Below, one piece after another: positions 1 to 64,000 of a stretch of 64,000 nt of DNA. Source of the stretch: Firmicutes bacterium HGW-Firmicutes-16 (GTDB lineage Bacteria > Bacillota > Clostridia > Oscillospirales > Oscillospiraceae); the NCBI GenBank assembly GCA_002841545.1, contig PGZZ01000001.1:62001-126000 (forward strand), in the 5' to 3' direction. The notes beneath the pieces are model-generated. The model searched no databases, was not told where the DNA came from, and saw nothing but the letters and a program-made list of their open reading frames with translations. Position 1 is the stretch's first letter, and each line of letters starts with the position of its first letter. The translations under genes were made by a program, and so were the position numbers.

Positions 1-387
1 CCTTGCCGAGACGTCCGACAACGCCCATCATGTCGGGTGTTGCAACAACGACGTCATAATCGAAAAAGTTTTCTTTCTGGATTCTGTCCACCATGTCCTG
101 TCCGCCGACGAAATCTGCGCCGGCGTCAATGGCTTCCTGCTGACGCTCTTCCTTGCAGAAAACAAGGACCTTGCGGGTTTTGCCTGTGCCGTGGGGAAGA
201 ACGATAGCGCCGCGGACCTGCTGGTCTGCGTGACGGGAATCGACGCCGAGTCTGACGTGCAGTTCAACGGTTTCATCGAATTTCGCTTTGGAAGCTTTGA
301 TAACGACCTCGAACGCTTCGGTGGGGTCGTAAAGTGCTGTTTTATCTACGAGCTTAATGCTCTCTTTGTAGTTTTTACTTCTAAACA
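1..387 (-). CDS. rplA: 50S ribosomal protein L1, 3' end beyond window
   Basis: First 129 codons of ribosomal protein L1, which binds 23S rRNA at the L1 stalk and represses its own operon's translation. The protein opens FRSKNYKES and continues through the L1 core ([20 protein letters not shown], then [15 protein letters not shown]). I chose a TTG start at 385-387 because a strong AAGGAGG sits nine bases upstream and no in-frame ATG fits the family N-terminus. It is the last visible gene of the rpmG-secE-nusG-rplK-rplA operon, 88 bases after rplK. The C-terminal part lies outside the window. Identification is secure; the TTG start is an inference. Confidence 0.95.
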
Positions 388-475
388 ATTTAGTTTTCCT
401 CCTTGTAATGTGGTTCGTCGGATGGAATTATCCTCCCACGTAAAGGGAACGGCGACGCGTGTGCCGAAACAATTT

Positions 476-904
476 TTATGCTTTGGCGACGTTAACGCCC
501 ATGCTGCGGCAGGTACCGGCGACCATGCTCATTGCGGATTCGATCGTTGAGCAGTTAAGGTCGGGCATCTTGAGCTCGGCAATTTTGCGGAGATCATCGC
601 GGCTGAGGGTCGCGACCTTATCACGCTGAGGCACTCCGGAAGCATGCTCGAGACCGCAGGCCTTCTTAACAAGAAGAGCGGTCGGGGGAGTCTTTGTGAT
701 AAAGGTAAAAGTACGGTCGGAATAGACCGTGATGACGACAGGGATCATCATTCCGATGTCGCCCTTGGTGCGTTCATTAAAATCCTTGGTGAACTGGCCG
801 ATATTTACGCCGTACTGACCAAGTGCGGGACCTACGGGAGGAGCAGGGGTTGCCTTGCCCGCGGGAACCTGAAATCTGACAATGCCAACAACTTTCTGTG
901 CCAC
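476..904 (-). CDS. rplK: 50S ribosomal protein L11
   Basis: L11 forms the base of the GTPase-associated stalk on 23S rRNA and is needed for stringent-factor activation. The 142-residue product has the usual length. The N-terminal domain carries the proline-rich [17 protein letters not shown] stretch (about residues 15-31). The C-terminal RNA-binding domain has [11 protein letters not shown] and ends [15 protein letters not shown]. It lies 18 bases after nusG and precedes rplA, the standard order in Firmicutes. A GGAGG-type site precedes the ATG. Confidence 0.98.
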
Positions 905-922
905 TTTAAGTGCACCTCCTAA

Positions 923-1447
923 TTATTCTGAAACATATTCGACCTGATAATAATCCAGATCGACTGGCGTCTCCCTGCCGAACATGGAGACGATGACGCG
1001 GACTCTTTGTTTGCCGGTGTCGACTTCTTCGACAGTACCCATGAAACCTTCGAGAGGGCCATCGTTGACCTTAACGGTATCGCCGACCTTGAAGCCTTCG
1101 ACAATCTCGTGGCGTTCAACGCCCAAATCGAGTATTTCCTGTTCGGTAAGCGGAACGGCTTTGCCGTCGCTTCCCACGAAACCGGTAACTCCGCGCACGT
1201 TGCGAACCAGATGCCAGCTTTCATCGGTCAGTATCATCTTCACGAAAACATAGCCTGGGTAAGTCTTGCGTTCAACGGATTTTTCGCCGTTGTCCGTAAG
1301 CTCCGTGACGGTTTCCATGGGGATGTTGACCTCAGTGATGAGTTCCTGCATCCTGCGATTTTCTGCTGCTTTTAATATTGCCGCGGCCACAGCGTTCTCA
1401 TAGCCGGAATATGTGTGGACAACATACCACAATGCATCTTCAGCCAT
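923..1447 (-). CDS. nusG: Transcription termination/antitermination protein NusG
   Basis: NusG binds RNA polymerase through its N-terminal NGN domain and, in many bacteria, couples it to Rho or the ribosome through a C-terminal KOW domain. The 174-residue product starts MAEDALWYVVHTYSGYE, a typical NGN start. It carries YPGYVFVKM (about 64-72) and a KOW segment, FKVGDTVKVNDGPLEGFMG (about 120-138). It sits four bases after secE and just before rplK, as in most Firmicutes. Confidence 0.98.
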   Translation of the reverse strand: MAEDALWYVVHTYSGYENAVAAAILKAAENRRMQELITEVNIPMETVTELTDNGEKSVERKTYPGYVFVKMILTDESWHLVRNVRGVTGFVGSDGKAVPLTEQEILDLGVERHEIVEGFKVGDTVKVNDGPLEGFMGTVEEVDTGKQRVRVIVSMFGRETPVDLDYYQVEYVSE

Positions 1448-1451
1448 GCTA

Positions 1452-1730
1452 TTAACCTACCAACTTGATAAGTGCGTCAACTCCCAGACCGGCGATATAA
1501 TCGAACGCCCCAAGCACGATTGCTGAAGCGAACGTAAGCGCCAGCGCAACAGTCGTGTTCTTGACTGTCTGCTGCCTTGTGGGCCAAACGACTTTCTTGA
1601 GTTCACCCTTTAGGTCACGGAACCATTGAGTCAAACGCTCCTTAGTACTTTTCTTTTCGTTTCCGGTAGCTTTTTTGACTGCTTCTGTGGTCGTGGTCTT
1701 TTTTACCGCGTCTTCCTTGGCTTTTGACAT
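1452..1730 (-). CDS. secE: Preprotein translocase subunit SecE
   Basis: SecE is the small membrane subunit that clamps SecY in the translocon. The 92-residue product has a charged, Thr/Lys-rich N-terminal extension (1-35), the amphipathic segment WFRDLKGELKKVVWPTRQQ (about 37-55) and one membrane helix (about 60-85). The single-helix form is usual in Gram-positive bacteria. It lies between rpmG and nusG. No tRNA-Trp is present in the rpmG-secE gap, unlike in some relatives. Confidence 0.95.
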   Translation of the reverse strand: MSKAKEDAVKKTTTTEAVKKATGNEKKSTKERLTQWFRDLKGELKKVVWPTRQQTVKNTTVALALTFASAIVLGAFDYIAGLGVDALIKLVG

Positions 1731-1755
1731 TTGAGCACATCCTTTCTCAAAAAAC

Positions 1756-1905
1756 CTACTTCGTTTCTGAATGCGTAGTGTGCTTGCGGCAGAACGGGCA
1801 ATACTTACTCATTTCAAGACGGTCGGGGGTATTCTTCTTGTTCTTGAAAGTATTGTAGTTCCTCTGCTTGCACTCGCTGCATCTCATCGTAACCTTAACT
1901 CGCAT
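1756..1905 (-). CDS. rpmG: 50S ribosomal protein L33
   Basis: Short gene of 49 codons: [20 protein letters not shown] at the start and [15 protein letters not shown] at the end. The two CxxC pairs (CSEC and CPFC) form the zinc knuckle of the zinc-containing C+ type of L33. An AGGAGGTG ribosome binding site sits six bases before the ATG. It is the first gene of the operon and the closest one to the promoter at 2028-2056. Confidence 0.95.
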
Positions 1906-2027
1906 ATCGGCACCTCCTTGTAATATTTGGCCTTACGGCCACGTTGCCTCCCTGTTCGGAACAGACGGCCTGATTTGGCGAATTTTCGCGCACAAAAATA
2001 GAACCTCTCCGCCGACAGGTAATGTGT

Positions 2028-2056
2028 ATTTTAGCACAATGTTTTACGCCGGTCAA
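2028..2056 (-). promoter_or_regulatory. Sigma-A-type promoter for rpmG-secE-nusG-rplK-rplA
   Basis: On the minus strand TTGACC (2051-2056) and TAAAAT (2028-2033) are separated by 17 bases, about 120 bases upstream of rpmG. The match and spacing suit a housekeeping promoter; it is predicted only from sequence. Confidence 0.7.
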
Positions 2057-2128
2057 CAATTTTCTTGCTATTTTTAATATATTAATTAGTATTGTGTTTC
2101 TAAAACGGTCTTGGGGAAACAATTTAGA

Positions 2129-2157
2129 TTGTTAGTCGTCTGATTTTGTGCTAGCAT
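2129..2157 (+). promoter_or_regulatory. Possible promoter for the FAD oxidoreductase gene
   Basis: TTGTTA (2129-2134) and TAGCAT (2152-2157) are 17 bases apart, 31 bases before the ATG at 2189. Both hexamers are imperfect, so this is a modest candidate. It is divergent from the ribosomal operon promoter. Confidence 0.4.
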
Positions 2158-2188
2158 TATCCTGTTTAATAATCTTGCTGGAGGTCTT

Positions 2189-3250
2189 ATGGACTATGAC
2201 ATCATCATAATCGGCTTAGGTCCTGCGGGCGCCACCATAGCGAAACTGCTCCCACCATCACTTCGGGTTTGTGCAATAGACAAGAAGTCTCTAAAGGGCG
2301 AGGGCTTTAAAAAGGTCTGCGGCGGACTACTCGCTCCCGACGCGCAGAAGTTCTTTGCGAGTCTCAATCTCACTCTGCCTAAGGATGTCCTTGTAGACCC
2401 TCAGATTTTTTCTGTCAGGGCAATTGACCTTGACTCAGGGCTGACAAGATATTATCAGCGTTTCTATATGAATCTTGACAGAGACAAGTTTGATAAATGG
2501 CTGATTTCGCAAATTACCGATGCTGTTACAACAAAAAGCGACTGCTGCTGTACGGAAATACAGCGCGTAAAAGGCGGTTTTACGGTACAATACCGCGAAC
2601 AGGACGGAAATGTCTCCTGCATCACTTCCCGCTATATTGTCGGAGCAGACGGCGCAGGCTCCATTGTCAGACGGAAGCTTTTTTCCGGCCACGAAATTCG
2701 CCGCTACACCGCCATTCAGCAATGGTTTGAGGACACACATACAACGCCTTTTTACTCCAGCGTTTTTGACAGCCGCGCAACGGACTGTTACTCATGGTCA
2801 TTATCAAAGGACGGGAAATTCATATTCGGCGGAGCGTATCCTCCAAAAAACTGCCGCGAAAGCTTTGAATCTCAAAAGGCAGCTCTGACTAAGCAGGGCT
2901 TCAAGTTTGGTCAGCCACTGAAAACCGAGGCGTGTATAGTTTATCGTCCCTCAAAATACAGAGATTTCCGCACAGCCAAAAACGGCGCGTTTCTGGTTGG
3001 AGAGGCCGCAGGCTTTATCTCTCCAAGTTCACTTGAGGGGATAAGCTACGCTATGAAAACAGGATATATGCTTTCCGAGGTTTTTGGGAAACACCCTGAA
3101 CATCCTGAAAGGTTTTACCGAAAAAAAGTTTTCGGCGTAAAGTTTGCGCTTATGTTGAAGATAATTAAGTGCCCCTTTATATACAATCGGTTTTTGCGCG
3201 GTATAATAATGAAATCCGGCATAACGGCAATTGATATACTCGAGCAATAG
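2189..3250 (+). CDS. FAD-dependent oxidoreductase, geranylgeranyl-reductase/FixC-like
   Basis: 353-residue flavoprotein of the family that includes geranylgeranyl reductases and FixC-like dehydrogenases. Visible are an N-terminal dinucleotide-binding motif IIIIGLGPAGATIAK (about 5-19), a second FAD motif GADGAGSIVRR (about 153-163), and a C-terminal FLVGEAAGFISPSSLEGISYA block in which the FAD contact motif is kept. No transit or signal peptide is seen. Such enzymes reduce double bonds of isoprenoids or act in lipid metabolism, but the substrate here cannot be told. It stands alone, upstream of folC with a 66-base gap. Confidence 0.75.
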   Translation: MDYDIIIIGLGPAGATIAKLLPPSLRVCAIDKKSLKGEGFKKVCGGLLAPDAQKFFASLNLTLPKDVLVDPQIFSVRAIDLDSGLTRYYQRFYMNLDRDKFDKWLISQITDAVTTKSDCCCTEIQRVKGGFTVQYREQDGNVSCITSRYIVGADGAGSIVRRKLFSGHEIRRYTAIQQWFEDTHTTPFYSSVFDSRATDCYSWSLSKDGKFIFGGAYPPKNCRESFESQKAALTKQGFKFGQPLKTEACIVYRPSKYRDFRTAKNGAFLVGEAAGFISPSSLEGISYAMKTGYMLSEVFGKHPEHPERFYRKKVFGVKFALMLKIIKCPFIYNRFLRGIIMKSGITAIDILEQ

Positions 3251-3316
3251 CGTCCGTGTTGTTTTCCGCTTTCCGGCATGTTATACTGCTCGTATAAAAA
3301 GGCGGAGGCGAAGATT

Positions 3317-4582
3317 TTGACTGCGAAAGAAGCTATGCAATTTATTCATGAAAAGGTCTGGCAGGGCTCAAAGCCCGGGCTATCGCGCACAAGAGAGCTT
3401 CTTTCAAAAATGAGCAATCCGCAGACGAGCCTTCGCTTTATTCACATCGCGGGAACTAACGGCAAGGGCTCGACCTCCGCAATGCTTGCGGGCATACTTC
3501 AAGCTGCCGGACTGACAACCGGCCTTTACACCTCGCCCTATATCTCTGATTTCAGCGAGAGAATGAGGATAAACGGAAAACCAATAACGGATGAGGAGCT
3601 TGCCTCTGTCACCGCTTTCTGCGCCCCCTTCGCCCTTTCGATGGAGGACAGGCCTACGGAGTTTGAGCTTGTTACGGCGATTGCCATGGAGTATTTTGCC
3701 CGAGGAAAATGCGACCTTGTAGTGCTGGAAACCGGCATGGGCGGCAGACTCGACTCGACAAATGTAATTGAATCCCCCCTGTGCTCAGTTATAACCAACA
3801 TCGGACTTGACCATACTCGAGAGCTCGGCGACACTGTTGAAAAAATCGCCTCGGAAAAGGCTGGCATCATTAAAAAAGACTGCCCCACTGTTGTCTACGC
3901 ACTGCCCGAAAATGTCATGGATGTTATTTCAGGACGTTGCCGCGAGATATTTTCTTCTCTGACAATCGCTGATTTTGACGAAATAAAAACGATTTCAGAC
4001 AGCCGAGAGGGACAGGTCTTCTCATATAAGGAATTTGAGAATCTTGAGCTGCCGCTCCTCGGCACTCATCAGCTCAACAATGCGGCTGTGGCTCTTGAAG
4101 TCATCAAGGTTTTGCGCTCTCAGGGCTATAGGATAACGGCCGACGCCGTGAGGCAGGGGCTTTTAAAAACCGATTGGCCTGCAAGGTTTGAAATAATATC
4201 GGAGAAGCCGTTTTTTGTCGTGGACGGCGGGCACAATCCGCAGTGCGCGGAGACTGTAAGAGACAATCTTTTGAAGTATTTCCCCGACATTAAAAGAGTC
4301 GTTTTGTTCGGCGTACTTGCCGACAAGGATTATATGGGTCAGGCGGAGCTGCTCAATTCCGCTGCTGACGTTTTTGTAACGATTACGCCGCAAAATCCAC
4401 GTGCGCTGGACGCTTTTCTGCTTGCCGACAAGCTTAAGGGCTTCGGAAAACCCGTTATCGCTTGCGAGAGCACAGAGTGCGGCATTGAAACGGCGCTAAA
4501 ACTTGCGGGGCAAGACGGCGTTGTATGCTCCGTTGGCTCACTTTACTCTGCAGGCCGCGTGAGGGCATTTTTCGGCAAATAG
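3317..4582 (+). CDS. folC: Folylpolyglutamate synthase/dihydrofolate synthase
   Basis: FolC is a Mur-ligase-like enzyme that adds glutamate to folates using ATP, trapping them in the cell. The 421-residue product has the P-loop AGTNGKGSTSAML (about 45-57), the SPYISDFSERM loop, and the ETGMGGRLDSTN motif (about 140-151). The C-terminal domain has VVDGGHNPQC. I prefer TTG at 3317, eight bases after GGCGGAGG, over an in-frame ATG at 3278 that has no ribosome binding site. A folate transporter under a THF riboswitch follows directly, so the two genes form a folate module. Confidence 0.93.
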   Translation: MTAKEAMQFIHEKVWQGSKPGLSRTRELLSKMSNPQTSLRFIHIAGTNGKGSTSAMLAGILQAAGLTTGLYTSPYISDFSERMRINGKPITDEELASVTAFCAPFALSMEDRPTEFELVTAIAMEYFARGKCDLVVLETGMGGRLDSTNVIESPLCSVITNIGLDHTRELGDTVEKIASEKAGIIKKDCPTVVYALPENVMDVISGRCREIFSSLTIADFDEIKTISDSREGQVFSYKEFENLELPLLGTHQLNNAAVALEVIKVLRSQGYRITADAVRQGLLKTDWPARFEIISEKPFFVVDGGHNPQCAETVRDNLLKYFPDIKRVVLFGVLADKDYMGQAELLNSAADVFVTITPQNPRALDAFLLADKLKGFGKPVIACESTECGIETALKLAGQDGVVCSVGSLYSAGRVRAFFGK

Positions 4583-4634
4583 CTGCTATTTTATTAAGGA
4601 GAGTGATTACAGGCGCTTTAAAAAACAACACTAT

Positions 4635-4733
4635 GGTCAGAGTAGGACTTGGCGCGTTAAGTGCAGGCGGATGGGAGTTGCCGTCCTGACGAAATGGTTT
4701 TTACCATGCGGTGCCTTGTTCGCATCCGCTGCC
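4635..4733 (+). promoter_or_regulatory. Tetrahydrofolate (THF, folT-type) riboswitch
   Basis: The region matches the folT/THF class I aptamer in order: AGAGTAGG (4639-4646), CGCGTTAAGTG (4653-4663), GGATGGGAGTTGCCG (4669-4683), GACGAA (4688-4693), then CGGTGCC and TTCGCATCCGC (to 4729). The closing stem pairs GGTCAG (4635-4640) with CTGCC (4729-4733), leaving one bulge. It starts 52 bases after folC and ends 50 bases before the folT ATG, the usual target of this class. Binding of reduced folate would be expected to lower folT expression. Confidence 0.9.
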
Positions 4734-4758
4734 ACATGGAGCGCGCTCCTTTTGTGGC
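4731..4758 (+). promoter_or_regulatory. Hairpin acting as likely riboswitch expression platform
   Basis: GCCACA (4731-4736) pairs with TGTGGC (4753-4758) around an inner palindrome GGAGCGCGCTCC (4738-4749) followed by TTTT. Its left foot overlaps the aptamer's closing stem (CTGCC, 4729-4733), so the two structures compete. The folT ribosome binding site (AAAGGAAG) follows at about 4767-4774. Whether it acts by termination or by translation is not clear. Confidence 0.5.
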
Positions 4759-4782
4759 ATAACACGAAAGGAAGTATCACAA

Positions 4783-5286
4783 ATGAAAAGGCAAAACCTT
4801 GTCACGCTTTGCCGCGTGGCCGTTCTCATCGCGCTTGAGCTTGTCCTCTCGCGCTTTCTGTCGCTAAACACTCCTACCCTGCGTATCGGAATCGGCTTCT
4901 TGCCCATAGCTCTCTGCGGCATATTATATGGTCCATACTGGTCCGCTGCCGCATGGGGTATCGCCGATATTATGGGCACTCTTGTCTCGGGTAACGCAAT
5001 TTTCCCTCCAATCACACTCACCTATATCCTTATGGGCGCAGTCTTTGGTCTTTTTCTACACGGAAAAAACGTCAGATTTTTCCCAAATGTCATAATTTGT
5101 ACACTTATCAACACTGTCCTGCTGAGTCTTGGTCTTAACTCGTACTGGCTGAGTCTATTGCAACATGCACCTTATCTGCCAGTAATGCTATCCCGGCTTT
5201 TGCAGTGTGCAGTTCTCATCGTGCTTTATTGTATACTGATACCACTCCTGCAAAAACTTGCTCCAAAACTGGATCATATAGAATAG
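4783..5286 (+). CDS. folT: Folate ECF transporter S component FolT
   Basis: 167-residue integral membrane protein with five to six hydrophobic segments. It begins MKRQNLVTLCRVAVLIALELVLSRF, a typical FolT opening, and carries LRIGIGFLPIALCGILYGP. FolT is the folate-binding S component that docks on the shared EcfA-EcfA'-EcfT energy module, whose genes are not in this window. The ATG at 4783 follows GAAAGGAAG and directly follows the THF riboswitch, which strongly supports the folate assignment. Confidence 0.9.
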   Translation: MKRQNLVTLCRVAVLIALELVLSRFLSLNTPTLRIGIGFLPIALCGILYGPYWSAAAWGIADIMGTLVSGNAIFPPITLTYILMGAVFGLFLHGKNVRFFPNVIICTLINTVLLSLGLNSYWLSLLQHAPYLPVMLSRLLQCAVLIVLYCILIPLLQKLAPKLDHIE

Positions 5287-5322
5287 CATTATTAATGCGC
5301 TTTTGCGCGGAAATGGGTATTT

Positions 5323-5733
5323 ATGAGAATAATGGCAATCGATTACGGTGACGCACGCATAGGGCTAGCCGTATCGGACGAAACAGCAATACTTTGCGGT
5401 GAAGCATGGACGCTCACGGAGTGGAACGCGGAGCGAGCTGCAGATACTATCGTGAAAGAGGCAATCTCCCGCGGCGTGGGTCGTTTCGTTCTCGGATACC
5501 CAAAAAATATGGACGGAACTTTGGGTGCTAGAGCGGAAAAAAGTGAGAGCTTCAAAAAAGCCCTTGAAACGCGCTGCGATATTCCTGTTACACTCTGGGA
5601 CGAGCGCCGCACCACGATTGCCGCACACGAAATTCTCCATGCCAACGGCAAAAAGATGATAAAACACCGCGCGAGCGTGGATGCAGTCGCGGCTTCGCTT
5701 ATTCTCGAAGGCTTTCTGGGCACCTTGAAATAA
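5323..5733 (+). CDS. ruvX: Putative pre-16S rRNA nuclease / Holliday junction resolvase YqgF
   Basis: 136-residue RNase H-fold protein of the YqgF/RuvX family, which matures the 16S rRNA 5' end and has been linked to Holliday junction cleavage. Family motifs are present: MAIDYGDARIGLAVSDE (4-20) with the first catalytic Asp, VLGYPKNMDGTLG (56-68), LWDERRTTIAAHEIL (90-104) and the C-terminal RASVDAVAASLILEGFL (115-131) with the last acidic residue. It is 36 bases after folT, possibly in the same transcript. Confidence 0.93.
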   Translation: MRIMAIDYGDARIGLAVSDETAILCGEAWTLTEWNAERAADTIVKEAISRGVGRFVLGYPKNMDGTLGARAEKSESFKKALETRCDIPVTLWDERRTTIAAHEILHANGKKMIKHRASVDAVAASLILEGFLGTLK

Positions 5734-5848
5734 ACTTTGAAACATTTTCATTCACGGCCTCGTCTAATGGTCACTAAAGCGAAAAAAGCCATTGAGCCTT
5801 TGCGGTTTTCTCCGCACAGGGCTCAAACATTTAAACGGAGGAGCGACA

Positions 5849-6850
5849 ATGAAAACGAACAAAAAATTCTTATCTCTTGCCCTCGCCCTGATACTTATTC
5901 TCGCACTTGCCGCCTGCGGTGCGGCGAGCAAATCCGCAGACGGATCTTCCACAAGCAATGTAGCCGCTGTTCCGGCTCCCGAGGAAGCGGGCGAGTTCGA
6001 TATGGCAGAAAGTCAAAAAAGCGCCCTGACCGACACATCCGGTACCTCCACAGGAGAAAACGTGACCGAGCTTCCGACAGCGGACAAGATTATCTATACC
6101 GGATATGCCTCGCTCGAAACTCTTGATTTTGATAAGACCATGACAGATCTGCAGCAGCTGATAAAGGACTGCGGCGGCTTTGTTCAGTCTTCAAACGTGA
6201 CCGGCGGCGACTACAGTTCGATTTACGGCGGCACCGCTGTCTCCCGCACAGCTGACTATTCTATCAGAGTTCCAGTGGATAAGTTCAAATCCGTCACCGA
6301 CAGTCTTAAGAATCTCGGAAACGTCGTAAGCAGCAGTACGAATGCTGACAACATCACGCCGCAGTACACGGATACACAGTCGCGTCTGGATGCTTATAAG
6401 ACTGAGGAAACAAGGCTTCTCGAGCTGCTAGCCAAGGCATCATCCGTTGAGGATATGCTGGCAATTGAGACACGCCTTTCCGATGTGCGCTACAACGTTG
6501 AAAGCCTAACCTCACAGCTAAAGAATTGGGATTCCCAAGTGAGTTACTCAACTCTCACGCTGTCCGTTCGCGAGGTCACTCTCTATTCAAAAGATAATTC
6601 TGCAACCGTCAGCTACGGCGAGCAGATTAAACAGACCTTCACCCATTCTCTCTACTCACTCGGAAATTTCTTCAAGGGCCTACTCAAGTTCATTGTTGCG
6701 ATTTTCCCGGCTCTCGTAGTGCTTGGAGTCATAGCAATCATCGTTCTCCTTATCGTGAGAGCGGCAACCAAAAAGAAAAGGGCGAAGCCTCTCGCACCGC
6801 CGGTACAAAATCAAGATTCCGGTAATGACAGACCTCCTTATAATCAGTAA
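5849..6850 (+). CDS. DUF4349-domain lipoprotein
   Basis: 333-residue exported protein. The start at 5849 follows a GGAGG site and gives a lipoprotein signal peptide ending LAACGAASK, so Cys22 would be lipidated. After a low-complexity linker (to about residue 85), the DUF4349 domain spans about 90-270. It includes a predicted coiled-coil stretch (TQSRLDAYKTEETRLLELL to YNVESLTSQLKNW). A membrane helix (about 285-312) and a basic tail follow, so both ends would be held in the membrane. Its function is unknown. A bidirectional terminator follows. Confidence 0.85.
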   Translation: MKTNKKFLSLALALILILALAACGAASKSADGSSTSNVAAVPAPEEAGEFDMAESQKSALTDTSGTSTGENVTELPTADKIIYTGYASLETLDFDKTMTDLQQLIKDCGGFVQSSNVTGGDYSSIYGGTAVSRTADYSIRVPVDKFKSVTDSLKNLGNVVSSSTNADNITPQYTDTQSRLDAYKTEETRLLELLAKASSVEDMLAIETRLSDVRYNVESLTSQLKNWDSQVSYSTLTLSVREVTLYSKDNSATVSYGEQIKQTFTHSLYSLGNFFKGLLKFIVAIFPALVVLGVIAIIVLLIVRAATKKKRAKPLAPPVQNQDSGNDRPPYNQ

Positions 6851-6864
6851 GCTTCCTAAGATTA

Positions 6865-6899
6865 AAACGCCCGAAGACTCAACGAATCTTCGGGCGTTT
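6865..6899. terminator. Bidirectional intrinsic terminator
   Basis: AAACGCCCGAAGA and TCTTCGGGCGTTT form a perfect 13-bp stem around a nine-base loop. A T-rich run follows on plus, and an A-run on the left serves minus. It separates the DUF4349 lipoprotein gene from the convergent PurN-like gene. Confidence 0.9.
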
Positions 6900-6902
6900 A
6901 TT

Positions 6903-7625
6903 TTATTTCGTCATTTTCTCGGAGCTGTTCTCTGTTGGCTCCGCTATATGTACCGTCCCATTCGCCACGCTTAGCTTTCCTGCACAGTATAGCGCAACTG
7001 CCCGCGGAAGTATCACGTTCTCGGCTTCCTCCAAAATGCGTCTCTGCAGCGTCGCCGGGGCATCATCCTCGCGGACTACGACCGCTTTCTGGAGGATTAT
7101 CGGTCCGGAATTCGGTTTTTCCGTTGCGAAATACGCCGTTGCTCCCGAAATTTTTACCCCACATTTGAGTTGTGCTTCCTGTATCGCAAGGCCGGAAAGC
7201 TCCTCGTCCGTGAAGGCCGGCATCAGAGAGGGGCGGGTGTCGATTATCCTGCCGCCGTAATGCTTGAATATGGGCTGGGTCAGCTCGCATTCAAAACCCG
7301 CTAGCACTACAAGCTCAATATCCAGATCGCGCAGCTTGTCCAGAACCGCAAAGCCGAAAACCGTCTGGCTCGGAAAAAGCTCTCTGTCCACGACAAACCC
7401 AGGGATGCCCGCCGCTTCCGCACGTTTGAGCGCATATGCGCCTGGATTCGATGAAATCACCGCCGTTAGCTCACACCGCGGAATTTCCCCAAATGTGCCC
7501 GCATCTATCAGAGACTGAAGATTCAGCCCCCCGCCTGACACTAAAACAGCGGTTTTGACTTTTTTTTCGGCCTTTTTTGATGCTAAATGTTTAAAATCTG
7601 TTGAACTTGTTTGATTCTGCTTCAA
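6903..7625 (-). CDS. PurN-like formyltransferase with replaced catalytic residues
   Basis: 240-residue protein of the phosphoribosylglycinamide formyltransferase fold: KTAVLVSGGGLNLQSLID near the N-terminus, ELVVLAGFECELT (about 104-116), RIIDTRPSLMPAF (about 126-138) and SGPIILQKAVVV. Canonical PurN has N-x-H in the IHPSLLP motif and Asp before the GPII motif. Here these read D129-T-R131 and N172, and the SVHF-type His is Tyr165, so all known catalytic positions differ. The likely TTG start at 7625 overlaps the stop of the upstream fusion gene by four bases (TTGA), with GGGGGAAG before it. It probably has a different substrate or a non-catalytic role, so no gene symbol is given. Confidence 0.75.
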   Translation of the reverse strand: MKQNQTSSTDFKHLASKKAEKKVKTAVLVSGGGLNLQSLIDAGTFGEIPRCELTAVISSNPGAYALKRAEAAGIPGFVVDRELFPSQTVFGFAVLDKLRDLDIELVVLAGFECELTQPIFKHYGGRIIDTRPSLMPAFTDEELSGLAIQEAQLKCGVKISGATAYFATEKPNSGPIILQKAVVVREDDAPATLQRRILEEAENVILPRAVALYCAGKLSVANGTVHIAEPTENSSEKMTK

Positions 7626-9850
7626 TGCTCTTCCCCCAATAGTTTTCTGGCGCACTTACTGTTCAGAGCTTCAGCGGAGACGAGTCTTTCAACGCTTCTC
7701 CTTCGCTCATCCCTGTCGTCGTACTGGGCAACTGCCCTTACTGTCATGGTTATCAGCTTTTCAGCCGTCAATTCCTCGAACTGTATGCAGTTTTCATTTC
7801 CGACGCTGTCTAAAAATGCTGTTACCTTCGGGTCATAGGATACACCAACAATTGGGATGCCCTGCGAGGAAGCGAAAATCAGTCCGTGCAGGCGCATTGA
7901 GACAACGGCTCTCATACGTGCAAGAACTCCGATAGTCAGTGCGGAATCCATCGCCTCGCTGATAACGGTGGCATCTGCTTTCATGAGGCCTCGTATAGTC
8001 TCGGTAGCCGCTCCATCCTCTATGTGATTTATCAGAATAAACACGGGCGCGAGTCCCAGCTTCTCGGAAACATTGTCGGCAGCTTCCGCAAAGGCTTGTG
8101 CCTTCTCCGCAAAACCTGCCCAATCCCGAACAGAAAAGCAGACATATTTCCCCTCGGGTTCGAGTCCGTATTTTCGAAGCTCCTCCGAAACACTGTCTTC
8201 CGAAGATGCTGGCAGAGTCAGAGCAGGGTCGGAGCTGACGATGAGCTCGGGGCCTGTAACGCCAAGACGCTCAAGCTCCGAAAGGCTGAATTTCTCGCGT
8301 AGAGTTATGACATCTACAGCGTTATTGAGAACGCGCTTTATAAGATTCTCGTCCCGGTTATCGACGATTGGACCGATACCGCAGCCATACATCATGACGG
8401 CGTTGCCCCTTTTCTTCGCTGCTGAGATTGTATAGAGATAGTACCAGAGGCTTCTCCGGCTCGTTACGTTTTGAATAAGACTTCCGCCGCCGCTGAGATA
8501 GAGCTTCGTGCCCTTCATAGCGCGGTGAAACGCTGGAATATCAAACATATGCACGCAGTCTATCGAGTATTTAAGCCTCGTCTCCTTCGGCTTGCGTGAA
8601 AGCGCAGTTATCGGCATGAAGGGGTCAATCTGGCGCATCTCACCGACAATGGCCTCCAATATCGCGTCGTCGCCTGCGTTTCCCATGCCGTAGGCTCCGC
8701 AGATGACAACCCCGTTTCGCCCGCCGCTTTTTCTGAGCTTTTCGCGGTGAAGGATCTCAGCATAAATATCGAGCTGGCACTGCGTAGTAGCTTCGACCGA
8801 GAATTCGTACTTTGCCTTGTTATAGAGCGCGTCTCCGAGCTTTCGTCTGAGAGGAGAACTTTCAGCAAGCTCCAGCAGCTTCTTCCCCAAGGTTTCATAG
8901 TCGCCCACGGGGAAGAGAAAGCCTGTTTCACCGTCACAAATAAGCTTCGGGACTCCTCCGACACGCGATGAAACTGTTGCAAGGCGCGCCCTCGCACCCT
9001 CGGTGATAGCATAAGGGAAGGTCTCGGAAACGGAGCTCAGAGTGTTTATATCAAGAGACGCGAAAAAGCTGTTGATATCGGAAATCCAGCCCGGGAAAGC
9101 TACCTTTTCGGAAACGCCGAGCTCGCCGGAAAGGGCTTTCAGGTTTTCAAGCTCGGCTCCGTCGCCCGCAATAACGAGTCTCAGCTTCGGGCAGGTTGCG
9201 AACGCCTTGGTAAAGCCTTTTATTAGAGTCGCTATGTCCTTTACTGGATCAAGTCGCGCGGCGATGCCGACCACAACGCTGTCTTCCGAAACATCAAGTC
9301 CTAGGCTCCTAAGATACTCCAGCCTATCCTCAATTTTCGGTTCAACTGAAAAATCCACCCCGTTATAAATCGTAAAAATATCGTTCGGATGGAAGGAGCG
9401 CTTTATAAGCAGCTCTTTCATCGAGTCCGAGACCCCGATGAGGTAATCTGCTCTGTGCAGGGCATAATCATTTAAAGTTCCATAAACGAGAGCGGCTGCC
9501 GGCCGGCCGAGATAGTCGAGCCTTGGGTCGCTGTGAACGGTCGACACCACAGGCAACTTACAAAAAAGCCGTAAAACACTCGCGATAAAATTACCTCTTG
9601 CTCCGTGCGAATGGATTATATCGTATTCATCGTCTTGAATCATGGCTCTAAGACGCTTTATGACAGAGGGCAGGCTCCCATCCAAAACGACGGTAGGTAT
9701 TCCGAGCCTTTCCGCCTCGTCGGAGAACTCGCCCTGCATGAAGCACACAAGCGTCGCTTCTATATTTTTGCAGATACCCAAAAGAAGATAATGGATATGC
9801 GTCTTAGCTCCGCCGGTGTCTCCGCCGCTTATTAAATGGATGACTTTCAC
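7622..9850 (-). CDS. Glycosyltransferase (GT4) fused to CsaB-type pyruvyl transferase
   Basis: 742-residue two-domain protein. The N-terminal half (about 1-370) is a GT4 glycosyltransferase: HLISGGDTGGAKTH, IIHSHGARGNFIAS, a VVGIAARLDPVKDI core and the donor-site SVSETFPYAITEGARA. The C-terminal half (about 378-740) is a polysaccharide pyruvyl transferase of the CsaB type: VVICGAYGMGNAGDDAIL, KLYLSGGGSLIQ, VSMRLHGLIFASSQGIP and GVSYDPKV. CsaB pyruvylates the wall polymer bound by SLH domains. I chose a GTG start at 9850 because ACGGAGG lies five bases upstream; a longer in-frame reading to 9937 lacks a site. The fusion would join glycan assembly and pyruvylation in one chain. Confidence 0.85.
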   Translation of the reverse strand: MKVIHLISGGDTGGAKTHIHYLLLGICKNIEATLVCFMQGEFSDEAERLGIPTVVLDGSLPSVIKRLRAMIQDDEYDIIHSHGARGNFIASVLRLFCKLPVVSTVHSDPRLDYLGRPAAALVYGTLNDYALHRADYLIGVSDSMKELLIKRSFHPNDIFTIYNGVDFSVEPKIEDRLEYLRSLGLDVSEDSVVVGIAARLDPVKDIATLIKGFTKAFATCPKLRLVIAGDGAELENLKALSGELGVSEKVAFPGWISDINSFFASLDINTLSSVSETFPYAITEGARARLATVSSRVGGVPKLICDGETGFLFPVGDYETLGKKLLELAESSPLRRKLGDALYNKAKYEFSVEATTQCQLDIYAEILHREKLRKSGGRNGVVICGAYGMGNAGDDAILEAIVGEMRQIDPFMPITALSRKPKETRLKYSIDCVHMFDIPAFHRAMKGTKLYLSGGGSLIQNVTSRRSLWYYLYTISAAKKRGNAVMMYGCGIGPIVDNRDENLIKRVLNNAVDVITLREKFSLSELERLGVTGPELIVSSDPALTLPASSEDSVSEELRKYGLEPEGKYVCFSVRDWAGFAEKAQAFAEAADNVSEKLGLAPVFILINHIEDGAATETIRGLMKADATVISEAMDSALTIGVLARMRAVVSMRLHGLIFASSQGIPIVGVSYDPKVTAFLDSVGNENCIQFEELTAEKLITMTVRAVAQYDDRDERRRSVERLVSAEALNSKCARKLLGEEH

Positions 9851-9937
9851 TCTGACCTCCGTACGCACTTCACCGTGAATAGTGCGTAATATCATATTTT
9901 TCGGATTAACTAAATATAAAAAGGGCTTTTTGCTCAC

Positions 9938-9966
9938 TTGTTAAAAACCAATTTGTGTTATAAAAT
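9938..9966 (+). promoter_or_regulatory. Promoter for the phosphatase-GNAT fusion gene
   Basis: TTGTTA (9938-9943) and TAAAAT (9961-9966) are spaced by exactly 17 bases. The start codon is about 118 bases further downstream, leaving a leader of roughly 110 bases with no structure I recognise. Confidence 0.55.
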
Positions 9967-10084
9967 AGATAAATAGCAAGTTTAAACAGTGGTAAATAAT
10001 AGCGGCGTATATCGCTTTTGTGTGATAATTTCTTCTATATTTTATATCACACCAGCGCAAAGCGGTCAACCTATGGAGGTCATT

Positions 10085-11230
10085 ATGACAAAAATCTATC
10101 TTATCCGACATGCAGAGGCGGAAGGTAATTTATACCGCCGAATACACGGACATTATAACGGCGATGTAACCCCAAAAGGTCACAAGCAGATTAATCTTCT
10201 TGCCGAGCGCTTCCGTGAAATCCCAATCGACGCACTCTATGCAAGCGATCTTCAGCGCACTCAGAAAACCGCCGGAGCGATTCTGAAGTATCATGAGCTT
10301 CCGCTTAACATCGACCCTCGTCTCAAGGAAGTCGATATGGGTGTATGGGAAGATACACCATGGGGCAACGTTGCCTATGACGATCCCGAGCAAATGGTTT
10401 ATTTTTCGAATGACCCTGCTAAATGGGACGTTGAGCGCGGGGAGCACTTCGAGACTTTGAAAAGCCGAATCACGGGTGTCGTCACTGAGCTTGCCGAAAA
10501 GCATGAGGGACAAACTATTGCCCTGTTCAGCCACGGAATGGCGATACGCTCTTTCTTGAGCGGACTCATGGGCGTATCCTCCGAGAACATATGCGAAATA
10601 CTGCACGGGGACAACACCTGTGTCGCTTCCCTCACATATTCCGGCGGAAAGCTCGATATCGAATATTACAACGACAACAGCCATCTGCCGCCCGAAATGA
10701 GCACCTTCGCCGGCCAGCAGTGGTGGAAAAAAGACATTAGAGAGGATTTCTCAAATCTCCGCATTATCCCATTTAATATTAAAGCAGACGCGGAGCTATT
10801 TGTGAATAGTTATCGCGACAGCTGGCAGAGCGCTCACGGAACGCTGACGGGCTTTTCCGAAGAGATTTATCTGCGCGATGCTGAAAAGTCTGTGAAAAAG
10901 AATTCACTTTCGCTAATGAAAGCCTGCTACGGCGAAGAATTTGCGGGAATCATAGAGCTTGACACCTCCCATGCTTCGGACAAGGGCGCTGGCTGGATTA
11001 GCCTAATATATCTTGCTTCAGATTACCGCGGACACAATATGGGCATTCAGCTCGTCGGTCACGCTGTTTCGGTTTATCGCGCTCTGGGCAGAAGATCCCT
11101 GCAGCTTCACGTCTCGGAGGATAACAAAGCGGCTTTGGCGTTTTATGAAAAATTCGGTTTCAAGCATATCGGCACTGAAGACGGAAGTCTCTGCCCGCTT
11201 AGGCTCATGGAAATGAAGCTGCAAGCTTAA
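10085..11230 (+). CDS. Histidine phosphatase fused to GNAT acetyltransferase
   Basis: 381-residue protein with two catalytic domains. The first (about 1-205) is a phosphoglycerate-mutase-like histidine phosphatase: the RHAEAEGN motif carries the phospho-accepting His8, with ASDLQRTQKTA and FSHGMAIRSF supplying the second Arg and His. The second (about 230-381) is a GNAT N-acetyltransferase with the acetyl-CoA loop LASDYRGHNMGIQLVGHAV and the C-terminal NKAALAFYEKFGFKHIG. The start is set by GGAGG before ATG 10085. Substrates are unknown. YgiQ follows 30 bases later. Confidence 0.88.
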   Translation: MTKIYLIRHAEAEGNLYRRIHGHYNGDVTPKGHKQINLLAERFREIPIDALYASDLQRTQKTAGAILKYHELPLNIDPRLKEVDMGVWEDTPWGNVAYDDPEQMVYFSNDPAKWDVERGEHFETLKSRITGVVTELAEKHEGQTIALFSHGMAIRSFLSGLMGVSSENICEILHGDNTCVASLTYSGGKLDIEYYNDNSHLPPEMSTFAGQQWWKKDIREDFSNLRIIPFNIKADAELFVNSYRDSWQSAHGTLTGFSEEIYLRDAEKSVKKNSLSLMKACYGEEFAGIIELDTSHASDKGAGWISLIYLASDYRGHNMGIQLVGHAVSVYRALGRRSLQLHVSEDNKAALAFYEKFGFKHIGTEDGSLCPLRLMEMKLQA

Positions 11231-11260
11231 TATTAATTTGTTCTATTGAAAGGCGCACCC

Positions 11261-13288
11261 ATGGAAATAACAGATTTTCTGCCGGTCTCAAAAGAGGATA
11301 TGGTTTCTCGCGGGTGGTACAGCTATGACTTTCTCGTGGTCACAGGCGATGCCTATGTCGACCATCCGAGCTTTGGCCCTGTCGTCATCGCGCGCGTACT
11401 CGAAGACATGGGCTTCAAGGTAGCAATGCTCGCACAGCCGAAGTGGAGCGACGCCTCCGCTTTTGAGGCTATGGGAAAGCCGCGATTCGGCGTTTTCATC
11501 GGAGCAGGCAATCTCGACAGCATGGTCGCGCATTACACAGCCGCAAAAAAGCCGAGAAGCGAGGATTTTTATTCTCCCGAGAAAAAGGCGGGACTGCGCC
11601 CCGACCGTGCAACTATAGTCTACGCGAACCGCGCAAGAGAAGCCTTCGGAGGCGATATGCCAATCATTATCGGCGGCTTGGAGGCGTCCTTGCGCCGCTT
11701 TTCTCATTACGACTACTGGGACGACAAGGTAAGACGAAGCATACTTTTCGACGCTAAGGCCGACCTGCTCGTTTATGGCATGGGCGAATATGCAACGCGC
11801 GAGATTGCAAAGCGCCTAAAGCGTAAGGTTCGCCCCTCGGAGCTCACCGATATACGCGGAACCGCCTTCATCACCGCTGACGAAAAGCCCTGCGTTTTTG
11901 AAAAAATCTCTCTGCCCTCACATGAGGAAACAGTTTCCAATATAAAAGCCTATGCGGACGCTACACGCATCGAGTACGAGGAACACGATGCCGTTCGCGG
12001 AAGAGCGCTCTGTCAAAGCTGTCAGGGACGAACGCTCATAGTTAACCCTCCCGCAATCCCGCTCACAACCGAGGAGCTTGACGAAGTCGCGAAGCTTCCC
12101 TTTACCCGCGAAGTTCATCCCATGTACGAAAAAGCCGGCGGCGTTCCCGCAATCGAAGAGGTTCGCTTTTCCGTTATTCACAACAGGGGCTGCTTCGGCG
12201 CATGCAATTTCTGTGCGCTCGCCTTTCATCAGGGCAGGATGATAACCTCGCGCAGTCACGAATCCGTTATCAGCGAGGTTGAAAATATGACACATCACTC
12301 GCTTTGGAAGGGCTACGTTTCGGACATCGGCGGTCCGACGGCGAATTTCCGTCACCCCTCGTGCGAGATGCAGAAAGAGCACGGCATGTGTGCAAACAAA
12401 CGCTGCCTTGCCCCCACTCCCTGCAAAAACCTCAATGCCGACCACTCGGACTATCTCGAGCTTTTGCAAAAGCTCCGCGAGATATCGGGTGTTAAAAAAG
12501 TTTTTGTCCGCAGCGGCATACGCTTCGACTATATGTTGGAAGACAAGAATGATAAATTTTTTTCTGATCTTGTTAAACATCACATCAGCGGGCAGCTAAA
12601 GGTCGCGCCCGAACACTGTATCGACAGTGTTTTGGACTATATGGGCAAGCCGCACATCGGAGTCTATGAGCGCTTCATGGACAAATACTCTCGCCTCAAC
12701 CAGCGCTTCGACAAGGAGCAGTACGTCGTGCCCTATCTTATGAGCTCGCACCCGGGCTGTACGCTCTCAGACTCAGTAAGACTCGCGGAATACCTTCAGT
12801 CACGCGGACGCCAGCCCGAGCAGGTGCAGGATTTTTATCCCACTCCCGGAACGATTTCCACCTGTATGTACTATACGGGACTAGACCCGCGCACAATGAA
12901 GGAAGTCTATGTTGCCAGAAATCCGCGTGAAAAGGAGCTTCAGCGTGCTCTTCTACAATGGAAGCGCCCCGAAAAACGCCGTCTTGTAATTGAAGCGCTT
13001 CGTGAAGCGGGGCGCGAGGATCTTATCGGTTTCGATAAAAAATGTCTTGTAAGACCGGATGCAGCTCGAAGCGGCGGGTATAAGGGAAACAAAAATAATT
13101 TGCCCGCTCAGAAAAGCAAAGCAGACCCCGAACCCTCCACGCCCGTAAAGATTACGGGCAGGGCAAAGGGCATGGGCGGAAAAACCGCAAAGCCTACAAC
13201 AAGCACCAGGAATGTGCCAGCTAACAAGAGTAACTCTCCTGCGAATAAGGCTCCTTCGGGCGGAGCTGCGCGGAAAAGAGGGAAGTAA
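11261..13288 (+). CDS. YgiQ family radical SAM protein
   Basis: 675-residue member of the UPF0313/YgiQ family of radical SAM enzymes, whose substrate is not established. The N-terminal region has YSYDFLVVTGDAYVDHPSFG. The radical SAM cluster motif lies in RGCFGACNFCAL (about 308-319; C-x3-C-x2-C). A family-typical segment, GQLKVAPEHCIDSVLDYMGK, follows. The last 70 residues are a Lys/Pro/Ser-rich tail, probably disordered. The ATG at 11261 has AAAGG upstream; an in-frame TTG at 11246 has no good site. Confidence 0.9.
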   Translation: MEITDFLPVSKEDMVSRGWYSYDFLVVTGDAYVDHPSFGPVVIARVLEDMGFKVAMLAQPKWSDASAFEAMGKPRFGVFIGAGNLDSMVAHYTAAKKPRSEDFYSPEKKAGLRPDRATIVYANRAREAFGGDMPIIIGGLEASLRRFSHYDYWDDKVRRSILFDAKADLLVYGMGEYATREIAKRLKRKVRPSELTDIRGTAFITADEKPCVFEKISLPSHEETVSNIKAYADATRIEYEEHDAVRGRALCQSCQGRTLIVNPPAIPLTTEELDEVAKLPFTREVHPMYEKAGGVPAIEEVRFSVIHNRGCFGACNFCALAFHQGRMITSRSHESVISEVENMTHHSLWKGYVSDIGGPTANFRHPSCEMQKEHGMCANKRCLAPTPCKNLNADHSDYLELLQKLREISGVKKVFVRSGIRFDYMLEDKNDKFFSDLVKHHISGQLKVAPEHCIDSVLDYMGKPHIGVYERFMDKYSRLNQRFDKEQYVVPYLMSSHPGCTLSDSVRLAEYLQSRGRQPEQVQDFYPTPGTISTCMYYTGLDPRTMKEVYVARNPREKELQRALLQWKRPEKRRLVIEALREAGREDLIGFDKKCLVRPDAARSGGYKGNKNNLPAQKSKADPEPSTPVKITGRAKGMGGKTAKPTTSTRNVPANKSNSPANKAPSGGAARKRGK

Positions 13289-13290
13289 CC

Positions 13291-13590
13291 ATGATAACTG
13301 TCGATATTATTCAGCATCAGCCCATTAATCTGCTCTGGAACTGGCTTTCAATAATAAACATCGCCTCTTGTACCGCTATGTTCATGGATAAATACAGAGC
13401 TGAGCACCAAAAATGGCGTATACCGGAAAAAACGCTCTTTACTTTTGCCTTATTGGGCGGAAGCCTCGGCGGAATCTTTGGAATGTATGCCTTCCATCAT
13501 AAGACTCGGCACAGAAAATTCACCGTTGGCTTTCCGGCAATTTTAATCGTTCAGATCGTTCTGGGTATTCTTATTTACATGTTCATATAA
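13291..13590 (+). CDS. DUF1294 small membrane protein
   Basis: 99-residue protein with three predicted membrane segments and the DUF1294 signature: FMDKYRAE, then LLGGSLGGIFGMYAFHHKTRHRKF. Its function is unknown. It begins two bases after the YgiQ stop, so translation is probably coupled. Confidence 0.88.
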   Translation: MITVDIIQHQPINLLWNWLSIINIASCTAMFMDKYRAEHQKWRIPEKTLFTFALLGGSLGGIFGMYAFHHKTRHRKFTVGFPAILIVQIVLGILIYMFI

Positions 13591-13591
13591 T

Positions 13592-13689
13592 AAAAAAGCG
13601 GCGGGACGCAAACGCGGCCCGCCAAAACAGGGTTGTGGGATAAAGATATGAGCCCGGCACGCTGTTAAGCGCACCATTGGATAAGCTGT
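13592..13689 (-). ncRNA. Candidate structured small RNA, unknown family
   Basis: A GC-rich hairpin at 13600-13623 (GGCGGG paired with CCCGCC plus an inner ACGC/GCGG stem) has a six-T run only on the minus strand, so it terminates a minus-strand transcript. No minus-strand gene lies upstream. A promoter-like pair, TTTACA (13719-13724) and TATTCT (13696-13701) with a 17-base spacer, would give an RNA of about 98 nucleotides. It contains a second hairpin, GGTGCGC-TTAACA-GCGTGCC, paired over seven base pairs with G-U wobbles. No open frame of note is present and no known family is recognised. Confidence 0.45.
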
Positions 13690-13825
13690 AATGTGAGAAT
13701 AGCCCATTTTTGCCAATTTGTAAATAGCAAACGGACACTACTTTTGTCGAATGGAACTTTTATCAACAAAAACGTTTGTACAACAAATCATGTCCGGCAA
13801 TAGGATGAGAGGAGTCTGATAGCCC

Positions 13826-14668
13826 ATGCGCGAAATCAGTTGTAAAATAATAACCGAGGCAGTTGCTCTTCTCTGTATTAGGGCAAACACCGTTTTGCCC
13901 GAGGACGTGAGGGTTAAAATCGACCAAGCCGAAAAAACCGAAAAATCCCCGCTGGGAAAGGACGTTCTTCGCGATTTGCGCGAAAATTATGTTTTTGCGG
14001 AGAAAGAAATGCTCCCGATTTGTCAGGATACGGGCATGGCTGTCGTTTTCGCAGAGCTGGGTCAGGACGTGCACATAGCTGACGGCTATTTTGAGGACGC
14101 AATAAACGAGGGCGTGCGTCAGGGCTACGAAAAGGGCTTCCTGCGCAAGTCCGTCGTGAAGGATCCTCTTCGCAGAGAAAACACAGGTGACAACACTCCC
14201 GCCGTGATACATACCCGCATCGTCACAGGCGACAGTCTCAAAATCTCTCTCGCACCTAAGGGCTTCGGAAGCGAAAACATGAGCAAAGCTATGATGTTTC
14301 TGCCCTCCTGCTCCGCCGATGAAATAATCGATTTTATCGTGGAAACCGTGGCGGACGCGGGCTCAAATCCTTGTCCTCCCGTTATTCTGGGCGTCGGACT
14401 TGGAGGCACGCTCGAAATGGCGGCGTTGATTGCGAAAAAAGCTCTTACACGTTCGATAGATTCACGGAATCCCGATCCGTTCTACGCGGAACTCGAAGAA
14501 ATAACTTTAAAACGCATAAACGCTCTCGGACTCGGGCCGCAGGGCTTCGGCGGTACGACGACTGCGCTTGCCGTTAATATTGAAGCATTTCCCACTCATA
14601 TTGCGGGACTTCCCTGTGTCGTGAACGTCGGATGCCATGTGACGCGGCATGCTGAAGCTATGTTATAA
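13826..14668 (+). CDS. Fumarate hydratase class I, alpha subunit (orphan)
   Basis: 280-residue alpha subunit of the two-subunit iron-sulfur fumarate hydratase/L(+)-tartrate dehydratase family (TtdA-like N-terminal domain). Cluster-binding cysteines are likely in LPICQDTGMAVVF (about 69-81), FLPSCSADE and VGCHVTRHAEA at the end. GVGLGGTLEMAALIAKKAL is also family-typical. The beta subunit normally follows directly, but here a DUF378 gene comes next and no beta subunit is found anywhere in the window. The ATG follows a GGAGTCTG site. Confidence 0.88.
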   Translation: MREISCKIITEAVALLCIRANTVLPEDVRVKIDQAEKTEKSPLGKDVLRDLRENYVFAEKEMLPICQDTGMAVVFAELGQDVHIADGYFEDAINEGVRQGYEKGFLRKSVVKDPLRRENTGDNTPAVIHTRIVTGDSLKISLAPKGFGSENMSKAMMFLPSCSADEIIDFIVETVADAGSNPCPPVILGVGLGGTLEMAALIAKKALTRSIDSRNPDPFYAELEEITLKRINALGLGPQGFGGTTTALAVNIEAFPTHIAGLPCVVNVGCHVTRHAEAML

Positions 14669-14776
14669 AAAGCTGCCGATTATAAACATTTCAATTAAAC
14701 TTGTTATTAGAAAATGAATATTTATATAATTTCAGGTTATCATATCACCGAAGCTAAATAAAGGAGTGCAGGTAAT

Positions 14777-14989
14777 ATGATAATAGATAGAATCGCCCTT
14801 ATCCTCGCCATTATCGGCGGTTTGAACTGGGGACTCATAGGTCTTTTCCGTTTCGATTTTGTGGCCTACCTTTTCGGAGGACAGACGGCAACGCTTAGCC
14901 GCGTGATTTACACTCTGGTGGGTCTTTCCGCTATATGGTGTATATCCCTCCTATTTCGCGATCACCGCGGCGAGGGCGACGAGGACTAA
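14777..14989 (+). CDS. DUF378 small membrane protein
   Basis: 70-residue protein with two membrane helices and the DUF378 signature: IIGGLNWGLIGLF (about 13-25), then LVGLSAIWCISLLF. The tail is acidic (RGEGDED). Its function is unknown. AAGGAGTGCAGGT precedes the ATG, and a terminator follows 16 bases after the stop. Confidence 0.9.
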   Translation: MIIDRIALILAIIGGLNWGLIGLFRFDFVAYLFGGQTATLSRVIYTLVGLSAIWCISLLFRDHRGEGDED

Positions 14990-15004
14990 TTTTGTTGTTA
15001 GACG

Positions 15005-15046
15005 AAAAACGCGCTGTTTCCGAAGTTTGGAATCGGCGCGTTTTTT
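15005..15046 (+). terminator. Intrinsic terminator after DUF378 gene
   Basis: AAAAACGCGC (15005-15014) pairs with GCGCGTTTTT (15036-15045). The loop is long (21 bases) and a T-run ends the structure. Confidence 0.8.
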
Positions 15047-15190
15047 GCATTTGGGTACTGTATCCGTCAATTTCTGCACAATATATGGTATATCATTATA
15101 TAAACAAATACTATATACCCGAATTCACGTATGACCTAAAACGCATAGAGCGACGTGAACATCGTTTAGAAAGCAAAGGAGACGGTTAAA

Positions 15191-16015
15191 ATGCAGGCAA
15201 CAAAAAAAAGTCCGCGTATCCTGCGAAACGGGATAAGCTATCTGTCCGTCGACGAGATATATCCATCATCTGTCCAACCGAGGAAACGTTTTCCGCAGGA
15301 GTCACTTAAGGAGCTTTCGGATAGTATAGTGCAATATGGTGTTCTGAACCCTCTCACTGTCCGCAAGCGAAACGGCAAGTATGAGCTTATAGCGGGCGAG
15401 AGAAGATTGCGTGCGTCGCGTCTTGCGGGACTCAAAGAGATTCCATGTATCGTAATTGATGCGAACATGGAGGAGGCAAGTCTCCTAGCCCTTGTCGAGA
15501 ACATACAGCGTCGTGATCTCGATTTCGTGGAGGAGGCGGAGGGCATCTCGCAGCTCATCAGGCTCTTTGGTATGAGTCAGGAGGAAGCAGCTCGAAGACT
15601 CGGGAAATCCCAGCCGTCGATTGCAAACAAACTGCGGCTTCTGCGCCTGCCGGCAGATGTGCTGGATACTCTGCGAGACGAGGAGCTTACAGAGCGCCAT
15701 GGCAGAGCGCTCCTGCGGCTCTCGGGCGAGGAGGCGCAACGACAAGCTCTCAGGTACATGATACAGCAGCATATGAATGTCTCTGCCGCTGAGGAATACA
15801 TAGAGAGTCTTCTCAAAGCTCGCGAACAAGCTCCTGAAAATGAGATCAAGACCTCCAGGAAAACACTTTTCGTGCTTAAGGATGTGCGCGTCTTTCTGAA
15901 CACCTTGACGCACGGGTTGGATATCATGCGTCAGGGCGGCATAGAAGCCGGAATGGAAAAGCACGAGACGGACTCGGAACTCGTACTTACAATCAGCATA
16001 CCAAAACAAAAATGA
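15191..16015 (+). CDS. ParB/Noc-type DNA-binding protein
   Basis: 274-residue ParB-family protein. The N-terminal CTPase/ParB domain (about 15-110) has QPRKRF, the GERRLRASR motif (about 70-78) and ENIQRRDLDFVEEA. The central helix-turn-helix (about 120-165) reads MSQEEAARRLGKSQPSIANKLRLL. There is no parA next to it, as expected for the nucleoid occlusion protein Noc or a stand-alone ParB. The length suits Noc, but which it is cannot be settled. AAAGGAGAC precedes the ATG. Confidence 0.85.
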   Translation: MQATKKSPRILRNGISYLSVDEIYPSSVQPRKRFPQESLKELSDSIVQYGVLNPLTVRKRNGKYELIAGERRLRASRLAGLKEIPCIVIDANMEEASLLALVENIQRRDLDFVEEAEGISQLIRLFGMSQEEAARRLGKSQPSIANKLRLLRLPADVLDTLRDEELTERHGRALLRLSGEEAQRQALRYMIQQHMNVSAAEEYIESLLKAREQAPENEIKTSRKTLFVLKDVRVFLNTLTHGLDIMRQGGIEAGMEKHETDSELVLTISIPKQK

Positions 16016-16020
16016 CCATG

Positions 16021-16060
16021 TTCCGCGTGGGGGTAGCTACTCCTCACGCGGAATAGTTTT
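16021..16060 (+). terminator. Intrinsic terminator after the ParB/Noc gene
   Basis: TTCCGCGTG and CACGCGGAA form the base of a 33-base hairpin (16021-16053), followed by TAGTTTTTTG. Confidence 0.9.
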
Positions 16061-16118
16061 TTGTCCATCTTTTTTTTAATCCAATTTTCGACAAATTTCC
16101 ATTTAATTCGGCGTGCTA

Positions 16119-16146
16119 TTGACAAAAATGTTAAGCGTAATATACT
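16119..16146 (+). promoter_or_regulatory. Promoter of the xpt-BMP transporter operon
   Basis: A consensus TTGACA (16119-16124) and TATACT (16141-16146) are separated by 16 bases. Transcription would start near 16153, leaving a leader of about 118 bases before xpt. Confidence 0.8.
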
Positions 16147-16164
16147 AATTTCAGTTATTATTTT

Positions 16165-16245
16165 TTGCCTAAATATATTGTTTATTTCATTCGATTATTG
16201 TACACTGTAGTCGAACATAAAAATTATTTAGGTTGCAACCAATTT
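16165..16245 (+). promoter_or_regulatory. xpt leader with inverted repeats, possible operator
   Basis: The leader holds TTGCCTAAATA pairing at long range with TATTTAGGTTGCAA, a TTCGA-N16-TCGAA inverted pair that faintly resembles paired PurBoxes (CGAAC core), and a 10-bp palindrome GGTTGCAACC (16231-16240). It does not match the purine riboswitch core. Its role is unknown; control by purines is only inferred from the genes behind it. Confidence 0.35.
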
Positions 16246-16270
16246 ACATAAATATTTGTGAGGTAAATCT

Positions 16271-16840
16271 ATGCAACTCTTAGAAGAAAGAATACGCCGC
16301 GACGGCAAAGTCAGGGACGGAAACATTCTGAAGGTAGACAGCTTTCTAAATCATCAGATGGACGTAAAGCTCTTCGGACAAATGGCACAGGAGTTTTATC
16401 GCCTTTTTCACGATGAGAGTGTCAGTAAAGTATTGACCATTGAAGCTTCGGGAATAGGTATGGCGTGTTTTGTAGGTCAGGCGTTTGACTGTCCCGTAAT
16501 TTTTGCAAAAAAAACCAAAACTAAAAATATTGCGGGTGACGTTTACACAGCTATGGTTGAGAGCTTTACACACGGCGGAACCTATGATATTATAGTAGCC
16601 AAGGAATTTCTAAATTCTTCCGACCGTGTTCTTATAATCGATGATTTTCTTGCCAACGGATCAGCGCTCTCCGGACTTTCTACTATAATAAAAGAAGCGG
16701 GCGCAACATCTGTCGGTGCCGGGATAGCGATTGAAAAGGCGTTTCAGCACGGGGGCGACACCCTTCGCGCGCAGGGTCTGCGGATCGAGTCACTGGCAAA
16801 AATCGCATCTATGGAAAATGGAAAGATCAATTTCTGTTAA
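16271..16840 (+). CDS. xpt: Xanthine phosphoribosyltransferase
   Basis: 189-residue purine phosphoribosyltransferase that converts xanthine and PRPP to XMP. It begins MQLLEERIRRDGKV, close to known Xpt. The PRPP-binding motif is VLIIDDFLANGSALSGL (about 121-137), and EASGIGMACF and FAKKTKTKNI are also typical. GTGAGGT precedes the ATG. It heads an operon with a nucleoside ABC transporter, so imported purines would feed salvage directly. Confidence 0.93.
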   Translation: MQLLEERIRRDGKVRDGNILKVDSFLNHQMDVKLFGQMAQEFYRLFHDESVSKVLTIEASGIGMACFVGQAFDCPVIFAKKTKTKNIAGDVYTAMVESFTHGGTYDIIVAKEFLNSSDRVLIIDDFLANGSALSGLSTIIKEAGATSVGAGIAIEKAFQHGGDTLRAQGLRIESLAKIASMENGKINFC

Positions 16841-16905
16841 TTCCTTACATGTACTTGTTTTCTGTCTCAGGCAAATCAAAATCGAAAAAAAACGGAGGAA
16901 CAAAA

Positions 16906-18168
16906 ATGAAAAAAGTCATCGCTCTTCTACTGGCACTCACACTGGTATTTGCTCTTGCAGCCTGCACCGCAAAAAACCCTGAAGCATCACCCAGCGCCGA
17001 GGCTTCCGCAACTCCCTCAGCTGACGCTGCGGCAGTTAAAATCGGCGTTATTCTCGTCCATGACGAAAACACCGGTTATGATGCCGCTCACATCGAAGGC
17101 ATCAAGAAAGCCGCTGCTACTGCCGGCATCGCAGACGACCAGATTGTCTGGAAGTACAACGTCGGCGAGGACGAGGGTTGCTACGATACCGCTACAGACC
17201 TTGTTGAGCAGGGCTGCACCTACATCTTCTCCGACAGTTACGGCCACCAGAGCTATATGCAGCAGGCCGCGTCCGAGAACGCCGATGTCACCTTCGTCTC
17301 CATGACTGGCGACACCGCTGCTCTCTCCAAGCTCCCCAACTTCAAAAATGCTTTCACACATACCTTTGAGTCTCGCTATGTTTCCGGCGTTGTTGCCGGC
17401 ATGAAGCTCAAGGAGCTTGTTGATGCTGGCACTGTCGCTGCAAAAAACAAAAATGCAGACGGCACAATTAAAATCGGCTATGTCGGCGCTTATCCCTATG
17501 CAGAAGTGGTTTCCGGCTACACCGCTTTCTATCTCGGCGTCAAGTCCATTGTTGAAAACGTTGCTATGACTGTTTCTTACACCAACTCTTGGTATGATCC
17601 GACCGCTGAAGCTGAAGCTGCCAACCAGCTCATCTCTGCCGGCTGCATCATTCTCAGCCAGCATGCTGACTCCACCGGCGCTCCCTCTGCTTGTGAAGCC
17701 GCTCTTAAGTCCGGCACCGCAGTTTACTGCATCGGCTACAACGTGGATATGCTCTCCGTTGCTCCGACCTCTGCTCTTACGAGCTCTCAGAATGACTGGA
17801 GCGTCTATTACACCTATGCATTCAACTGCGCTCTTAAGGGCGAAGACATTGCAACCGACTGGTCCGAAGGCTATGCAACTGGCGCCAACATGATCTCCGC
17901 TCTCGGAGCTTCCTGCGCCGCTGGCACAGACGCTAAGGTCGCCGAAGTTGAAGCCGCTCTCAAGGACGGCACACTCAACATATTTGACTGCTCCAAGTTC
18001 ACGGTCGACGGCGCGGCTGTCACCACCTATCTTGCCATCGACACTGACGGCGACTGGGTCGGCGATACAGGCGAAGCCATCGCGAACGGCGTGTTCAGCG
18101 AGTCCACGCTCCGCAGCGCCCCGTATTTTGGTCTCCGCATTGACGGCATCACGGAGCTTACAAAGTAA
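16906..18168 (+). CDS. BMP-family nucleoside-binding lipoprotein
   Basis: 420-residue substrate-binding protein of the BMP/Med (PnrA-like) family, which binds purine nucleosides. The start at 16906 follows ACGGAGG and gives a lipoprotein signal, MKKVIALLLALTLVFALAAC, with Cys20 lipidated. The mature protein opens KIGVILVHDENTGYDAAHIEGI, and FKNAFTHTFESRYVSGVVAGMKL is family-typical. It follows xpt by 65 bases and is separated from the ATPase gene by a terminator. That terminator would give more binding protein than membrane components. Confidence 0.9.
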   Translation: MKKVIALLLALTLVFALAACTAKNPEASPSAEASATPSADAAAVKIGVILVHDENTGYDAAHIEGIKKAAATAGIADDQIVWKYNVGEDEGCYDTATDLVEQGCTYIFSDSYGHQSYMQQAASENADVTFVSMTGDTAALSKLPNFKNAFTHTFESRYVSGVVAGMKLKELVDAGTVAAKNKNADGTIKIGYVGAYPYAEVVSGYTAFYLGVKSIVENVAMTVSYTNSWYDPTAEAEAANQLISAGCIILSQHADSTGAPSACEAALKSGTAVYCIGYNVDMLSVAPTSALTSSQNDWSVYYTYAFNCALKGEDIATDWSEGYATGANMISALGASCAAGTDAKVAEVEAALKDGTLNIFDCSKFTVDGAAVTTYLAIDTDGDWVGDTGEAIANGVFSESTLRSAPYFGLRIDGITELTK

Positions 18169-18189
18169 ACCTGTCAGCTTCAAATAACG

Positions 18190-18223
18190 GGAAAAAGCCG
18201 TCTCGTTCAGAGCGGCTTTTTCC
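18190..18223 (+). terminator. Terminator/attenuator inside the nucleoside transporter operon
   Basis: GGAAAAAGCCG and CGGCTTTTTCC form an 11-bp stem around a 12-base loop. It lies between the binding-protein gene and the ATPase gene and probably allows partial read-through. Confidence 0.8.
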
Positions 18224-18258
18224 TTCCAATAAATTTCTTTTCAAGGGGGTAAACCAAT

Positions 18259-19797
18259 ATGGAAGGCGCCAAAGCTACAGTTTGCATGCGCGAAATTACC
18301 AAGACCTTTGGTTCGACTGTTGCAAACAACTGTGTCTGTCTCGATATTAACAAAGGGGAAATACTTTCACTGCTGGGGGAAAACGGCAGTGGAAAGACGA
18401 CGTTGATGAACATGCTGTCAGGCATCTATTATCCAGATGCCGGTCAGATTTTCGTTAATGGCAGCGAGGTGTCCATACGGAGCCCCAAGGACGCTTTTGA
18501 GCTTGGTATCGGAATGATTCATCAGCACTTCAAGCTGGTAGATGTACTCTCAGCCGCGGAGAATATAATCCTCGGTATGCCGGGCAACGGACGTCTCGAC
18601 ATGAAGGTCGTGAACGAAAAAATACTTAATATCTGTTCACTCTATGGTTTCGATGTCGATCCTAAACAGAAAATATACGACATGTCCGTCTCACAGAAGC
18701 AGACGGTGGAAATCGTTAAGGTTCTCTATCGTGGCGCAGATATACTCATTCTGGACGAGCCTACAGCGGTTCTTACCCCTCAGGAAACGGACAAGCTGTT
18801 TGCCGTACTGCGCAATATGCGGAACGACGGCAAGGCGGTTGTCATCATCACACACAAGCTCCACGAGGTGGAGGAACTCTCCGACCGAGTTGCCGTTCTG
18901 CGGCACGGTCAGTATATCGGAGAAATGGTAACGAAAGACACGAACGCCGCCGAAATGACCAACATGATGGTCGGCCGCACTGTCTCACTTAACATCGCGC
19001 GTCCCGAACCGAAAGACCCGAAGCCTCGAATTGTCGTGGATGGGCTTACAGTCAGGGACATTGACGGTGTTAAGAAACTCTCAAATGTATCTTTTGCCGC
19101 GAATTCGGGCGAAATACTAGGCATTGCGGGAATCTCCGGCTGCGGGCAGAGGGAATTACTGGAGTCCATCGCCGGCCTTCAGCTTGTAGAATCTGGCAGT
19201 ATCAGCTATATTGACCCGGAAACCGGTAAACAGGTCGAACTAATTGGTAAGGATCCGCGCACAATCAGCACTTTGGGTGTCGCTTTATCCTTCGTTCCCG
19301 AGGATAGGCTTGGTATGGGTCTCGTCGGCAACATGGATCTCACGGACAATATGATGCTTCGCTCGTTCCGCCGCGGAAAGTCCATGTTTGCGGATCGAAA
19401 ATCGCCCCGCAGCCTAGCTGAGCGTGTGGTCAACGAACTGGAAGTTGTTACTCCTGGAATTACGACCCCTGTTCGCAGACTCTCCGGCGGCAATGTACAG
19501 AAGATACTGGTCGGACGTGAGATTGCATGCGCGCCTACCGTTCTTATGACAGCATACGCTGTCCGCGGTCTTGACATCAACTCCTCCTATACTATTTATG
19601 ACCTTCTCAATCAACAGAAAGAAAAAGGCGTCGCCGTTATCTACGTCGGCGAAGATCTTGACGTTCTTCTGGAACTCTGCGATCGTATCCTCATCCTCTG
19701 CGGTGGTGAAGTCAGCGGTATCGTTCCCGGAAGAGGCGCAAACAAACGTGAGGTTGGTATGATGATGACTAAGCTCGGAGGGGAGGCTGGAAAATGA
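18259..19797 (+). CDS. Nucleoside ABC transporter ATP-binding protein, double ABC
   Basis: 512-residue ATPase with two ABC domains in one chain, as in NupO/RbsA-type importers. Domain 1 has the Walker A LLGENGSGKTTLMN (about 35-48) and Walker B ILILDEPTAVLTP. Domain 2 has a relaxed Walker A, GISGCGQRELLESI (about 294-307), a signature RRLSGGNVQK and a degenerate Walker B (VLMTAYAVRGLDIN), which is normal in this family. The gene overlaps the following permease by four bases (ATGA). Confidence 0.93.
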   Translation: MEGAKATVCMREITKTFGSTVANNCVCLDINKGEILSLLGENGSGKTTLMNMLSGIYYPDAGQIFVNGSEVSIRSPKDAFELGIGMIHQHFKLVDVLSAAENIILGMPGNGRLDMKVVNEKILNICSLYGFDVDPKQKIYDMSVSQKQTVEIVKVLYRGADILILDEPTAVLTPQETDKLFAVLRNMRNDGKAVVIITHKLHEVEELSDRVAVLRHGQYIGEMVTKDTNAAEMTNMMVGRTVSLNIARPEPKDPKPRIVVDGLTVRDIDGVKKLSNVSFAANSGEILGIAGISGCGQRELLESIAGLQLVESGSISYIDPETGKQVELIGKDPRTISTLGVALSFVPEDRLGMGLVGNMDLTDNMMLRSFRRGKSMFADRKSPRSLAERVVNELEVVTPGITTPVRRLSGGNVQKILVGREIACAPTVLMTAYAVRGLDINSSYTIYDLLNQQKEKGVAVIYVGEDLDVLLELCDRILILCGGEVSGIVPGRGANKREVGMMMTKLGGEAGK

Positions 19798-20891
19798 ATC
19801 CTAAAGTAAGAGAACCTTTTGTCCGCATCACAAAGCGGGACGGACTGGCCTCCTGGCGTGGATGGCTAATAAGGCTTATAAGTCTTATTCTAGCTCTTGC
19901 TGTTTCTGCTATTGTAATTTATGCTATGATTAAGCTGAACCCGCTTAAAGTATACGCTGCTATGTGGGAAGGAGCTTTCGGCTCTGAAAAACGCAGCTGG
20001 GTCACTCTTCGTGACACGATGATGATGCTATGCATCGGAGTCGGCCTCGCTCCCGCTTTCAAAATGCGCTTTTGGAACATAGGTGCCGAGGGTCAGATTC
20101 TCATCGGTGGTATCGCAACTGCAGCCGTTTTGATCTATTGCGGAAATTCCATGCCGACATGGGCACTGCTGCTCACCTCGTTTGTCGTTAGCTCAATCGC
20201 AGGCGCAATTTGGGGCGTCGTTCCCGCTTTCTTTAAGGCTCGCTTCGGAACTAACGAGACACTGTTCACCCTTATGATGAACTATGTAGCCATCCAGCTC
20301 ACATCATACTGTGTGGCTTTGTGGGAAAACCCCTTCGGTTCAAACACGGTCGGCGTCATTAACCAGCAGACAAGAGCCGGTTGGTTCCCGTCTTTGCTTG
20401 GTCAGCAGTATATGTTGAACGTCATCCTTGTATTGGTTCTGGCGGTTTCCATGTACATATATCTCCGCTACTCCAAGCAAGGCTATGAAATCTCCGTCGT
20501 CGGCGAATCTGAACGCACCGCGCGTTACATAGGTATCTCTGTACGCCGCGTTATCGTTCGTACCATGATGATTTCCGGTGCCATCTGCGGTCTCGCGGGC
20601 TTCCTCGCTGTCTCGGGTGCATCCCACACGATTAGCACGAGCACAGCCGGCGGACGCGGCTTTACGGCAATCATCGTTGCATGGCTTGCGAAATTCAATA
20701 CCTTCGTGATGATCTTGATTGCAGCGCTGCTTGTCTTCCTTGAAAAGGGTGCCATGCAGATAGCCTCGCAATATAACCTGAACGATTTCGCCTCCCAGAT
20801 GATAACGGGTATTATCCTGTTTTTCATACTCGGCAGTGAATTCTTCATAAACTACCGGCTCGTGTTCCGCGGAAAAAAGGAGGCGAAATGA
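19794..20891 (+). CDS. Nucleoside ABC transporter permease 1
   Basis: 365-residue permease of the branched-chain/ribose/nucleoside type (BPD_transp_2), with about nine hydrophobic segments. The EAA-like coupling region is near GYEISVVGESERTARYIGISVRRV. It is larger than its partner and starts inside the ATPase stop codon, so translation is coupled. It pairs with the following permease to form the nucleoside channel. Confidence 0.9.
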   Translation: MNPKVREPFVRITKRDGLASWRGWLIRLISLILALAVSAIVIYAMIKLNPLKVYAAMWEGAFGSEKRSWVTLRDTMMMLCIGVGLAPAFKMRFWNIGAEGQILIGGIATAAVLIYCGNSMPTWALLLTSFVVSSIAGAIWGVVPAFFKARFGTNETLFTLMMNYVAIQLTSYCVALWENPFGSNTVGVINQQTRAGWFPSLLGQQYMLNVILVLVLAVSMYIYLRYSKQGYEISVVGESERTARYIGISVRRVIVRTMMISGAICGLAGFLAVSGASHTISTSTAGGRGFTAIIVAWLAKFNTFVMILIAALLVFLEKGAMQIASQYNLNDFASQMITGIILFFILGSEFFINYRLVFRGKKEAK

Positions 20892-20892
20892 T

Positions 20893-21864
20893 ATGACGCA
20901 AATACTCTCTCTCCTACAGGCGGCTATGGTTTTCGGCACAGTCATACTCTTCGGCGCAATCGGCGAAATTATGACCGAAAAGTCCGGCAACCTTAACCTC
21001 GGCGTTCCGGGCATCATGTATCTCGGCGGTATTGCCGGACTTGCCGGCGCGTTCTGGTATCAGACCAACGTTGCAACGCCGAATGCGATGATAGGTCTTC
21101 TCATCGCCCTCGTTTGTGCACTTGTTGCAGCAGGTCTCGGCGGTCTCATTTATAGCTTTCTTACCATTACGCTTCGAGCAAACCAGAATGTCACGGGTCT
21201 TACTCTCACGATATTCGGCTCGGGCGTTGCCAATCTCTTCGGTGGAGCAATGAACAAGATGGCCGGCGGCGTCGGCCAGATATCCGTAGGTATAACCAGC
21301 GATGCTTTCCGCGACACACTACCGTTCCTGTCGAATGTCGGAGTTTTTTCGGGCCTCGGCTTCATGGTCTATCTTGCTATTATCCTCGCCTTTTTAGCGA
21401 GTTACTTCCTTAACAGAACACGCAAAGGTCTGAATCTTCGTGCAGTGGGCGAAAATCCCGCTACAGCAGATGCCGCCGGTATCAACGTAACGAGATATAA
21501 ATATCTTTCCACTTGCATTGGCGCTGCAATTTCGGGTCTCGGCGGTCTTTACTATGTAATGGACTACATCAAGGGCACCTGGTCAACCGACGGCGGCATC
21601 GAAAAGCTTGGCTGGCTCGCCGTGGCGCTCGTAATCTTCGCACGTTGGAAACCCATTCAGGCCATTTGGGGTTCCTACCTCTTTGGCGCTCTTTTCTGGC
21701 TCTTCCTCTATATCCCCGGACTTACACGCTCGTCTCAGGAGATATTCAAGATGCTGCCTTACGTTGTCACAATAATCGTTCTGATTGTCGTGTCACTCCG
21801 TAAGAATCGCGAGAACCAGCCGCCAGCAAATCTCGGTATGGCGTATTTCCGCGAAGAGAGATAG
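20893..21864 (+). CDS. Nucleoside ABC transporter permease 2
   Basis: 323-residue permease of the same family with nine to ten hydrophobic segments. It opens with an Ile/Leu-rich helix and has GEIMTEKSGNLNLGVPGIM, then the coupling region GLNLRAVGENPATADAAGINVTRYK. It starts a few bases after permease 1 and ends the operon. The 18-bp inverted repeat at 21874-21937 lies just behind it. Confidence 0.9.
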   Translation: MTQILSLLQAAMVFGTVILFGAIGEIMTEKSGNLNLGVPGIMYLGGIAGLAGAFWYQTNVATPNAMIGLLIALVCALVAAGLGGLIYSFLTITLRANQNVTGLTLTIFGSGVANLFGGAMNKMAGGVGQISVGITSDAFRDTLPFLSNVGVFSGLGFMVYLAIILAFLASYFLNRTRKGLNLRAVGENPATADAAGINVTRYKYLSTCIGAAISGLGGLYYVMDYIKGTWSTDGGIEKLGWLAVALVIFARWKPIQAIWGSYLFGALFWLFLYIPGLTRSSQEIFKMLPYVVTIIVLIVVSLRKNRENQPPANLGMAYFREER

Positions 21865-21870
21865 ATTTTC

Positions 21871-21899
21871 TTGCATAAAATTACCCCCTCATGTATAAT
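21871..21899 (+). promoter_or_regulatory. Promoter for the first DUF5684-type gene, inside an inverted repeat
   Basis: TTGCAT (21871-21876) and TATAAT (21894-21899) have a 17-base spacer. The spacer and part of the -35 form the left arm of the inverted repeat. Transcription would start near 21906, inside the loop. Confidence 0.65.
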
Positions 21900-21937
21900 T
21901 TCACTATAGAGATTATATTTGAGGGGGTAATTTTATG
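21874..21937 (+). promoter_or_regulatory. 18-bp perfect inverted repeat covering RBS and ATG
   Basis: The left arm 21874-21891 (CATAAAATTACCCCCTCA) and right arm 21920-21937 (TGAGGGGGTAATTTTATG) are exact complements with a 28-base loop. The right arm holds the Shine-Dalgarno (GAGGGGGT) and ends on the G of the start codon. RNA reading through from the nucleoside operon could fold this stem and hide the start. RNA from the local promoter would lack the left arm. It may also stop upstream transcripts, although no T-run follows. Confidence 0.75.
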
Positions 21938-22750
21938 AATGAGGCTATGAAATTTTTAATAGGATTTATGGTTTTTTTCTGGATAATCGGTCTTGCAGTC
22001 GGCGTTCTGGTGATAATCGCAACATGGAAGGTCTATGAAAAAGCTGGTGAACCCGGTTGGGCGTCGCTTGTTCCATTTTACCGAGACTATGTATTTTTTA
22101 AAATCTCATGGGGCAACGGTTGGTATTTTCTACTTAACGAAATTCCTAGCGTGCTTTACCTGATATTTTATATACCGTTTAGCATTGGTTTGACGAGGGG
22201 AATTCTCTCTGGTTATAACAGCTATGGCGGTGCTCCCTTCGGTAACTTTGATATTGTGTCAAATAGCATTGGATTTGGCATGCTCATATTCCTTTTTTCG
22301 ACCGCTATGCTGGTCGTCAGCATCATCACTTGTATAAAACTCGCAAAAGCCTTCGGACAGGGCGGCGGCTTTGCTTGCGGTCTTATCTTCCTTTCTCCTG
22401 TGTTTCTCTGCATAATGGCCTTCAGCAAAAACATATATTATGTAGGTATTCCCGGCAAAATGCCACCCTATGGTCAACCGGGCAATGGTAATCCCTCTGC
22501 TCCTAACGGTCAGCAGCCTAACTGGCAGAATCCCTATTACCAGCCGAACGGCTATCAACCACCACCTTACCACGGGGCCCAACCGCCTAATCAGTACGGT
22601 TCGACTCCGGGCTGGGGATGGCAGCCGCCCGAGGCTCCTCCGAGCGCAAATCAGCAGCACCCAGGCGACTTCGTCAAATTCTGCTCCGACTGCGGCTCTC
22701 CGCTGAAGAAGGACGATATTTTCTGCCCCAAATGCGGCAAGCCTCAGTAA
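21935..22750 (+). CDS. DUF5684-type membrane protein with zinc ribbon
   Basis: 271-residue membrane protein, first of three related neighbours. It has a helix near the start, the family motif EKAGEPGWASLVPFYRDYVFFKISWGNGW (positions about 30-58), further helices and LAKAFGQGGGFACGLIFL. A Pro/Gln/Tyr/Asn-rich linker (about 175-245) leads to a C-terminal zinc ribbon with two CxxC pairs (FCSDCGS, FCPKCGK). It is longer than its paralogues because of an extra segment (about 67-105). Function unknown; the ribbon presumably faces the cytoplasm. Confidence 0.85.
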   Translation: MNEAMKFLIGFMVFFWIIGLAVGVLVIIATWKVYEKAGEPGWASLVPFYRDYVFFKISWGNGWYFLLNEIPSVLYLIFYIPFSIGLTRGILSGYNSYGGAPFGNFDIVSNSIGFGMLIFLFSTAMLVVSIITCIKLAKAFGQGGGFACGLIFLSPVFLCIMAFSKNIYYVGIPGKMPPYGQPGNGNPSAPNGQQPNWQNPYYQPNGYQPPPYHGAQPPNQYGSTPGWGWQPPEAPPSANQQHPGDFVKFCSDCGSPLKKDDIFCPKCGKPQ

Positions 22751-22784
22751 AGAGGAATTATATGGGAAACTTTCTAAATATATC

Positions 22785-22813
22785 TTGTCAATGCTTGGAT
22801 TTTATTGTAAAAT
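22785..22813 (+). promoter_or_regulatory. Promoter copy 1 of the duplicated DUF5684 upstream region
   Basis: TTGTCA (22785-22790) and TAAAAT (22808-22813), 17 bases apart. The same arrangement and most of the following 45 bases recur before the third paralogue at 23388. Confidence 0.7.
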
Positions 22814-22869
22814 AATTTTAATGCAGATTATTTTCTGTATATTGAGAGAATTATATTTAGGAGGATTTT

Positions 22870-23253
22870 ATGGACATTGATTATGAAGCAATGAGTAGCG
22901 TATTCCAAATGTCGGCAGGGGCAATGGTAATAAGTTGTCTGTTAGGTGTTCTTTTCATCGTATCTCAATGGTTACTGTTCAATAAAGCAGGTGAAGCGGG
23001 CTGGGCTGCAATCGTTCCTTTCTACAATCTATATGTGCTTTTCAAGATCACTTGGGGAAGCGGTGTAAAGTTCCTGCTACTTCTCATCCCTATTGCTAAC
23101 GTTGTCATAGCTATCATCACACTCGTAAAACTTGCAAAGGCCTTTGGCAAGGGCGGCGGCTTCGCCTGCGGTCTAATTTTCCTTCCCTATATCTTCTATC
23201 CCATTATGGCCTTCAGCAAAAACATTTCGTATGTAGGCGTACCGGGCAAATAA
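22870..23253 (+). CDS. DUF5684-type membrane protein without zinc ribbon
   Basis: 127-residue short paralogue of the genes on both sides. It has an N-terminal helix, NKAGEAGWAAIVPFYNLYVLFKITWGSGV (about 38-66), a second helix pair and LAKAFGKGGGFACGLIFLPYIFYPIMAFSKNI. It stops right after GVPGK, exactly where the paralogues continue into the Gln/Pro linker and zinc ribbon. It is thus the bare membrane domain. AGGAGG precedes the ATG. Confidence 0.85.
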   Translation: MDIDYEAMSSVFQMSAGAMVISCLLGVLFIVSQWLLFNKAGEAGWAAIVPFYNLYVLFKITWGSGVKFLLLLIPIANVVIAIITLVKLAKAFGKGGGFACGLIFLPYIFYPIMAFSKNISYVGVPGK

Positions 23254-23313
23254 GTCCAGAACAATATCTCCGACATACGGATTTATTTTGTTTTCTACAT
23301 ACACACTTTAGAA

Positions 23314-23342
23314 GAAAAAGCGGAACATTCGTCCGCTTTTTC
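23314..23342 (+). terminator. Terminator after the short DUF5684-type gene
   Basis: GAAAAAGCGGA and TCCGCTTTTTC form an 11-bp stem around a seven-base loop. Confidence 0.9.
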
Positions 23343-23387
23343 TTAGTATTACAAACAGTCATCATTTAGTGAAATTCAAAATATATT

Positions 23388-23416
23388 TTGTTAATACTTG
23401 TATTTTATTGTAAAAT
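23388..23416 (+). promoter_or_regulatory. Promoter copy 2 of the duplicated DUF5684 upstream region
   Basis: TTGTTA (23388-23393) and TAAAAT (23411-23416), 17 bases apart. The spacer and downstream region match the 22785 copy closely, including a small GCAGA-TCTGC hairpin in the leader. Confidence 0.7.
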
Positions 23417-23478
23417 AAACTCAATGCAGAGTATTTTCTGCGTCTTGCGAGAATTATATTATAACGAGGAGGTTTTCT

Positions 23479-24153
23479 ATGTATTACAACTACGGTTATG
23501 ACAACGACATGATGGACAGTTTTTTTCACATGTCGGCAGGCTCCACATTTATCAGTCTTCTTCTCGGTGCTCTTTTAATCGTTTCACTTTGGTTCATTTT
23601 CCAAAAAGCCAATGAGCCAGGCTGGGCGGCCATTGTTCCCTTCTATAACTACTATGTGCTTTTTAAAATCACATGGGGCAACGGCTGGATGTTCCTGCTT
23701 CTGCTTATCCCCATTGCCAACATTGTAATCGCAATAATTACACTAGTCAAACTCGCCAAGGCCTTCGGCAAGGGAGGCGGCTTCGCATGCGGACTCATTT
23801 TCCTGTTTTATATTTTCCTTCCGATCATGGCTTTCAGCAAGGACATCGTCTATGTCGGTATTCCCGGCAAAGAAGGCCAGTATAATCCCGGTTACAGTCA
23901 GCAGGGCTATCAGCAGCCCAACTATCAGCAGCCCGGTTACCAGAACCCCTATTCTCAGGGATATCAGGCTCCCCAGCAGCCGTATCAGGCGCCTGAAGCT
24001 CAGCAGGGAACATATCAGCAGCCAAGCGCACAGAACCCCGAATACTTCTATCAGCAGACAGTGGCACCGGCAGGCCCCAAATTCTGCGCAGGCTGCGGCG
24101 CACCTATCGAAGGCAATGTCAAATACTGCCCCAAGTGCGGAAAACCCCTGTAA
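23479..24153 (+). CDS. DUF5684-type membrane protein with Gln-rich linker and zinc ribbon
   Basis: 224-residue third paralogue. The membrane domain (about 1-130) carries QKANEPGWAAIVPFYNYYVLFKITWGNGW and LAKAFGKGGGFACGLIFL. A linker of YQQP-like repeats (about 135-195) leads to a zinc ribbon with CAGCGA and YCPKCGK pairs. The domain order equals that of the first gene, without its extra segment. CGAGGAGG precedes the ATG. Together the three genes look like a recent local expansion. Confidence 0.87.
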   Translation: MYYNYGYDNDMMDSFFHMSAGSTFISLLLGALLIVSLWFIFQKANEPGWAAIVPFYNYYVLFKITWGNGWMFLLLLIPIANIVIAIITLVKLAKAFGKGGGFACGLIFLFYIFLPIMAFSKDIVYVGIPGKEGQYNPGYSQQGYQQPNYQQPGYQNPYSQGYQAPQQPYQAPEAQQGTYQQPSAQNPEYFYQQTVAPAGPKFCAGCGAPIEGNVKYCPKCGKPL

Positions 24154-24167
24154 ACTATCATAATTAC

Positions 24168-24195
24168 GAGCGGCGCTTCAAGTGAAGCGCCGCTC
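24168..24195. terminator. Bidirectional terminator
   Basis: GAGCGGCGCTTCA and TGAAGCGCCGCTC form a perfect 13-bp stem with a two-base centre, followed by TTTTA. It lies between the plus-strand DUF5684 cluster and the minus-strand aldolase gene. Confidence 0.92.
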
Positions 24196-24197
24196 TT

Positions 24198-25283
24198 TTA
24201 TTCGGGCATATCGGCTGACCACGATGGCGTTTTATCACCGTAAATCCTGCACGTTTTCTTGATATCATTGATAAGCGCATCGACAGTCTCGGGTCTTGTT
24301 GCCCAGCTCGTCGCGAAACGGACAGCAGTTTTGTCTCCGGGGAGCTCCTGCCATATTGAGAATGAGTAGTTTTTCTTGAGTTCCTCCAGCACAGCGCCGT
24401 TCAAAATCGGGAACTGTTGGTTTGTCGGCGAGTCGTAAAGAAAATCGCAGCCTGAGCTTCTGAAAGCGTCCTTGATGCGCATCGCTTGCCGAACGGCATT
24501 TTTTCCAAGATCAAGATAGAGTCCGTCCTTGAAGAGAGTTTCGAACTGGATTCCAAGGAATCTGCCCTTTGCGAGAAGTCCCCCGTGCTGCTTGATGTGA
24601 TAGCGAAAGTCTCGGTTGCGCTCCTCGTTACAGATGCAGACGGCTTCGCCGAACATTGCGCCGACCTTAGTTCCTCCGATATAGAACACGTCGCAGAGCT
24701 TGGCAAGGTCTGCCATAAATACGTCGTTTTCCTCGGAACCGAGTGCATATCCGAGCCGCGCTCCGTCTAGGAAGAGCGGAATGTGCTTTTCGTCGCAGAC
24801 GCGCCGCAAATCCCTAAGCTCCTGCTTTGTGTAGATAAGTCCGGTTTCGGTGGGGTGTGAGATATATACCATGGCAGGCTGCGGACAGTGCTCATGTGTT
24901 GCGTCGCTAAAGTGGGCGTCGATGCATTTTTGCACCTGTGCCGCCGTTATCTTTCCGTTTTCGGAAGGCAGCGTGATGACCTTATGCCCTGTTGCTTCTA
25001 TTGCGCCGGACTCGTGGACGGCAATGTGTCCCTGCTCCGCGCAGACAACGGCTTGATGCGGTCGGAGTGCGGAGGCGATGACGGTCGTGTTGGCTTGAGT
25101 CCCTCCCATAAGGAAATGGACGTGCATGTCCTCTTTTCCGCACGCGAGGCAGATAATCTTCCTCGCCGTTTCGCTGAATTCATCCTCTCCATAGCCCGGA
25201 GTCTGCTCTCTGTTCGTCTTCACCAGCGCGTCCAGAATTCGCGGGTGCGCGCCCTCGGTGTAATCACATTCGAATCTGTACAT
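24198..25283 (-). CDS. Low-specificity L-threonine aldolase / beta-eliminating lyase family
   Basis: 361-residue fold-type I PLP enzyme of the threonine aldolase/beta-eliminating lyase family. It cleaves L-threonine or L-allo-threonine to glycine and acetaldehyde in known members. It starts MYRFECDYTEGAHPRIL, with the LMGGTQANTTVIA cofactor loop (about 57-69), LDGARLGYALG (about 173-183), and the PLP lysine in YIGGTKVGAMF (about 204-214). The ATG at 25283 is preceded by AGGGTAAGG; an upstream in-frame ATG at 25346 lacks a site. No glycine-use genes are adjacent. Confidence 0.87.
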   Translation of the reverse strand: MYRFECDYTEGAHPRILDALVKTNREQTPGYGEDEFSETARKIICLACGKEDMHVHFLMGGTQANTTVIASALRPHQAVVCAEQGHIAVHESGAIEATGHKVITLPSENGKITAAQVQKCIDAHFSDATHEHCPQPAMVYISHPTETGLIYTKQELRDLRRVCDEKHIPLFLDGARLGYALGSEENDVFMADLAKLCDVFYIGGTKVGAMFGEAVCICNEERNRDFRYHIKQHGGLLAKGRFLGIQFETLFKDGLYLDLGKNAVRQAMRIKDAFRSSGCDFLYDSPTNQQFPILNGAVLEELKKNYSFSIWQELPGDKTAVRFATSWATRPETVDALINDIKKTCRIYGDKTPSWSADMPE

Positions 25284-25411
25284 ATCCTTACCCTCTGTTT
25301 CTTTCACATACTCGTATATTATATTTTCATGCGCTGCGAATGTCAATCATTCCGCACGAAGTTAAGCGTATTTAGCCTCATCGGCAAGTCGTTTTATTAC
25401 ACAATAATCAA

Positions 25412-25440
25412 TTTACATTTTCGTGTATTTGTGTTAGAAT
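25412..25440 (+). promoter_or_regulatory. Promoter for the HD nucleotidase gene
   Basis: TTTACA (25412-25417) and TAGAAT (25435-25440) are 17 bases apart, 62 bases before the start at 25502. Confidence 0.6.
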
Positions 25441-25501
25441 ACAATTTATCGTATCGAGTGTCCGCACATTGCGGATTACGGCAAGGGACGCGGAGGTCTT
25501 T

Positions 25502-26086
25502 ATGAAACACAGCTTTTTCGCGCTAATATCGCGCATGCGCTACATCGGGCGCTGGGGACTGATGCGCAACAGCCTGCCCGAGAACATTCAGGAGCACAGC
25601 CATATGGTTGCTGTCATCGCACATAGTCTCGCCGTTATCGGGCGCGACATTTACGGAAAACCCGTGAGCCCCGAAAAATGTGCCGCCGCCGCACTCTATC
25701 ACGACGCCTCCGAAATACTGACGGGCGACCTGCCCACACCAATTAAATACCACGACGAAGCTATCCGGAACTCCTATAAAGAGATTGAGAAAAATGCTTG
25801 CAGACAGCTTTTGAGCTTCCTGCCTAGCGAGCTTAGACCGTCATTTGAGCCCCTGCTCGTAGAAGAAGACCCAGAGATCTGCGCTTATGTCAAAGCGGCG
25901 GACAAGCTCTCGGCTTATATCAAGTGCATTGAGGAACGTAAGGCGGGCAACAACGAATTCCATTCCGCGGAAGCGCAGATTTTAAACATACTCAAGAAAA
26001 ATCCCCTACCGGAAGTCGAATACTTTATGCAAAACTTCATCCCCGCCTTCGAGCTTACGCTCGACGAATTGGGCGCGATGAACTAA
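25502..26086 (+). CDS. HD-domain 5'-deoxynucleotidase, YfbR-like
   Basis: 194-residue HD-domain hydrolase resembling YfbR, which removes phosphate from deoxynucleoside 5'-monophosphates. Metal-binding motifs are EHSHMVAVIAHSL (about 31-43) and ALYHDASEILTGDLPTPIKY (about 62-81), the latter with the HD pair. VKAADKLSAYIKCIEE (about 128-143) holds the last Asp. The start is set by GGAGGTCTTT before ATG 25502. Confidence 0.85.
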   Translation: MKHSFFALISRMRYIGRWGLMRNSLPENIQEHSHMVAVIAHSLAVIGRDIYGKPVSPEKCAAAALYHDASEILTGDLPTPIKYHDEAIRNSYKEIEKNACRQLLSFLPSELRPSFEPLLVEEDPEICAYVKAADKLSAYIKCIEERKAGNNEFHSAEAQILNILKKNPLPEVEYFMQNFIPAFELTLDELGAMN

Positions 26087-26122
26087 TTAAGGGATTTGCC
26101 CTAACACATGATAATGAATTTC

Positions 26123-26139
26123 CCTCCGCGATGCGGAGG
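26123..26139 (+). terminator. Short intrinsic terminator
   Basis: CCTCCGC-GAT-GCGGAGG, then TTTAAC. The loop is only three bases and the T-run is weak, so this could also be just a processing hairpin between the HD gene and the ACT-domain gene. Confidence 0.45.
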
Positions 26140-26183
26140 TTTAACAAATAAGTGCCAATAGTCGCACGGGAGGTTACTTTTTT

Positions 26184-26453
26184 ATGCATGCTTTCGTTAC
26201 TGTCGTCGGAAAAGACAAGGTCGGCATCATCGCCGCAATCTGCATCCTCTTATCTGAGAAAAATGTCAACATTCTTGACATCAGCCAGACCATTTTACAG
26301 GACTACTTCACAATGTTCATGCTTGTCGACGCTTCCGAATGTTCCACCCCTTTCGCGGAGCTTTCCGAGTGCCTCTCAGCGCTCGGGCAAAAGATGGACC
26401 TCACCATCCGCATCCAGCGTGAGGAGATCTTCAACGCAATGCATAAGATATAG
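26184..26453 (+). CDS. ACT domain protein (UPF0237)
   Basis: 89-residue single ACT domain: FVTVVGKDKVGIIAAICILLSEKNVNILDISQT at the start and a second beta-alpha-beta unit. Stand-alone UPF0237 proteins are thought to bind small molecules such as amino acids. It is followed 12 bases later by the PFL/DUF711 protein, its usual partner in Firmicutes. GGGAGG precedes the ATG. Confidence 0.92.
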   Translation: MHAFVTVVGKDKVGIIAAICILLSEKNVNILDISQTILQDYFTMFMLVDASECSTPFAELSECLSALGQKMDLTIRIQREEIFNAMHKI

Positions 26454-26465
26454 GTTGGGCAGGAT

Positions 26466-27824
26466 ATGATTAATCAGGGCGAAATTCTTCAAACCATAAA
26501 AATGATAGATCAGCAGCACCTTGATGTCCGCACGATTACAATGGGCATTTCTCTTCGCGACTGCTCCCATTCGGACATCAAAATAAGCTGCGACAAGATA
26601 TACGATAAAATTTGCCGCTATGCGGGCAATCTCGTGCGAACCGGCGAACAAATCGAAGCCGAATTTGGCATTCCGATTGTCAATAAGCGCATCTCGGTTA
26701 CGCCGATTGCTCTGGTCGCTGAAAGCTGTGACTCCGAGGATTACGTCCCTTTTGCGAAGGCTCTGGATAGAGCCGCAAGGGAAGTTGGAGTCAATTTTCT
26801 CGGCGGCTTCTCCGCGCTTGTGCACAAGGGCTGCACAAAGGGCGACGAGCGACTCCTTCGCAGCATACCCGAAGCTCTTGCCGAAACGAGTTTCGTCTGC
26901 TCGAGCGTGAACGTCGGAACGACGCGCGCGGGTATAAATATGAACGCCGTGCGCATGATGGGCGAAATCGTCAAAAAAACTGCTTATCTAACCCGCGACA
27001 CTGGCAGCTTCGGCTGCGCAAAGCTCGTTATATTCTGCAATGCCGTTGAGGACAATCCCTTTATGGCGGGTGCTTTTCACGGAATAGGCGAACCTGAGTG
27101 CGAAATTAATGTCGGTGTTTCCGGTCCCGGAGTCGTTTATGAGGCGCTGAAATCCGTGAAGGGTCAGTCTCTTGACGTAGTCGCGGAAACAATCAAAAAG
27201 ACAGCTTTCCAAATTACGCGTGTCGGTCAGCTCGTCGCGCAGGAGGCCTCCTCCCGTCTGGGCGTGCCTTTCGGAGTCGTTGACCTCTCTCTGGCTCCCA
27301 CACCTGCAATTGGTGACAGCGTTGCCGACATACTCGAGGAAATGGGACTTTCATCCGTCGGCGCCCCCGGCACGACGGCGGCGCTCGCACTTTTGAACGA
27401 CGCAGTCAAAAAGGGCGGAGTCATGGCATCAAGCAATGTCGGCGGGCTTTCAGGTGCCTTTATTCCCGTCAGCGAGGACGCAGGCATGATAGCCGCGGCA
27501 ACTGCAGGATATCTCACGATAGAAAAGCTCGAGGCTATGACCTGTGTCTGCTCCGTGGGGCTTGATATGATTGCCATACCAGGCGATACCTCTGCCGAGA
27601 CCATCTCCGCAATTATTGCGGATGAAGCCGCAATCGGCATGGTCAACAACAAAACCACCGCTGTGCGCCTGATTCCCGTGGTCGGTAAAAAGGTCGGCGA
27701 CATGGTTGAATTCGGCGGTCTCTTCGGAAGCGCGCCGATTATGCCCGTGAACACCTGCGACCCCACGGAGTTCATTCTTCGCGGAGGACGAATCCCCGCG
27801 CCGATGCACAGTCTTAAAAACTAA
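26466..27824 (+). CDS. UPF0210 / DUF711 (PFL family) protein
   Basis: 452-residue protein of the DUF711 family, related in fold to pyruvate formate-lyase-like proteins but without an evident glycyl-radical motif. Typical segments are [37 protein letters not shown] and LDMIAIPGD. It is widely conserved beside the ACT-domain protein just upstream. Its biochemical role is not established. Confidence 0.92.
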
Positions 27825-27850
27825 GCTCTATCGAAGTTGGGAGTCTATTT

Positions 27851-28048
27851 ATGGAACAGTGCAAAATGGACCGTATAAGTGAGCTTACCCGTATCTCTCG
27901 AGAGCGTGAGCTGACGCAGGAGGAAACCTGCGAGCGCAAGGCACTTCGCGAGGAATACCTTTCCGAGTGGCGTCTTGGTGCGAAGCAAACACTGGACTCG
28001 GTATATATCATTGACGAAAAGGGAAAAAAGCGCAAGCTGACAAAGTAA
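27851..28048 (+). CDS. DUF896 (YnzC-like) small protein
   Basis: 65-residue helical protein: RISELTRISRERELTQEETCERKALREEYL is the DUF896 signature. Members such as YnzC are small and of unclear function. The ATG at 27851 has GGGAG upstream; an internal ATG at 27866 is the alternative start. Confidence 0.88.
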   Translation: MEQCKMDRISELTRISRERELTQEETCERKALREEYLSEWRLGAKQTLDSVYIIDEKGKKRKLTK

Positions 28049-28077
28049 GATAGCGGGTCACCGCTTATTAAATAATA

Positions 28078-28098
28078 CCCATGGCAGCCAGCCATGGG
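28078..28098 (+). other. Leader hairpin before glyS
   Basis: CCCATGGC (28078-28085) and GCCATGGG (28091-28098) form an 8-bp stem, just before the AAGGAG site of glyS. There is no T-box here; the leader is too short for one. Confidence 0.4.
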
Positions 28099-28116
28099 AC
28101 AAGGAGAAACGAATTA

Positions 28117-29517
28117 ATGCTTAAAAACACAGAAAAAACCATGGACAAGCTCGTAGCGCTTTGCAAAAATCGCGGTTTTGTATACGCCGGAAGCGAAATT
28201 TACGGCGGACTTGCAAACAGCTGGGATTACGGTCCCCTCGGAGTTGAGCTGAAAAACAATATCAAGCGCGCCTGGTGGAGAAAATTCGTGCAGGAGAACC
28301 CCTACAACGTCGGTCTTGACGCTGCTATCCTGATGAATCCGCAGGTCTGGGTTGCCTCTGGTCACGTCGTCAACTTCAACGACCCGCTCATCGACTGCAA
28401 GGAGTGCAAGATGCGCCATCGCGCCGATCATCTAATTGAGCAATACAATACGGCTCACGGCATCGAGATGGTGGCGGACGGTCTGCCCAACGAGGAATTA
28501 ATCGCCTATATCCGCGAGCATCAGATTCCCTGTCCGGGCTGCGGCAAGAGCAATTTTACGGATATACGCAAATTCAACATGATGTTTAAAACACATCTGG
28601 GCGTTACGGATGACAGCAGCACAGAAATTTATCTGCGTCCCGAAACGGCTCAAGGTATGTTCGTTAATTTTAAAAACGTTCAGCGCACCACTCGCCGCAA
28701 GCTGCCCTTCGGCATCGCGCAGGCTGGCAAAAGCTTTCGCAACGAGATAACCCCGGGCAACTTTATCTTCCGCATTCGCGAGTTCGAGCAGATGGAGCTT
28801 GAGTTCTTCTGCAAGCCCGGCACAGAGCTCGATTGGTTCGATTACTGGCGCTCCTACTGCAAAAACTGGCTGCTCTCGCTGGGCATTCAGGAAGAAAATC
28901 TTCGTATGCGCGACCACGAGAAGGAAAAGCTCTCTCATTACTCCAACGCTACGACGGACATTGAATATCTCTTCCCGTTCGGCTGGGGCGAGCTTTGGGG
29001 CGTCGCTTCACGTACCGATTTCGACCTCAAGGCTCACTCAAAAGCTTCGGGCGAGGAGCTGAGCTATTTTGATCAGGAGTCAGGCGAGCACTACATCCCA
29101 TACTGCGTGGAACCCGCCGTCGGTGTTGACCGAATCCTGCTTACAGCTCTTGTTGACGCCTATGACGAGCAGATCGTTGATGCCGAAAAGGACGACGTGC
29201 GCGTCGTTCTGCATCTGCATCCGGCACTCGCGCCCATTAAGTGTGCCATCCTGCCTCTTTCTAAGAAGCTCGGCGAGCCGGCGGAGGAGCTTTTCCGCTC
29301 CCTCCAGAAGCATTTCATGGTTGAATACGACGAGTCAGGCTCAATCGGCAAGCGCTATCGCCGTCAGGACGAAATCGGCACGCCCTTCTGCGTGACCTAT
29401 GACTTCGATTCCGAAACAGACGGCTGTGTCACCGTGCGTGAGCGCGACTCAATGGAGCAGGTGCGCATAAAAATCAGCGAGCTTGCTGCTTATATCGAAA
29501 AGAAACTTGAATTTTAA
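28117..29517 (+). CDS. glyS: Glycyl-tRNA synthetase, single-chain type
   Basis: 466-residue class II aminoacyl-tRNA synthetase of the single-chain type that charges tRNA-Gly. It starts [31 protein letters not shown]. Motif 2 appears as [16 protein letters not shown] (about 204-219) with [16 protein letters not shown], and motif 3 as [10 protein letters not shown] (about 333-342). A C-terminal anticodon-binding domain follows. A four-Cys zinc site is suggested by [11 protein letters not shown] and [19 protein letters not shown] precedes the ATG at 28117. Confidence 0.96.
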
Positions 29518-29519
29518 AA

Positions 29520-29547
29520 GATTTGCGCAGCTATAGCTGCGCAAATC
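29520..29547 (+). terminator. 28-base perfect palindrome after glyS
   Basis: GATTTGCGCAGCTA and TAGCTGCGCAAATC are exact complements with no spacer. It stands three bases after the glyS stop and is probably a terminator or RNA 3' end, although no clear T-run follows. Confidence 0.65.
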
Positions 29548-29579
29548 TCACTTTACGATTAAACTAATCGGAGGGTAAA

Positions 29580-29933
29580 ATGACAACAGGTCAGGATTTT
29601 GTAAAAAATATACGCCCCATCGGTGCAGCAATGTTTCTAATGATGCTCGTCCTCTTTCTCATAATTTGCTTTACTGCACGGCCCGACCCACTCTTAGGAT
29701 ACGAAGCCCCACACGACTCGACCTATTACGCACAAAATGATGCAACTCTCGGCGAGCTTAAAACCGAGCTTGAAACAAATGTGTTTGCGAAATTGTCAGG
29801 AGAAGAGAGCTGCACAGTCAAAGATGGCAAGCTCGAAATCGTCATAGACAGCGCGAGCTTCAAAAGCTACCGCTCAGCGCTGCTGAAGCATTTTGATGGG
29901 AGCCTTTTTGAGCTCGTCAGCAACCAGAACTAG
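29580..29933 (+). CDS. Hypothetical single-span membrane protein
   Basis: 117-residue protein not recognised as a known family. One membrane helix spans about 13-33 (AAMFLMMLVLFLIICF core). It is followed by an outside or soluble domain with alternating charge (LGELKTELETNVFAKLSGEESC). GGAGGG lies eight bases before the ATG. nadE follows 26 bases later and may be co-transcribed. Confidence 0.7.
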   Translation: MTTGQDFVKNIRPIGAAMFLMMLVLFLIICFTARPDPLLGYEAPHDSTYYAQNDATLGELKTELETNVFAKLSGEESCTVKDGKLEIVIDSASFKSYRSALLKHFDGSLFELVSNQN

Positions 29934-29959
29934 ATTGGCGTGACGCACTGGAGGTCAAT

Positions 29960-31867
29960 ATGAAAGACGGATTCATTAAGGTCGCGGCCGGAACGCCGGA
30001 AATTCGCGTGGCGGACTGCGACTATAACAGAGCTTCGATTTTAAACATCATCAGAGAAGCGGATATGCTTGGTGTAAAGATTCTCGCCCTACCCGAAATG
30101 TGCGTCACCGGATACACCTGCGGCGATCTGTTTATGCAGCGAACGCTTACAAAAGCCGCGGAGGACTCTCTTTCGCTCATTCTCTCCTCCACAGTAAAAA
30201 TCGACCTGCTTTTTACAGTCGGTCTGCCGGTGCTTTTCGCGGGCAAGCTGTATAACTGCGCTGCGGTCTGCTGCCGTGGAGAGCTTCTAGCACTCGTTCC
30301 GAAAATGTTTCTTCCGAATTATAGCGAATTTTACGAAAAACGCTGGTTTTTTGAGGGCAGCGATGAAGGACATCCTATGGCTTTTGCGGGGCAAAACACC
30401 TATTTCGGTTCTGACGTTCTGTTCCCCTGTGAAGACATTCCCGGGCTTTGCATAGGAGTTGAAATTTGTGAGGATCTCTGGACACCCATTCCTCCCTCCT
30501 CTTATCTCGGTCAGGCTGGAGCGACGGTCATATTGAACCTTTCTGCAAGCGACGAAGTCGCCTGCAAGGACTCATACCGCCGAGGACTTGTCGTAAGACA
30601 GTCGGGAAGTCTTATTTGCGGCTATATCTACGCTGACGCTGGCGAGGGCGAAAGCACCACCGACCTTGTGTTCGCGGGGCATAATCTCATCGCTGAAAAC
30701 GGCAATCTTGTCGCTGAGAAACGCTTCGGAACGGGGCTTATCGTGTCCGAGCTCGATATTGAATATCTGTGCTACGAGCGCATGAGGATAGGCAGCTTCC
30801 GTCCCGTCAACGACTCGCGGCTTTTAAAAATCGGCTTTTCACTGAAACAAGAAATAACAGAGCTTACAAGATACATTTCCTCAACGCCCTTCGTCCCACA
30901 TGATGCTTCCGAGCGCATGGCCCGCTGCGAGGAGATCTTCCGTCTCGCCGCGCTGGGACTAAAGAAGCGTATCGAGCACACTAGTGCGAAAAGCCTTGTC
31001 ATCGGAATATCTGGCGGACTCGATTCGACGCTCGCAATGCTGATTGCCGCAAAAGCTGTTGATTTACTCGGTCTCCCCCGTGAGAGCATAATCGCCGTGA
31101 ACATGCCCTGCTTCGGCACAACCGAGCGCACTAAAGGCAATTCGGAAGTCCTCTCCGATGAGCTGCACGTGACCCGAAAGACGATAAATATCACAAAAGC
31201 CGTTAGGCAGCACTTTGAAGATATTGGGCACGAAGAAAACGACCTTAACGTCGTCTACGAGAACTCTCAGGCGCGTGAGCGCACTCAGGTGCTCATGGAT
31301 ATCGCGAACGGCACAGGCGGGCTTGTCATCGGCACAGGCGACATGTCAGAGCTTGCGCTCGGCTGGGCAACCTATAACGGCGACCACATGTCAATGTACG
31401 GCGTAAACTGCGGCATTCCGAAAACGCTCGTGCGCTATCTCGTTGCCTATTGCGCGGATACAGCGGAGACGGCGGAGCTTACTGACGTTCTGCGCGACAT
31501 TCTTGCAACGCCCGTCTCGCCGGAACTTCTGCCCGCGCAGGACGGTGATATAAGTCAGAAGACAGAGGAGCTTGTTGGTCCCTATGAACTGCACGACTTT
31601 TTCCTCTACCACATGATACGCCGCGGCTGCGAGCCGAAAAAAGTTCTGCGTCTTGCGGAGCTTGCTTTCGAATGCGTCTATGACCGCGAAACAATTTCGA
31701 AGTGGCTGCGCACATTTATCCGTCGCTTTTTTGCTCAACAGTTCAAGCGCAGTTGTCTGCCTGACGGCCCAAAGGTCGGAACGCTCTCGCTCAGTCCGCG
31801 CGGCGACCTTCGAATGCCCTCGGACGCCAGATGCGACCTTTGGCTGAAGCAGCTCGAAAGTCTCTGA
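29960..31867 (+). CDS. nadE: Glutamine-dependent NAD+ synthetase
   Basis: 635-residue two-domain enzyme making NAD+ from deamido-NAD+, ATP and glutamine. The N-terminal nitrilase-like glutaminase (about 1-270) carries the Glu in LPEMCVTGYTCGDLF, the Lys in LVPKMFLPNYSEFYEKRWF, and the Cys in GVEICEDLW. The C-terminal synthetase (about 320-635) has the PP-loop VIGISGGLDSTLAML and GTGDMSELALGWATYNGDHM. The tail RSCLPDGPKVGTLSLSPRGD is typical of the glutamine-dependent form. A TGGAGG site precedes the ATG. Confidence 0.95.
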   Translation: MKDGFIKVAAGTPEIRVADCDYNRASILNIIREADMLGVKILALPEMCVTGYTCGDLFMQRTLTKAAEDSLSLILSSTVKIDLLFTVGLPVLFAGKLYNCAAVCCRGELLALVPKMFLPNYSEFYEKRWFFEGSDEGHPMAFAGQNTYFGSDVLFPCEDIPGLCIGVEICEDLWTPIPPSSYLGQAGATVILNLSASDEVACKDSYRRGLVVRQSGSLICGYIYADAGEGESTTDLVFAGHNLIAENGNLVAEKRFGTGLIVSELDIEYLCYERMRIGSFRPVNDSRLLKIGFSLKQEITELTRYISSTPFVPHDASERMARCEEIFRLAALGLKKRIEHTSAKSLVIGISGGLDSTLAMLIAAKAVDLLGLPRESIIAVNMPCFGTTERTKGNSEVLSDELHVTRKTINITKAVRQHFEDIGHEENDLNVVYENSQARERTQVLMDIANGTGGLVIGTGDMSELALGWATYNGDHMSMYGVNCGIPKTLVRYLVAYCADTAETAELTDVLRDILATPVSPELLPAQDGDISQKTEELVGPYELHDFFLYHMIRRGCEPKKVLRLAELAFECVYDRETISKWLRTFIRRFFAQQFKRSCLPDGPKVGTLSLSPRGDLRMPSDARCDLWLKQLESL

Positions 31868-31881
31868 CTATCATGCAAACA

Positions 31882-31916
31882 AAAAAGCGCTTTCGATTAT
31901 TTCGAAAGCGCTTTTT
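31882..31916. terminator. Bidirectional intrinsic terminator
   Basis: AAAAAGCGCTTTCGA and TCGAAAGCGCTTTTT form a 15-bp stem around a five-base loop. It divides nadE (plus) from the opp operon (minus). Confidence 0.93.
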
Positions 31917-31919
31917 ATT

Positions 31920-32654
31920 TCATATAAGCGAAGCCGCGATGAGCTTTTTTGCGTAGTCCGTCTTCGGTGTGTTGAAGACTTCCTCCGGAGTTCCCTGCTC
32001 AACGATACGCCCCTCGTCCATAACCAGCACCCTGTCGCTCATCTGTCGAATTACATTCAGATCGTGCGATATGAAAAGATAGCTGAGTTCGAATTCGTTA
32101 CGGAGTTGCAAAAGAAGCTCCAGTATCTGCGCCTGAATCGTAACGTCCAGCGCCGATACAGGCTCGTCCGCTATAATAAAGCGTGGTCTTTGAATGAGCG
32201 CAACCGCGATGCCGACGCGCTGACGCTGCCCGCCAGAAAGTTCCCTCGGCTTCCTGTCCGCATATTCGGGACCGAGACCAACCTTTCTGAGCATATCCAT
32301 AACGCGTTCACGGCGCTCGGTTTTATTGTACTTTCCATAAGCCCGAAGCGGCTCCTCAACTATCCACTCGATAGTCTTCGCGGGGTTCAATGAGCCCTTT
32401 GGGTCTTGAAAAACCATCTGCGGTCTTTCCGTATAGTGGATAATTTCGCCGTCATAGTCGGAATGGAGTCCCAGAATGGCCTTCGAAAGAGTCGATTTGC
32501 CGCAGCCGGATTCTCCAACGAGACCGAGAATCTCTCCTTCGCCAACGCGAAAGCTAACATCAAAAAGTATCTGCTTGACCGTTCTTCTGTCTAGAAACCC
32601 GTGATTGACATAGAAGGCATTAAGGTTTTTTACTTCCAGTACAGGATCAGACAT
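31920..32654 (-). CDS. oppF: Oligopeptide ABC transporter ATP-binding protein F
   Basis: 244-residue ABC ATPase of the dipeptide/oligopeptide family. Walker [18 protein letters not shown] (about 40-56), signature [12 protein letters not shown] and Walker [14 protein letters not shown] are intact. It overlaps oppD by eight bases. Last gene of the operon. Substrate specificity (peptide, nickel or glutathione) cannot be told from the ATPase. Confidence 0.88.
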
Positions 32655-33435
32655 TGACTCTTCTCCTCATCGCCACGGCTGAAACCAGTTCCTTGGTATA
32701 TTCGTGCTGAGGATCGTTGAATACCTGCTCCGTATCGCCCTGCTCCACGATCACGCCGTTATACATAACGGCGACTTTTTTGCATACGCGCCTAATTACA
32801 CGCAGATCGTGCGAAATAAAAAGCAGGCTGACACCGCATTTTTCATTAAGACGCTTTAGCAGCTCGATAATTTGGGCCTGTACGGTCACGTCTAGCGCGG
32901 TTGTGGGTTCGTCAAGTATCAGCAGCTTCGGATGCGTTATGAAAGCCGCCGCGATCATAGCTCTCTGTCTCTGTCCGCCGGAGAGCTGATGGGGATATTT
33001 TTTATAGGTGAGGTCGGGGTTTGATAGTCCTACGAGCTTCATAACCTCGAACACCATGTTGCGCCTTTCCTCGGCGGTAAACTTGCAGTGAAGTTTGAGA
33101 GTCTCTTCAATCTGGCGTCCAATTTTCATAAGCGGGTCTAGACTTGTCATAGGCTCTTGAAAAATCATGCCTATATCCTTACCCTGCAAGAGGCGCATTT
33201 CCTCAACGGAGCAGTTGAGAAGGTCGTGTCCCTCAAAAGCCACTTCACCCTCAATGGTTGCTAGGTCGCGCTCGATAAGTCCCGCAATCGTGTGCGCGGT
33301 AACAGTCTTTCCGGAACCGGATTCTCCGACAAGACCGAGCGTGTCGCCTGCCTTCATGTGCAGGTCAATTCCTCTTACGGCCATTCCTGAGCGTCCGTCG
33401 TTGAATGTTACAGTCAGATTTTTTATATCAAGCAT
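32647..33435 (-). CDS. oppD: Oligopeptide ABC transporter ATP-binding protein D
   Basis: 262-residue ABC ATPase, partner of oppF. It has Walker [18 protein letters not shown] (about 34-50), signature [12 protein letters not shown] and Walker [14 protein letters not shown]. It is shorter than many OppD proteins, which often carry a C-terminal peptide-transporter extension of about 60 residues; here the chain ends soon after the ABC core. It overlaps oppC by eight bases. Confidence 0.88.
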
Positions 33436-34270
33436 CTACTTTTCGCCTCCGTTTAGTGGCCGTCCGCCATACTCTCCGGTAACCCAGACCTTCAGAAATC
33501 AGCGCAAAGCCCAGAATAAGTATCGATATTGCGCAGCCGGCAGATAAAGCCTGCCATGGCGCGGAGAACAAATATGACTGTGATTCAAGGAGAATACGGC
33601 CGAGACTCGCGCTTTCGGACGGCTTTATGCCCACGCCCAAAAAACTCATGCTCGCCTCTGCAAGCACCGCATTGTTAAAGCCGATTGCAATCGAGCTCAG
33701 AAGTACAGGACCTATGTTCGGAAGAATATGCACGAACATGATTCTTGTATGCCGAACGCCCATAAGCTTTGCGTTTCTAACATAGTCCATATTTCGCTGT
33801 TTTGCAAATTCACCGCGAACAACACGCGCAAAGCTCGGTATGAAGAGTATGCCCAGAACGATAATTATGATTTCCTTACCTGTTCCGGTGATACTAACCA
33901 CGACGAGCGCTAGTAGTATACTCGGAAAAGCTGTGACCGCGTCATTAATCCTCATCACTATTTCGTCCGCAACGCCTCCGAAATAGCCTGTAAGCCCGCC
34001 TATTAGGGTTCCGAATGTTGCTCCAATCGAAACCGCAAAAAAAGCGATTGAAAGCGTTGTTCCCGCGCCCTCCATGACCCTACTCAGAATGTCCCGCCCG
34101 AAATTATCGGTACCCAGAAAGTGCGAAAGACAGGGTCCGATGCTTTTTTTAATCGGTGACATCGCATCAGGGTCAAACGGCGTCCAAAAAAAACCCAGAA
34201 CTATAACCGAAACGGTCACAGCCGTGAGAGAGCAGCCGGCTATTAAGTTGTAGTTCGGTGATTTTCTCAC
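33428..34270 (-). CDS. oppC: Oligopeptide ABC transporter permease C
   Basis: 280-residue permease with six hydrophobic segments and the binding-protein-dependent motif (EAAxxG-like) at VRNAKLMGVRHTRIMFVHILPNIG. The start is a GTG at 34270, five bases after AGGAGG; an ATG at 34330 reads in frame but lacks a site. It follows oppB by 110 bases. Confidence 0.87.
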   Translation of the reverse strand: MRKSPNYNLIAGCSLTAVTVSVIVLGFFWTPFDPDAMSPIKKSIGPCLSHFLGTDNFGRDILSRVMEGAGTTLSIAFFAVSIGATFGTLIGGLTGYFGGVADEIVMRINDAVTAFPSILLALVVVSITGTGKEIIIIVLGILFIPSFARVVRGEFAKQRNMDYVRNAKLMGVRHTRIMFVHILPNIGPVLLSSIAIGFNNAVLAEASMSFLGVGIKPSESASLGRILLESQSYLFSAPWQALSAGCAISILILGFALISEGLGYRRVWRTATKRRRKVDA

Positions 34271-34380
34271 GGGTTCCTCCTGATCGTTCCATCGGCGGCA
34301 CCTTGCGGAACGCTCAACGTTTTTCTTCATATTTGCTAGAGTATCATTATACTATTATTTTTGAAAGATGGACAAAACAA

Positions 34381-35322
34381 TCAGCGGAATCTTATTCTTG
34401 GGTCAATATATTTATAGGATATGTCGGCGATATAGTTGACGGAAATAACAGCGATTGAAATTATCATAATGATAGTCTGAACAACAGGGAGATCACGTCC
34501 GATTATCGACGCTAAGAGCAGTCTTCCCATGCCGGGAATCGCGAACACCTGTTCTATTATAATACTTCCCGCGATAATGTCCACCAGTGTAACGGCAAGG
34601 AATGTAATGACCGGAATTATCGCGTTACGCATGACGTGTCTCGAAAGCACCTGCCAGCGGCTGTTACCCCGGCTGTAAGCCGTACGGACATAGTCCTCGC
34701 TCATTTCCTTTACCATGCTGCTCCGCAGGAGCTTTATGACCATTGCGCTCTTAGGCAAAGCTATGGCGAGCGCCGGAAAAACAAGAAAACTCCAGAATTT
34801 CGATGGATCTTCTGCGTACGGGATGAAATCGCCCGGCGTGAACAGCTTGAAGATAAGCCCGAACACATAGGTAAAGATGATACCTATGAAAAAAGCCGGT
34901 ATCGACATTATAATTTGGTTTAAAACCGATATAATCCTATCCGGTATGCTGTGAGCAAAACGTGCAAGTATAACGCCAAGCGGCAGAGAGATTACGAGCA
35001 CCATGATAAAGCTTATCCCGGACAGCGCCGCGGTGATTGCTATTTTTCCGGACAGCAACTCGCTCACAGGGATATTGTAGCTGTATGATGTGCCGTAGTC
35101 GCCCTTTACAAAGCCCACGAGCCATTTGAAATAGCGCAGCACCGCTGGTTCGTTCAAACCGAGCTGTTCGCGGAGCAAAGCTACCTTTTCAGGCGTCGCC
35201 TGCGTTCCCAGCATTCTCGTTGTCGGATCGCCGGGGATTATCTGGAATGCCAGAAACACAAGTACCGAGATACCGAGCAGGGTGATGAGAAAAATGGCCA
35301 CTTTTTTTAGTATGTATTTCAT
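34381..35322 (-). CDS. oppB: Oligopeptide ABC transporter permease B
   Basis: 313-residue permease with six hydrophobic segments. The N-terminal KKVAIFLITLLGISVLVFL helix and IPGDPTTRMLG loop are typical of OppB/DppB. The coupling loop is DYVRTAYSRGNSRWQVLSRHVMRNA. It lies 165 bases downstream of oppA, behind a stem-loop. Confidence 0.88.
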   Translation of the reverse strand: MKYILKKVAIFLITLLGISVLVFLAFQIIPGDPTTRMLGTQATPEKVALLREQLGLNEPAVLRYFKWLVGFVKGDYGTSYSYNIPVSELLSGKIAITAALSGISFIMVLVISLPLGVILARFAHSIPDRIISVLNQIIMSIPAFFIGIIFTYVFGLIFKLFTPGDFIPYAEDPSKFWSFLVFPALAIALPKSAMVIKLLRSSMVKEMSEDYVRTAYSRGNSRWQVLSRHVMRNAIIPVITFLAVTLVDIIAGSIIIEQVFAIPGMGRLLLASIIGRDLPVVQTIIMIISIAVISVNYIADISYKYIDPRIRFR

Positions 35323-35411
35323 TTATTCCCCTCCCTTCGGCAAAATACGCGGAAACCGCCGTGCTTTCGGTCAAAGTAATTCCAATTCGTATCAAAAAGT
35401 GCGCTTTAATG

Positions 35412-35448
35412 CAGGGCGGCCTTTTATCCTTGAATAAAGACCGCCCTG
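35412..35448 (-). terminator. Stem-loop between oppA and oppB
   Basis: CAGGGCGG (35412-35419) and CCGCCCTG (35441-35448) form a stem with further partial pairing inside. On the minus strand no T-run follows. It is more likely an mRNA-stabilising or attenuating structure that lifts oppA over the membrane genes than a full stop. Confidence 0.55.
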
Positions 35449-35487
35449 TGAAGTCAAATTCAGAGTTTGTCTTTTCTCTGAGCTGTG

Positions 35488-37053
35488 TTATTTTGTGAAG
35501 TAGACCTTTGACAAGTCCATGACGTATATGGGATAGAACTCATAGCCCTGTAAACCGTTACCCATTGCGACGAGGTCGCACATATCCTGGATATAAAGGT
35601 TTGCGGCGTCCTCCGTGAGGATGGTTTGAAGCTGCTTATAGAGCTCGACCTGCTTTTCGTCATCGGTGGAGGCTATAGCTTCCTTGAACACCTTGTCGTA
35701 TTCGGGGTCTGAGAAATTTGTAAAGTTTGAGCCGGAGTCGGACGAGAAACGCTCAAGCATCGCGCGCGCCGTCATCATGGAGGCGTCTACGCCGATAACT
35801 GTGCTCTGGTAATCACGGCCTTGATATACCTTACTGAGCCATGTTCCCCAATCGACCAGATCGATGTTCACAGTTACGCCGATTGCCTTGAGCTGCTCGG
35901 CAATAACCTGCGCCGTATCAACATGGGGCTGATAATTTGAGGGAACGGTTATGGACATTTCAAAGCCGTCGGGATAGCCTGCATCTCTAAGAAGCTGTTT
36001 TGCCTTTTCGGTATCGTACGTATAGTAATCGACCAGTTCCGGTTTAAAATATTTCTGAAACGCGGGGTACATGCTGCTGCCGACCAAGGCGCCTCTGCCG
36101 TCAGCCAGATAGTCCATAATTGCCCCACGGTCAATGGCGTAGCTCAGAGCCTGACGAACCTTGACATTGTTGAAGGGTTCCTTGGTGTTATTGATGTAAA
36201 CGGCCTGCACAAGGTTCATTGTGCCTTCCATGATCGTAAAGCCCTCGCCGAGCTCCTTTACCTGCGCGCTCGTGAGGTGTGCGACCAGATCGACTGCGCC
36301 GCTCTTAAGCGACATAACGAGAGTTTCGGCGTTATCTATTATCTTGTAGGTAACTTTATCGACGTTGGCCGGAGTGCCCCAGTAGTCGCTGAAATTTTCG
36401 AGGACAATGTTCTCCTGCGGCGAGCGTGAAATGAACTTAAACGGGCCTGTTCCTACGGTCTCTTTAGTCGGGTCATTCCCATCGGGGATGATTGCGGCTG
36501 TAAAAAGCGCCAAAAACTCTATATTTGGCTCCTTGAGTGTCACGACGACAGTCTTCTCGTCCGGTGCCTCAACTGACTTAACGGCATCGAAGCCGTCTAT
36601 AAGGGTCTCTCCGGTATCAAGACCGGCAGCGCGTTTTATAGAATAGACAACGTCTTTCACGGTAACGACATTGCCGTTATGGAATTTAACGCTGTCACGA
36701 AGTGTAAAAGTAAAGGTGTCTCCTGTGTCGCTTATTTTATAATCGCTCGCGACTGCGGGGATGAGATTTCCTTTGGTGTCGGGCTTAACAAGGCCTTCAT
36801 AAACATTGAAAAGAACTTCTCTGGTTCCTGCTGAGACCATTTTTTGTGGGTCAAGCGTGTCATCAAGATCCTGTGCGATTCCGACTGTGAGTTCTCCGCC
36901 AATAACGGGTTCCGCGGAGACTTGGGGCTGCGTGGTTTCTGCGGTGGACTGCGGTGATGCCTCATTGGTCTTGCCGCCGGAGCAAGCGCTCAGTGCAGCA
37001 GACAGCATGAGGATTGCCAAAGAAAGCGCGAGAATTTTTCTCAAGTGTCTCAT
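35488..37053 (-). CDS. oppA: Oligopeptide ABC transporter substrate-binding lipoprotein
   Basis: 521-residue family 5 solute-binding protein (SBP_bac_5). The signal peptide MRHLRKILALSLAILMLSAALSAC places a lipid Cys at about 24. The core has GELTVGIAQDLDDTLDPQKM, FTFTLRDSVKFHNGNVVTVKDVVYSIKR (about 118-145), FNNVKVRQALSYAIDR and YPDGFEMSITVPS, all standard. First gene of the operon, with AAGGAG before the ATG. Confidence 0.9.
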   Translation of the reverse strand: MRHLRKILALSLAILMLSAALSACSGGKTNEASPQSTAETTQPQVSAEPVIGGELTVGIAQDLDDTLDPQKMVSAGTREVLFNVYEGLVKPDTKGNLIPAVASDYKISDTGDTFTFTLRDSVKFHNGNVVTVKDVVYSIKRAAGLDTGETLIDGFDAVKSVEAPDEKTVVVTLKEPNIEFLALFTAAIIPDGNDPTKETVGTGPFKFISRSPQENIVLENFSDYWGTPANVDKVTYKIIDNAETLVMSLKSGAVDLVAHLTSAQVKELGEGFTIMEGTMNLVQAVYINNTKEPFNNVKVRQALSYAIDRGAIMDYLADGRGALVGSSMYPAFQKYFKPELVDYYTYDTEKAKQLLRDAGYPDGFEMSITVPSNYQPHVDTAQVIAEQLKAIGVTVNIDLVDWGTWLSKVYQGRDYQSTVIGVDASMMTARAMLERFSSDSGSNFTNFSDPEYDKVFKEAIASTDDEKQVELYKQLQTILTEDAANLYIQDMCDLVAMGNGLQGYEFYPIYVMDLSKVYFTK

Positions 37054-37179
37054 TGCTTAGTACTCCTTATTAGTTCATATATTACTTCTTTAACCCAGAC
37101 CTATCAGCGCCTTTTTTCTCCTATAGTTCCCAGGGTCGCGGCAGGAATAGTTAAAGAAATATTTACAATTACTCAAAGC

Positions 37180-37208
37180 AGTATATACAATAATTTGGTC
37201 GATTGCAA
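37180..37208 (-). promoter_or_regulatory. Promoter of the opp operon
   Basis: On the minus strand TTGCAA (37203-37208) and TATACT (37180-37185) have a 17-base spacer. The leader to oppA is about 120 bases, without a recognised riboswitch. Confidence 0.7.
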
Positions 37209-37302
37209 TAGCTTATTGCCCAAATGACAGTGGAAATGACCTATTATAAAGCGATTTGGGGCAATTGTAAATTTCCATGCTTGCTAATTTGTTAAAGCGA
37301 CG

Positions 37303-37350
37303 AAAAAAGCGCATTTATAAAAGCCTAAGGCCTGATAAACGCGCTTTTTT
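37303..37350 (-). terminator. Terminator after rny
   Basis: AAAAAAGCGC and GCGCTTTTTT form the base of a hairpin extended by TTAT/ATAA. The T-run on the minus strand serves rny, which ends at 37379. Confidence 0.85.
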
Positions 37351-37378
37351 TATACATTTTGTTTAAATAAATACTCGG

Positions 37379-38932
37379 TTATTTCGCGTACTCCACTGCT
37401 TTTGTCTCACGGAGTACGTGAACCTTGATCTGTCCCGGATAGGTAAGCTCGCCCTCAATCTTCTTTGCGATCTCGCGTGCAAGAAGGATCATCTCGTCCT
37501 CCGAGACCTCCTCGGGCTTGACCATGATGCGGATTTCGCGCCCCGCCTGAATGGCGTAGCAGCTTTCGACTCCGCTGAAGCTCTTGGAAACCTCCTCGAG
37601 CTTTTCAAGACGCTTGACGTAGTTTTCGATGTTCTCGCGTCGTGCGCCTGGGCGCGCTGCAGAAATCGTGTCCGCCGCCTGAACGATACAAGCAATAACT
37701 GTATGGGGCTCAACGTCCCCGTGGTGAGCCTCAATAGCGTGGATAACTTCCTCGCTCTCCTTGTACTTGCGTGCAAGGTCAACGCCGATTGTGACATGGC
37801 TTCCCTCGACCTCATGGTCGATTGCCTTGCCTATATCGTGGAGAAGTCCCGCTCTTTTTGCAATGGTAACATTTACGCCGAGCTCGGAAGCGATAAGTCC
37901 CGCTATGTGCGAAACTTCGATCGAGTGGCTCAAAACGTTCTGACCGTAGCTCGTGCGGTATTTCATGCGGCCCAGAATCTTGATGATGTCGGGGTGCAAA
38001 CCGTGTACGTTTGTCTCAAATACGGCTCTTTCACCTTCGGCTTTGATGGTAGAGTTAACTTCCTTCTGAGCTTTGGCAACCATTTCCTCGATTCTCGCGG
38101 GATGGATGCGGCCGTCCTGAATGAGCTTTTCAAGCGAAAGACGAGCAACTTCTCGTCTGACGGGGTCGAAGCTCGAAAGCGTAATCGCCTCGGGAGTATC
38201 GTCGATAATAAGATCGACTCCTGTAAGAGTCTCGATAGCGCGGATATTGCGGCCTTCGCGGCCTATGATACGGCCCTTCATTTCGTCGTTGGGGAGAGGT
38301 ACGACAGAAACTGTAACCTCGGAAGCGTGATCTGCAGCACAACGCTGAATTGCAAGAGTAATGATCTCTCTTGCGCGAGCGTCGGCTTCTTCTTTATACT
38401 TTGCTTCGGCCTCCTTGATTTTGAGAGCCATTTCGTGAGTGACCTCTGTTTTGAGGTCCTCGATGATGTGTTGTTTTGCCTCTTCGACTGTATATCCAGA
38501 AATTTTTTCCAGTACATCGAGCTGGCTGCGCTTGAGCAGTGCAATTTCTTCGTGCTGCTCCTCGGCCTGCGCGATTTTTCTGTTCAGCTGTTCCGTTTTG
38601 CTTTCGATGAGGTCTGTTTTCTTGTCAAGAGCTTCTTCTTTTTGCTGGAGTCTGCGCTCCTGCTTTTGCAGTTCAGCCCTGCGTTCTTTTACCTCGCGCT
38701 CAGATTCGACGCGGCTCTTGTGTATTTCTTCCTTTGCCTCTAAAAGAGCCTCTCTCCGCTTGTTCTCTGCGGTCTTGATAGACTCGTTTATAATTCTTTT
38801 GGCTTCTTCCTCAGCGCTCTGTATCTCACGCTCGGAAACGCGTTTGCGATAAAGTACTCCGAGTAAAAAAGCTAGTACAAAAACCAGTATCAATGCAACG
38901 ATGATACCGATAATCCATTCGGTAGAAGGCAT
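37379..38932 (-). CDS. rny: Ribonuclease Y
   Basis: 517-residue membrane-anchored endoribonuclease that starts mRNA decay in Firmicutes. It has an N-terminal membrane helix (about 7-28), a long coiled coil (about 30-200), a KH domain (about 208-270; [21 protein letters not shown]) and an HD domain (about 333-430). The last holds [13 protein letters not shown] and [14 protein letters not shown]. The length is standard. ymdB, its usual partner in other Firmicutes, is 9 kb away in a different operon. Confidence 0.96.
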
Positions 38933-38992
38933 AGTAAGTTATACACCTCCTTTTCATTTTATGAATTAGGTGGCAAGCATAACTAAAAATAC

Positions 38993-39022
38993 GGATAAAC
39001 ATTCATTTCAGGTGTTATCCGG
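38993..39022 (-). other. Hairpin in the rny 5' leader
   Basis: CGGATAA and TTATCCG pair with a bulge in the about 130-base leader between the rny promoter and its start. RNase Y leaders can be targets of autoregulation, but nothing here proves it. Confidence 0.35.
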
Positions 39023-39077
39023 TGAATCGTAATGAGAGTTAAAGGACTTCCCCTATCCTAATAAATATCATCAGTTT

Positions 39078-39106
39078 ATTCTAACTTGTAATGAATATTA
39101 TGTCAA
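39078..39106 (-). promoter_or_regulatory. Promoter of rny
   Basis: On the minus strand a consensus TTGACA (39101-39106) and TAGAAT (39078-39083), 17 bases apart. Confidence 0.8.
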
Positions 39107-39182
39107 GCGAAAATATTGTCCCGATGATAATAACAATCTGAATATTGAGTACGTTTCGCATATATTCTACCCATAAAAAAAG

Positions 39183-39213
39183 CGTCCCGTGAATAAAAAT
39201 CATTCACGGGACG
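39183..39213 (-). terminator. Terminator of groES-groEL
   Basis: CGTCCCGTGAAT and ATTCACGGGACG form a 12-bp stem, with a T-run on the minus strand, 24 bases after the groEL stop. Confidence 0.92.
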
Positions 39214-39236
39214 AAATATTTGATTTTTCGGGTGGC

Positions 39237-40880
<1,644 letters not shown>

Positions 40881-40918
40881 TTAATATTAACCTCCAAATG
40901 TTATATAGTGAAGACTGT

Positions 40919-41206
40919 TTAGCCTTCAACGATTGCAACGACGTCGGACTGCTTCAAGATTATGAATTCGTCTTCATCGAACTTTGCTGTCATTCCGGCA
41001 AATCTGTTGGCGATGACTTTGTCGCCGACCTTGAGAAACATTTTAACTTCGGTGTCGTCTGACTGCTTTCCGTCGCCCACAACTATGACTTCGAAAATCG
41101 AGGGCTTCTCTTTTGCGTTGGTCGTGAGGATAATGCCGCTCTTTGTCTTTTCCTCTGCCTCTATTTGCTTCAGTACGACTCTGTCTCCTAAAGGCTTGAT
41201 GTTCAT
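40919..41206 (-). CDS. groES: Co-chaperonin GroES
   Basis: 95-residue co-chaperonin with MNIKPLGDRVVLKQIEAEEKTKSGIIL at the start, a mobile loop and GDKVIANRFAG. First gene of the heat-shock operon; TAGGAGG precedes the ATG, with CIRCE 40 bases further up. Confidence 0.97.
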   Translation of the reverse strand: MNIKPLGDRVVLKQIEAEEKTKSGIILTTNAKEKPSIFEVIVVGDGKQSDDTEVKMFLKVGDKVIANRFAGMTAKFDEDEFIILKQSDVVAIVEG

Positions 41207-41246
41207 TTTTTATATACCTCCTAAATTGTTTGTGAAATTTTGGTCG

Positions 41247-41273
41247 TTAGCACTCGTTGGCTCTGAGTGCTAA
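41247..41273 (-). promoter_or_regulatory. CIRCE operator (HrcA binding site)
   Basis: Perfect consensus TTAGCACTC-N9-GAGTGCTAA between the promoter and groES. HrcA would repress the operon at normal temperature. The hrcA gene is not in the window. Confidence 0.97.
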
Positions 41274-41281
41274 CGACTATT

Positions 41282-41310
41282 ATAATAATCCATGCAGGAA
41301 TATTCTGCAA
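41282..41310 (-). promoter_or_regulatory. Promoter of groES-groEL
   Basis: On the minus strand TTGCAG (41305-41310) and TATTAT (41282-41287), 17 bases apart, so that transcription starts close to or inside CIRCE. A neighbouring TATAAT overlaps the -10. Confidence 0.65.
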
Positions 41311-41455
41311 GCTGTATTTTGACGAAATTATAGCTAAATTCAGCTAATTTTTTCAGCAAAGTGCAACTGTACACGTTTTGCAACTTCAAACATGGATTTT
41401 CTCCGCTTTTCTCCCGATATCAGCCATGGCTGTATAAATATAAATTATAGTTTTT

Positions 41456-42568
41456 TTATTTCAGGTACATATACAGGTCGCACTTTATCATGCCGTTATA
41501 AAGCTTACGCTTTTTGTCGGCATTTTTTCCGAAGGTGCGCTCAAATTCGGTGTGTGACGAGAGCAGATATAGGTTCCAGTTTTCAGCTGCGAAATAAGTC
41601 TTGCCGAAGGCCGAATAAAGCTCCTCCGCCTCGTTCTTTTCCATTATGCGCTCGCCGTAGGGCGGGTTTGTGACGATTACGCCTCTTTCGGTCTTGCGGT
41701 CGAACTTCGTAGCGTCCGCAATTTCAAAGCGGACGATATCGTCTACCTTGGCAAGTACCGCGTTGCTTTTTGCAATCTCCACCGCGTTCGGATCGATATC
41801 CGATGCGAAAATGCGGTAATCTCCCTTATATTCGCGCGTTGGAGCCTCTTCGCGGGCGTCACGCCAGACCTTTCGGTCGATACAGGACCAATCCTCCGCA
41901 GCGAAAGAGCGGTTAAGCCCCGGGGCACGGTTTTTGGCGATTAGCGCCGCCTCAATTGCAAGCGTTCCGCTTCCGCAGAAGGGGTCAGCGAAATCGTCCC
42001 TGCCGCGGTAACGCGAGAGTATGACCATCGCCGCCGCCAGAGTTTCGCTAAGGGGCGCCGCAACATGGGCGGGACGGTAGCCGCGCTTATGCAGCCCGTC
42101 TCCGCTCGTGTCAAGATATATCGTCGCGATATCGTTCATGATTGAAAACTGGATTTGTATTTTTTCGGCGTCCTCGGGAAACCACTCGAGCCCGTACTTC
42201 GTTGAAAGCCTTGTAACCACAGCCTTTTTTATAATGCTCTGGCAGTCTGAAATCGAAAAGAGCTTCGATGAAATACTATGTCCCTTGACAGGGAAGGCGG
42301 CATTCTTCGGTATGAAGTTTTCAAAGGGCAGAGCCTTCACTCCTTCAAAAAGCTGGTCGAAGGTCGTGGCCTCAAAGCTTCCGACTTCGACCAGAAGGCG
42401 TTCGGCACAGCGCAGATTGACGCTTGCCTTGGCAAGGTCAGCCTCTGTGCCGTCAAAGCGGACACGTCCGTTCTCGGCGCGCACATTTTTAAAGTTGAGA
42501 CGGCGCATTTCGTCCGCAACCAGCCCCTCCAGCCCAAAATGGCAGGGCGAGCAGAAAGTCAGCTCCAT
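41456..42568 (-). CDS. THUMP-domain class I SAM-dependent rRNA methyltransferase
   Basis: 370-residue RNA methyltransferase of the RlmL/YpsC group, expected to make m2G in 23S rRNA. An N-terminal THUMP region (about 1-150) precedes the methyltransferase domain with the SAM motif ADPFCGSGTLAIEAALIA (about 193-210), ASDIDPNAVEIAKSNA (about 257-272) and the catalytic TNPPYGERI (about 300-308). The start overlaps the stop of the upstream gene by one base. Confidence 0.9.
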   Translation of the reverse strand: MELTFCSPCHFGLEGLVADEMRRLNFKNVRAENGRVRFDGTEADLAKASVNLRCAERLLVEVGSFEATTFDQLFEGVKALPFENFIPKNAAFPVKGHSISSKLFSISDCQSIIKKAVVTRLSTKYGLEWFPEDAEKIQIQFSIMNDIATIYLDTSGDGLHKRGYRPAHVAAPLSETLAAAMVILSRYRGRDDFADPFCGSGTLAIEAALIAKNRAPGLNRSFAAEDWSCIDRKVWRDAREEAPTREYKGDYRIFASDIDPNAVEIAKSNAVLAKVDDIVRFEIADATKFDRKTERGVIVTNPPYGERIMEKNEAEELYSAFGKTYFAAENWNLYLLSSHTEFERTFGKNADKKRKLYNGMIKCDLYMYLK

Positions 42569-43572
42569 TATTTATCCTCTTGCGTTTCTGTTTTTTCTTC
42601 GGACGGCTCTTCGGAACTGCCGTTATCTTCCGGCTTTTGTTCTTCTTTTATGCATTCCTCGCTGACTTCGGAAATCTTTTCTTCTGTATTATCAGAAGTT
42701 TCGGCGATTACATTCGCGTCATATTCGCTCTCTTTGCTTTCATTGAACTCGACGCCGCCTTCTGCCAATGCTTCTTTCTTCTTTTTCGGATCCAAAAGAT
42801 AGAAACCAGTGGCCATAAGAACTAATTCCACGAGTATATATGAAAGACAAAGTGCTGCGAGTCCGGTGAGGACATAGACGAGCGTCTCGCTCATGGAGTT
42901 CACGGTGTCAACCGTCAAAACAGCGTCTGAGAGATAAGTTGCGGCATCGTTTGTCTCATAAATTACACCTTTTTCCTGCATCCATGCCTTGTTTGCATCA
43001 AACCATTCGTACAGCTTGCCCGAAAGGTCTTCGCTCTGTGTTTCAATCGTACCCTCGACCGTAAGATACTTGTCGAGCGCTGTGAGCTGTCCTTCAAAAA
43101 TCAAAAGCGTGTCTTTTTCAACAGCTTCGGCGGATTCAAGGTAGCGGTCAGTAAAGTGAACGAGCACAAGTTTGTCATAGATGCCGGCGACCATATAATT
43201 CTTTGGCAGACCCTGATCAGAAAGGTCTCCCAATATCATAGCGATATCCTGTTTTACGAAGCTGCCCATTTCCTCATGATGCGCCGTAGCGGTTTCCATT
43301 GGCCCCTTAACGAGGGTGAAGACAGAAAGCTTTGTCATCGCAAGCAAAAGCGCCGCCGCTATGAGTGCGGCTCCAGCTCTTATGAGGGCGTTTACGAGTC
43401 TCTTGTTGCTCTGTTTCGCGGGTGCTTCGCCTTCGGGTTCTCCATAAGCGGTGCTAACATCTGCCGCTATCGGCTGTTCCGGAGCGGAAATCTCTGTCAT
43501 TTTTTCGGCTGATGTATCATTTCCGGTATCAACGGGGTTTTCCTGTTCGGTTTTCTTTGTCTTTTCGTCCAT
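42568..43572 (-). CDS. Hypothetical membrane protein with acidic tail
   Basis: 334-residue protein I cannot assign to a family. A charged N-terminal 60 residues lead to a helix (about 68-88; ALIAAALLLAMTKLSVFTLV), then a largely extracytoplasmic region with a predicted helical section. A second helix lies at about 232-258. A very acidic Glu/Ser/Asp-rich C-terminal tail ends EEPSEEKTETQEDK. The start at 43572 is the first of two possible Met codons with a weak site. It sits between aroC and the methyltransferase in the minus-strand operon. Confidence 0.75.
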   Translation of the reverse strand: MDEKTKKTEQENPVDTGNDTSAEKMTEISAPEQPIAADVSTAYGEPEGEAPAKQSNKRLVNALIRAGAALIAAALLLAMTKLSVFTLVKGPMETATAHHEEMGSFVKQDIAMILGDLSDQGLPKNYMVAGIYDKLVLVHFTDRYLESAEAVEKDTLLIFEGQLTALDKYLTVEGTIETQSEDLSGKLYEWFDANKAWMQEKGVIYETNDAATYLSDAVLTVDTVNSMSETLVYVLTGLAALCLSYILVELVLMATGFYLLDPKKKKEALAEGGVEFNESKESEYDANVIAETSDNTEEKISEVSEECIKEEQKPEDNGSSEEPSEEKTETQEDK

Positions 43573-43660
43573 AACCAAATCTCTTTTCTCACGGCGTCGC
43601 CGCAGTTTTTCTTATGGAGTTCTCCATATGTAAAGTGTCCGATTTCCGAACGCTAAACGC

Positions 43661-44662
43661 TTAGTCACCACAGATAGCGTCCATTATACAGAACGCTACC
43701 ATGCTCTCAACAACGGGCACGGCTCGGGGCACAATGCAGGGGTCGTGCCTTCCCGAAATGCGCATAGTCGTGTTTTCCATCTTTGACAGATCAACTGTCT
43801 TTTGTTCTCTCGTAATAGACGGTGTGGGGCGTAGGGCACAGCGTACAATGACCGGCATTCCGTTTGCAAGCCCTCCGTTTATACCACCGGAATTGTTTGT
43901 TTCTGTAAATATCCTGCCCTTTTCAAGCCTAATAGGATCGTTCGCCTCCGAGCCGCGCATTTTCGCGATTTCAAAGCCCGCTCCGAATTCGACACCCTTG
44001 GTTCCGGGTATGGCGTAGAGGGCGGCTGCAATCCTGCTCTCCAGCCCGCTGAACAAGAGTCCGCCCAGACCCGCTGGCAGCCCCGTTGCGGTGCATTCGA
44101 TAACCCCGCCAACACTGTCTCCGCTCGCGCGCGCATCAAGAATTTCCTTTCGCATCGCAAAGTCGAAATCCGGCTGCGTAATCTCTACCGAACCGATTCG
44201 GATAATCTTCGCCTCGGTGAAAATGTCCCTCCGTTCGAGCGCCTGTTTGAATATGGCGCCCGCGAGAACCATTGCTGCGGTCAGTCTGCCGCTGAAGGGT
44301 CCGCCGCCTCTGTAGTCAGCAAAGCCCCTGTATTTTATCTGCGCTGTCAGGTCAGCGTGACCCGGGCGCGGCTTCTCGGGACGATATTCCGAGGACCTCG
44401 CGTCGGTATTTTTTATCATCGCGCAGATGGGGGCGCCGGTACTGTGTCCGTCCAAGAGTCCCGATATAAATATCGGCTCATCAGGTTCAATTCTCGCTGT
44501 GCTAAGTTCGGACATCCCCGGCGCTCTTCGTTTCAGCTCTTCCTTGACAATATCAAGGTCAATTCTTTCGCCGGCAGGAAAACCGTCCAGCACCATGCCG
44601 ACCGCCTCACCATGCGATTCGCCGAATATCGTCAGCTTCAAGTTTTCTCCAAAGGTGTTCAT
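43661..44662 (-). CDS. aroC: Chorismate synthase
   Basis: 333-residue FMN-dependent enzyme that makes chorismate from EPSP, the last shikimate step. The signature FGESHGEAVGMVLDGFPAG (about 13-31) is present, with YRGFADYRGGGPFSGRLTAAMVLAG (about 109-133) and GRHDPCIVPRAVPVVESM near the end. It is slightly shorter than the usual 350-390 residues. The other shikimate genes are not in the window. Confidence 0.94.
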   Translation of the reverse strand: MNTFGENLKLTIFGESHGEAVGMVLDGFPAGERIDLDIVKEELKRRAPGMSELSTARIEPDEPIFISGLLDGHSTGAPICAMIKNTDARSSEYRPEKPRPGHADLTAQIKYRGFADYRGGGPFSGRLTAAMVLAGAIFKQALERRDIFTEAKIIRIGSVEITQPDFDFAMRKEILDARASGDSVGGVIECTATGLPAGLGGLLFSGLESRIAAALYAIPGTKGVEFGAGFEIAKMRGSEANDPIRLEKGRIFTETNNSGGINGGLANGMPVIVRCALRPTPSITREQKTVDLSKMENTTMRISGRHDPCIVPRAVPVVESMVAFCIMDAICGD

Positions 44663-44690
44663 TCGTCTTCCTTCTGCTGTTTACAACTTT

Positions 44691-46664
44691 TTATATTTCA
44701 GTCACCCGCACGTAGGACACGGTTTTCACAAGCTCCGCTTCGCGCCTGTGACAGGTGAAGAGTATGACCTGTCTGTGAAGCGCCAGCTCTTTCAGTAGCG
44801 CAAGCGCTCTTTCGCAGCGTTCATCGTCAAAATTCAAGAGCGCATCGTCGAGTATTATGGGACACGACTTTTCTTTAGGCAGCGCAAGCTCGGTTATTGC
44901 AAGTCTTACGGCAAGATAGAGCTGGTCAATCGTCCCCGCACTTAGGAACGTAAAATCTCTCGGTATGGAGTCTCCCTCCGGTCTAGCCGCTGCTTTGAGC
45001 TCCTTGTCGAGAAGCACAGCGTCGTAACGCGATGCGGTGAGCTTTGAAAAAAGCTCCGCTGTTCTGGCGCTTAGCTGAGGAGTTATACGGTGGGATATTT
45101 CCTCGCCCGCGTCGCGCAGGGTGTCGAGCGCCAGATTGAGTGCGTCCAGCTCCGCTGTCAGCTTTTCTTGCTCCGCCGTGAGCGCCGTGAGCCGCGACTT
45201 CAGTTCTTCCGGATCCTTCAAGGCACTCTGACGTCCCTCCCATGAAGCGGACTGCTCGCGAATGTTTCGCAGGGCCATTTCTGCATCGTCAAGAAGCTTT
45301 TTATACTGCGCCGCCTCACTGTCGTTATCCACAAAATCAAGATCCTTCAAAACTGCGGCTTCCAGCTCCGATTGGGTAAGTCTAGCCTCCTCAAGCCTTT
45401 CCGAGGCTTCATTTTTGCCTGCTTCAACCGAGGTGAATTCAGCGAAGTCATTTTCGTGGCTCGCTAGCAAAGTACGTATAGCGTCCTCCGTCGTACCGCC
45501 AAACTGCGATAGGATTTCATTCTTTTGCACGAGAAACGTTTTTCTCTTTTTCCGGAGCACGATTACACGTATAAACTGGATTATAGCCAAAACTCCGGCC
45601 ACGATACGCGGTATATATACCGCAAGGCCCGTAAGCGGCATCAGATTAAAATCAGCCAGCAGCTCAAACGCGACTGCGGCTAACAGCAAAACCGCGAGCA
45701 GAGCATAGTTAAGCGCTGCGCTTCCGCCCTTTTCGGCATTTATTTCAATCTGATGCAGCTTGTCCGCATCGGCATCGAAGCGACTTTTGCACTCTTCCGG
45801 GTCCTGTCTGCCAAAAAAACCGACATCCAGCTTTTTCTCCGACGCGAGCAGCTTTTCATAATGCTCATTATAGCTGTTTTCAAGTTCCTTAACACAATTT
45901 CTGGAGCTCGTAAGCTTTTCAAGCGTCTCGTGTCTTGTTGTTTTTCTGGAATCTGCGACCTTTATTAAAAGAGCGTCTCTTCGCTCGAGCGCTGTAGCTT
46001 TTGCTCTTTTCAGCTCATCGCCTTTCAGCGCTTCGCGCACGCTCTCTGAAAGCTCTCCGCGTATCTCTTCCAGTTCCCGTTCAATTTCCAGAATGCGTCC
46101 GCTTTTATTATAGCGTCGCCTGCGTATCGCCGCTTTGATGCGCTCCTCCGCTTCGCTCGCCGAGGAATTTTCGTCTCCGGTTTGGACAATCGAGGATATC
46201 CTTTTTTCAAGCTCGGGGCTCCCGCCGACCGCTACTTTTCCCTGCCCGATATAGGCAGAGCGCTCAAAAACGTCTCTTGAAACGCCCAAAAGCGTCTCAC
46301 CTACGGCGTTTGAATCGATGCTTCGCACCGGGGTTGTAGTTCCGGTCAGAACCGCCGAAAAGTCGCGCATTGGCGCACTCTCACGGCCTTTTCTTATAAG
46401 GGTTATCTCCGCTCCCTCGTGTTCAATATCCATAGAGCCCACCATCGGAGCGCCGCTCCACGGGGCGAATCTGACTTTATCGGGCTTCACGCCCGCTTTT
46501 TCGCGCGCCGAAGACTCTATGCCGTATAGCATGGCACGAATAAAGCCGCACCATGTAGATTTTCCGCTCTCGTTCGGGGCATATACGATATTAAAACCGT
46601 CATCAAGTTCGAGCGTTTCGTTTTGCAGTCTGCCGAAGGAAGCGGTCATTTTATGTATTTTCAT
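44691..46664 (-). CDS. AAA/SMC-like ATPase, YhaN/SbcC-like
   Basis: 657-residue ATPase partner of the adjacent nuclease-type phosphoesterase. Walker A lies in YAPNESGKSTWCGFIRAMLYG (about 29-49); coiled-coil arms span about 180-290 and 390-510. The C-terminal half has the signature FLSAGTIDQLYLAVRL (about 573-588) and Walker B CPIILDDALLNFDDE. Between the coils are two membrane helices (about 320-370), which SbcC lacks but YhaN-type proteins have. It overlaps the upstream gene by four bases, and aroC follows after 28. Confidence 0.87.
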   Translation of the reverse strand: MKIHKMTASFGRLQNETLELDDGFNIVYAPNESGKSTWCGFIRAMLYGIESSAREKAGVKPDKVRFAPWSGAPMVGSMDIEHEGAEITLIRKGRESAPMRDFSAVLTGTTTPVRSIDSNAVGETLLGVSRDVFERSAYIGQGKVAVGGSPELEKRISSIVQTGDENSSASEAEERIKAAIRRRRYNKSGRILEIERELEEIRGELSESVREALKGDELKRAKATALERRDALLIKVADSRKTTRHETLEKLTSSRNCVKELENSYNEHYEKLLASEKKLDVGFFGRQDPEECKSRFDADADKLHQIEINAEKGGSAALNYALLAVLLLAAVAFELLADFNLMPLTGLAVYIPRIVAGVLAIIQFIRVIVLRKKRKTFLVQKNEILSQFGGTTEDAIRTLLASHENDFAEFTSVEAGKNEASERLEEARLTQSELEAAVLKDLDFVDNDSEAAQYKKLLDDAEMALRNIREQSASWEGRQSALKDPEELKSRLTALTAEQEKLTAELDALNLALDTLRDAGEEISHRITPQLSARTAELFSKLTASRYDAVLLDKELKAAARPEGDSIPRDFTFLSAGTIDQLYLAVRLAITELALPKEKSCPIILDDALLNFDDERCERALALLKELALHRQVILFTCHRREAELVKTVSYVRVTEI

Positions 46665-47764
46665 ATCAGCTCGCCTCCGTTTTCTATTGCTGAAAGCCCG
46701 TATTTCGCAGCAAGCGAGATTTTTTCCAGCTCCTTGTCGCTTTTTGCGGACTCATACATTATATACAGCCTGTCAAGAAACACTCCCGTAAGGGTATCCT
46801 GACCTCTCTGCGCCCAAACGTCGCGTTTCAAAACTGTTTCGTCTCGAAGCTGAAGCTCACGGAATTTCCCCTCGAGGCTCTTTCTCAGCACGTTCACGTC
46901 TGGCGGCGTTTCACATTCACCAGTTAGAATTAGACGGCAGCAATCATTTGCGGAAAGCTCGCTTGTTGCGTCTGTAATGGCAGCAAATGCTTCTTTCCCG
47001 CCGATGTCGACCGAAATTATCTCATAGCGTACTCCGCCGAGAGGTACAAATTCAGCCTTTACTCCGTTATCCGAAATTGTAACCAGCAGGGCTCCCTTTT
47101 CGCCTGTTTCATCATAGCCGCGCCCCTCGGCGCAGCCAGGATAAGCATAGGCAGTTTTGCCCGCCCTCAAAACAGGCGTACGGGCGTGGATATGCCCGAG
47201 CGCGACATAGTCCATACCGCTCTTTATCAGGTCATCACGGCTTATTGGGTTATAGTCCGATGCGCCGACGCCGGTATCACCATGGATAACCATGACATCG
47301 GGTATTTCATCAGTTTTTTCTGGCGCTGAAAATCCGCGCAGCAGAGGGGGGCTAAACGTGTTCTGAAATCCCGCTCCCCAGAATCTAGCAGGAATCCCTT
47401 TAATCTCAACGCATTTAATCTCCGCATTTTTAAAAACATATACGTTTTCCGGCAGACGCAAGGTCTCCCACACGGAATGGGTGGAATAAGGATCATGGTT
47501 TCCCGGCGCAATCATAACAGGGCAGGGCAGAGCGCCCAGCGAACTGCCGATATCGCGCTGCGTTTCGCTTTTGACGCTATTTCCTTCGAATACATCGCCG
47601 CTGAGCAAAACCACATCGACTCCGCGCTTTTCAGCGATTTCCTCGATGCTGAAAAGAAGTTCTCTCTGGCCCTGCCGTCTTTCAGCCGCCTGCTCAGGAG
47701 AGAGCGATTCAAAGGCGGAATCCAGATGAAGGTCAGCAGCATGCAATAGCTTTAACTCTCTCAT
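46661..47764 (-). CDS. Metallophosphoesterase, YhaO/SbcD-like DNA repair nuclease
   Basis: 367-residue calcineurin-like phosphoesterase. The metal motifs are HAADLHLDSAF (about 8-18), LLSGDVFEGNSV (about 53-64), APGNHDPYST (about 90-99) and ALGHIHARTP. A C-terminal extension follows the catalytic core. Together with the next gene it makes a likely DNA-end processing pair. It overlaps its neighbours by four bases on both sides. Confidence 0.89.
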   Translation of the reverse strand: MRELKLLHAADLHLDSAFESLSPEQAAERRQGQRELLFSIEEIAEKRGVDVVLLSGDVFEGNSVKSETQRDIGSSLGALPCPVMIAPGNHDPYSTHSVWETLRLPENVYVFKNAEIKCVEIKGIPARFWGAGFQNTFSPPLLRGFSAPEKTDEIPDVMVIHGDTGVGASDYNPISRDDLIKSGMDYVALGHIHARTPVLRAGKTAYAYPGCAEGRGYDETGEKGALLVTISDNGVKAEFVPLGGVRYEIISVDIGGKEAFAAITDATSELSANDCCRLILTGECETPPDVNVLRKSLEGKFRELQLRDETVLKRDVWAQRGQDTLTGVFLDRLYIMYESAKSDKELEKISLAAKYGLSAIENGGELI

Positions 47765-48534
47765 GTTATTCTAAGCGCCTCCACTTTCAAGCATTTTCCT
47801 GTATCGGTGTCTAGCGTAAACACCGCGCATTCCATTTTGCCCGGCCCCTCCGCCGATTCATAGCGCCTTGGCGGTTCGCCCAGAAATTTTTCAACGCTCT
47901 GCTGCGGGTCTATGCCCAGAACTGAAACGGCGGGGCCGGTCATCCCGAGGTCGGTTATATATCCCGTACCTTTAGGCAAAACTCCTGCATCGGATGTCTG
48001 GACATGAGTATGCGTCCCCCAAACGGCGGAGACTCTGCCGTCCAGATAAAAGCCCATGGCCGCCTTTTCACTCGTGGCCTCCGCGTGCATATCGACAAGG
48101 ATGAGCTTTGTGCCAAGGGACGAAATGATTTCGTCCGCAACATAAAAGGGATTATCCGTGTTCGAGTCCAGCGTAAAACGCCCCATGAGGCTTATGACCG
48201 CTATATCGCCGAACGGTGTTTTATATACTCCGTGCCCGAATCCGGGGCAGCAGAGGGCAAAATTCGCGGGACGCAGAATTCGGTTGTTCGCATCGAGATA
48301 TTCCTTTATTTCATATCGCGCCCAAGTGTGGTTGCCAAGCGTAACCACATCTGCACCCGCGGAAAAGATGTTCTCCGCTTGTGCCGGAGTGATGCCGACG
48401 ACGTTGGCGTTTTCACCATTTACCACTGTGAACGCAATATCATACATCTTTTTTACAGCGGAAAGATTGTGGTTCAGAAAATCGATTCCCGTCTTTCCAC
48501 AGACGTCTCCGACAGCTAGGATATTGACAGTCAT
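47761..48534 (-). CDS. ymdB: YmdB family 2',3'-cyclic nucleotide phosphodiesterase
   Basis: 257-residue metallophosphoesterase of the YmdB (TIGR00282) type; the Bacillus protein affects biofilm and motility decisions. Motifs: LAVGDVCGKTGIDFL (about 6-20), VVNGENANVVG (about 37-47), VTLGNHTWARYE (about 66-77), VDMHAEATSEKAAMG and WGTHTHVQTSD (about 172-182). First gene of the operon, behind the promoter at 48626-48655. Confidence 0.92.
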   Translation of the reverse strand: MTVNILAVGDVCGKTGIDFLNHNLSAVKKMYDIAFTVVNGENANVVGITPAQAENIFSAGADVVTLGNHTWARYEIKEYLDANNRILRPANFALCCPGFGHGVYKTPFGDIAVISLMGRFTLDSNTDNPFYVADEIISSLGTKLILVDMHAEATSEKAAMGFYLDGRVSAVWGTHTHVQTSDAGVLPKGTGYITDLGMTGPAVSVLGIDPQQSVEKFLGEPPRRYESAEGPGKMECAVFTLDTDTGKCLKVEALRIT

Positions 48535-48625
48535 TCGGCATTTCCTTTCGGGTTTATTGGCTGGATTCCATAGTTTTATTGTTTGTTTGTGACGGTTTAT
48601 AATCCGAGCTTTTCGAACTTGTTAT

Positions 48626-48655
48626 ATTTTAGCATATACTGTCTTCTTTGTGCAA
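48626..48655 (-). promoter_or_regulatory. Promoter of the ymdB-YhaO-YhaN-aroC operon, with inverted repeat
   Basis: On the minus strand TTGCAC (48650-48655) and TAAAAT (48626-48631), spaced by 18. The -35 overlaps one arm of TGTGCAAAT-N19-ATTTGCACA (48649-48685), a possible operator between this operon and the small plus-strand gene. Confidence 0.6.
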
Positions 48656-48849
48656 ATCAATTCATATAAATTTACAATTTGCACATACTATTTTCGTATA
48701 CGGCAGGCAGAACCGCATTGAAAGCGGGTTCTGCAGGCTACAAACTTCTTCCCTCCAATTTTATCCTGTTTTTGCGGATATAACGCTCTTTTTGCTTTTG
48801 GGAAGAAAAGAACAAATTTTGCGCACCGAGCGCACGGGAGGTATTTATT

Positions 48850-49029
48850 ATGAACGCGAAAAACTTTGCAAGAGGCATAGGTATCGGAATGGTCGTGGGT
48901 TCGGCTATCGGCATGACAGTCGGCGCTGCCGCCAAAAAGAACGGAAAACAGACCAGCAAGAAAGTCAGCAGAGCCATGAAAACCGTAGGCGATATCATGG
49001 AGAACATCGGCAGCGCTCTAAGTATGTAA
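48850..49029 (+). CDS. 59-residue glycine-zipper-like small protein
   Basis: Short gene. The N-terminus MNAKNFARGIGIGMVVGSAI, continuing GMTVGAA, is a small membrane-compatible helix with Gly at regular spacing. A basic second half follows (KKNGKQTSKKVSRAMKTVGD). GGGAGG lies seven bases before the ATG at 48850. It resembles small Gly-rich stress-associated proteins but I recognise no family. It is the last plus-strand gene before the tRNA. Confidence 0.75.
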   Translation: MNAKNFARGIGIGMVVGSAIGMTVGAAAKKNGKQTSKKVSRAMKTVGDIMENIGSALSM

Positions 49030-49077
49030 CGCGTACTGATTGGCTGAGCGAAACAGTCGTTTTTTAACAAAAGGGGC

Positions 49078-49106
49078 TTGCATTTCAGGGGAGCTTGTGG
49101 TATTAT
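49078..49106 (+). promoter_or_regulatory. Promoter of tRNA-Arg
   Basis: TTGCAT (49078-49083) and TATTAT (49101-49106) are 17 bases apart, about 22 bases before the mature tRNA. Confidence 0.7.
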
Positions 49107-49127
49107 ACTCAAGCGCTATGCAAATGC

Positions 49128-49204
49128 GCGCCTTTAGCTCAGCTGGATAGAGCGTCTGGCTACGGACCAGAAGGTCGGGGATTCGAATTCCTCAAGGCGT
49201 ACCA
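49128..49204 (+). tRNA. tRNA-Arg (anticodon ACG)
   Basis: 77-base cloverleaf: acceptor GCGCCTT/AAGGCGT, D-arm GCTC/GAGC, anticodon stem TCTGG/CCAGA with loop CTACGGA, five-base variable loop, T-arm GGGGA/TCCTC with loop TTCGAAT, discriminator A and encoded CCA. The ACG anticodon is read as ICG and covers CGU/CGC/CGA. The terminal 40 bases are the crossover-type sequence repeated at 55585. Confidence 0.97.
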
Positions 49205-49207
49205 AAA
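49165..49207 (+). repeat. Left copy of the 43-bp direct repeat (tRNA 3' end)
   Basis: It runs from the anticodon stem to three bases past CCA. The right copy at 55585-55627 matches 42 of 43 bases; the one difference is 49189 (T) against 55609 (A). Typical of attachment sites at tRNA 3' ends. Confidence 0.92.
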
Positions 49208-49250
49208 AAGCCCTGAAACCATTGTTAATCCAGTGGGTTCAGGGCTTTTT
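49205..49250 (+). terminator. Terminator behind tRNA-Arg
   Basis: AAAAAGCCCTGAA (from 49205) pairs with TTCAGGGCTTTTT (to 49250), with a long loop; T-run at the end. Confidence 0.88.
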
Positions 49251-49778
49251 ATTGCCGTTTTTTATACATATTTAAATGTATCATCAAGTATGGCACGAGT
49301 CTGTCCTCCAATTCAACGCAGTTTTCGTTAATTTGTTTCCATTATAAAAGGTTAGCTCGTTCCATATAAGTCCACATTTCCATGCAAGCTGAATAATTGT
49401 ACTTATTGGTGAAATGCCCTCCCTGAGCAGTATTTCTTGTAGTGCTTCCTCTTTTGACTAATTATAATAGATATGTTTAGCACGTGTACGCAAAATTCGC
49501 AAATATCTCTTAATTCCGCATAGTTCGATCGCTTTTCCAGAACGCCTTTTCGCCCGCGAGCGCATTGTTACAATTAGATTACACTGGTAAACTTTGCTTG
49601 ATTTCAATATTTTTATATGTTAACATAAGGTCATTGTTAAAGGGTAAATCATCCAGTTTTTTAACAAAGTTTAGCAAGGTACTTCCGTTTGATGGTTGGC
49701 TTTGGATATCCGAACCATCAAGCGTTGTACATAAAAGGCCCCGAACAGGGGTACTACTTAAAGGAGGATTTTCATAGA
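49251..49778. other. AT-rich non-coding leader before the first S-layer gene
   Basis: About 530 bases without a convincing gene. It contains a hairpin (GATGGTT at 49692, AACCATC to 49720) and a GGCCCC-type hairpin near 49737-49752 just before the Shine-Dalgarno. A minus-strand open frame at roughly 49280-49450 has no start codon. Long leaders are common before S-layer genes and may stabilise the mRNA. Confidence 0.5.
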
Positions 49779-52598
49779 ATGAAATCTCTCAACAGAACTC
49801 TCAGCCTCGTACTTGTTCTTGCTATGTGCCTCGGAATGATGGGCATCGCTTCCGCAGCGACAACCTTCACAGATTCCGAAACCATATCATACAAAGAGGC
49901 CGTCGATGTCATGGGTGCCATCGGCGTTATGAACGGTTTAGATACCGGCAAATTCGACCCCACAGGCAACCTCACCCGCGAGCAGGCTGCCAAAATCATC
50001 TGCTATCTGACAATGAGCGCGACAGCAGCTGATAAGCTTACCGCAACCGTAGCACCGTTTACCGATGTAGCTGCTGACCGTTGGTCCGCAGGCAGCATTG
50101 CTTACTGCGTACAGCAGGGCATCATCGCCGGCATGGGTGACGGAACATTCCAGCCCACAGCTAACGTAACCGGTTATCAGTTCGCCAAGATGCTTCTCGT
50201 TGCTCTCGGCTACGATGCATCAATCGAAGTGTTCGTAGGCGCAAGCTGGAGCCTCAATGTTGCAAAGCGCGCCTTCCAGGCTAAGCTTTTTGATGGCAAC
50301 GATGCTTTCGTTGGCACAACTGCTTTGACCCGTGAAGAGGCTGCTCTCTATGCAAAGAACACACTTCTTGCAGAGACCGTTTCTTATGCAACAAAGGGCA
50401 CCAACATCACCACTGATGGCACAACCATCGCCATTGGCGCTTCCGCTCCCGAAAAGGGCGATACCTTCATGGCATCCTATTATTCAGGCTTGAAGGTCAA
50501 CGGCGGAACCACTCGTGCTTACCTCGGAACCAACTCCGATGACTATGGCCGCGCTGCAAACATCTGGGTGCTTAAGGGCACTGAGATCGGCCAGTATGCT
50601 GTAAACTCAACTCTCACTTACACTTCCTCAAAGACAGACACCAACGGTGTCGCTGAAGTCACCAAGGCTCTTAAGGGCTTCACCGTTCAGGCTGGCGCAA
50701 AAATAACTGTCAACGGCAACACCGGCGCTGCAGTTGCTCTAAATGCAACGACATTTGCTGCTCAAATCGCTGCCCTCACCGGCAACGGAACCGAAGTTCA
50801 GATTTCTGTTGATAACGACAATGCAAAGCTGATCACCGGCGTTGCTGTCATCAAGACAGACCTCGCAAAAGTTAGCTCTGTCGGAACAAAGAGCGTTGTT
50901 CTTGCTGACAAGAGCGCTGTTTCCCCCATTCAGGGCACCTACACCATCAAATCCGACGACGACTGCTATGACGCTGTCAAGGGTCTCGCAGTTGACGACT
51001 ATGTACTCGTAACTCCTGTATGGGTATCCGGCACCACCTATAGCGTTGCTAAGGTTGCTATCCCCACTCAGGTAACTGGCTATATCTCCACTTGCTCAAA
51101 AAACCCCAACACTCAACTTGTCAGCGTTACACTTAACAGCAAGGCATATGTTGAGTCCGCTGCAAAGACCTCCGATATTGTTAGCACAATTTCAACCAGC
51201 TCCACTGTCGGCGCAACCCTCTGGATTGATAGCTATGGCTATGCTGTTCATGTAAAGGCTGCTTCTGTTTCTGCAACAGCATATATCTTCGTTCTTGACG
51301 CATATCAGTCCCTTGTAAGCAACCAGATCGTCAACATGGCTAAGGGCATTCTCACCGACGGAACATTGGTTGATGTTGAAGTCGATGGCGTAGCAGCTGT
51401 TGATGGAACACTCTATGGCGCAACCGTCTCCAATGACGTTTACACTCTGGCTACTGCTTCTGCACATACTACGGGCACCGGCCTTGCTGCTGTAACAGCT
51501 AACAAGTATGTTGCCCTCAAGGCTGGCGAAAAGATTGAGTCCTCGGATAAGACTCTTGCTGATGTTCTTCAGAGTTTCGTCATAACTCCAACCACGTATA
51601 CCACCACCTTCACAAACTACTATTCAACATCTGTTAAGTTCATCTATGTGAACACAACATCGAAGACCGCAACTGTCAAGACCGGTGTTCAGAGCGTTTC
51701 CGCTCTTCCCACAAACTCCTATGCAATTATCGAAGCTAAGAGCAGCACTAACACAACTCCTGTTGTATCCGCTGTTATCTTTGTTGACGGCATTGCCGCA
51801 ACAGTTGCTTCCGATGCACTGCTCTTCTTCCCCAAAAAGGATGCTGTTGCTTCTACACTGCTTCTTGATTCTTCAACAAACAAGACAGTTTCTTATCCTG
51901 TCTATGTAGCATATAAGAACGGCGAGCAGGTTCTCGTTCCCACAAAGAGCAACATTGCAGCTAACGCGACTTACTACGCTTATGCAACGAATGATAACGT
52001 AGCCGGCGCATATATCCTCGGTTCCGCTCCCTATTCTGCTACAACCGCTACTACGTCTAACTTCGCAGGTATGGTCACCGGTTCCTTCTCTGATACACTG
52101 ATCAGCCTTTATAATGCTACACCTGCAACGTTAAGCAACATCGATATCTCCTCGGCTAAGATCGTTGACGTCCGTCTGGATGAAGATAAGGATTTATATC
52201 CTGTTACTGAAACAGCAGCCGGCATCTGCGAAGCCGCAAACGACAACTTGACCTTGAGCATCGTATACAATGCTGACACAGGCGCGGCATCCCTCGTCTA
52301 TGTACTTGGACGTGGCGTTGGCTTTGCTCTGACTTACACAAATGACGCAACTCACTATACCATTTACACTGACAAAGCTTGCACACCTGCAAACGCTGTC
52401 ACAACAGGTACTGTGATTGAAGCTGGAACAACTCTGTATGTAAAGAGTAATGATACTGCTGCTACTAAGAGCGAGCTAACTGCTGGAACTCCAGCTGCGC
52501 TTACACTTGAAACTGCTGCTGTTGACGGAACTTCTGCTGCAGTTTACAGCTTCAAGATGACCATTGGTGCTCTGGCATTCACTGCAACTCAGTCCTAA
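49779..52598 (+). CDS. SLH-domain S-layer/surface protein 1
   Basis: 939-residue secreted protein. Signal peptide MKSLNRTLSLVLVLAMCLGM to ASA (about 1-26). Three SLH domains follow (about 30-210): YKEAVDVMGAIGVMNGLDTGKFDPTGNLTREQAAK, then FTDVAADRWSAGSIAYCVQQGIIAGMGDGTF, then a looser third ending ALTREEAALYAKNTLL. The remaining 730 residues are Thr/Ala/Val-rich beta-type sequence with no known enzyme domain. SLH domains bind pyruvylated wall polymer. AAAGGAGG lies 10-12 bases before the ATG. Highly uniform codon use suggests strong expression. Confidence 0.92.
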   Translation: MKSLNRTLSLVLVLAMCLGMMGIASAATTFTDSETISYKEAVDVMGAIGVMNGLDTGKFDPTGNLTREQAAKIICYLTMSATAADKLTATVAPFTDVAADRWSAGSIAYCVQQGIIAGMGDGTFQPTANVTGYQFAKMLLVALGYDASIEVFVGASWSLNVAKRAFQAKLFDGNDAFVGTTALTREEAALYAKNTLLAETVSYATKGTNITTDGTTIAIGASAPEKGDTFMASYYSGLKVNGGTTRAYLGTNSDDYGRAANIWVLKGTEIGQYAVNSTLTYTSSKTDTNGVAEVTKALKGFTVQAGAKITVNGNTGAAVALNATTFAAQIAALTGNGTEVQISVDNDNAKLITGVAVIKTDLAKVSSVGTKSVVLADKSAVSPIQGTYTIKSDDDCYDAVKGLAVDDYVLVTPVWVSGTTYSVAKVAIPTQVTGYISTCSKNPNTQLVSVTLNSKAYVESAAKTSDIVSTISTSSTVGATLWIDSYGYAVHVKAASVSATAYIFVLDAYQSLVSNQIVNMAKGILTDGTLVDVEVDGVAAVDGTLYGATVSNDVYTLATASAHTTGTGLAAVTANKYVALKAGEKIESSDKTLADVLQSFVITPTTYTTTFTNYYSTSVKFIYVNTTSKTATVKTGVQSVSALPTNSYAIIEAKSSTNTTPVVSAVIFVDGIAATVASDALLFFPKKDAVASTLLLDSSTNKTVSYPVYVAYKNGEQVLVPTKSNIAANATYYAYATNDNVAGAYILGSAPYSATTATTSNFAGMVTGSFSDTLISLYNATPATLSNIDISSAKIVDVRLDEDKDLYPVTETAAGICEAANDNLTLSIVYNADTGAASLVYVLGRGVGFALTYTNDATHYTIYTDKACTPANAVTTGTVIEAGTTLYVKSNDTAATKSELTAGTPAALTLETAAVDGTSAAVYSFKMTIGALAFTATQS

Positions 52599-52647
52599 TT
52601 ACCAAAGTATAATGTCTACAACGTCTAACAACGTTTAGATAGCACAG

Positions 52648-52673
52648 CGCCCCAAGGCTTATGCCTTGGGGCG
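52648..52673 (+). terminator. Terminator of S-layer gene 1
   Basis: CGCCCCAAGGC and GCCTTGGGGCG, then TTTTGTTTT. Confidence 0.93.
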
Positions 52674-52684
52674 TTTTGTTTTAT

Positions 52685-52801
52685 TTATTCGGCTATTTGT
52701 TCTTCCGATGATGCATCCGGCGCAAGCCAATCATCCGCGACCTCGCGCTGTTCAACGATTTGTGTTCCGTCCGCGTTGCAGACCAGTACGTTTATTATCA
52801 T
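52685..52801 (-). CDS. 38-residue phage-associated small protein
   Basis: Small gene reading MIINVLVCNADGTQIVEQRE and ending ASSEEQIAE. It starts one base after the stop of the tail-like gene, with a G-run site before the ATG, so it is likely translationally coupled. Tiny genes at this position are common behind tail fibre genes, but no family is recognised. It is too short to be sure of. Confidence 0.55.
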   Translation of the reverse strand: MIINVLVCNADGTQIVEQREVADDWLAPDASSEEQIAE

Positions 52802-52802
52802 G

Positions 52803-53345
52803 TTATTTAACCCCCCAGAAAGTGAATTTGTTTCCTGCCGAAAAGGTGTTGCCGCCGCTTGCGACAAAATTGAGCGTAGAAATGCCGGCAAAGGAAGGGC
52901 CGCCGAAGCCGAAGGAAAAGCACGTCCCTGTCGCAATTACCGCAAGTTGACTGCTTGCACCCATGTGAGGTAAAAATATCAGTCTTGTGCCGCTGCTTAC
53001 ACTGGCAAGTGAGTAGGTTATCCACTGAGTGTTCCCAAAGCCCATGTAATTACTGCCATACTGATTGTTATTTGCGCGAATATTGCACGACTGGACGGTG
53101 ACGGCATCCAAAAATACGTATTGCCAATCGTTAAAGTTAATGTCCGATACGTCAATATCGATTTGAGTAACATTACTCGCCGTGGTTGTAATAGTTTTCA
53201 GCTTTTCGATACAGCTTTTTGCGGAAAGACGTCCAAGCTCTTCATCAATTCTCCTATTGTCCTCGTTAACATCATCCATAAGAAACGGGTCGGAAAGAAC
53301 CCATTGATTAAGCCCCATATTCGGGGTTTTGTTTGTGCTCGCCAT
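52803..53345 (-). CDS. Phage tail fibre-like protein
   Basis: 180-residue protein with the N-terminal motif TPNMGLNQWVLSDPFLMDDVNEDNRRIDEEL (about 7-37), typical of phage and phage-like tail proteins of Clostridia. The rest is beta-rich (SNVTQIDIDVSDINFNDWQYVFLD, then Gly-rich FSFGFGGPSF). It lacks the long shaft of a full fibre and there are no other structural phage genes nearby. AAAGGAGGAGC precedes the ATG. It lies between the two S-layer genes inside the island. Confidence 0.72.
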   Translation of the reverse strand: MASTNKTPNMGLNQWVLSDPFLMDDVNEDNRRIDEELGRLSAKSCIEKLKTITTTASNVTQIDIDVSDINFNDWQYVFLDAVTVQSCNIRANNNQYGSNYMGFGNTQWITYSLASVSSGTRLIFLPHMGASSQLAVIATGTCFSFGFGGPSFAGISTLNFVASGGNTFSAGNKFTFWGVK

Positions 53346-53433
53346 ATTGCTCCTCCTTTAATAATTGGACACAAAGTATCCTTAGCCATACGCCGCATTG
53401 ATGAACAATATGTATGTTTTTATACATACAAAA

Positions 53434-53457
53434 GCGCCGCACTAAAAAGTGCGGCGC
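53434..53457 (-). terminator. Terminator of S-layer gene 2
   Basis: GCGCCGCACT and AGTGCGGCGC, with a T-run on the minus strand. It lies 108 bases behind the annotated stop of the S-layer gene, and only about 14 behind the end of an open tail in another frame. Confidence 0.88.
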
Positions 53458-53564
53458 GAATGAGAAGATTTCAAGCTGTGATAGGGAAATAAGCAATGGC
53501 CTCATTAATTGAAATTACATATGTTCCGGCAGGAGCATAACAAATGTTGATAGAAGCAATGCTC

Positions 53565-55436
53565 TTACATTAGCGGAGTATTACCAGCATAAGCAATAAT
53601 GACTCTTATTCTTCCGCCTTTATTAGCAGGCTTATCATAATAACCGTATATTGTATAGCTGCTCGCCGTATTAGACAATGTATTAGCATTACTCAGAATG
53701 TACCTTTCGTCTTTGTAGATATAGACGCAGGCATTATCACCTATCTGGTACTCAAGGCCGTCACTTATTACATAAGAGGAACTGACGGAGCTCAGCTTCA
53801 GTTTGCTCAGATTCTTCATGCTTACTATGCTGCTTCCGCTGAACTCAATCTGCACAGGGCCTTCAGTTGTTCCGAAAGACAGGGAATTGGCTGAATATTT
53901 ACTGGAGTTGCCGTTGTAGATATAGCTATAATTTATGGTACCTGCGGATTCTCCAAAGCTTGTCAGTATTCCATATTTATACATATCGCCGGTAACATCG
54001 TTCAGTATCATCTGGCAGATATTCCCCTCTGCATTCAACACATAGTACCTCACGTCGCTTGTGGATAGAGTCAGTCCTGCCAGTCTGGCCGGATAGATTT
54101 TAGCGAACGCTCCGTTTTTGGTTGAATCCAAAATCTTTACATCATTGGCAAAACTGAGAGAGCCAAGTGCCGAACCCGAACTATTGACAGTGCCGTTAAC
54201 CGACTTTTCTGCAAGACTGGCTACGGTCATGCTGTTTCCCTCATAGCTGACCTGTACGAGGTCACCTGTGTCTACATATTTATTATCGCATTCAAACTCA
54301 TAAGAGTTACCATCTGTTGACGCTACGGTCACCGTCATTGCACTGTAGCTGCTCCCGGTGCTGTCTGTAAAGGTCTTTTTGCCCGTTGAGCTGACAAATC
54401 CGTAAACTATAGAATTTATCTGGCTGGCAGACAATACACCTACGACATCATTATTTATGCCGAGAAGAAGAGTGACCGAGTCACCGATCTTAAAGGTTCC
54501 CAGCTCTGAAAGAGAATAAGCAGCGGCTGATGTTGATACGGAATAAGTGTTTCCCGCGACGGTTACAGAGGAGGGCGCGGATGCATTTGGGGAAGCGGTG
54601 GTATAAACGCCGGTCACCTTGTTTCTGTAACTCCAGATCGTTTTCGAGCTGACATTATAGTAATATACGTCGTATTGGGATAATGATGAGGAGGTGGATA
54701 ACGATCCATTCATGTAGACTTTTGCTGTGCTTGCGTCGAATGGTAGTGTTGTGTTCCACGAGGAGTCCTCAACAATGAAAGGCCCCTTCATGTTGGCAAG
54801 AACTAGGGATGAATAGTCTAGTTCTCCCGAGCTGTTGACGGTGTAGCCGAGAGTTGTCGCATAATAGCTTCCACTCTTGGTTTTGGTACTCATCAAATTA
54901 TAGAAGAGATACATGCAATCCTGTCTCGTCAGGGTTTTACCCTGCAAAGCAGTTATGCTTGTGTTCAGCCCCAGAGCATTATATTTTGCAATTTGCGCTT
55001 CAGGGAAAGCGCCTGTGAAATCGGAGGTGGAATATCCGAGCATCTTTAGCACTGCGGAGACCGCCTCTTCGAGTTTAACATTGTTGTCTGGCCTAAATGT
55101 TCCGTCCGTATAGCCCGTCATCCAGCCGGCAACAACTGCTGCCTGCACATAGGAAGCAGACCAGTGTGTATATCTTACGTCCTTGAAAGGCGAAGACTTG
55201 GCCGTTGAGCTAATTGTATCCTTATAGGTTGAAGCGGCAATCATCATTTTTGCGAGCTGAGCTCTCGTAACATTGCCCGTAAGGTTCAGGTTGCCGTTTT
55301 CGTCGCCCGTCATGATACCGAGAGCCTGAACAGTCTGTTGCGCTGCCGACAGGTTCGCAGACGAGGCATAAGCAGTCCCCGAGGTCAGACCCAGCACGAG
55401 ACAGGCAGCAAGTATTATAGACGTTATTTTTTTCAT
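53565..55436 (-). CDS. SLH-domain S-layer/surface protein 2
   Basis: 623-residue secreted protein. Signal peptide MKKITSIILAACLVLGLTSG to AYA (about 1-25). Three SLH domains (about 27-200) follow: VQALGIMTGDENGNLNLTGNVTRAQLAKM, then FKDVRYTHWSASYVQAAVVAGWMTGYTDGTFRPDNNV, then one around TSITALQGKTLTRQDCMYLF. A Ser/Thr/Tyr-rich beta region makes up the rest. GGAGGAAAAAT precedes the ATG. After the stop, a second frame stays open for about 30 codons to 53471, hinting at a one-base frameshift near the 3' end. Confidence 0.9.
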   Translation of the reverse strand: MKKITSIILAACLVLGLTSGTAYASSANLSAAQQTVQALGIMTGDENGNLNLTGNVTRAQLAKMMIAASTYKDTISSTAKSSPFKDVRYTHWSASYVQAAVVAGWMTGYTDGTFRPDNNVKLEEAVSAVLKMLGYSTSDFTGAFPEAQIAKYNALGLNTSITALQGKTLTRQDCMYLFYNLMSTKTKSGSYYATTLGYTVNSSGELDYSSLVLANMKGPFIVEDSSWNTTLPFDASTAKVYMNGSLSTSSSLSQYDVYYYNVSSKTIWSYRNKVTGVYTTASPNASAPSSVTVAGNTYSVSTSAAAYSLSELGTFKIGDSVTLLLGINNDVVGVLSASQINSIVYGFVSSTGKKTFTDSTGSSYSAMTVTVASTDGNSYEFECDNKYVDTGDLVQVSYEGNSMTVASLAEKSVNGTVNSSGSALGSLSFANDVKILDSTKNGAFAKIYPARLAGLTLSTSDVRYYVLNAEGNICQMILNDVTGDMYKYGILTSFGESAGTINYSYIYNGNSSKYSANSLSFGTTEGPVQIEFSGSSIVSMKNLSKLKLSSVSSSYVISDGLEYQIGDNACVYIYKDERYILSNANTLSNTASSYTIYGYYDKPANKGGRIRVIIAYAGNTPLM

Positions 55437-55584
55437 ATTTTTCCTCCGACAGGTTGGTTTTAATTTTTTAGCTTTATATTAACATAAATTTGACCAAATA
55501 GATTAATATTTTGAAAACTTTAAAGTTACTTAAAATTACTTTAAGCTATCATCCCACAAAAAATAACTATTACCAATTAGATGC
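55437..55584. other. AT-rich upstream region of S-layer gene 2
   Basis: About 150 AT-rich bases with several near-promoter hexamers but no convincing pair. It separates the S-layer gene from the right repeat. Confidence 0.4.
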
Positions 55585-55627
55585 GACCAGAAGGTCGGGG
55601 ATTCGAATACCTCAAGGCGTACCAAAA
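55585..55627 (+). repeat. Right copy of the 43-bp direct repeat (tRNA-Arg 3' half)
   Basis: It repeats the tRNA-Arg sequence from the anticodon stem to past CCA, but no 5' half precedes it. The single mismatch (55609) breaks the last pair of the T-stem, so it is not part of a working tRNA. Confidence 0.92.
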
Positions 55628-55677
55628 GAAGACGACCTGCTTTTATGCTTATAAAAACAGGTCGTCTTCTTTTGGTA
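55620..55677 (+). terminator. 20-bp perfect stem-loop at the right repeat
   Basis: The arm at 55620-55639 (TACCAAAAGAAGACGACCTG) pairs perfectly with 55658-55677, and the 18-base loop can pair further. It begins on the repeated CCA, so the hairpin and the attachment sequence overlap. This is probably the original terminator of the tRNA gene before insertion. Confidence 0.8.
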
Positions 55678-55746
55678 AAATCGCACCGAGTTTTCGCCGG
55701 ACTTCTTGATAGGCTGAACCATCCATGGCGCGGCTCAACTACTTTC

Positions 55747-56340
55747 CTATCTAATATATTTTATTTTTTCCGGCTTATAAACTATTGGGTAATTCTTATT
55801 TTCTATAATCAAACCGCTCCTAATGTGGCGAACTTCATCTTTGTCAACCGCATGCCACCGCGTTATTAATTCAGAATATGGTAGATAGGCATAATTACCA
55901 AGCATATTGGGGTCCATAGCATAAATACCATTATCATAGTAACCACAGGCAATAATATAATGTGCATTCTTCCAGTCCAGGGAATACTCAATGTCATCTT
56001 CCAGCCGCCATGCTTGAACAATAAGAATTGGGGCTATATCTTCATCGATATATTTTTTAATGTCCTCAATACTCATGTTTTCTTCAATCCTAGCATTTAG
56101 TCCAAGCAATTCCGAAAAGTATAAAATACTCTTGTAGTCTGTGCCTAAAATCGGCTGAGAATGAAGGATGTCTGCTAAAGCACTTTGCCTATAGTACATG
56201 CCATATCGGGCCAAAATTGATTGTATACACGCTACACCACAAGTATATTCGGTTTCCTGATAGCACAGCGGGACGTGAATAAAGTTTCTTGCGCACTGTA
56301 TAATCGGTGGTGAATCATCAACAATTTTCGAATTCGACAT
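55747..56340 (-). CDS. C39-like peptidase family protein
   Basis: 197-residue papain-fold protein. The catalytic Cys lies in YTCGVACIQSILARYG (about 31-46), the His in NAHYIIACGYYDNGIYAMDP (about 125-144), with Asp close by. This matches the stand-alone peptidase C39-like family. There is no ABC transporter or bacteriocin precursor beside it and no signal peptide. The start at 56340 has AAGGAG ten bases upstream; an in-frame ATG at 56409 lacks a site. Its target is unknown. Confidence 0.8.
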   Translation of the reverse strand: MSNSKIVDDSPPIIQCARNFIHVPLCYQETEYTCGVACIQSILARYGMYYRQSALADILHSQPILGTDYKSILYFSELLGLNARIEENMSIEDIKKYIDEDIAPILIVQAWRLEDDIEYSLDWKNAHYIIACGYYDNGIYAMDPNMLGNYAYLPYSELITRWHAVDKDEVRHIRSGLIIENKNYPIVYKPEKIKYIR

Positions 56341-56517
56341 TACTGGTTCTCCTTGACTAAATTTGCAGAAAAACACTTCATTTATACTTATGCTTGTGTT
56401 TGTAATCATGTGAATTTGTAAATGTAAATACTACTCTCCGATTGCCTGCAAATTATTGAAGTTTCTGTATAATACCGAGTTATCTGATTATCTCCATTCC
56501 AGATCGTATAACGACTT

Positions 56518-56562
56518 GTAAAGCCAATCACTGGGCTTGCTCTGTGATTGGCTTTACTTTTT
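56518..56562 (+). terminator. Hairpin with T-run in a gene-free stretch
   Basis: GTAAAGCCAATCAC and GTGATTGGCTTTAC form a 14-bp stem, followed by TTTTT on the plus strand. No plus-strand gene is upstream, so it either ends an unknown short RNA or doubles as a stop for the minus-strand DUF624 gene. Confidence 0.6.
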
Positions 56563-56601
56563 CGAATGCTTCAGTTATTCTTCCGTCCTGACCACAGAGT
56601 T

Positions 56602-57228
56602 CTACGTTTGGGATGAGTCCTCCACTTCGGCTGTGTGCTTATCCAAAATAGGCTCCTGGATTATAGACGCGATCAGCGCATACGCACCCGGCAGAAGCAG
56701 CATCAGCAGCGGAGCTTTCCATGCGGCAAGAGCAGCCAGTGCCAGTAGACAGATTAGCCCTAGTGTCTTTATCGGGTAACCTACACTCAGATAAAATCCC
56801 GTTCTTAGAAGAGTCCAAGTCTTCTGCCGAAAATGTGCTAAAAGCGGAAATACATATATGAATGTGCCGGTCAGAATCAGCGTCAGGAGGATTACGACCG
56901 CCCAGTAGGCAATGAAATATCCTGCTTCGGACGGAATGCTTTCTCCGAGAAAATTATAGAATATTAATAATCCGCAGCCGCCGACAAAAATCAAGGAGAG
57001 AAATATCCCCTGCCTAAGGCTGTCGCGGAACTCTGAGAAGAAGGTTTTGGTCAGCGTACCTTTCTCATCTCGAATTGCCTTCGTGGCAGTGCTGTAAAGC
57101 GCGGCGGAGGAAGCGCCGATGGTAACAATAGGTATACAGCATACCAGCCAGTATATACTAACGATGCACAAATCAGCAAATACCTCCAGAAAACGTAGAA
57201 GGGGGCTTCCCAACTGCCGAGGGTTCAT
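56602..57228 (-). CDS. DUF624 (YesL-like) membrane protein
   Basis: 208-residue protein with five to six membrane helices and the DUF624 signature: LYWLVCCIPIVTIGASSAALYSTATKAI-like segment (about 18-50). Members occur beside carbohydrate ABC transporters and may help them. It is the last gene of a run with the MsmX-type ATPase, separated by a terminator. Confidence 0.87.
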   Translation of the reverse strand: MNPRQLGSPLLRFLEVFADLCIVSIYWLVCCIPIVTIGASSAALYSTATKAIRDEKGTLTKTFFSEFRDSLRQGIFLSLIFVGGCGLLIFYNFLGESIPSEAGYFIAYWAVVILLTLILTGTFIYVFPLLAHFRQKTWTLLRTGFYLSVGYPIKTLGLICLLALAALAAWKAPLLMLLLPGAYALIASIIQEPILDKHTAEVEDSSQT

Positions 57229-57255
57229 GCGAATTCCTTCCTTCCTCGTTAAATT

Positions 57256-57299
57256 AAAGAGCGAGTCAGTGGCAAAATAAGCGCCCTGACTCGCTCTTT
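57256..57299 (-). terminator. Terminator between msmX-type gene and DUF624 gene
   Basis: AAAGAGCGAGTCAG and CTGACTCGCTCTTT form a 14-bp stem. T-rich sequence follows on minus, just past the ATPase stop. Confidence 0.9.
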
Positions 57300-57301
57300 C
57301 G

Positions 57302-58495
57302 TTAAAACTCCAGATTTCGATTGTTTTCCTTGCTGAACACGTGAGCTACATTTCCACCGAAGGTAAAGGAAATCTGCTGTCCTGAGGAAAAATCCACGCG
57401 ATTTGTGCCATATAGATCCATGGTCTGCACAATGATGATTGTATCCTTGCCGCAGGCTTTCAGATGAAGATTCATAGTACTTCCCATCATCTCGGATACA
57501 TCGACGATACCATGAATCATCTCGGGGCTGTCGCCCGCCAGCATGATGTGCTCCGGACGAACACCCAAAGTAATGGGCTGAGGCTTCACATCGTGAGAAG
57601 CCAGATTTCTCTGCTTCTCTTCGGAGAGGACAACACTTGCGTTTTCAAGCCGCACAGCGTATTTCCCGTTTTCTTTTACAAGCTCCGCATCGTAGAAGTT
57701 CATCTGCGGAACGCCTATGAAGCCTGCCACAAAGACGTTGGCTGGATTGTTAAAAACCTCCTGCGGAGTTCCGATTTGCTGAATTACTCCGTCTTTCATA
57801 ATAACAATACGATCGCCGAGAGTCATTGCCTCGGTCTGATCGTGGGTTACATAGACGAAGGTCGTATTAATACGCTGCCTGAGCTGAATAAGCTCCGTAC
57901 GCATCTGGTTTCGAAGCTTAGCGTCAAGGTTCGAAAGAGGTTCATCCATTAAAAAGACCTTCGGGTCACGCACAATCGCACGCCCGATTGCGACGCGCTG
58001 CCTCTGACCTCCGGAAAGCGCCTTGGGCTTTCTGTCCAAATAATCGGTAATATCCAGAATTTCAGCGGCCTGCCTGACCTTGAGATCAATTTCATCCTTA
58101 GGTGTTTTGTGCATTTTCAGCGAAAACGCCATGTTCCCATACACGGTCATATGCGGATAAAGGGCGTAGTTTTGAAAGACCATGGCTATATCACGATCCT
58201 TTGGCGCAACGTCGTTAACTAGCTTCCCGTCTATGTAAAGCTCTCCGGCGGAGATTTCCTCAAGACCGGCGATCATTCGCAGCGTCGTCGATTTTCCGCA
58301 GCCGGAGGGACCGACCAAAACCACGAATTCCTTGTCGGCGATCTCCAAATTGAATTCCTGAACGGCGACGACACCTTCGGCAGTAATCTGAAGATTGAAT
58401 TTTTTCTCTACCGGTTCGCCTTTTTTAGTTTTCTTTTTCTTGCCTTCCGTGTATGGGTAGATTTTTTTCATGTTTTTCAGAGTTACAGTTGCCAT
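57302..58495 (-). CDS. Sugar ABC transporter ATPase, MsmX/UgpC type
   Basis: 397-residue ATPase that powers CUT1-type sugar importers; MsmX in relatives serves several transporters. Walker A GPSGCGKSTTLRMIAG (about 58-73), signature [14 protein letters not shown], Walker B VFLMDEPLSNLDAKLR and the C-terminal regulatory domain (about 245-397) are present. An unusual Lys-rich insert, GKKKKTKKGEPVEKKF, lies before the first strand at about 18-33. A LacI-type operator precedes it, so here it is tied to cellobiose. Confidence 0.9.
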   Translation of the reverse strand: MATVTLKNMKKIYPYTEGKKKKTKKGEPVEKKFNLQITAEGVVAVQEFNLEIADKEFVVLVGPSGCGKSTTLRMIAGLEEISAGELYIDGKLVNDVAPKDRDIAMVFQNYALYPHMTVYGNMAFSLKMHKTPKDEIDLKVRQAAEILDITDYLDRKPKALSGGQRQRVAIGRAIVRDPKVFLMDEPLSNLDAKLRNQMRTELIQLRQRINTTFVYVTHDQTEAMTLGDRIVIMKDGVIQQIGTPQEVFNNPANVFVAGFIGVPQMNFYDAELVKENGKYAVRLENASVVLSEEKQRNLASHDVKPQPITLGVRPEHIMLAGDSPEMIHGIVDVSEMMGSTMNLHLKACGKDTIIIVQTMDLYGTNRVDFSSGQQISFTFGGNVAHVFSKENNRNLEF

Positions 58496-58593
58496 AGCTT
58501 AGGCTTCCCCCATTCATTTATCAGACACACGAAGAAGTGAGTCGCTCTCCGCATCAGATTGCGGCGGCTCTCCTCCATTCAGGATTTGAAAAG

Positions 58594-58609
58594 TTCGAAA
58601 ACGATTACG
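58594..58609. promoter_or_regulatory. LacI-type operator 1
   Basis: TTCGAAAACGATTACG. The core CGAAAACGATTA also occurs at 61215-61226 and 61522-61533. It stands 18 bases downstream of the -10 of the msmX-type gene, a roadblock position. Confidence 0.8.
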
Positions 58610-58626
58610 TTGTATTTATTTTGTAT

Positions 58627-58655
58627 AATATACCACAAAACATGGATTCTGTAAA
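58627..58655 (-). promoter_or_regulatory. Promoter of the msmX-type gene
   Basis: On minus TTTACA (58650-58655) and TATATT (58627-58632), 17 bases apart. A leader of about 130 bases contains the operator. Confidence 0.65.
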
Positions 58656-58751
58656 TATTATGATGTGCAAAACGTAAAGAGACTTCAACTGGCAGTGAAC
58701 TGCTAGACGGAAGACGCAACGCCCCATAAAACTTCGCTAAAGCTCATAGCT

Positions 58752-61187
58752 TTACCCCATCTTCACGCATATCTCAATTGTTTTGCCGGCGGGCACAACA
58801 GGCAGGAGCATGCCTAACAGCACTTTTCCGTCCGCGATGACTGACAAAACGCCCTTCTGAACTCCGGCCGTGTTGTCAACTGTTATATGATAGACAGCTC
58901 CGCGGTAAACGCGGGTTACCGTGAAACTCTTCATAGATGCGGGAATGCAGGGGTCAATTTGCAGGCCGTCCAGCGTCGGCATGATACCCAGAATGTACTG
59001 GCTGATATTTGCAAAGGTCCACGCGGCAGTGCCTGTGAGCCAGCTGTTTTTTCCCTCTCCGAATGACGGAGCGTCCTTGCCTGCGATCATTTGGCTGTAT
59101 GCATAGGGCTCGGTACGGCGAACTTCACCCTCATTCTCAAGATAGACGGGGCAGGTTCTGCGGAATATCTCGAATGCACGGTCTCCATGTCCAAGAACTG
59201 TCTCCGCGCAACTGACCCACGGATTGTTGTGGCAGAAAATTCCCGCGTTTTCCTTGTATCCCGGCGGATAGGACGTTATTTCACCTAGCTCAGGATGATA
59301 AGAGGTATATGCCGGCTGCAGCAAAACTATGCCGTACTCGGAGTCAAGACGAATCTCAACGCTTTGAAGCGCCTTTTCCGCGAAGCCGTTATTGGTACCG
59401 ATTCTCGCCATTACGCACATGCCCTGCGGTTCAATAAATATCTGTCCCTCGTCGCAGGCCTTGCTCCCGACAGGCTTTGAAAACGCGTCGTAGGCTCTAA
59501 TGAACCACTCTCCGTCCCAGCCGGAGTCCAGCACGGTCTTTTCCATTACGGTCACCTCGCGGAGAATCTCGGTCGCCTCATCCGAAAGACCCATATGCCG
59601 ACAAATATCCGCATATTCGCGACCGGATTTCACAAACAGACCCGCAATGAACACGCTTTCGGCTACGGGTCCCTCGGACGGACCGGAGGTCTGAAAGCTC
59701 TCGCCGGGTTCCTTTGAAAAGCAGTTCAAATTCAGGCAGTCGTTCCAATCGGCCCTGCCGATAAGCGGCAGACCGTGTGGTCCCTTGTGAGTTGCGGTAA
59801 AGCGGAAACTGCGGCGCAGATGCTCCAGCAGCGGAGCCTTGTTCATCTCATCGCTGTTAAAGGCGCAGGGCTCATCCAAAATCGAGAAGTCGCCGGTTTC
59901 GCGCAGATATGCGGAAACACTGGCAATGAGCCAGAGGGGATCATCGTTAAAGCCGCTGCCCACATCCAGATTACCCTTCTTCGTGAGCGGCTGATACTGA
60001 TGATAGGCGCTTCCGTCCTGAAACTGCGTCGCCGCTATGTCGAGGATGCGTTCGCGCGCGCGTTCGGGCAGCAGATGCACAAAGCCCAGAATATCCTGAC
60101 AGGAATCTCGAAAGCCCATGCCGCGTCCCAAACCGCTTTCAAAGTAGCTCGCACTGCGGCTCATATTGAAGGTGACCATGCACTGATATTGATTCCAGAT
60201 GTTCACCACACGATCTAAGCGTTCGTCCTCGCTTTTTAGGACAAACTTTGAAAGTAGTTTCGTCCAGTAATCACCCAGTGCCGCAAATGCTTCTTCAAAC
60301 TGCGCGTCCGTGCGGTATTTGTTCATCAGTGCTTCCGCCGGTGCCTTATTGATAACGCCGGGGGCAGTGAATTTTTCTTTTTCTTCGTTCTCGCAATAGC
60401 CGAGAATAAATATTAAGCTGCGGCTTTCGCCCGGGGCAAGCTCGATATTTATATGGTGGCTCCCGATGGGCGCCCAGCCGTGAGCAACAGAAGAATGGCT
60501 CTTACCCTGAAATACGGTTTCGGGATTTGCAAAGCCGCGGTATGCTCCGCAGAAGGCTTCACGGTCGGTGTCGAAGCCCCTTAGCGGGGCGTTAACCGCA
60601 AAGACAGCATAGTGGTTCCGGCGCTCGCGGTACTCGGTTTTATGGTAGATGGCGCTGCCCTCAATCTCCGTTTCGCCAAGCGAATAGTTTCGTTGAAAGT
60701 TCGTCATATCATCCAGCGCATTCCAGAGACAAAATTCGACCAGACTGAATATCCCCAGAGCTTTTGCGGTTTCGCCGGTATTGGTAATTGTCAGTCTTGT
60801 CAGTTCACAGGGAGAGTCCAGCGGGACGAAGACCTCTTGCCGAGCGGAAATCGCGTTTTTTCTGCTCTCGAAAACGCTGTAACCCAGACCGTGACGGCAT
60901 TCATAGCTATCAAGCTCTGTCTGAGTGGGCTGCCAGCCGGGATTCCAAACGGTTTCTCCGTCCTTGATATAGTAATAGTGCCCGTTGCTGTCTAAAGGGC
61001 TGTCATTATAGCGATAGCGCGTCAGCCGCAGCAGCTTTGCGTCCTTATAAAAGCTGTAACCGCCTCCGGTGTTAGAGATCAGAGAAAAAAAGTCCTGGCT
61101 CCCAAGATAGTTAATCCAAGGAAGCGGTGTCTTGGGCGTCGTGATGACATATTCACGTCTCTGATCGTCGAAGTGTCCGTATTTCAT
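58752..61187 (-). CDS. Cellobiose phosphorylase (GH94)
   Basis: 811-residue GH94 phosphorylase that splits cellobiose with phosphate to glucose 1-phosphate and glucose. The length equals the Clostridium thermocellum enzyme and long stretches match its known pattern. The general acid is Asp483 in [12 protein letters not shown] (about 476-487). The phosphate/sugar site shows [15 protein letters not shown] (about 357-371) and [16 protein letters not shown]. There is no signal peptide, so it acts in the cytoplasm on imported cellobiose. One LacI-type operator lies 26 bases before the start. Confidence 0.94.
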
Positions 61188-61212
61188 AAAGCACCGGCCT
61201 TTTAAATTCTAA

Positions 61213-61228
61213 TTCGAAAACGATTAAG
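61213..61228. promoter_or_regulatory. LacI-type operator 2 (phosphorylase gene)
   Basis: TTCGAAAACGATTAAG between a TATAAT-like box on the minus strand (about 61246-61251) and the phosphorylase start. It differs from operator 1 at the last two positions only. Confidence 0.8.
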
Positions 61229-61485
61229 CTGAAAATCGTGTACTTATTATAAAAGTAGCGGATATGTTTCTGAAATGCAAGAAGAAATTTCAAGGGCTTT
61301 TAGAAAAACGTTTCATGAAAAGCTAATGATTATAATTATTTTGAACTATTTCGTGCAATTAATGAGCATATTATGCGGTTTGCACACAATACGACAACTA
61401 TTAAGAGTAATATAAGCAAAGTATACAAAATTCATAAACAGATTTTAGATAAGCGTTAGAAATTGTGGAATATAACAAAAAGCAC

Positions 61486-61514
61486 TTGCAAACGCGGTTC
61501 GTCAGTCGTATGCT
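61486..61514 (+). promoter_or_regulatory. Promoter of the lacI-type gene
   Basis: TTGCAA (61486-61491) and TATGCT (61509-61514), 17 bases apart, with operator 3 at the expected start site. Confidence 0.65.
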
Positions 61515-61518
61515 GAAG

Positions 61519-61535
61519 TTACGAAAACGATTAAG
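61519..61535. promoter_or_regulatory. LacI-type operator 3 (autoregulation)
   Basis: TTACGAAAACGATTAAG, next to the -10 of the regulator's own promoter. It shares a 14-base core (CGAAAACGATTAAG) with operator 2. Confidence 0.8.
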
Positions 61536-61578
61536 GTAAAGTAAAAAGGCTGTGAGAACGCCTCAATGGGAGCAGGAT

Positions 61579-62586
61579 ATGGTGTCGATAAAAGATATTT
61601 CCGCAATCTGCGGCGTTTCAACCGCTACCGTCAGCAAGGCGCTGAACGGAGCGCCCGATGTCAGTGAAGCCACCCGTGAGCGGATATTTCAGGTGTCGGA
61701 GCAGATGAAGTACCGTCCCAACGCAGCTGCACGTGCGCTGAAAACAAACCGAACCTATAATCTTGGCGTTCTGTTCAAGGACGAAGCGGACAGCGGACTT
61801 ACGCATGAGTATTTCTCCGCGGTTCTTGAGGGCTTCAAAAGCGAAGCGGAAAAAAAGGGCTTCGATATAACCTTTATAAACACGAATAACGCCTCAATGA
61901 GCTATCTCGAGCATTGCCTATACCGTAACGTAGACGGCGTTGCGATAGTCTGCGCAAATTTTTCAAATCCTCAGGTTCTGGAGCTATCAAAAAGCAATCT
62001 GCCGGTCGTAACTTTCGACTATGTGTTTAACGGCAAGATGGCCGTCCTGTCCGACAACCTTCAGGGAATCACCGATCTTTTCCGTTATGTCTATGAGAAA
62101 GGGCACCGCAGGATAGCGTTCATACACGGCGCGCCCTCCAGCGTTACCGAGGCTCGAATCGTCGGCTTTTACAGAGCGGCGGAGGAAGCCCATCTGGATA
62201 TTCCCGACGCATATGTTCGTGAAGGTATCTTCCATGACCCTGCCAGCTGCGCACGCCTTACAGGGGAGTTGCTTGATCTTCCGGAGCCGCCAACCTGCAT
62301 CCTGTTTCCCGATGATTTTTCCGCGCTGGGCGGGCTGAGCGAAATCAACCAGCGGGGTCTCCGTATTCCCGAAGACATTTCCGTTGCGGGTTACGATGGC
62401 ATCCATATGTCTAAGGTTCTGGATCCACCGCTTACCACCATGCACCAGAGAACCAGAACTATGGGCGGAACCGCCGCTCTCCAGCTAATCGAAATGATTG
62501 AGCATCCAAAAACCACACTTGCCCGCACCACCGTAGTCAGCGGTGATTTGTGGGAAGGAAAAAGTGTTGACTCCGTTAAAAAGTGA
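61579..62586 (+). CDS. LacI-family transcriptional regulator
   Basis: 335-residue regulator. The helix-turn-helix MVSIKDISAICGVSTATVSKALNGAPDVSEATRERIF (1-37) is followed by the hinge RPNAAARAL and a periplasmic-binding-like sensor domain (about 60-330). I chose ATG 61579 because family members start V/TIKDIA and GGGAG lies upstream. An in-frame GTG at 61552 gives nine extra residues. The operators at its own promoter, the phosphorylase and the msmX-type gene mark its likely regulon; the inducer is probably cellobiose or a related sugar. Confidence 0.9.
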   Translation: MVSIKDISAICGVSTATVSKALNGAPDVSEATRERIFQVSEQMKYRPNAAARALKTNRTYNLGVLFKDEADSGLTHEYFSAVLEGFKSEAEKKGFDITFINTNNASMSYLEHCLYRNVDGVAIVCANFSNPQVLELSKSNLPVVTFDYVFNGKMAVLSDNLQGITDLFRYVYEKGHRRIAFIHGAPSSVTEARIVGFYRAAEEAHLDIPDAYVREGIFHDPASCARLTGELLDLPEPPTCILFPDDFSALGGLSEINQRGLRIPEDISVAGYDGIHMSKVLDPPLTTMHQRTRTMGGTAALQLIEMIEHPKTTLARTTVVSGDLWEGKSVDSVKK

Positions 62587-62628
62587 TTAACCGTAAAGGT
62601 TACTATTAATTTATTAGGAGGACAGAAA

Positions 62629-64000
62629 ATGAAAAAGTGGCTAGCTATTTCTCTTGCGGTTGTCATGCTGGTCGGTTTACTGGCAGCCTGCGGCACTTCT
62701 TCCAGCACACCCAGTCCCTCGGCAAGCCCAACGGCTGAAAGCACACCCACACCAACCCCAGAGGCAAGTCCCGCAACACCAGATAACACCGTCACCGGCG
62801 ATCCCTCCGCGAAGGACGCTTTTGTAGTCTGGGGCTGGAACACGGATTATGCAACTATACTTGAGAAGGTTCTTCCGAATTACCTGAGCGCAGACGAGAT
62901 GAAACGTATCGTATTCGTCAATGCCGGCGGCTCCGATTTCTATCAGGACAAAATAGATCAGATCCTTGCCGATCCCAGCAACGACCTGTATCCCGATGTG
63001 ATGCTTCTTGAAGTCGGCTTCGTGCAGAAATACGTTCAGTCTGACTTCCTCATGGATGTCAAGGACGTCGGCATCACCGATAAGGATATGGCCGATATGT
63101 ATGATTACAATGTTCAGCTCGGCTCTGACGCCGCCTCCGGCGCAACGAAGGCTCTGTTCTGGCAGGCCACTCCCGGCTGCCTTAATATCCGCGCCGATCT
63201 TGCGGAGAAATATCTTGGCACTACCGACCCTGCAAAGCTTCAGTCAATGCTTGACAGCTGGGATAAGGTTGTTTCTGTTTCCAAGCAGGTCAATGAAGCT
63301 TCCGGCGGCAAGGTGAAGTTCCTCCCCGGCTATGACGATCTTAAATATATCTTCGCCAACGGTGCGCGCACAAATGCGTGGTATGACGACAAGGACGTCA
63401 TACAGGTCGACGACGCAATGCTCCAGTACATGGACGTTGCAAAACAGCTCTATACAGACGAGTCAACCTTCAACACCAACATTTGGAGCACCGAGTGGGC
63501 GTCTCTTAAGGACGGAGACGGCGTGGAAACCGAAGCCAGCATCTGCTTCTCCGGCTGCCCGTGGTATACATATTGGTGCCTTACCGACACCTGGAGTGGC
63601 AACGACATCCTTATTCAGGGCCCGCAGGCGTTCTATTGGGGCGGCACAGGTCTTGCTGCGACCACCGGCTGCGCCGACACAGAGCTTGCGAGAAAGGTTC
63701 TGTATTATACGACCTGCAACGCGGATTCCATGGTAGCTATCAACGGCGCTAACGGCGACTATGTCAACAACAAGACCGCTATTGCGACCATTGAGAAAAA
63801 CGGCACCGGCGGAACCAGCACATTTAAGTGTTACAACGATCAGAACATCATCGGCTTCTTCAAGGATAAGTGCGATGGCATCAACGGGACTCTGGCCAAG
63901 GGCGAAGACCTGAAGATCAGTGAGGTCATGTTCCCGGCGGCTGTCACCTCCTACGCTAACGGCTCGGCCGACCTTGATACCGCCGTCAGCAACTTCAAAA
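62629..64000 (+). CDS. Sugar ABC transporter substrate-binding lipoprotein, partial
   Basis: First 457 codons of a family 1 solute-binding protein. The lipoprotein signal MKKWLAISLAVVMLVGLLAAC (Cys21) is followed by a Ser/Thr/Pro-rich linker. The core begins FVVWGWNTDYATILEKVLP, with YPDVMLLEVGFVQKYV and CFSGCPWYTYWC. Its place behind the LacI regulator and cellobiose phosphorylase suggests a cellobiose/cellodextrin transporter that would use the MsmX-type ATPase. AGGAGG lies eight bases before the ATG. The end is outside the window, and the permeases probably follow. Confidence 0.9.
   Translation, partial: MKKWLAISLAVVMLVGLLAACGTSSSTPSPSASPTAESTPTPTPEASPATPDNTVTGDPSAKDAFVVWGWNTDYATILEKVLPNYLSADEMKRIVFVNAGGSDFYQDKIDQILADPSNDLYPDVMLLEVGFVQKYVQSDFLMDVKDVGITDKDMADMYDYNVQLGSDAASGATKALFWQATPGCLNIRADLAEKYLGTTDPAKLQSMLDSWDKVVSVSKQVNEASGGKVKFLPGYDDLKYIFANGARTNAWYDDKDVIQVDDAMLQYMDVAKQLYTDESTFNTNIWSTEWASLKDGDGVETEASICFSGCPWYTYWCLTDTWSGNDILIQGPQAFYWGGTGLAATTGCADTELARKVLYYTTCNADSMVAINGANGDYVNNKTAIATIEKNGTGGTSTFKCYNDQNIIGFFKDKCDGINGTLAKGEDLKISEVMFPAAVTSYANGSADLDTAVSNFK

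Follow-up and report, generated by a model that had tools for sequence, protein, structure and literature searches.

A near-palindrome between two bacterial transcription units that may shield the start of a DUF5684 gene from read-through RNA

Terminators in compact genomes can be leaky, and read-through RNA can then express a neighbouring gene at the wrong time. In IS10/Tn10 and IS50, the terminal inverted repeat folds incoming RNA over the transposase start, and RNA made from the element's own promoter is free. A related arrangement is known for the phage T4 genes e (lysozyme), soc and 49, where a long RNA from upstream folds a helix over the Shine-Dalgarno sequence and/or the AUG and is poorly translated (PMC3014915). 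At gene e, the long RNA is made early, and the internal promoter, which lies in the DNA coding for the helix and yields a short translatable RNA, is used late, so that the arrangement works as a timer; this was shown experimentally, with an effect of about 100-fold for lysozyme (PMC3014915). In the leaders of T4 I-TevI, I-TevII, I-TevIII and segB and of Aeh1 mobE, likewise, transcripts that begin at upstream promoters are the only ones to fold a hairpin over the ribosome site, and the DNA that encodes this hairpin contains the gene's own promoter (PMC2988022). No chromosomal case of a start-sealing layout with an embedded promoter was found in the literature searched. Here we describe a near-palindrome of 64 bases in which promoter, hairpin and ribosome site are packed together; on one side of it lies an operon for nutrient uptake, on the other a separate gene for a membrane protein. 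Judged from sequence, the layout known from phage T4 is here conserved between species.

The locus lies in a 64,000-nucleotide stretch of contig PGZZ01000001.1 of Firmicutes bacterium HGW-Firmicutes-16, hereafter called the window; all positions are those of the window and refer to the + strand unless stated otherwise. The upstream operon encodes a nucleoside-type ABC transporter, with a Bmp-family binding protein (PF02608), an ATPase and two permeases. The last permease gene (BPD_transp_2, 20893..21864; an ORF with a Pfam PF02653 match, E 1.5e-33) is the putative source of read-through. After an intergenic gap of 70 bases, three tandem DUF5684 genes follow on the same strand, two of which encode C-terminal zinc ribbons; the first of these paralogues (21935..22750, assigned from the ORF and its domain matches) is a membrane-protein gene with such a ribbon. 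We found no terminator-like structure or other hairpin between the permease stop at 21864 and the left arm of the palindrome, and RNA reading through from the operon would thus carry both arms. The next terminator-shaped stem on the + strand (23312-23344) lies past the second DUF5684 gene.

Around this junction (20893-24153), the DUF5684 gene directly follows the last permease of the nucleoside-type operon in all 11 genus genomes that could be read, which hints at a functional link. No papers on DUF5684 were found in the literature searched. The leaders of the other DUF5684 genes (22785-22870 and 23388-23479), together with leaders L008, L009, L010, L013 and L030, share a promoter ending in TAAACT or TAAAAT; they often have a small hairpin, and GAGAGA before the Shine-Dalgarno sequence. 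These shared features possibly represent a common 5' leader element of the gene family.

The stretch that runs from the -35 hexamer of the embedded promoter through the ATG, TTGCATAAAATTACCCCCTCATGTATAATTTCACTATAGAGATTATATTTGAGGGGGTAATTTTATG (21871-21937), holds both arms of the palindrome. The left arm, CATAAAATTACCCCCTCA (21874-21891), starts 9 bases past the permease stop. The right arm, TGAGGGGGTAATTTTATG (21920-21937), contains the Shine-Dalgarno sequence AGGGGGT (21922-21928) and the start codon, its last base being the G of the ATG of ORF 21935-22750. The arms are complementary at 18 of 18 positions and are separated by 28 bases, and the partner of the Shine-Dalgarno sequence is the left-arm segment CCCCCTCA. 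An initial annotation had described an 18-bp inverted repeat at 21871-21937, with a promoter spacer in its left arm and with a right arm that covers the Shine-Dalgarno sequence and ends on the DUF5684 ATG; each of these points was borne out by the pairing, the ORF and the overlap between the left arm and the spacer (21877-21893). In the predicted RNA fold, arm pairing runs on inward as a 10-bp helix closed by a 6-base loop (21893-21918, with 21893-21902 pairing to 21909-21918), so that the RNA forms one hairpin. The minimum free energy of a 101-nt stretch was -43.2 kcal/mol, against a mean of -15.6 in shuffled sequences (z = -9.9), and 0 of 200 shuffles folded as well. In a shuffled window, the arm sequence is expected 0.03 times, even when three mismatches are allowed.

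The promoter consists of a -35 hexamer TTGCAT (21871-21876), which matches TTGACA at three of six positions, a spacer of 17 bases and a perfect -10 hexamer TATAAT (21894-21899). The left arm overlaps the spacer and also takes in the last three bases of the -35 hexamer, and the -10 hexamer falls within the loop region of the hairpin. The promoter was not listed by a promoter scan, because its -35 hexamer is weak by consensus; both hexamers are nevertheless identical in the three species that have the layout (G000, the genome studied here, and its relatives G006 and G010). From the promoter spacing, transcription would start at about 21906-21908, in the loop, and RNA from this promoter is thus predicted to be made without the 5' strand of the hairpin. 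On the minus strand (21939-21912), the palindrome mirrors a promoter-like sequence, TTCATA-16-TATAAT, that could give antisense RNA into the permease gene; its -10 hexamer is present in G010 and degraded in G006.

The initial annotation had proposed that the start is sealed in read-through RNA and free in RNA from the gene's own promoter, a proposal that is in line with the predicted energetics. The predicted probability that the Shine-Dalgarno sequence is unpaired was 0.0001 for the long RNA, as against 0.59 for the short one. Opening the DUF5684 start was calculated to cost 29.5 kcal/mol in the long RNA versus 5.0 kcal/mol in the short, own-promoter RNA, the latter being an ordinary value. 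The same calculation gave 28.1 and 4.4 kcal/mol for the long and short RNAs of G006, and 17.6 and 5.6 kcal/mol for those of G010. As a genome background we took the 64-kb window and 400 kb of contig C15 (464 kb in total). Among the 357 predicted gene starts in this sample, the DUF5684 start ranked first for opening cost (29.9 kcal/mol; median 5.9 kcal/mol, 99th percentile 17.2 kcal/mol). A long stem is not rare in itself: there are 44 perfect stems of at least 14 bp in 400 kb of the same genome, most of them terminator-shaped. However, of all inverted repeats with arms of at least 10 bases in the 464 kb, only the repeat at 21874-21937 covers both a Shine-Dalgarno sequence and its start codon.

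Other structured elements were seen elsewhere in the window. A perfect inverted repeat of 20 bp, with 18 bases in its loop (55620-55677), is followed by AAAATCGC, which is not a U-tract; the stretch in front of the repeat, GGTCGGGGATTCGAATACCT, looks like the 3' portion of a tRNA. An Rfam search of the window for known RNA families found only one tRNA and a THF riboswitch, whose aptamer lies at 4636-4733 (75 bits).

We consider it reasonably probable, from the sequence and the modelled folding, that the palindrome acts as a compact read-through block, which would seal the start and perhaps also terminate transcription, as at T4 e and I-TevI. The gap of about 70 bases would have to both end one operon and start another gene. 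RNA arriving from the transporter operon would contain both arms; its left arm would be made first and could capture the Shine-Dalgarno sequence and the start codon as soon as they emerge. The DUF5684 start would then be folded away and the long RNA would not be translated, and the same hairpin may also terminate part of the transcription of the operon. RNA from the gene's own promoter, starting in the loop, would lack the left arm and be translated normally. The DUF5684 gene would thus be insulated from the operon, because incoming RNA would fold its start away.

The initial annotation had the anatomy right when it proposed sealing against read-through; however, it had overlooked that the same hairpin is the only candidate terminator of the upstream operon. 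The palindrome could serve chiefly to end transcription of the transporter operon, as an intrinsic terminator that shares its DNA with the next promoter to save space, in which case little read-through RNA would exist and the cover over the Shine-Dalgarno sequence would be a by-product. The hairpin indeed begins 9 bases past the permease stop, a place at which a terminator-like hairpin is found in most of the genus relatives; its A/T-rich outer and G+C-rich inner stem resembles many long stems of this genome, and no other terminator precedes the stem at 23312-23344. Of the features expected of an intrinsic terminator, the G+C-rich stem is present, but the weak U-rich tail that follows its G+C part, UAAUUUUAU (21928..21936), a possible terminator tail, is an interrupted and mediocre U-tract. 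Its T-score is 2.04 in G000 and G006 and 1.44 in G010, as compared to a median of 3.2 over 72 hairpins of the genome, and termination at this hairpin may therefore be partial. In addition, two A's directly follow the stem in G010, and the loop region is far larger than that of ordinary terminators. In an E. coli test system, moreover, terminators lost much of their activity to the trailing ribosome when they lay a few bases past a stop codon (PMC4824070), although E. coli is a different host. Should such repression occur at this locus too, a seal at the level of translation would be needed precisely at times when ribosomes are busy on the operon. On balance, we regard a mainly terminating role as rather unlikely.

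To see how the layout is distributed, we read 11 genomes of the genus, with G006, G007, G008, G009 and G010 among the relatives of G000. The permease stop, some 70 bases to the next start, TTGCAT-17-TATAAT and the hairpin over the Shine-Dalgarno sequence are common to G000, G006 and G010, in which the gap measures 70, 69 and 71 bases, respectively. The pattern was found in two of the 11 genus genomes and nowhere else in 400 family genomes drawn, a draw that was made without G010. A search of genome contigs for further relatives gave only G010 and G009 again, and a search of viral contigs gave none. G006 agrees with G000 at each of the 36 arm bases (18 of 18 in each arm), against a background of synonymous sites that are saturated with change: identity at fourfold sites is 46% in the permease gene and 37% in the DUF5684 gene. 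G010 retains 14 of 18 left-arm bases and 16 of 18 right-arm bases of G000 (four and two differences), and four outer A-U pairs of the 18 arm pairs are broken. The 8-bp core CCUCCUCA/UGAGGGGG opposite the Shine-Dalgarno sequence still pairs in G010, with one C-G pair changed to U-G, and together with the inner helix it forms 19 continuous pairs. Under random changes, the core would be retained by chance in about 5% of cases, so pairing as such is only modestly supported by its retention.

The initial annotation had also called for compensatory changes in the arms among relatives, and here its expectation failed: no two-sided change occurs in the three sequences, and pairs of the core and inner helix that changed were mostly kept through one-sided changes. 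Across these sequences only, three pairs varied and stayed paired, five are unpaired in some sequence and 20 of 28 never vary; with three sequences and so few variable pairs, a covariation test has little power. The earlier interpretation as a whole thus gains from the anatomy, the predicted energetics and conservation in two further species, but not from two-sided compensation. The absence of compensation would also fit a pairing that has no function, a quasi-palindrome made by chance or by mutation (for instance template switching) whose halves are kept for the promoter and the leader. Each of these is expected to be conserved independently, and much of both the right arm and the hexamers is explained in this way. 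One third of the arm pairs that are able to vary are broken in G010, and template switching is known to create and perfect stems of this kind (PMC8794818). However, the promoter spacer, a part that is normally free to vary, agrees at 15 of 17 positions in G000 and G006 (P about 4e-4 for a neutral identity of 46%), and what G010 has kept of the stem is precisely the stretch that faces the Shine-Dalgarno sequence.

The history of the flanking genes also speaks to this question. Trees built from four flanking genes, and likewise from the third DUF5684 gene, placed G000 with G010 and G006 with G007, each with 100% RELL support. The perfect arms common to G000 and G006 are therefore most simply ancestral, which again stands against a pairing without function; taken together, we judge such a pairing improbable. 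An ancestral perfect stem also led us to reject its formation by template-switch repair of an imperfect, G010-like ancestor. On this tree, G010 would most simply have lost outer pairs and G007 would have swapped the device for a canonical terminator and a separate promoter. Indeed, an ordinary terminator and, after it, a distinct promoter occupy this site in G007, which suggests that what counts is keeping the two units apart. Gaps of 131-221 bases are seen in the remaining genomes of the genus, most of which have a terminator-like hairpin there; the exception is G008, with 27 bases, where the DUF5684 gene probably belongs to the operon. A bolder proposal is that a single palindrome serves as operon terminator, promoter spacer and anti-start clamp, that it is under selection, and that it is evolutionarily interchangeable with a terminator plus promoter, on a chromosome and away from mobile DNA; we offer this tentatively, as a possibility about which some doubt is in order.

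One gene in the window gave a conflicting tree. glyS (glycyl-tRNA synthetase, 28081-29517) grouped G000 with G006 and G007 with G010, with about 91% identity within and 78% between the groups, and because of glyS alone a concatenated tree that included it had another topology. This strong conflict points to gene replacement through horizontal transfer, with two allele types involved.

An operator straddling the -10 hexamer would also fit the perfect symmetry of the arms and their strict conservation between G000 and G006; the arms would then be half-sites of a DNA-binding regulator that overlap the promoter, and the RNA hairpin would be incidental. The genome gave little sign of such a regulator: its 2.8 Mb hold the 12-base arm core in no other exact copy, and one-mismatch matches (3+7, the two arms included) were not in excess over a reversed control (4+5). 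Moreover, the arms of G010 changed at different positions, leaving as a common half-site only TGAGGRGG, the Shine-Dalgarno sequence itself. We therefore hold an operator to be very improbable. Other candidates were rejected. The arm is without further copies in the genome, at odds with a repeated element or mobile end, and an insertion-sequence end of the IS10/IS50 type would in addition call for a transposase, where the gene is DUF5684. An invertible promoter was discarded because only 28 bases lie between the arms and no recombinase is indicated.

If the read-through block works as predicted, a bacterial chromosome would use a phage T4 trick, blocking read-through at the level of translation inside 70 bases. 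A natural comparison would be at hand in the sister species, whose versions of this site range from the perfect stem through a stem in partial decay to an ordinary terminator. A caution also follows for transcriptome data: RNA-seq reads covering such a gene would not imply that its protein is produced.

How, then, does this locus relate to the systems described above? By its anatomy, the DUF5684 case would work like T4 e and the homing-endonuclease leaders, and both sequence features of these systems are found here. As at T4 e, the 3' strand of the predicted hairpin holds the Shine-Dalgarno sequence and the start codon, and an embedded promoter would give a short RNA; as in the leaders of I-TevI and its kin, the gene's own promoter lies inside the hairpin-coding DNA. 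Unlike T4 e, soc and 49, however, the present case, known from sequence, concerns a gene on a chromosome, next to a metabolic operon; its promoter is of the sigma-A type and its stem is longer and nearly perfect. The homing endonucleases are mobile phage genes, whereas the DUF5684 gene is a stable neighbour of the operon in the genus genomes examined (11 of 11). From IS10 and IS50 it differs in having no transposase, no target duplication and a single copy in the genome. Like intrinsic terminators with an overlapping downstream promoter, it has a G+C-rich stem just past a stop codon and then a U-rich stretch, but the U-tract is weaker than most in the genome and the stem contains the ribosome site and start codon of the next gene. 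The present case, for its part, is chromosomal, single-copy and without ties to a mobile element.

Follow-up and report, generated by a model that had tools for sequence, protein, structure and literature searches.

A probable tRNA-Arg island of surface-layer genes in Firmicutes bacterium HGW-Firmicutes-16

The window analyzed here is a 64,000-nucleotide stretch of the genome of Firmicutes bacterium HGW-Firmicutes-16 (contig PGZZ01000001.1, positions 62,001 to 126,000), and all positions without a contig label are those of the window. An intact tRNA-Arg(ACG) gene with an encoded CCA end lies at 49128 to 49204 on the plus strand (ARAGORN; Rfam RF00005, 63.6 bits), and its 3′ half, from the first base after the anticodon to 3 bases past CCA, recurs downstream. 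The two copies of this direct repeat (49165 to 49207 and 55585 to 55627, both on the plus strand) are identical at 42 of 43 positions and spaced 6,420 bp apart. With up to 3 mismatches allowed, 2 matches to the repeat were found in the window versus 0.00 expected from shuffled sequences. In the whole 2.79-Mb genome, the tRNA 3′ half has these two close matches and no third copy, and two more matches at 75 to 80% resemble other tRNAs. The 43-bp repeat of the tRNA 3′ half through CCA, which had been noticed in a sequence-only reading of the window, is therefore confirmed.

The sole difference between the two copies, T to A at 55609, falls at T-stem position 61 and breaks pair 53-61 (−25.8 versus −28.7 kcal/mol). 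When the right 3′ fragment is joined to the tRNA 5′ half, a predicted tRNA-Arg is restored. At position 53, both copies carry A rather than the G of seven relatives; this shared base, together with the one-base difference between the copies, indicates that the duplication is recent and took place after the split from these species. The sequence-only reading had raised the possibility that the right copy is the remnant of a full tandem tRNA, which is ruled out since no tRNA 5′ half lies upstream of it. A terminator hairpin with 20-nt arms (inverted repeat I2, 49205 to 49250, plus strand) directly follows the tRNA, and a second hairpin with 27-nt arms (inverted repeat I1, 55620 to 55677, plus strand) follows the 3′ fragment and, prior to integration, was probably the tRNA terminator. 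The left terminator was also considered as a pointer to the ancestral end and was rejected, since a similar terminator occupies the same place in phage contigs with attP (L190 and L191).

The two large genes between the repeats encode proteins with SLH domains. SLH1 (49779 to 52598, plus strand; start corrected to the ATG at 49779) encodes an S-layer-type protein of 939 aa with SLH domains near the N terminus (Pfam SLH, 6.9e-17), and SLH2 (53565 to 55436, minus strand) encodes an intact SLH-domain surface protein of 623 aa (Pfam SLH, 3.6e-15). The Pfam domains agree with the earlier assignment of both genes to the SLH S-layer type, and N termini resembling signal peptides were recognized by eye on the SLH proteins. 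The G+C contents of SLH1 (49%) and SLH2 (46%), compared with 49% for the window, give no clear compositional signal. The closest relative of SLH1 is a paralog in the same genome (G000:C20:40461-42965), and the two are about 50% alike as a whole, about 77% alike in the anchor part formed by the first 200 aa, and 25 to 49% alike elsewhere. A putative sigma-70-like promoter (TTGATT, 17 bp, TAACAT; 49598 to 49626, plus strand), recognized by its consensus only, precedes SLH1, and the same element is found before the S-layer gene of G002. It is followed by a structured, conserved 5′ leader with a ribosome-binding site (49678 to 49778, plus strand). The leader was aligned with others of its kind (alignment A1, 7 S-layer leaders), and the consensus fold contains 4 doubly changed, compensatory pairs; the leader has no match in Rfam. 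Other S-layer genes of the genus have leaders of the SLH1 type as well, namely those in L101, L102, L103, L104, and L105.

Two small genes on the minus strand lie between SLH1 and SLH2. One is a tail-fiber-like gene of 180 aa (52803 to 53345), a convergent companion of S-layer genes that was characterized by its homologs and a beta-rich structural model, and the other encodes a 38-aa companion (MIINVLVCNADGTQ...; 52685 to 52801), with a similar small gene standing before the tail-like gene in L217. The predicted tail-like protein consists of a helix and a beta-rich body, and the model gives weak matches to phage tail-fiber proteins. Homologs are present in 34 of 200 family genomes, and in G005, G171, G170, and G113 (L213, L214, L215, and L221) the gene follows an S-layer gene in convergent orientation, the same arrangement as in the window. 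In the window's genome (G000) it occurs only in the island, but G005 carries it at its resident S-layer locus. What had been described as a phage-tail-like pair therefore holds as a pair of minus-strand genes and fails as phage cargo, given that four other genera or species likewise have it convergently downstream of S-layer genes. As a companion of S-layer genes in bacteria, the tail-like gene provides no argument for a prophage. Small tail-fiber-like proteins encoded convergently behind S-layer genes constitute a family that occurs in several genera and is possibly surface bound.

A six-frame profile search detected neither an integrase nor an integrase remnant in the island or its flanks, in line with the earlier remark that no integrase is visible there, and there was no PF00589 match in the window region. 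A 57-aa open stretch (49284 to 49457, minus strand) was considered as an integrase remnant and rejected, since it matches nothing in Pfam and the genus has no relative of it. The sequence-only reading had suggested movement by a helper element and a search for tyrosine recombinases next to the same 43 bp elsewhere in the genome. None of the genome's tyrosine recombinases is located at a copy of the 43-bp repeat, and the best G000 relatives of the integrases known for this tRNA share at most 32% identity with them, so this suggestion is not supported so far, and neither is the proposed exchange between strains.

The left flank (YmdB, MPE, and ATPase genes) and the tRNA are syntenic in seven members of the genus, and as far as their contigs reach, no second 3′ fragment and no island genes were found downstream of the tRNA in any of the seven; the contigs are short at the locus in four of them (G001, G003, G005, and G007). 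Within the reach of these contigs, the relatives do not share the genes and repeats at this place; their presence in all relatives would, according to the sequence-only reading, have refuted its proposal. The tRNA is followed by molybdopterin genes in G006 and by FIST and kinase genes in G009. In G010, it is followed by spore-germination genes and then, at 4.4 kb, by a different SLH protein whose likeness to the island is confined to the SLH part (27%). A clean empty site was not found among the seven genus members, including the four with short contigs. The assembly of G005 breaks exactly within the tRNA 3′ half, so strains of G005 may differ at this point. In the genome collections, which contain one genome per species, no strain with an empty site or with other SLH cargo was found. 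In G007, the tRNA does not adjoin the right flank of the island, and a C39-peptidase-like gene just right of the 3′ fragment (55747 to 56409, 37% G+C) has no homolog among 150 family genomes, which together indicate that the locus has been rearranged. The C39-peptidase-like gene is perhaps a second accessory insertion.

The same tRNA is a target of integration in other genomes and phages. Two IMG/VR contigs (L190 and L191) carry an integrase followed by the tRNA 3′ half and a terminator, without the 5′ half, which is an attP-like arrangement. An integrase adjoins the tRNA in G020, with the 3′ fragment on a different contig, and another is located by the tRNA in G053, with the 3′ fragment 2.8 kb off; in G137, the 3′ fragment is next to an integrase-like gene. 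The nearly closed genome G149 (G149:C1, L228, and L229) has two tandem elements at tRNA-Arg, each with an integrase and a fragment, giving three att copies, and the two integrases have the same N-terminal sequence. The tRNA-Arg site is thus a proven hotspot for mobile DNA. A tRNA with a displaced 3′ fragment is the signature of site-specific integration, and since phages and elements use this hotspot, the direct repeat in the window is best read as attL (49165 to 49207) and attR (55585 to 55627). The integration footprint proposed earlier is upheld by the geometry of the repeat, by the phage attP and tandem elements at the hotspot, and by the absence of the second repeat and the cargo in the genus members as far as their contigs reach. 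The island shares with the G149 tandem, G053, G020, and L190/L191 the target tRNA, the 3′ half as the core, and a terminator after the core; however, all of these have an integrase beside the core, and no SLH genes occur in the parts of them that were read.

The rules of Islander call for an intact tRNA, a 3′ fragment in the same orientation that reaches the 3′ end, a distance of 2 to 200 kb, and an integrase (PMC4383910). In the window, the intact tRNA is at one end, and the fragment is downstream in the same orientation, reaches the 3′ end, and is outside the full tRNA. The distance is 6,420 bp, and the fragment is located between the SLH2 and C39 genes rather than in a conserved protein domain. 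The arrangement of tRNA and downstream fragment and the crossover in the anticodon loop correspond to those of Islander-class islands with an anticodon-centered site (PMC4383910), from which the island differs in its surface-layer cargo and in having no integrase, so that the Islander filter would reject it. It was accordingly filed as an integrase-less island or remnant and not as an active island. Searches of open-licence papers yielded no tRNA island with a set of S-layer genes as visible cargo.

SLH2 has a resident counterpart in the same genome. Orthologs of SLH2 occupy a conserved ABC-transporter operon locus in G006, G007, and G010, and the resident copy at this locus in the window's genome (G000:C20:247864-249003, L100) is broken: a stop interrupts it near residue 345 and roughly residues 379 to 598 are deleted, although its extreme C terminus is still readable. 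The island and resident copies share 73% identity. In a tree of 38 SLH2 sequences, the island copy falls inside the genus clade (100/100) and outside all of the resident orthologs (91/77), so it did not arise from the resident copy by recent duplication. An old duplication of SLH2 is conceivable, since the tree support for the residents is moderate. The surface genes of the island form a second set, with counterparts at two loci elsewhere in the chromosome.

The best reading of the locus, and one that we consider fairly probable, is a tRNA-Arg island that has lost its integrase and kept its surface genes. An element would have inserted at tRNA-Arg(ACG) by site-specific recombination through a tyrosine recombinase, with the crossover near the anticodon, an event to which the observed geometry points. 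The tRNA 3′ half supplied by the element would have restored the target gene at the left end, and the original 3′ half would have been pushed 6.4 kb to the right. The cargo of such an element would have comprised an S-layer gene complete with promoter and leader, the convergent tail-fiber-like pair, and the SLH protein gene. The integrase, the loss of which is assumed, and any further mobility genes would have disappeared later, leaving a fixed island. The cell would thereby have acquired an additional S-layer gene along with an intact SLH2, and the resident SLH2 at the ancestral locus, the decay of which is observed, may have been functionally replaced. Because the resident SLH2 is broken and the island SLH2 is intact, the island may now provide this component of the cell's outer coat.

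Other explanations differ mainly in how the surface genes came to lie between the repeats. The nearly perfect att cores, the compactness of the island, and its intact genes would also fit a nonautonomous S-layer cassette that is integrated and excised in trans, with the integrase provided by a resident phage or element targeting the same tRNA, by which strains could swap their coats, and integrases for this site do exist in phages and elements. However, no such integrase is present in the genome, in which the best relatives are at most 32% identical, no similar island was found at the site among the genomes examined, and no variation between strains was observed, so that this explanation is unlikely. 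A more specific form is distinctly improbable: a dedicated, compact cassette for coat exchange, made up of the S-layer gene, the companion pair, and the SLH gene and devoid of an integrase, would occupy the tRNA-Arg site of resident phages, depend on their integrases for movement in trans, and replace the host layer, perhaps escaping layer-binding phages. The island could instead be what is left of a prophage that was reduced to its surface conversion genes, which would have changed the coat against superinfection. Phages with attP at this tRNA exist and the modeled fold of the tail-like protein resembles those of tail-fiber proteins, but the island has no structural, lysis, or replication genes, and the tail-like gene accompanies S-layer genes in bacteria. 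In addition, a pattern search of IMG/VR revealed no homologs of SLH1, SLH2, or the tail-like gene, and a relative of SLH2 (40 to 42%) was present only in three unannotated "Bacteriophage sp." records. We regard a prophage origin as quite unlikely.

There is likewise only a small chance that the repeats are old att copies of a vanished element, between which surface genes were later brought from chromosomal S-layer loci by homologous recombination or rearrangement. The resemblance of the cargo to two chromosomal loci of the same genome speaks for such a history, as does the precedent of S-layer cassette exchange by homologous recombination in Clostridioides difficile (PMC7677006); the 73% identity and tree position of the island SLH2, which is no recent copy of the resident, and the youth of the att copies (1 change in 43) speak against it. 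An assembly chimera at the 43-bp repeat is conceivable in a draft of 22 contigs with so short a repeat. However, the contig is 261 kb long, and either way of joining requires two copies of the repeat, the alternative being an empty site plus a circle, itself a sign of a mobile element; we consider an artifact of this kind extremely improbable.

In C. difficile, a block forming the S-layer cassette is replaced by homologous recombination at one fixed locus (PMC7677006). The two systems have in common a block of S-layer and cell wall protein genes that may be exchanged as a whole, whereas the set in the window is located at a tRNA between att repeats and encodes proteins of the SLH type. A cell's encounters with phages, predators, and hosts depend on its surface layer. 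If the island reading is true, the coat would have been changed by site-specific integration at a tRNA and not by homologous recombination at the resident locus, and in combination with the probable recombinase-driven S-layer switch in relatives described below, it suggests that the lineage may have two ways of altering its coat.

The switch recombinase is absent from the S-layer loci of the window's genome, and the arrangements found in G005 and G009 look like an S-layer promoter (phase) switch. In G005 (positions 7063 to 13785 of L104, from G005:C35), two divergent S-layer genes surround a tyrosine recombinase and one promoter. The recombinase-site-like sequence ACCATAAATGGTGTTNTTTNTGGT has exactly two copies in the G005 genome, which bracket the recombinase and promoter in inverted orientation (G005:C35:37901-37924, minus strand, and 39135-39158, plus strand), one following the gene A promoter and the other ahead of gene B, itself lacking any promoter-like sequence. 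In G009, all three copies of a different recombinase-site-like sequence with inverted arms (TGTCGCNAAATAGCAATTTNGCGACA) are located before S-layer genes (C15:9911-9936, C18:1197-1222, and C2:9902-9927; L240 to L242), and one of them adjoins a recombinase that is 40% identical to that of G005.
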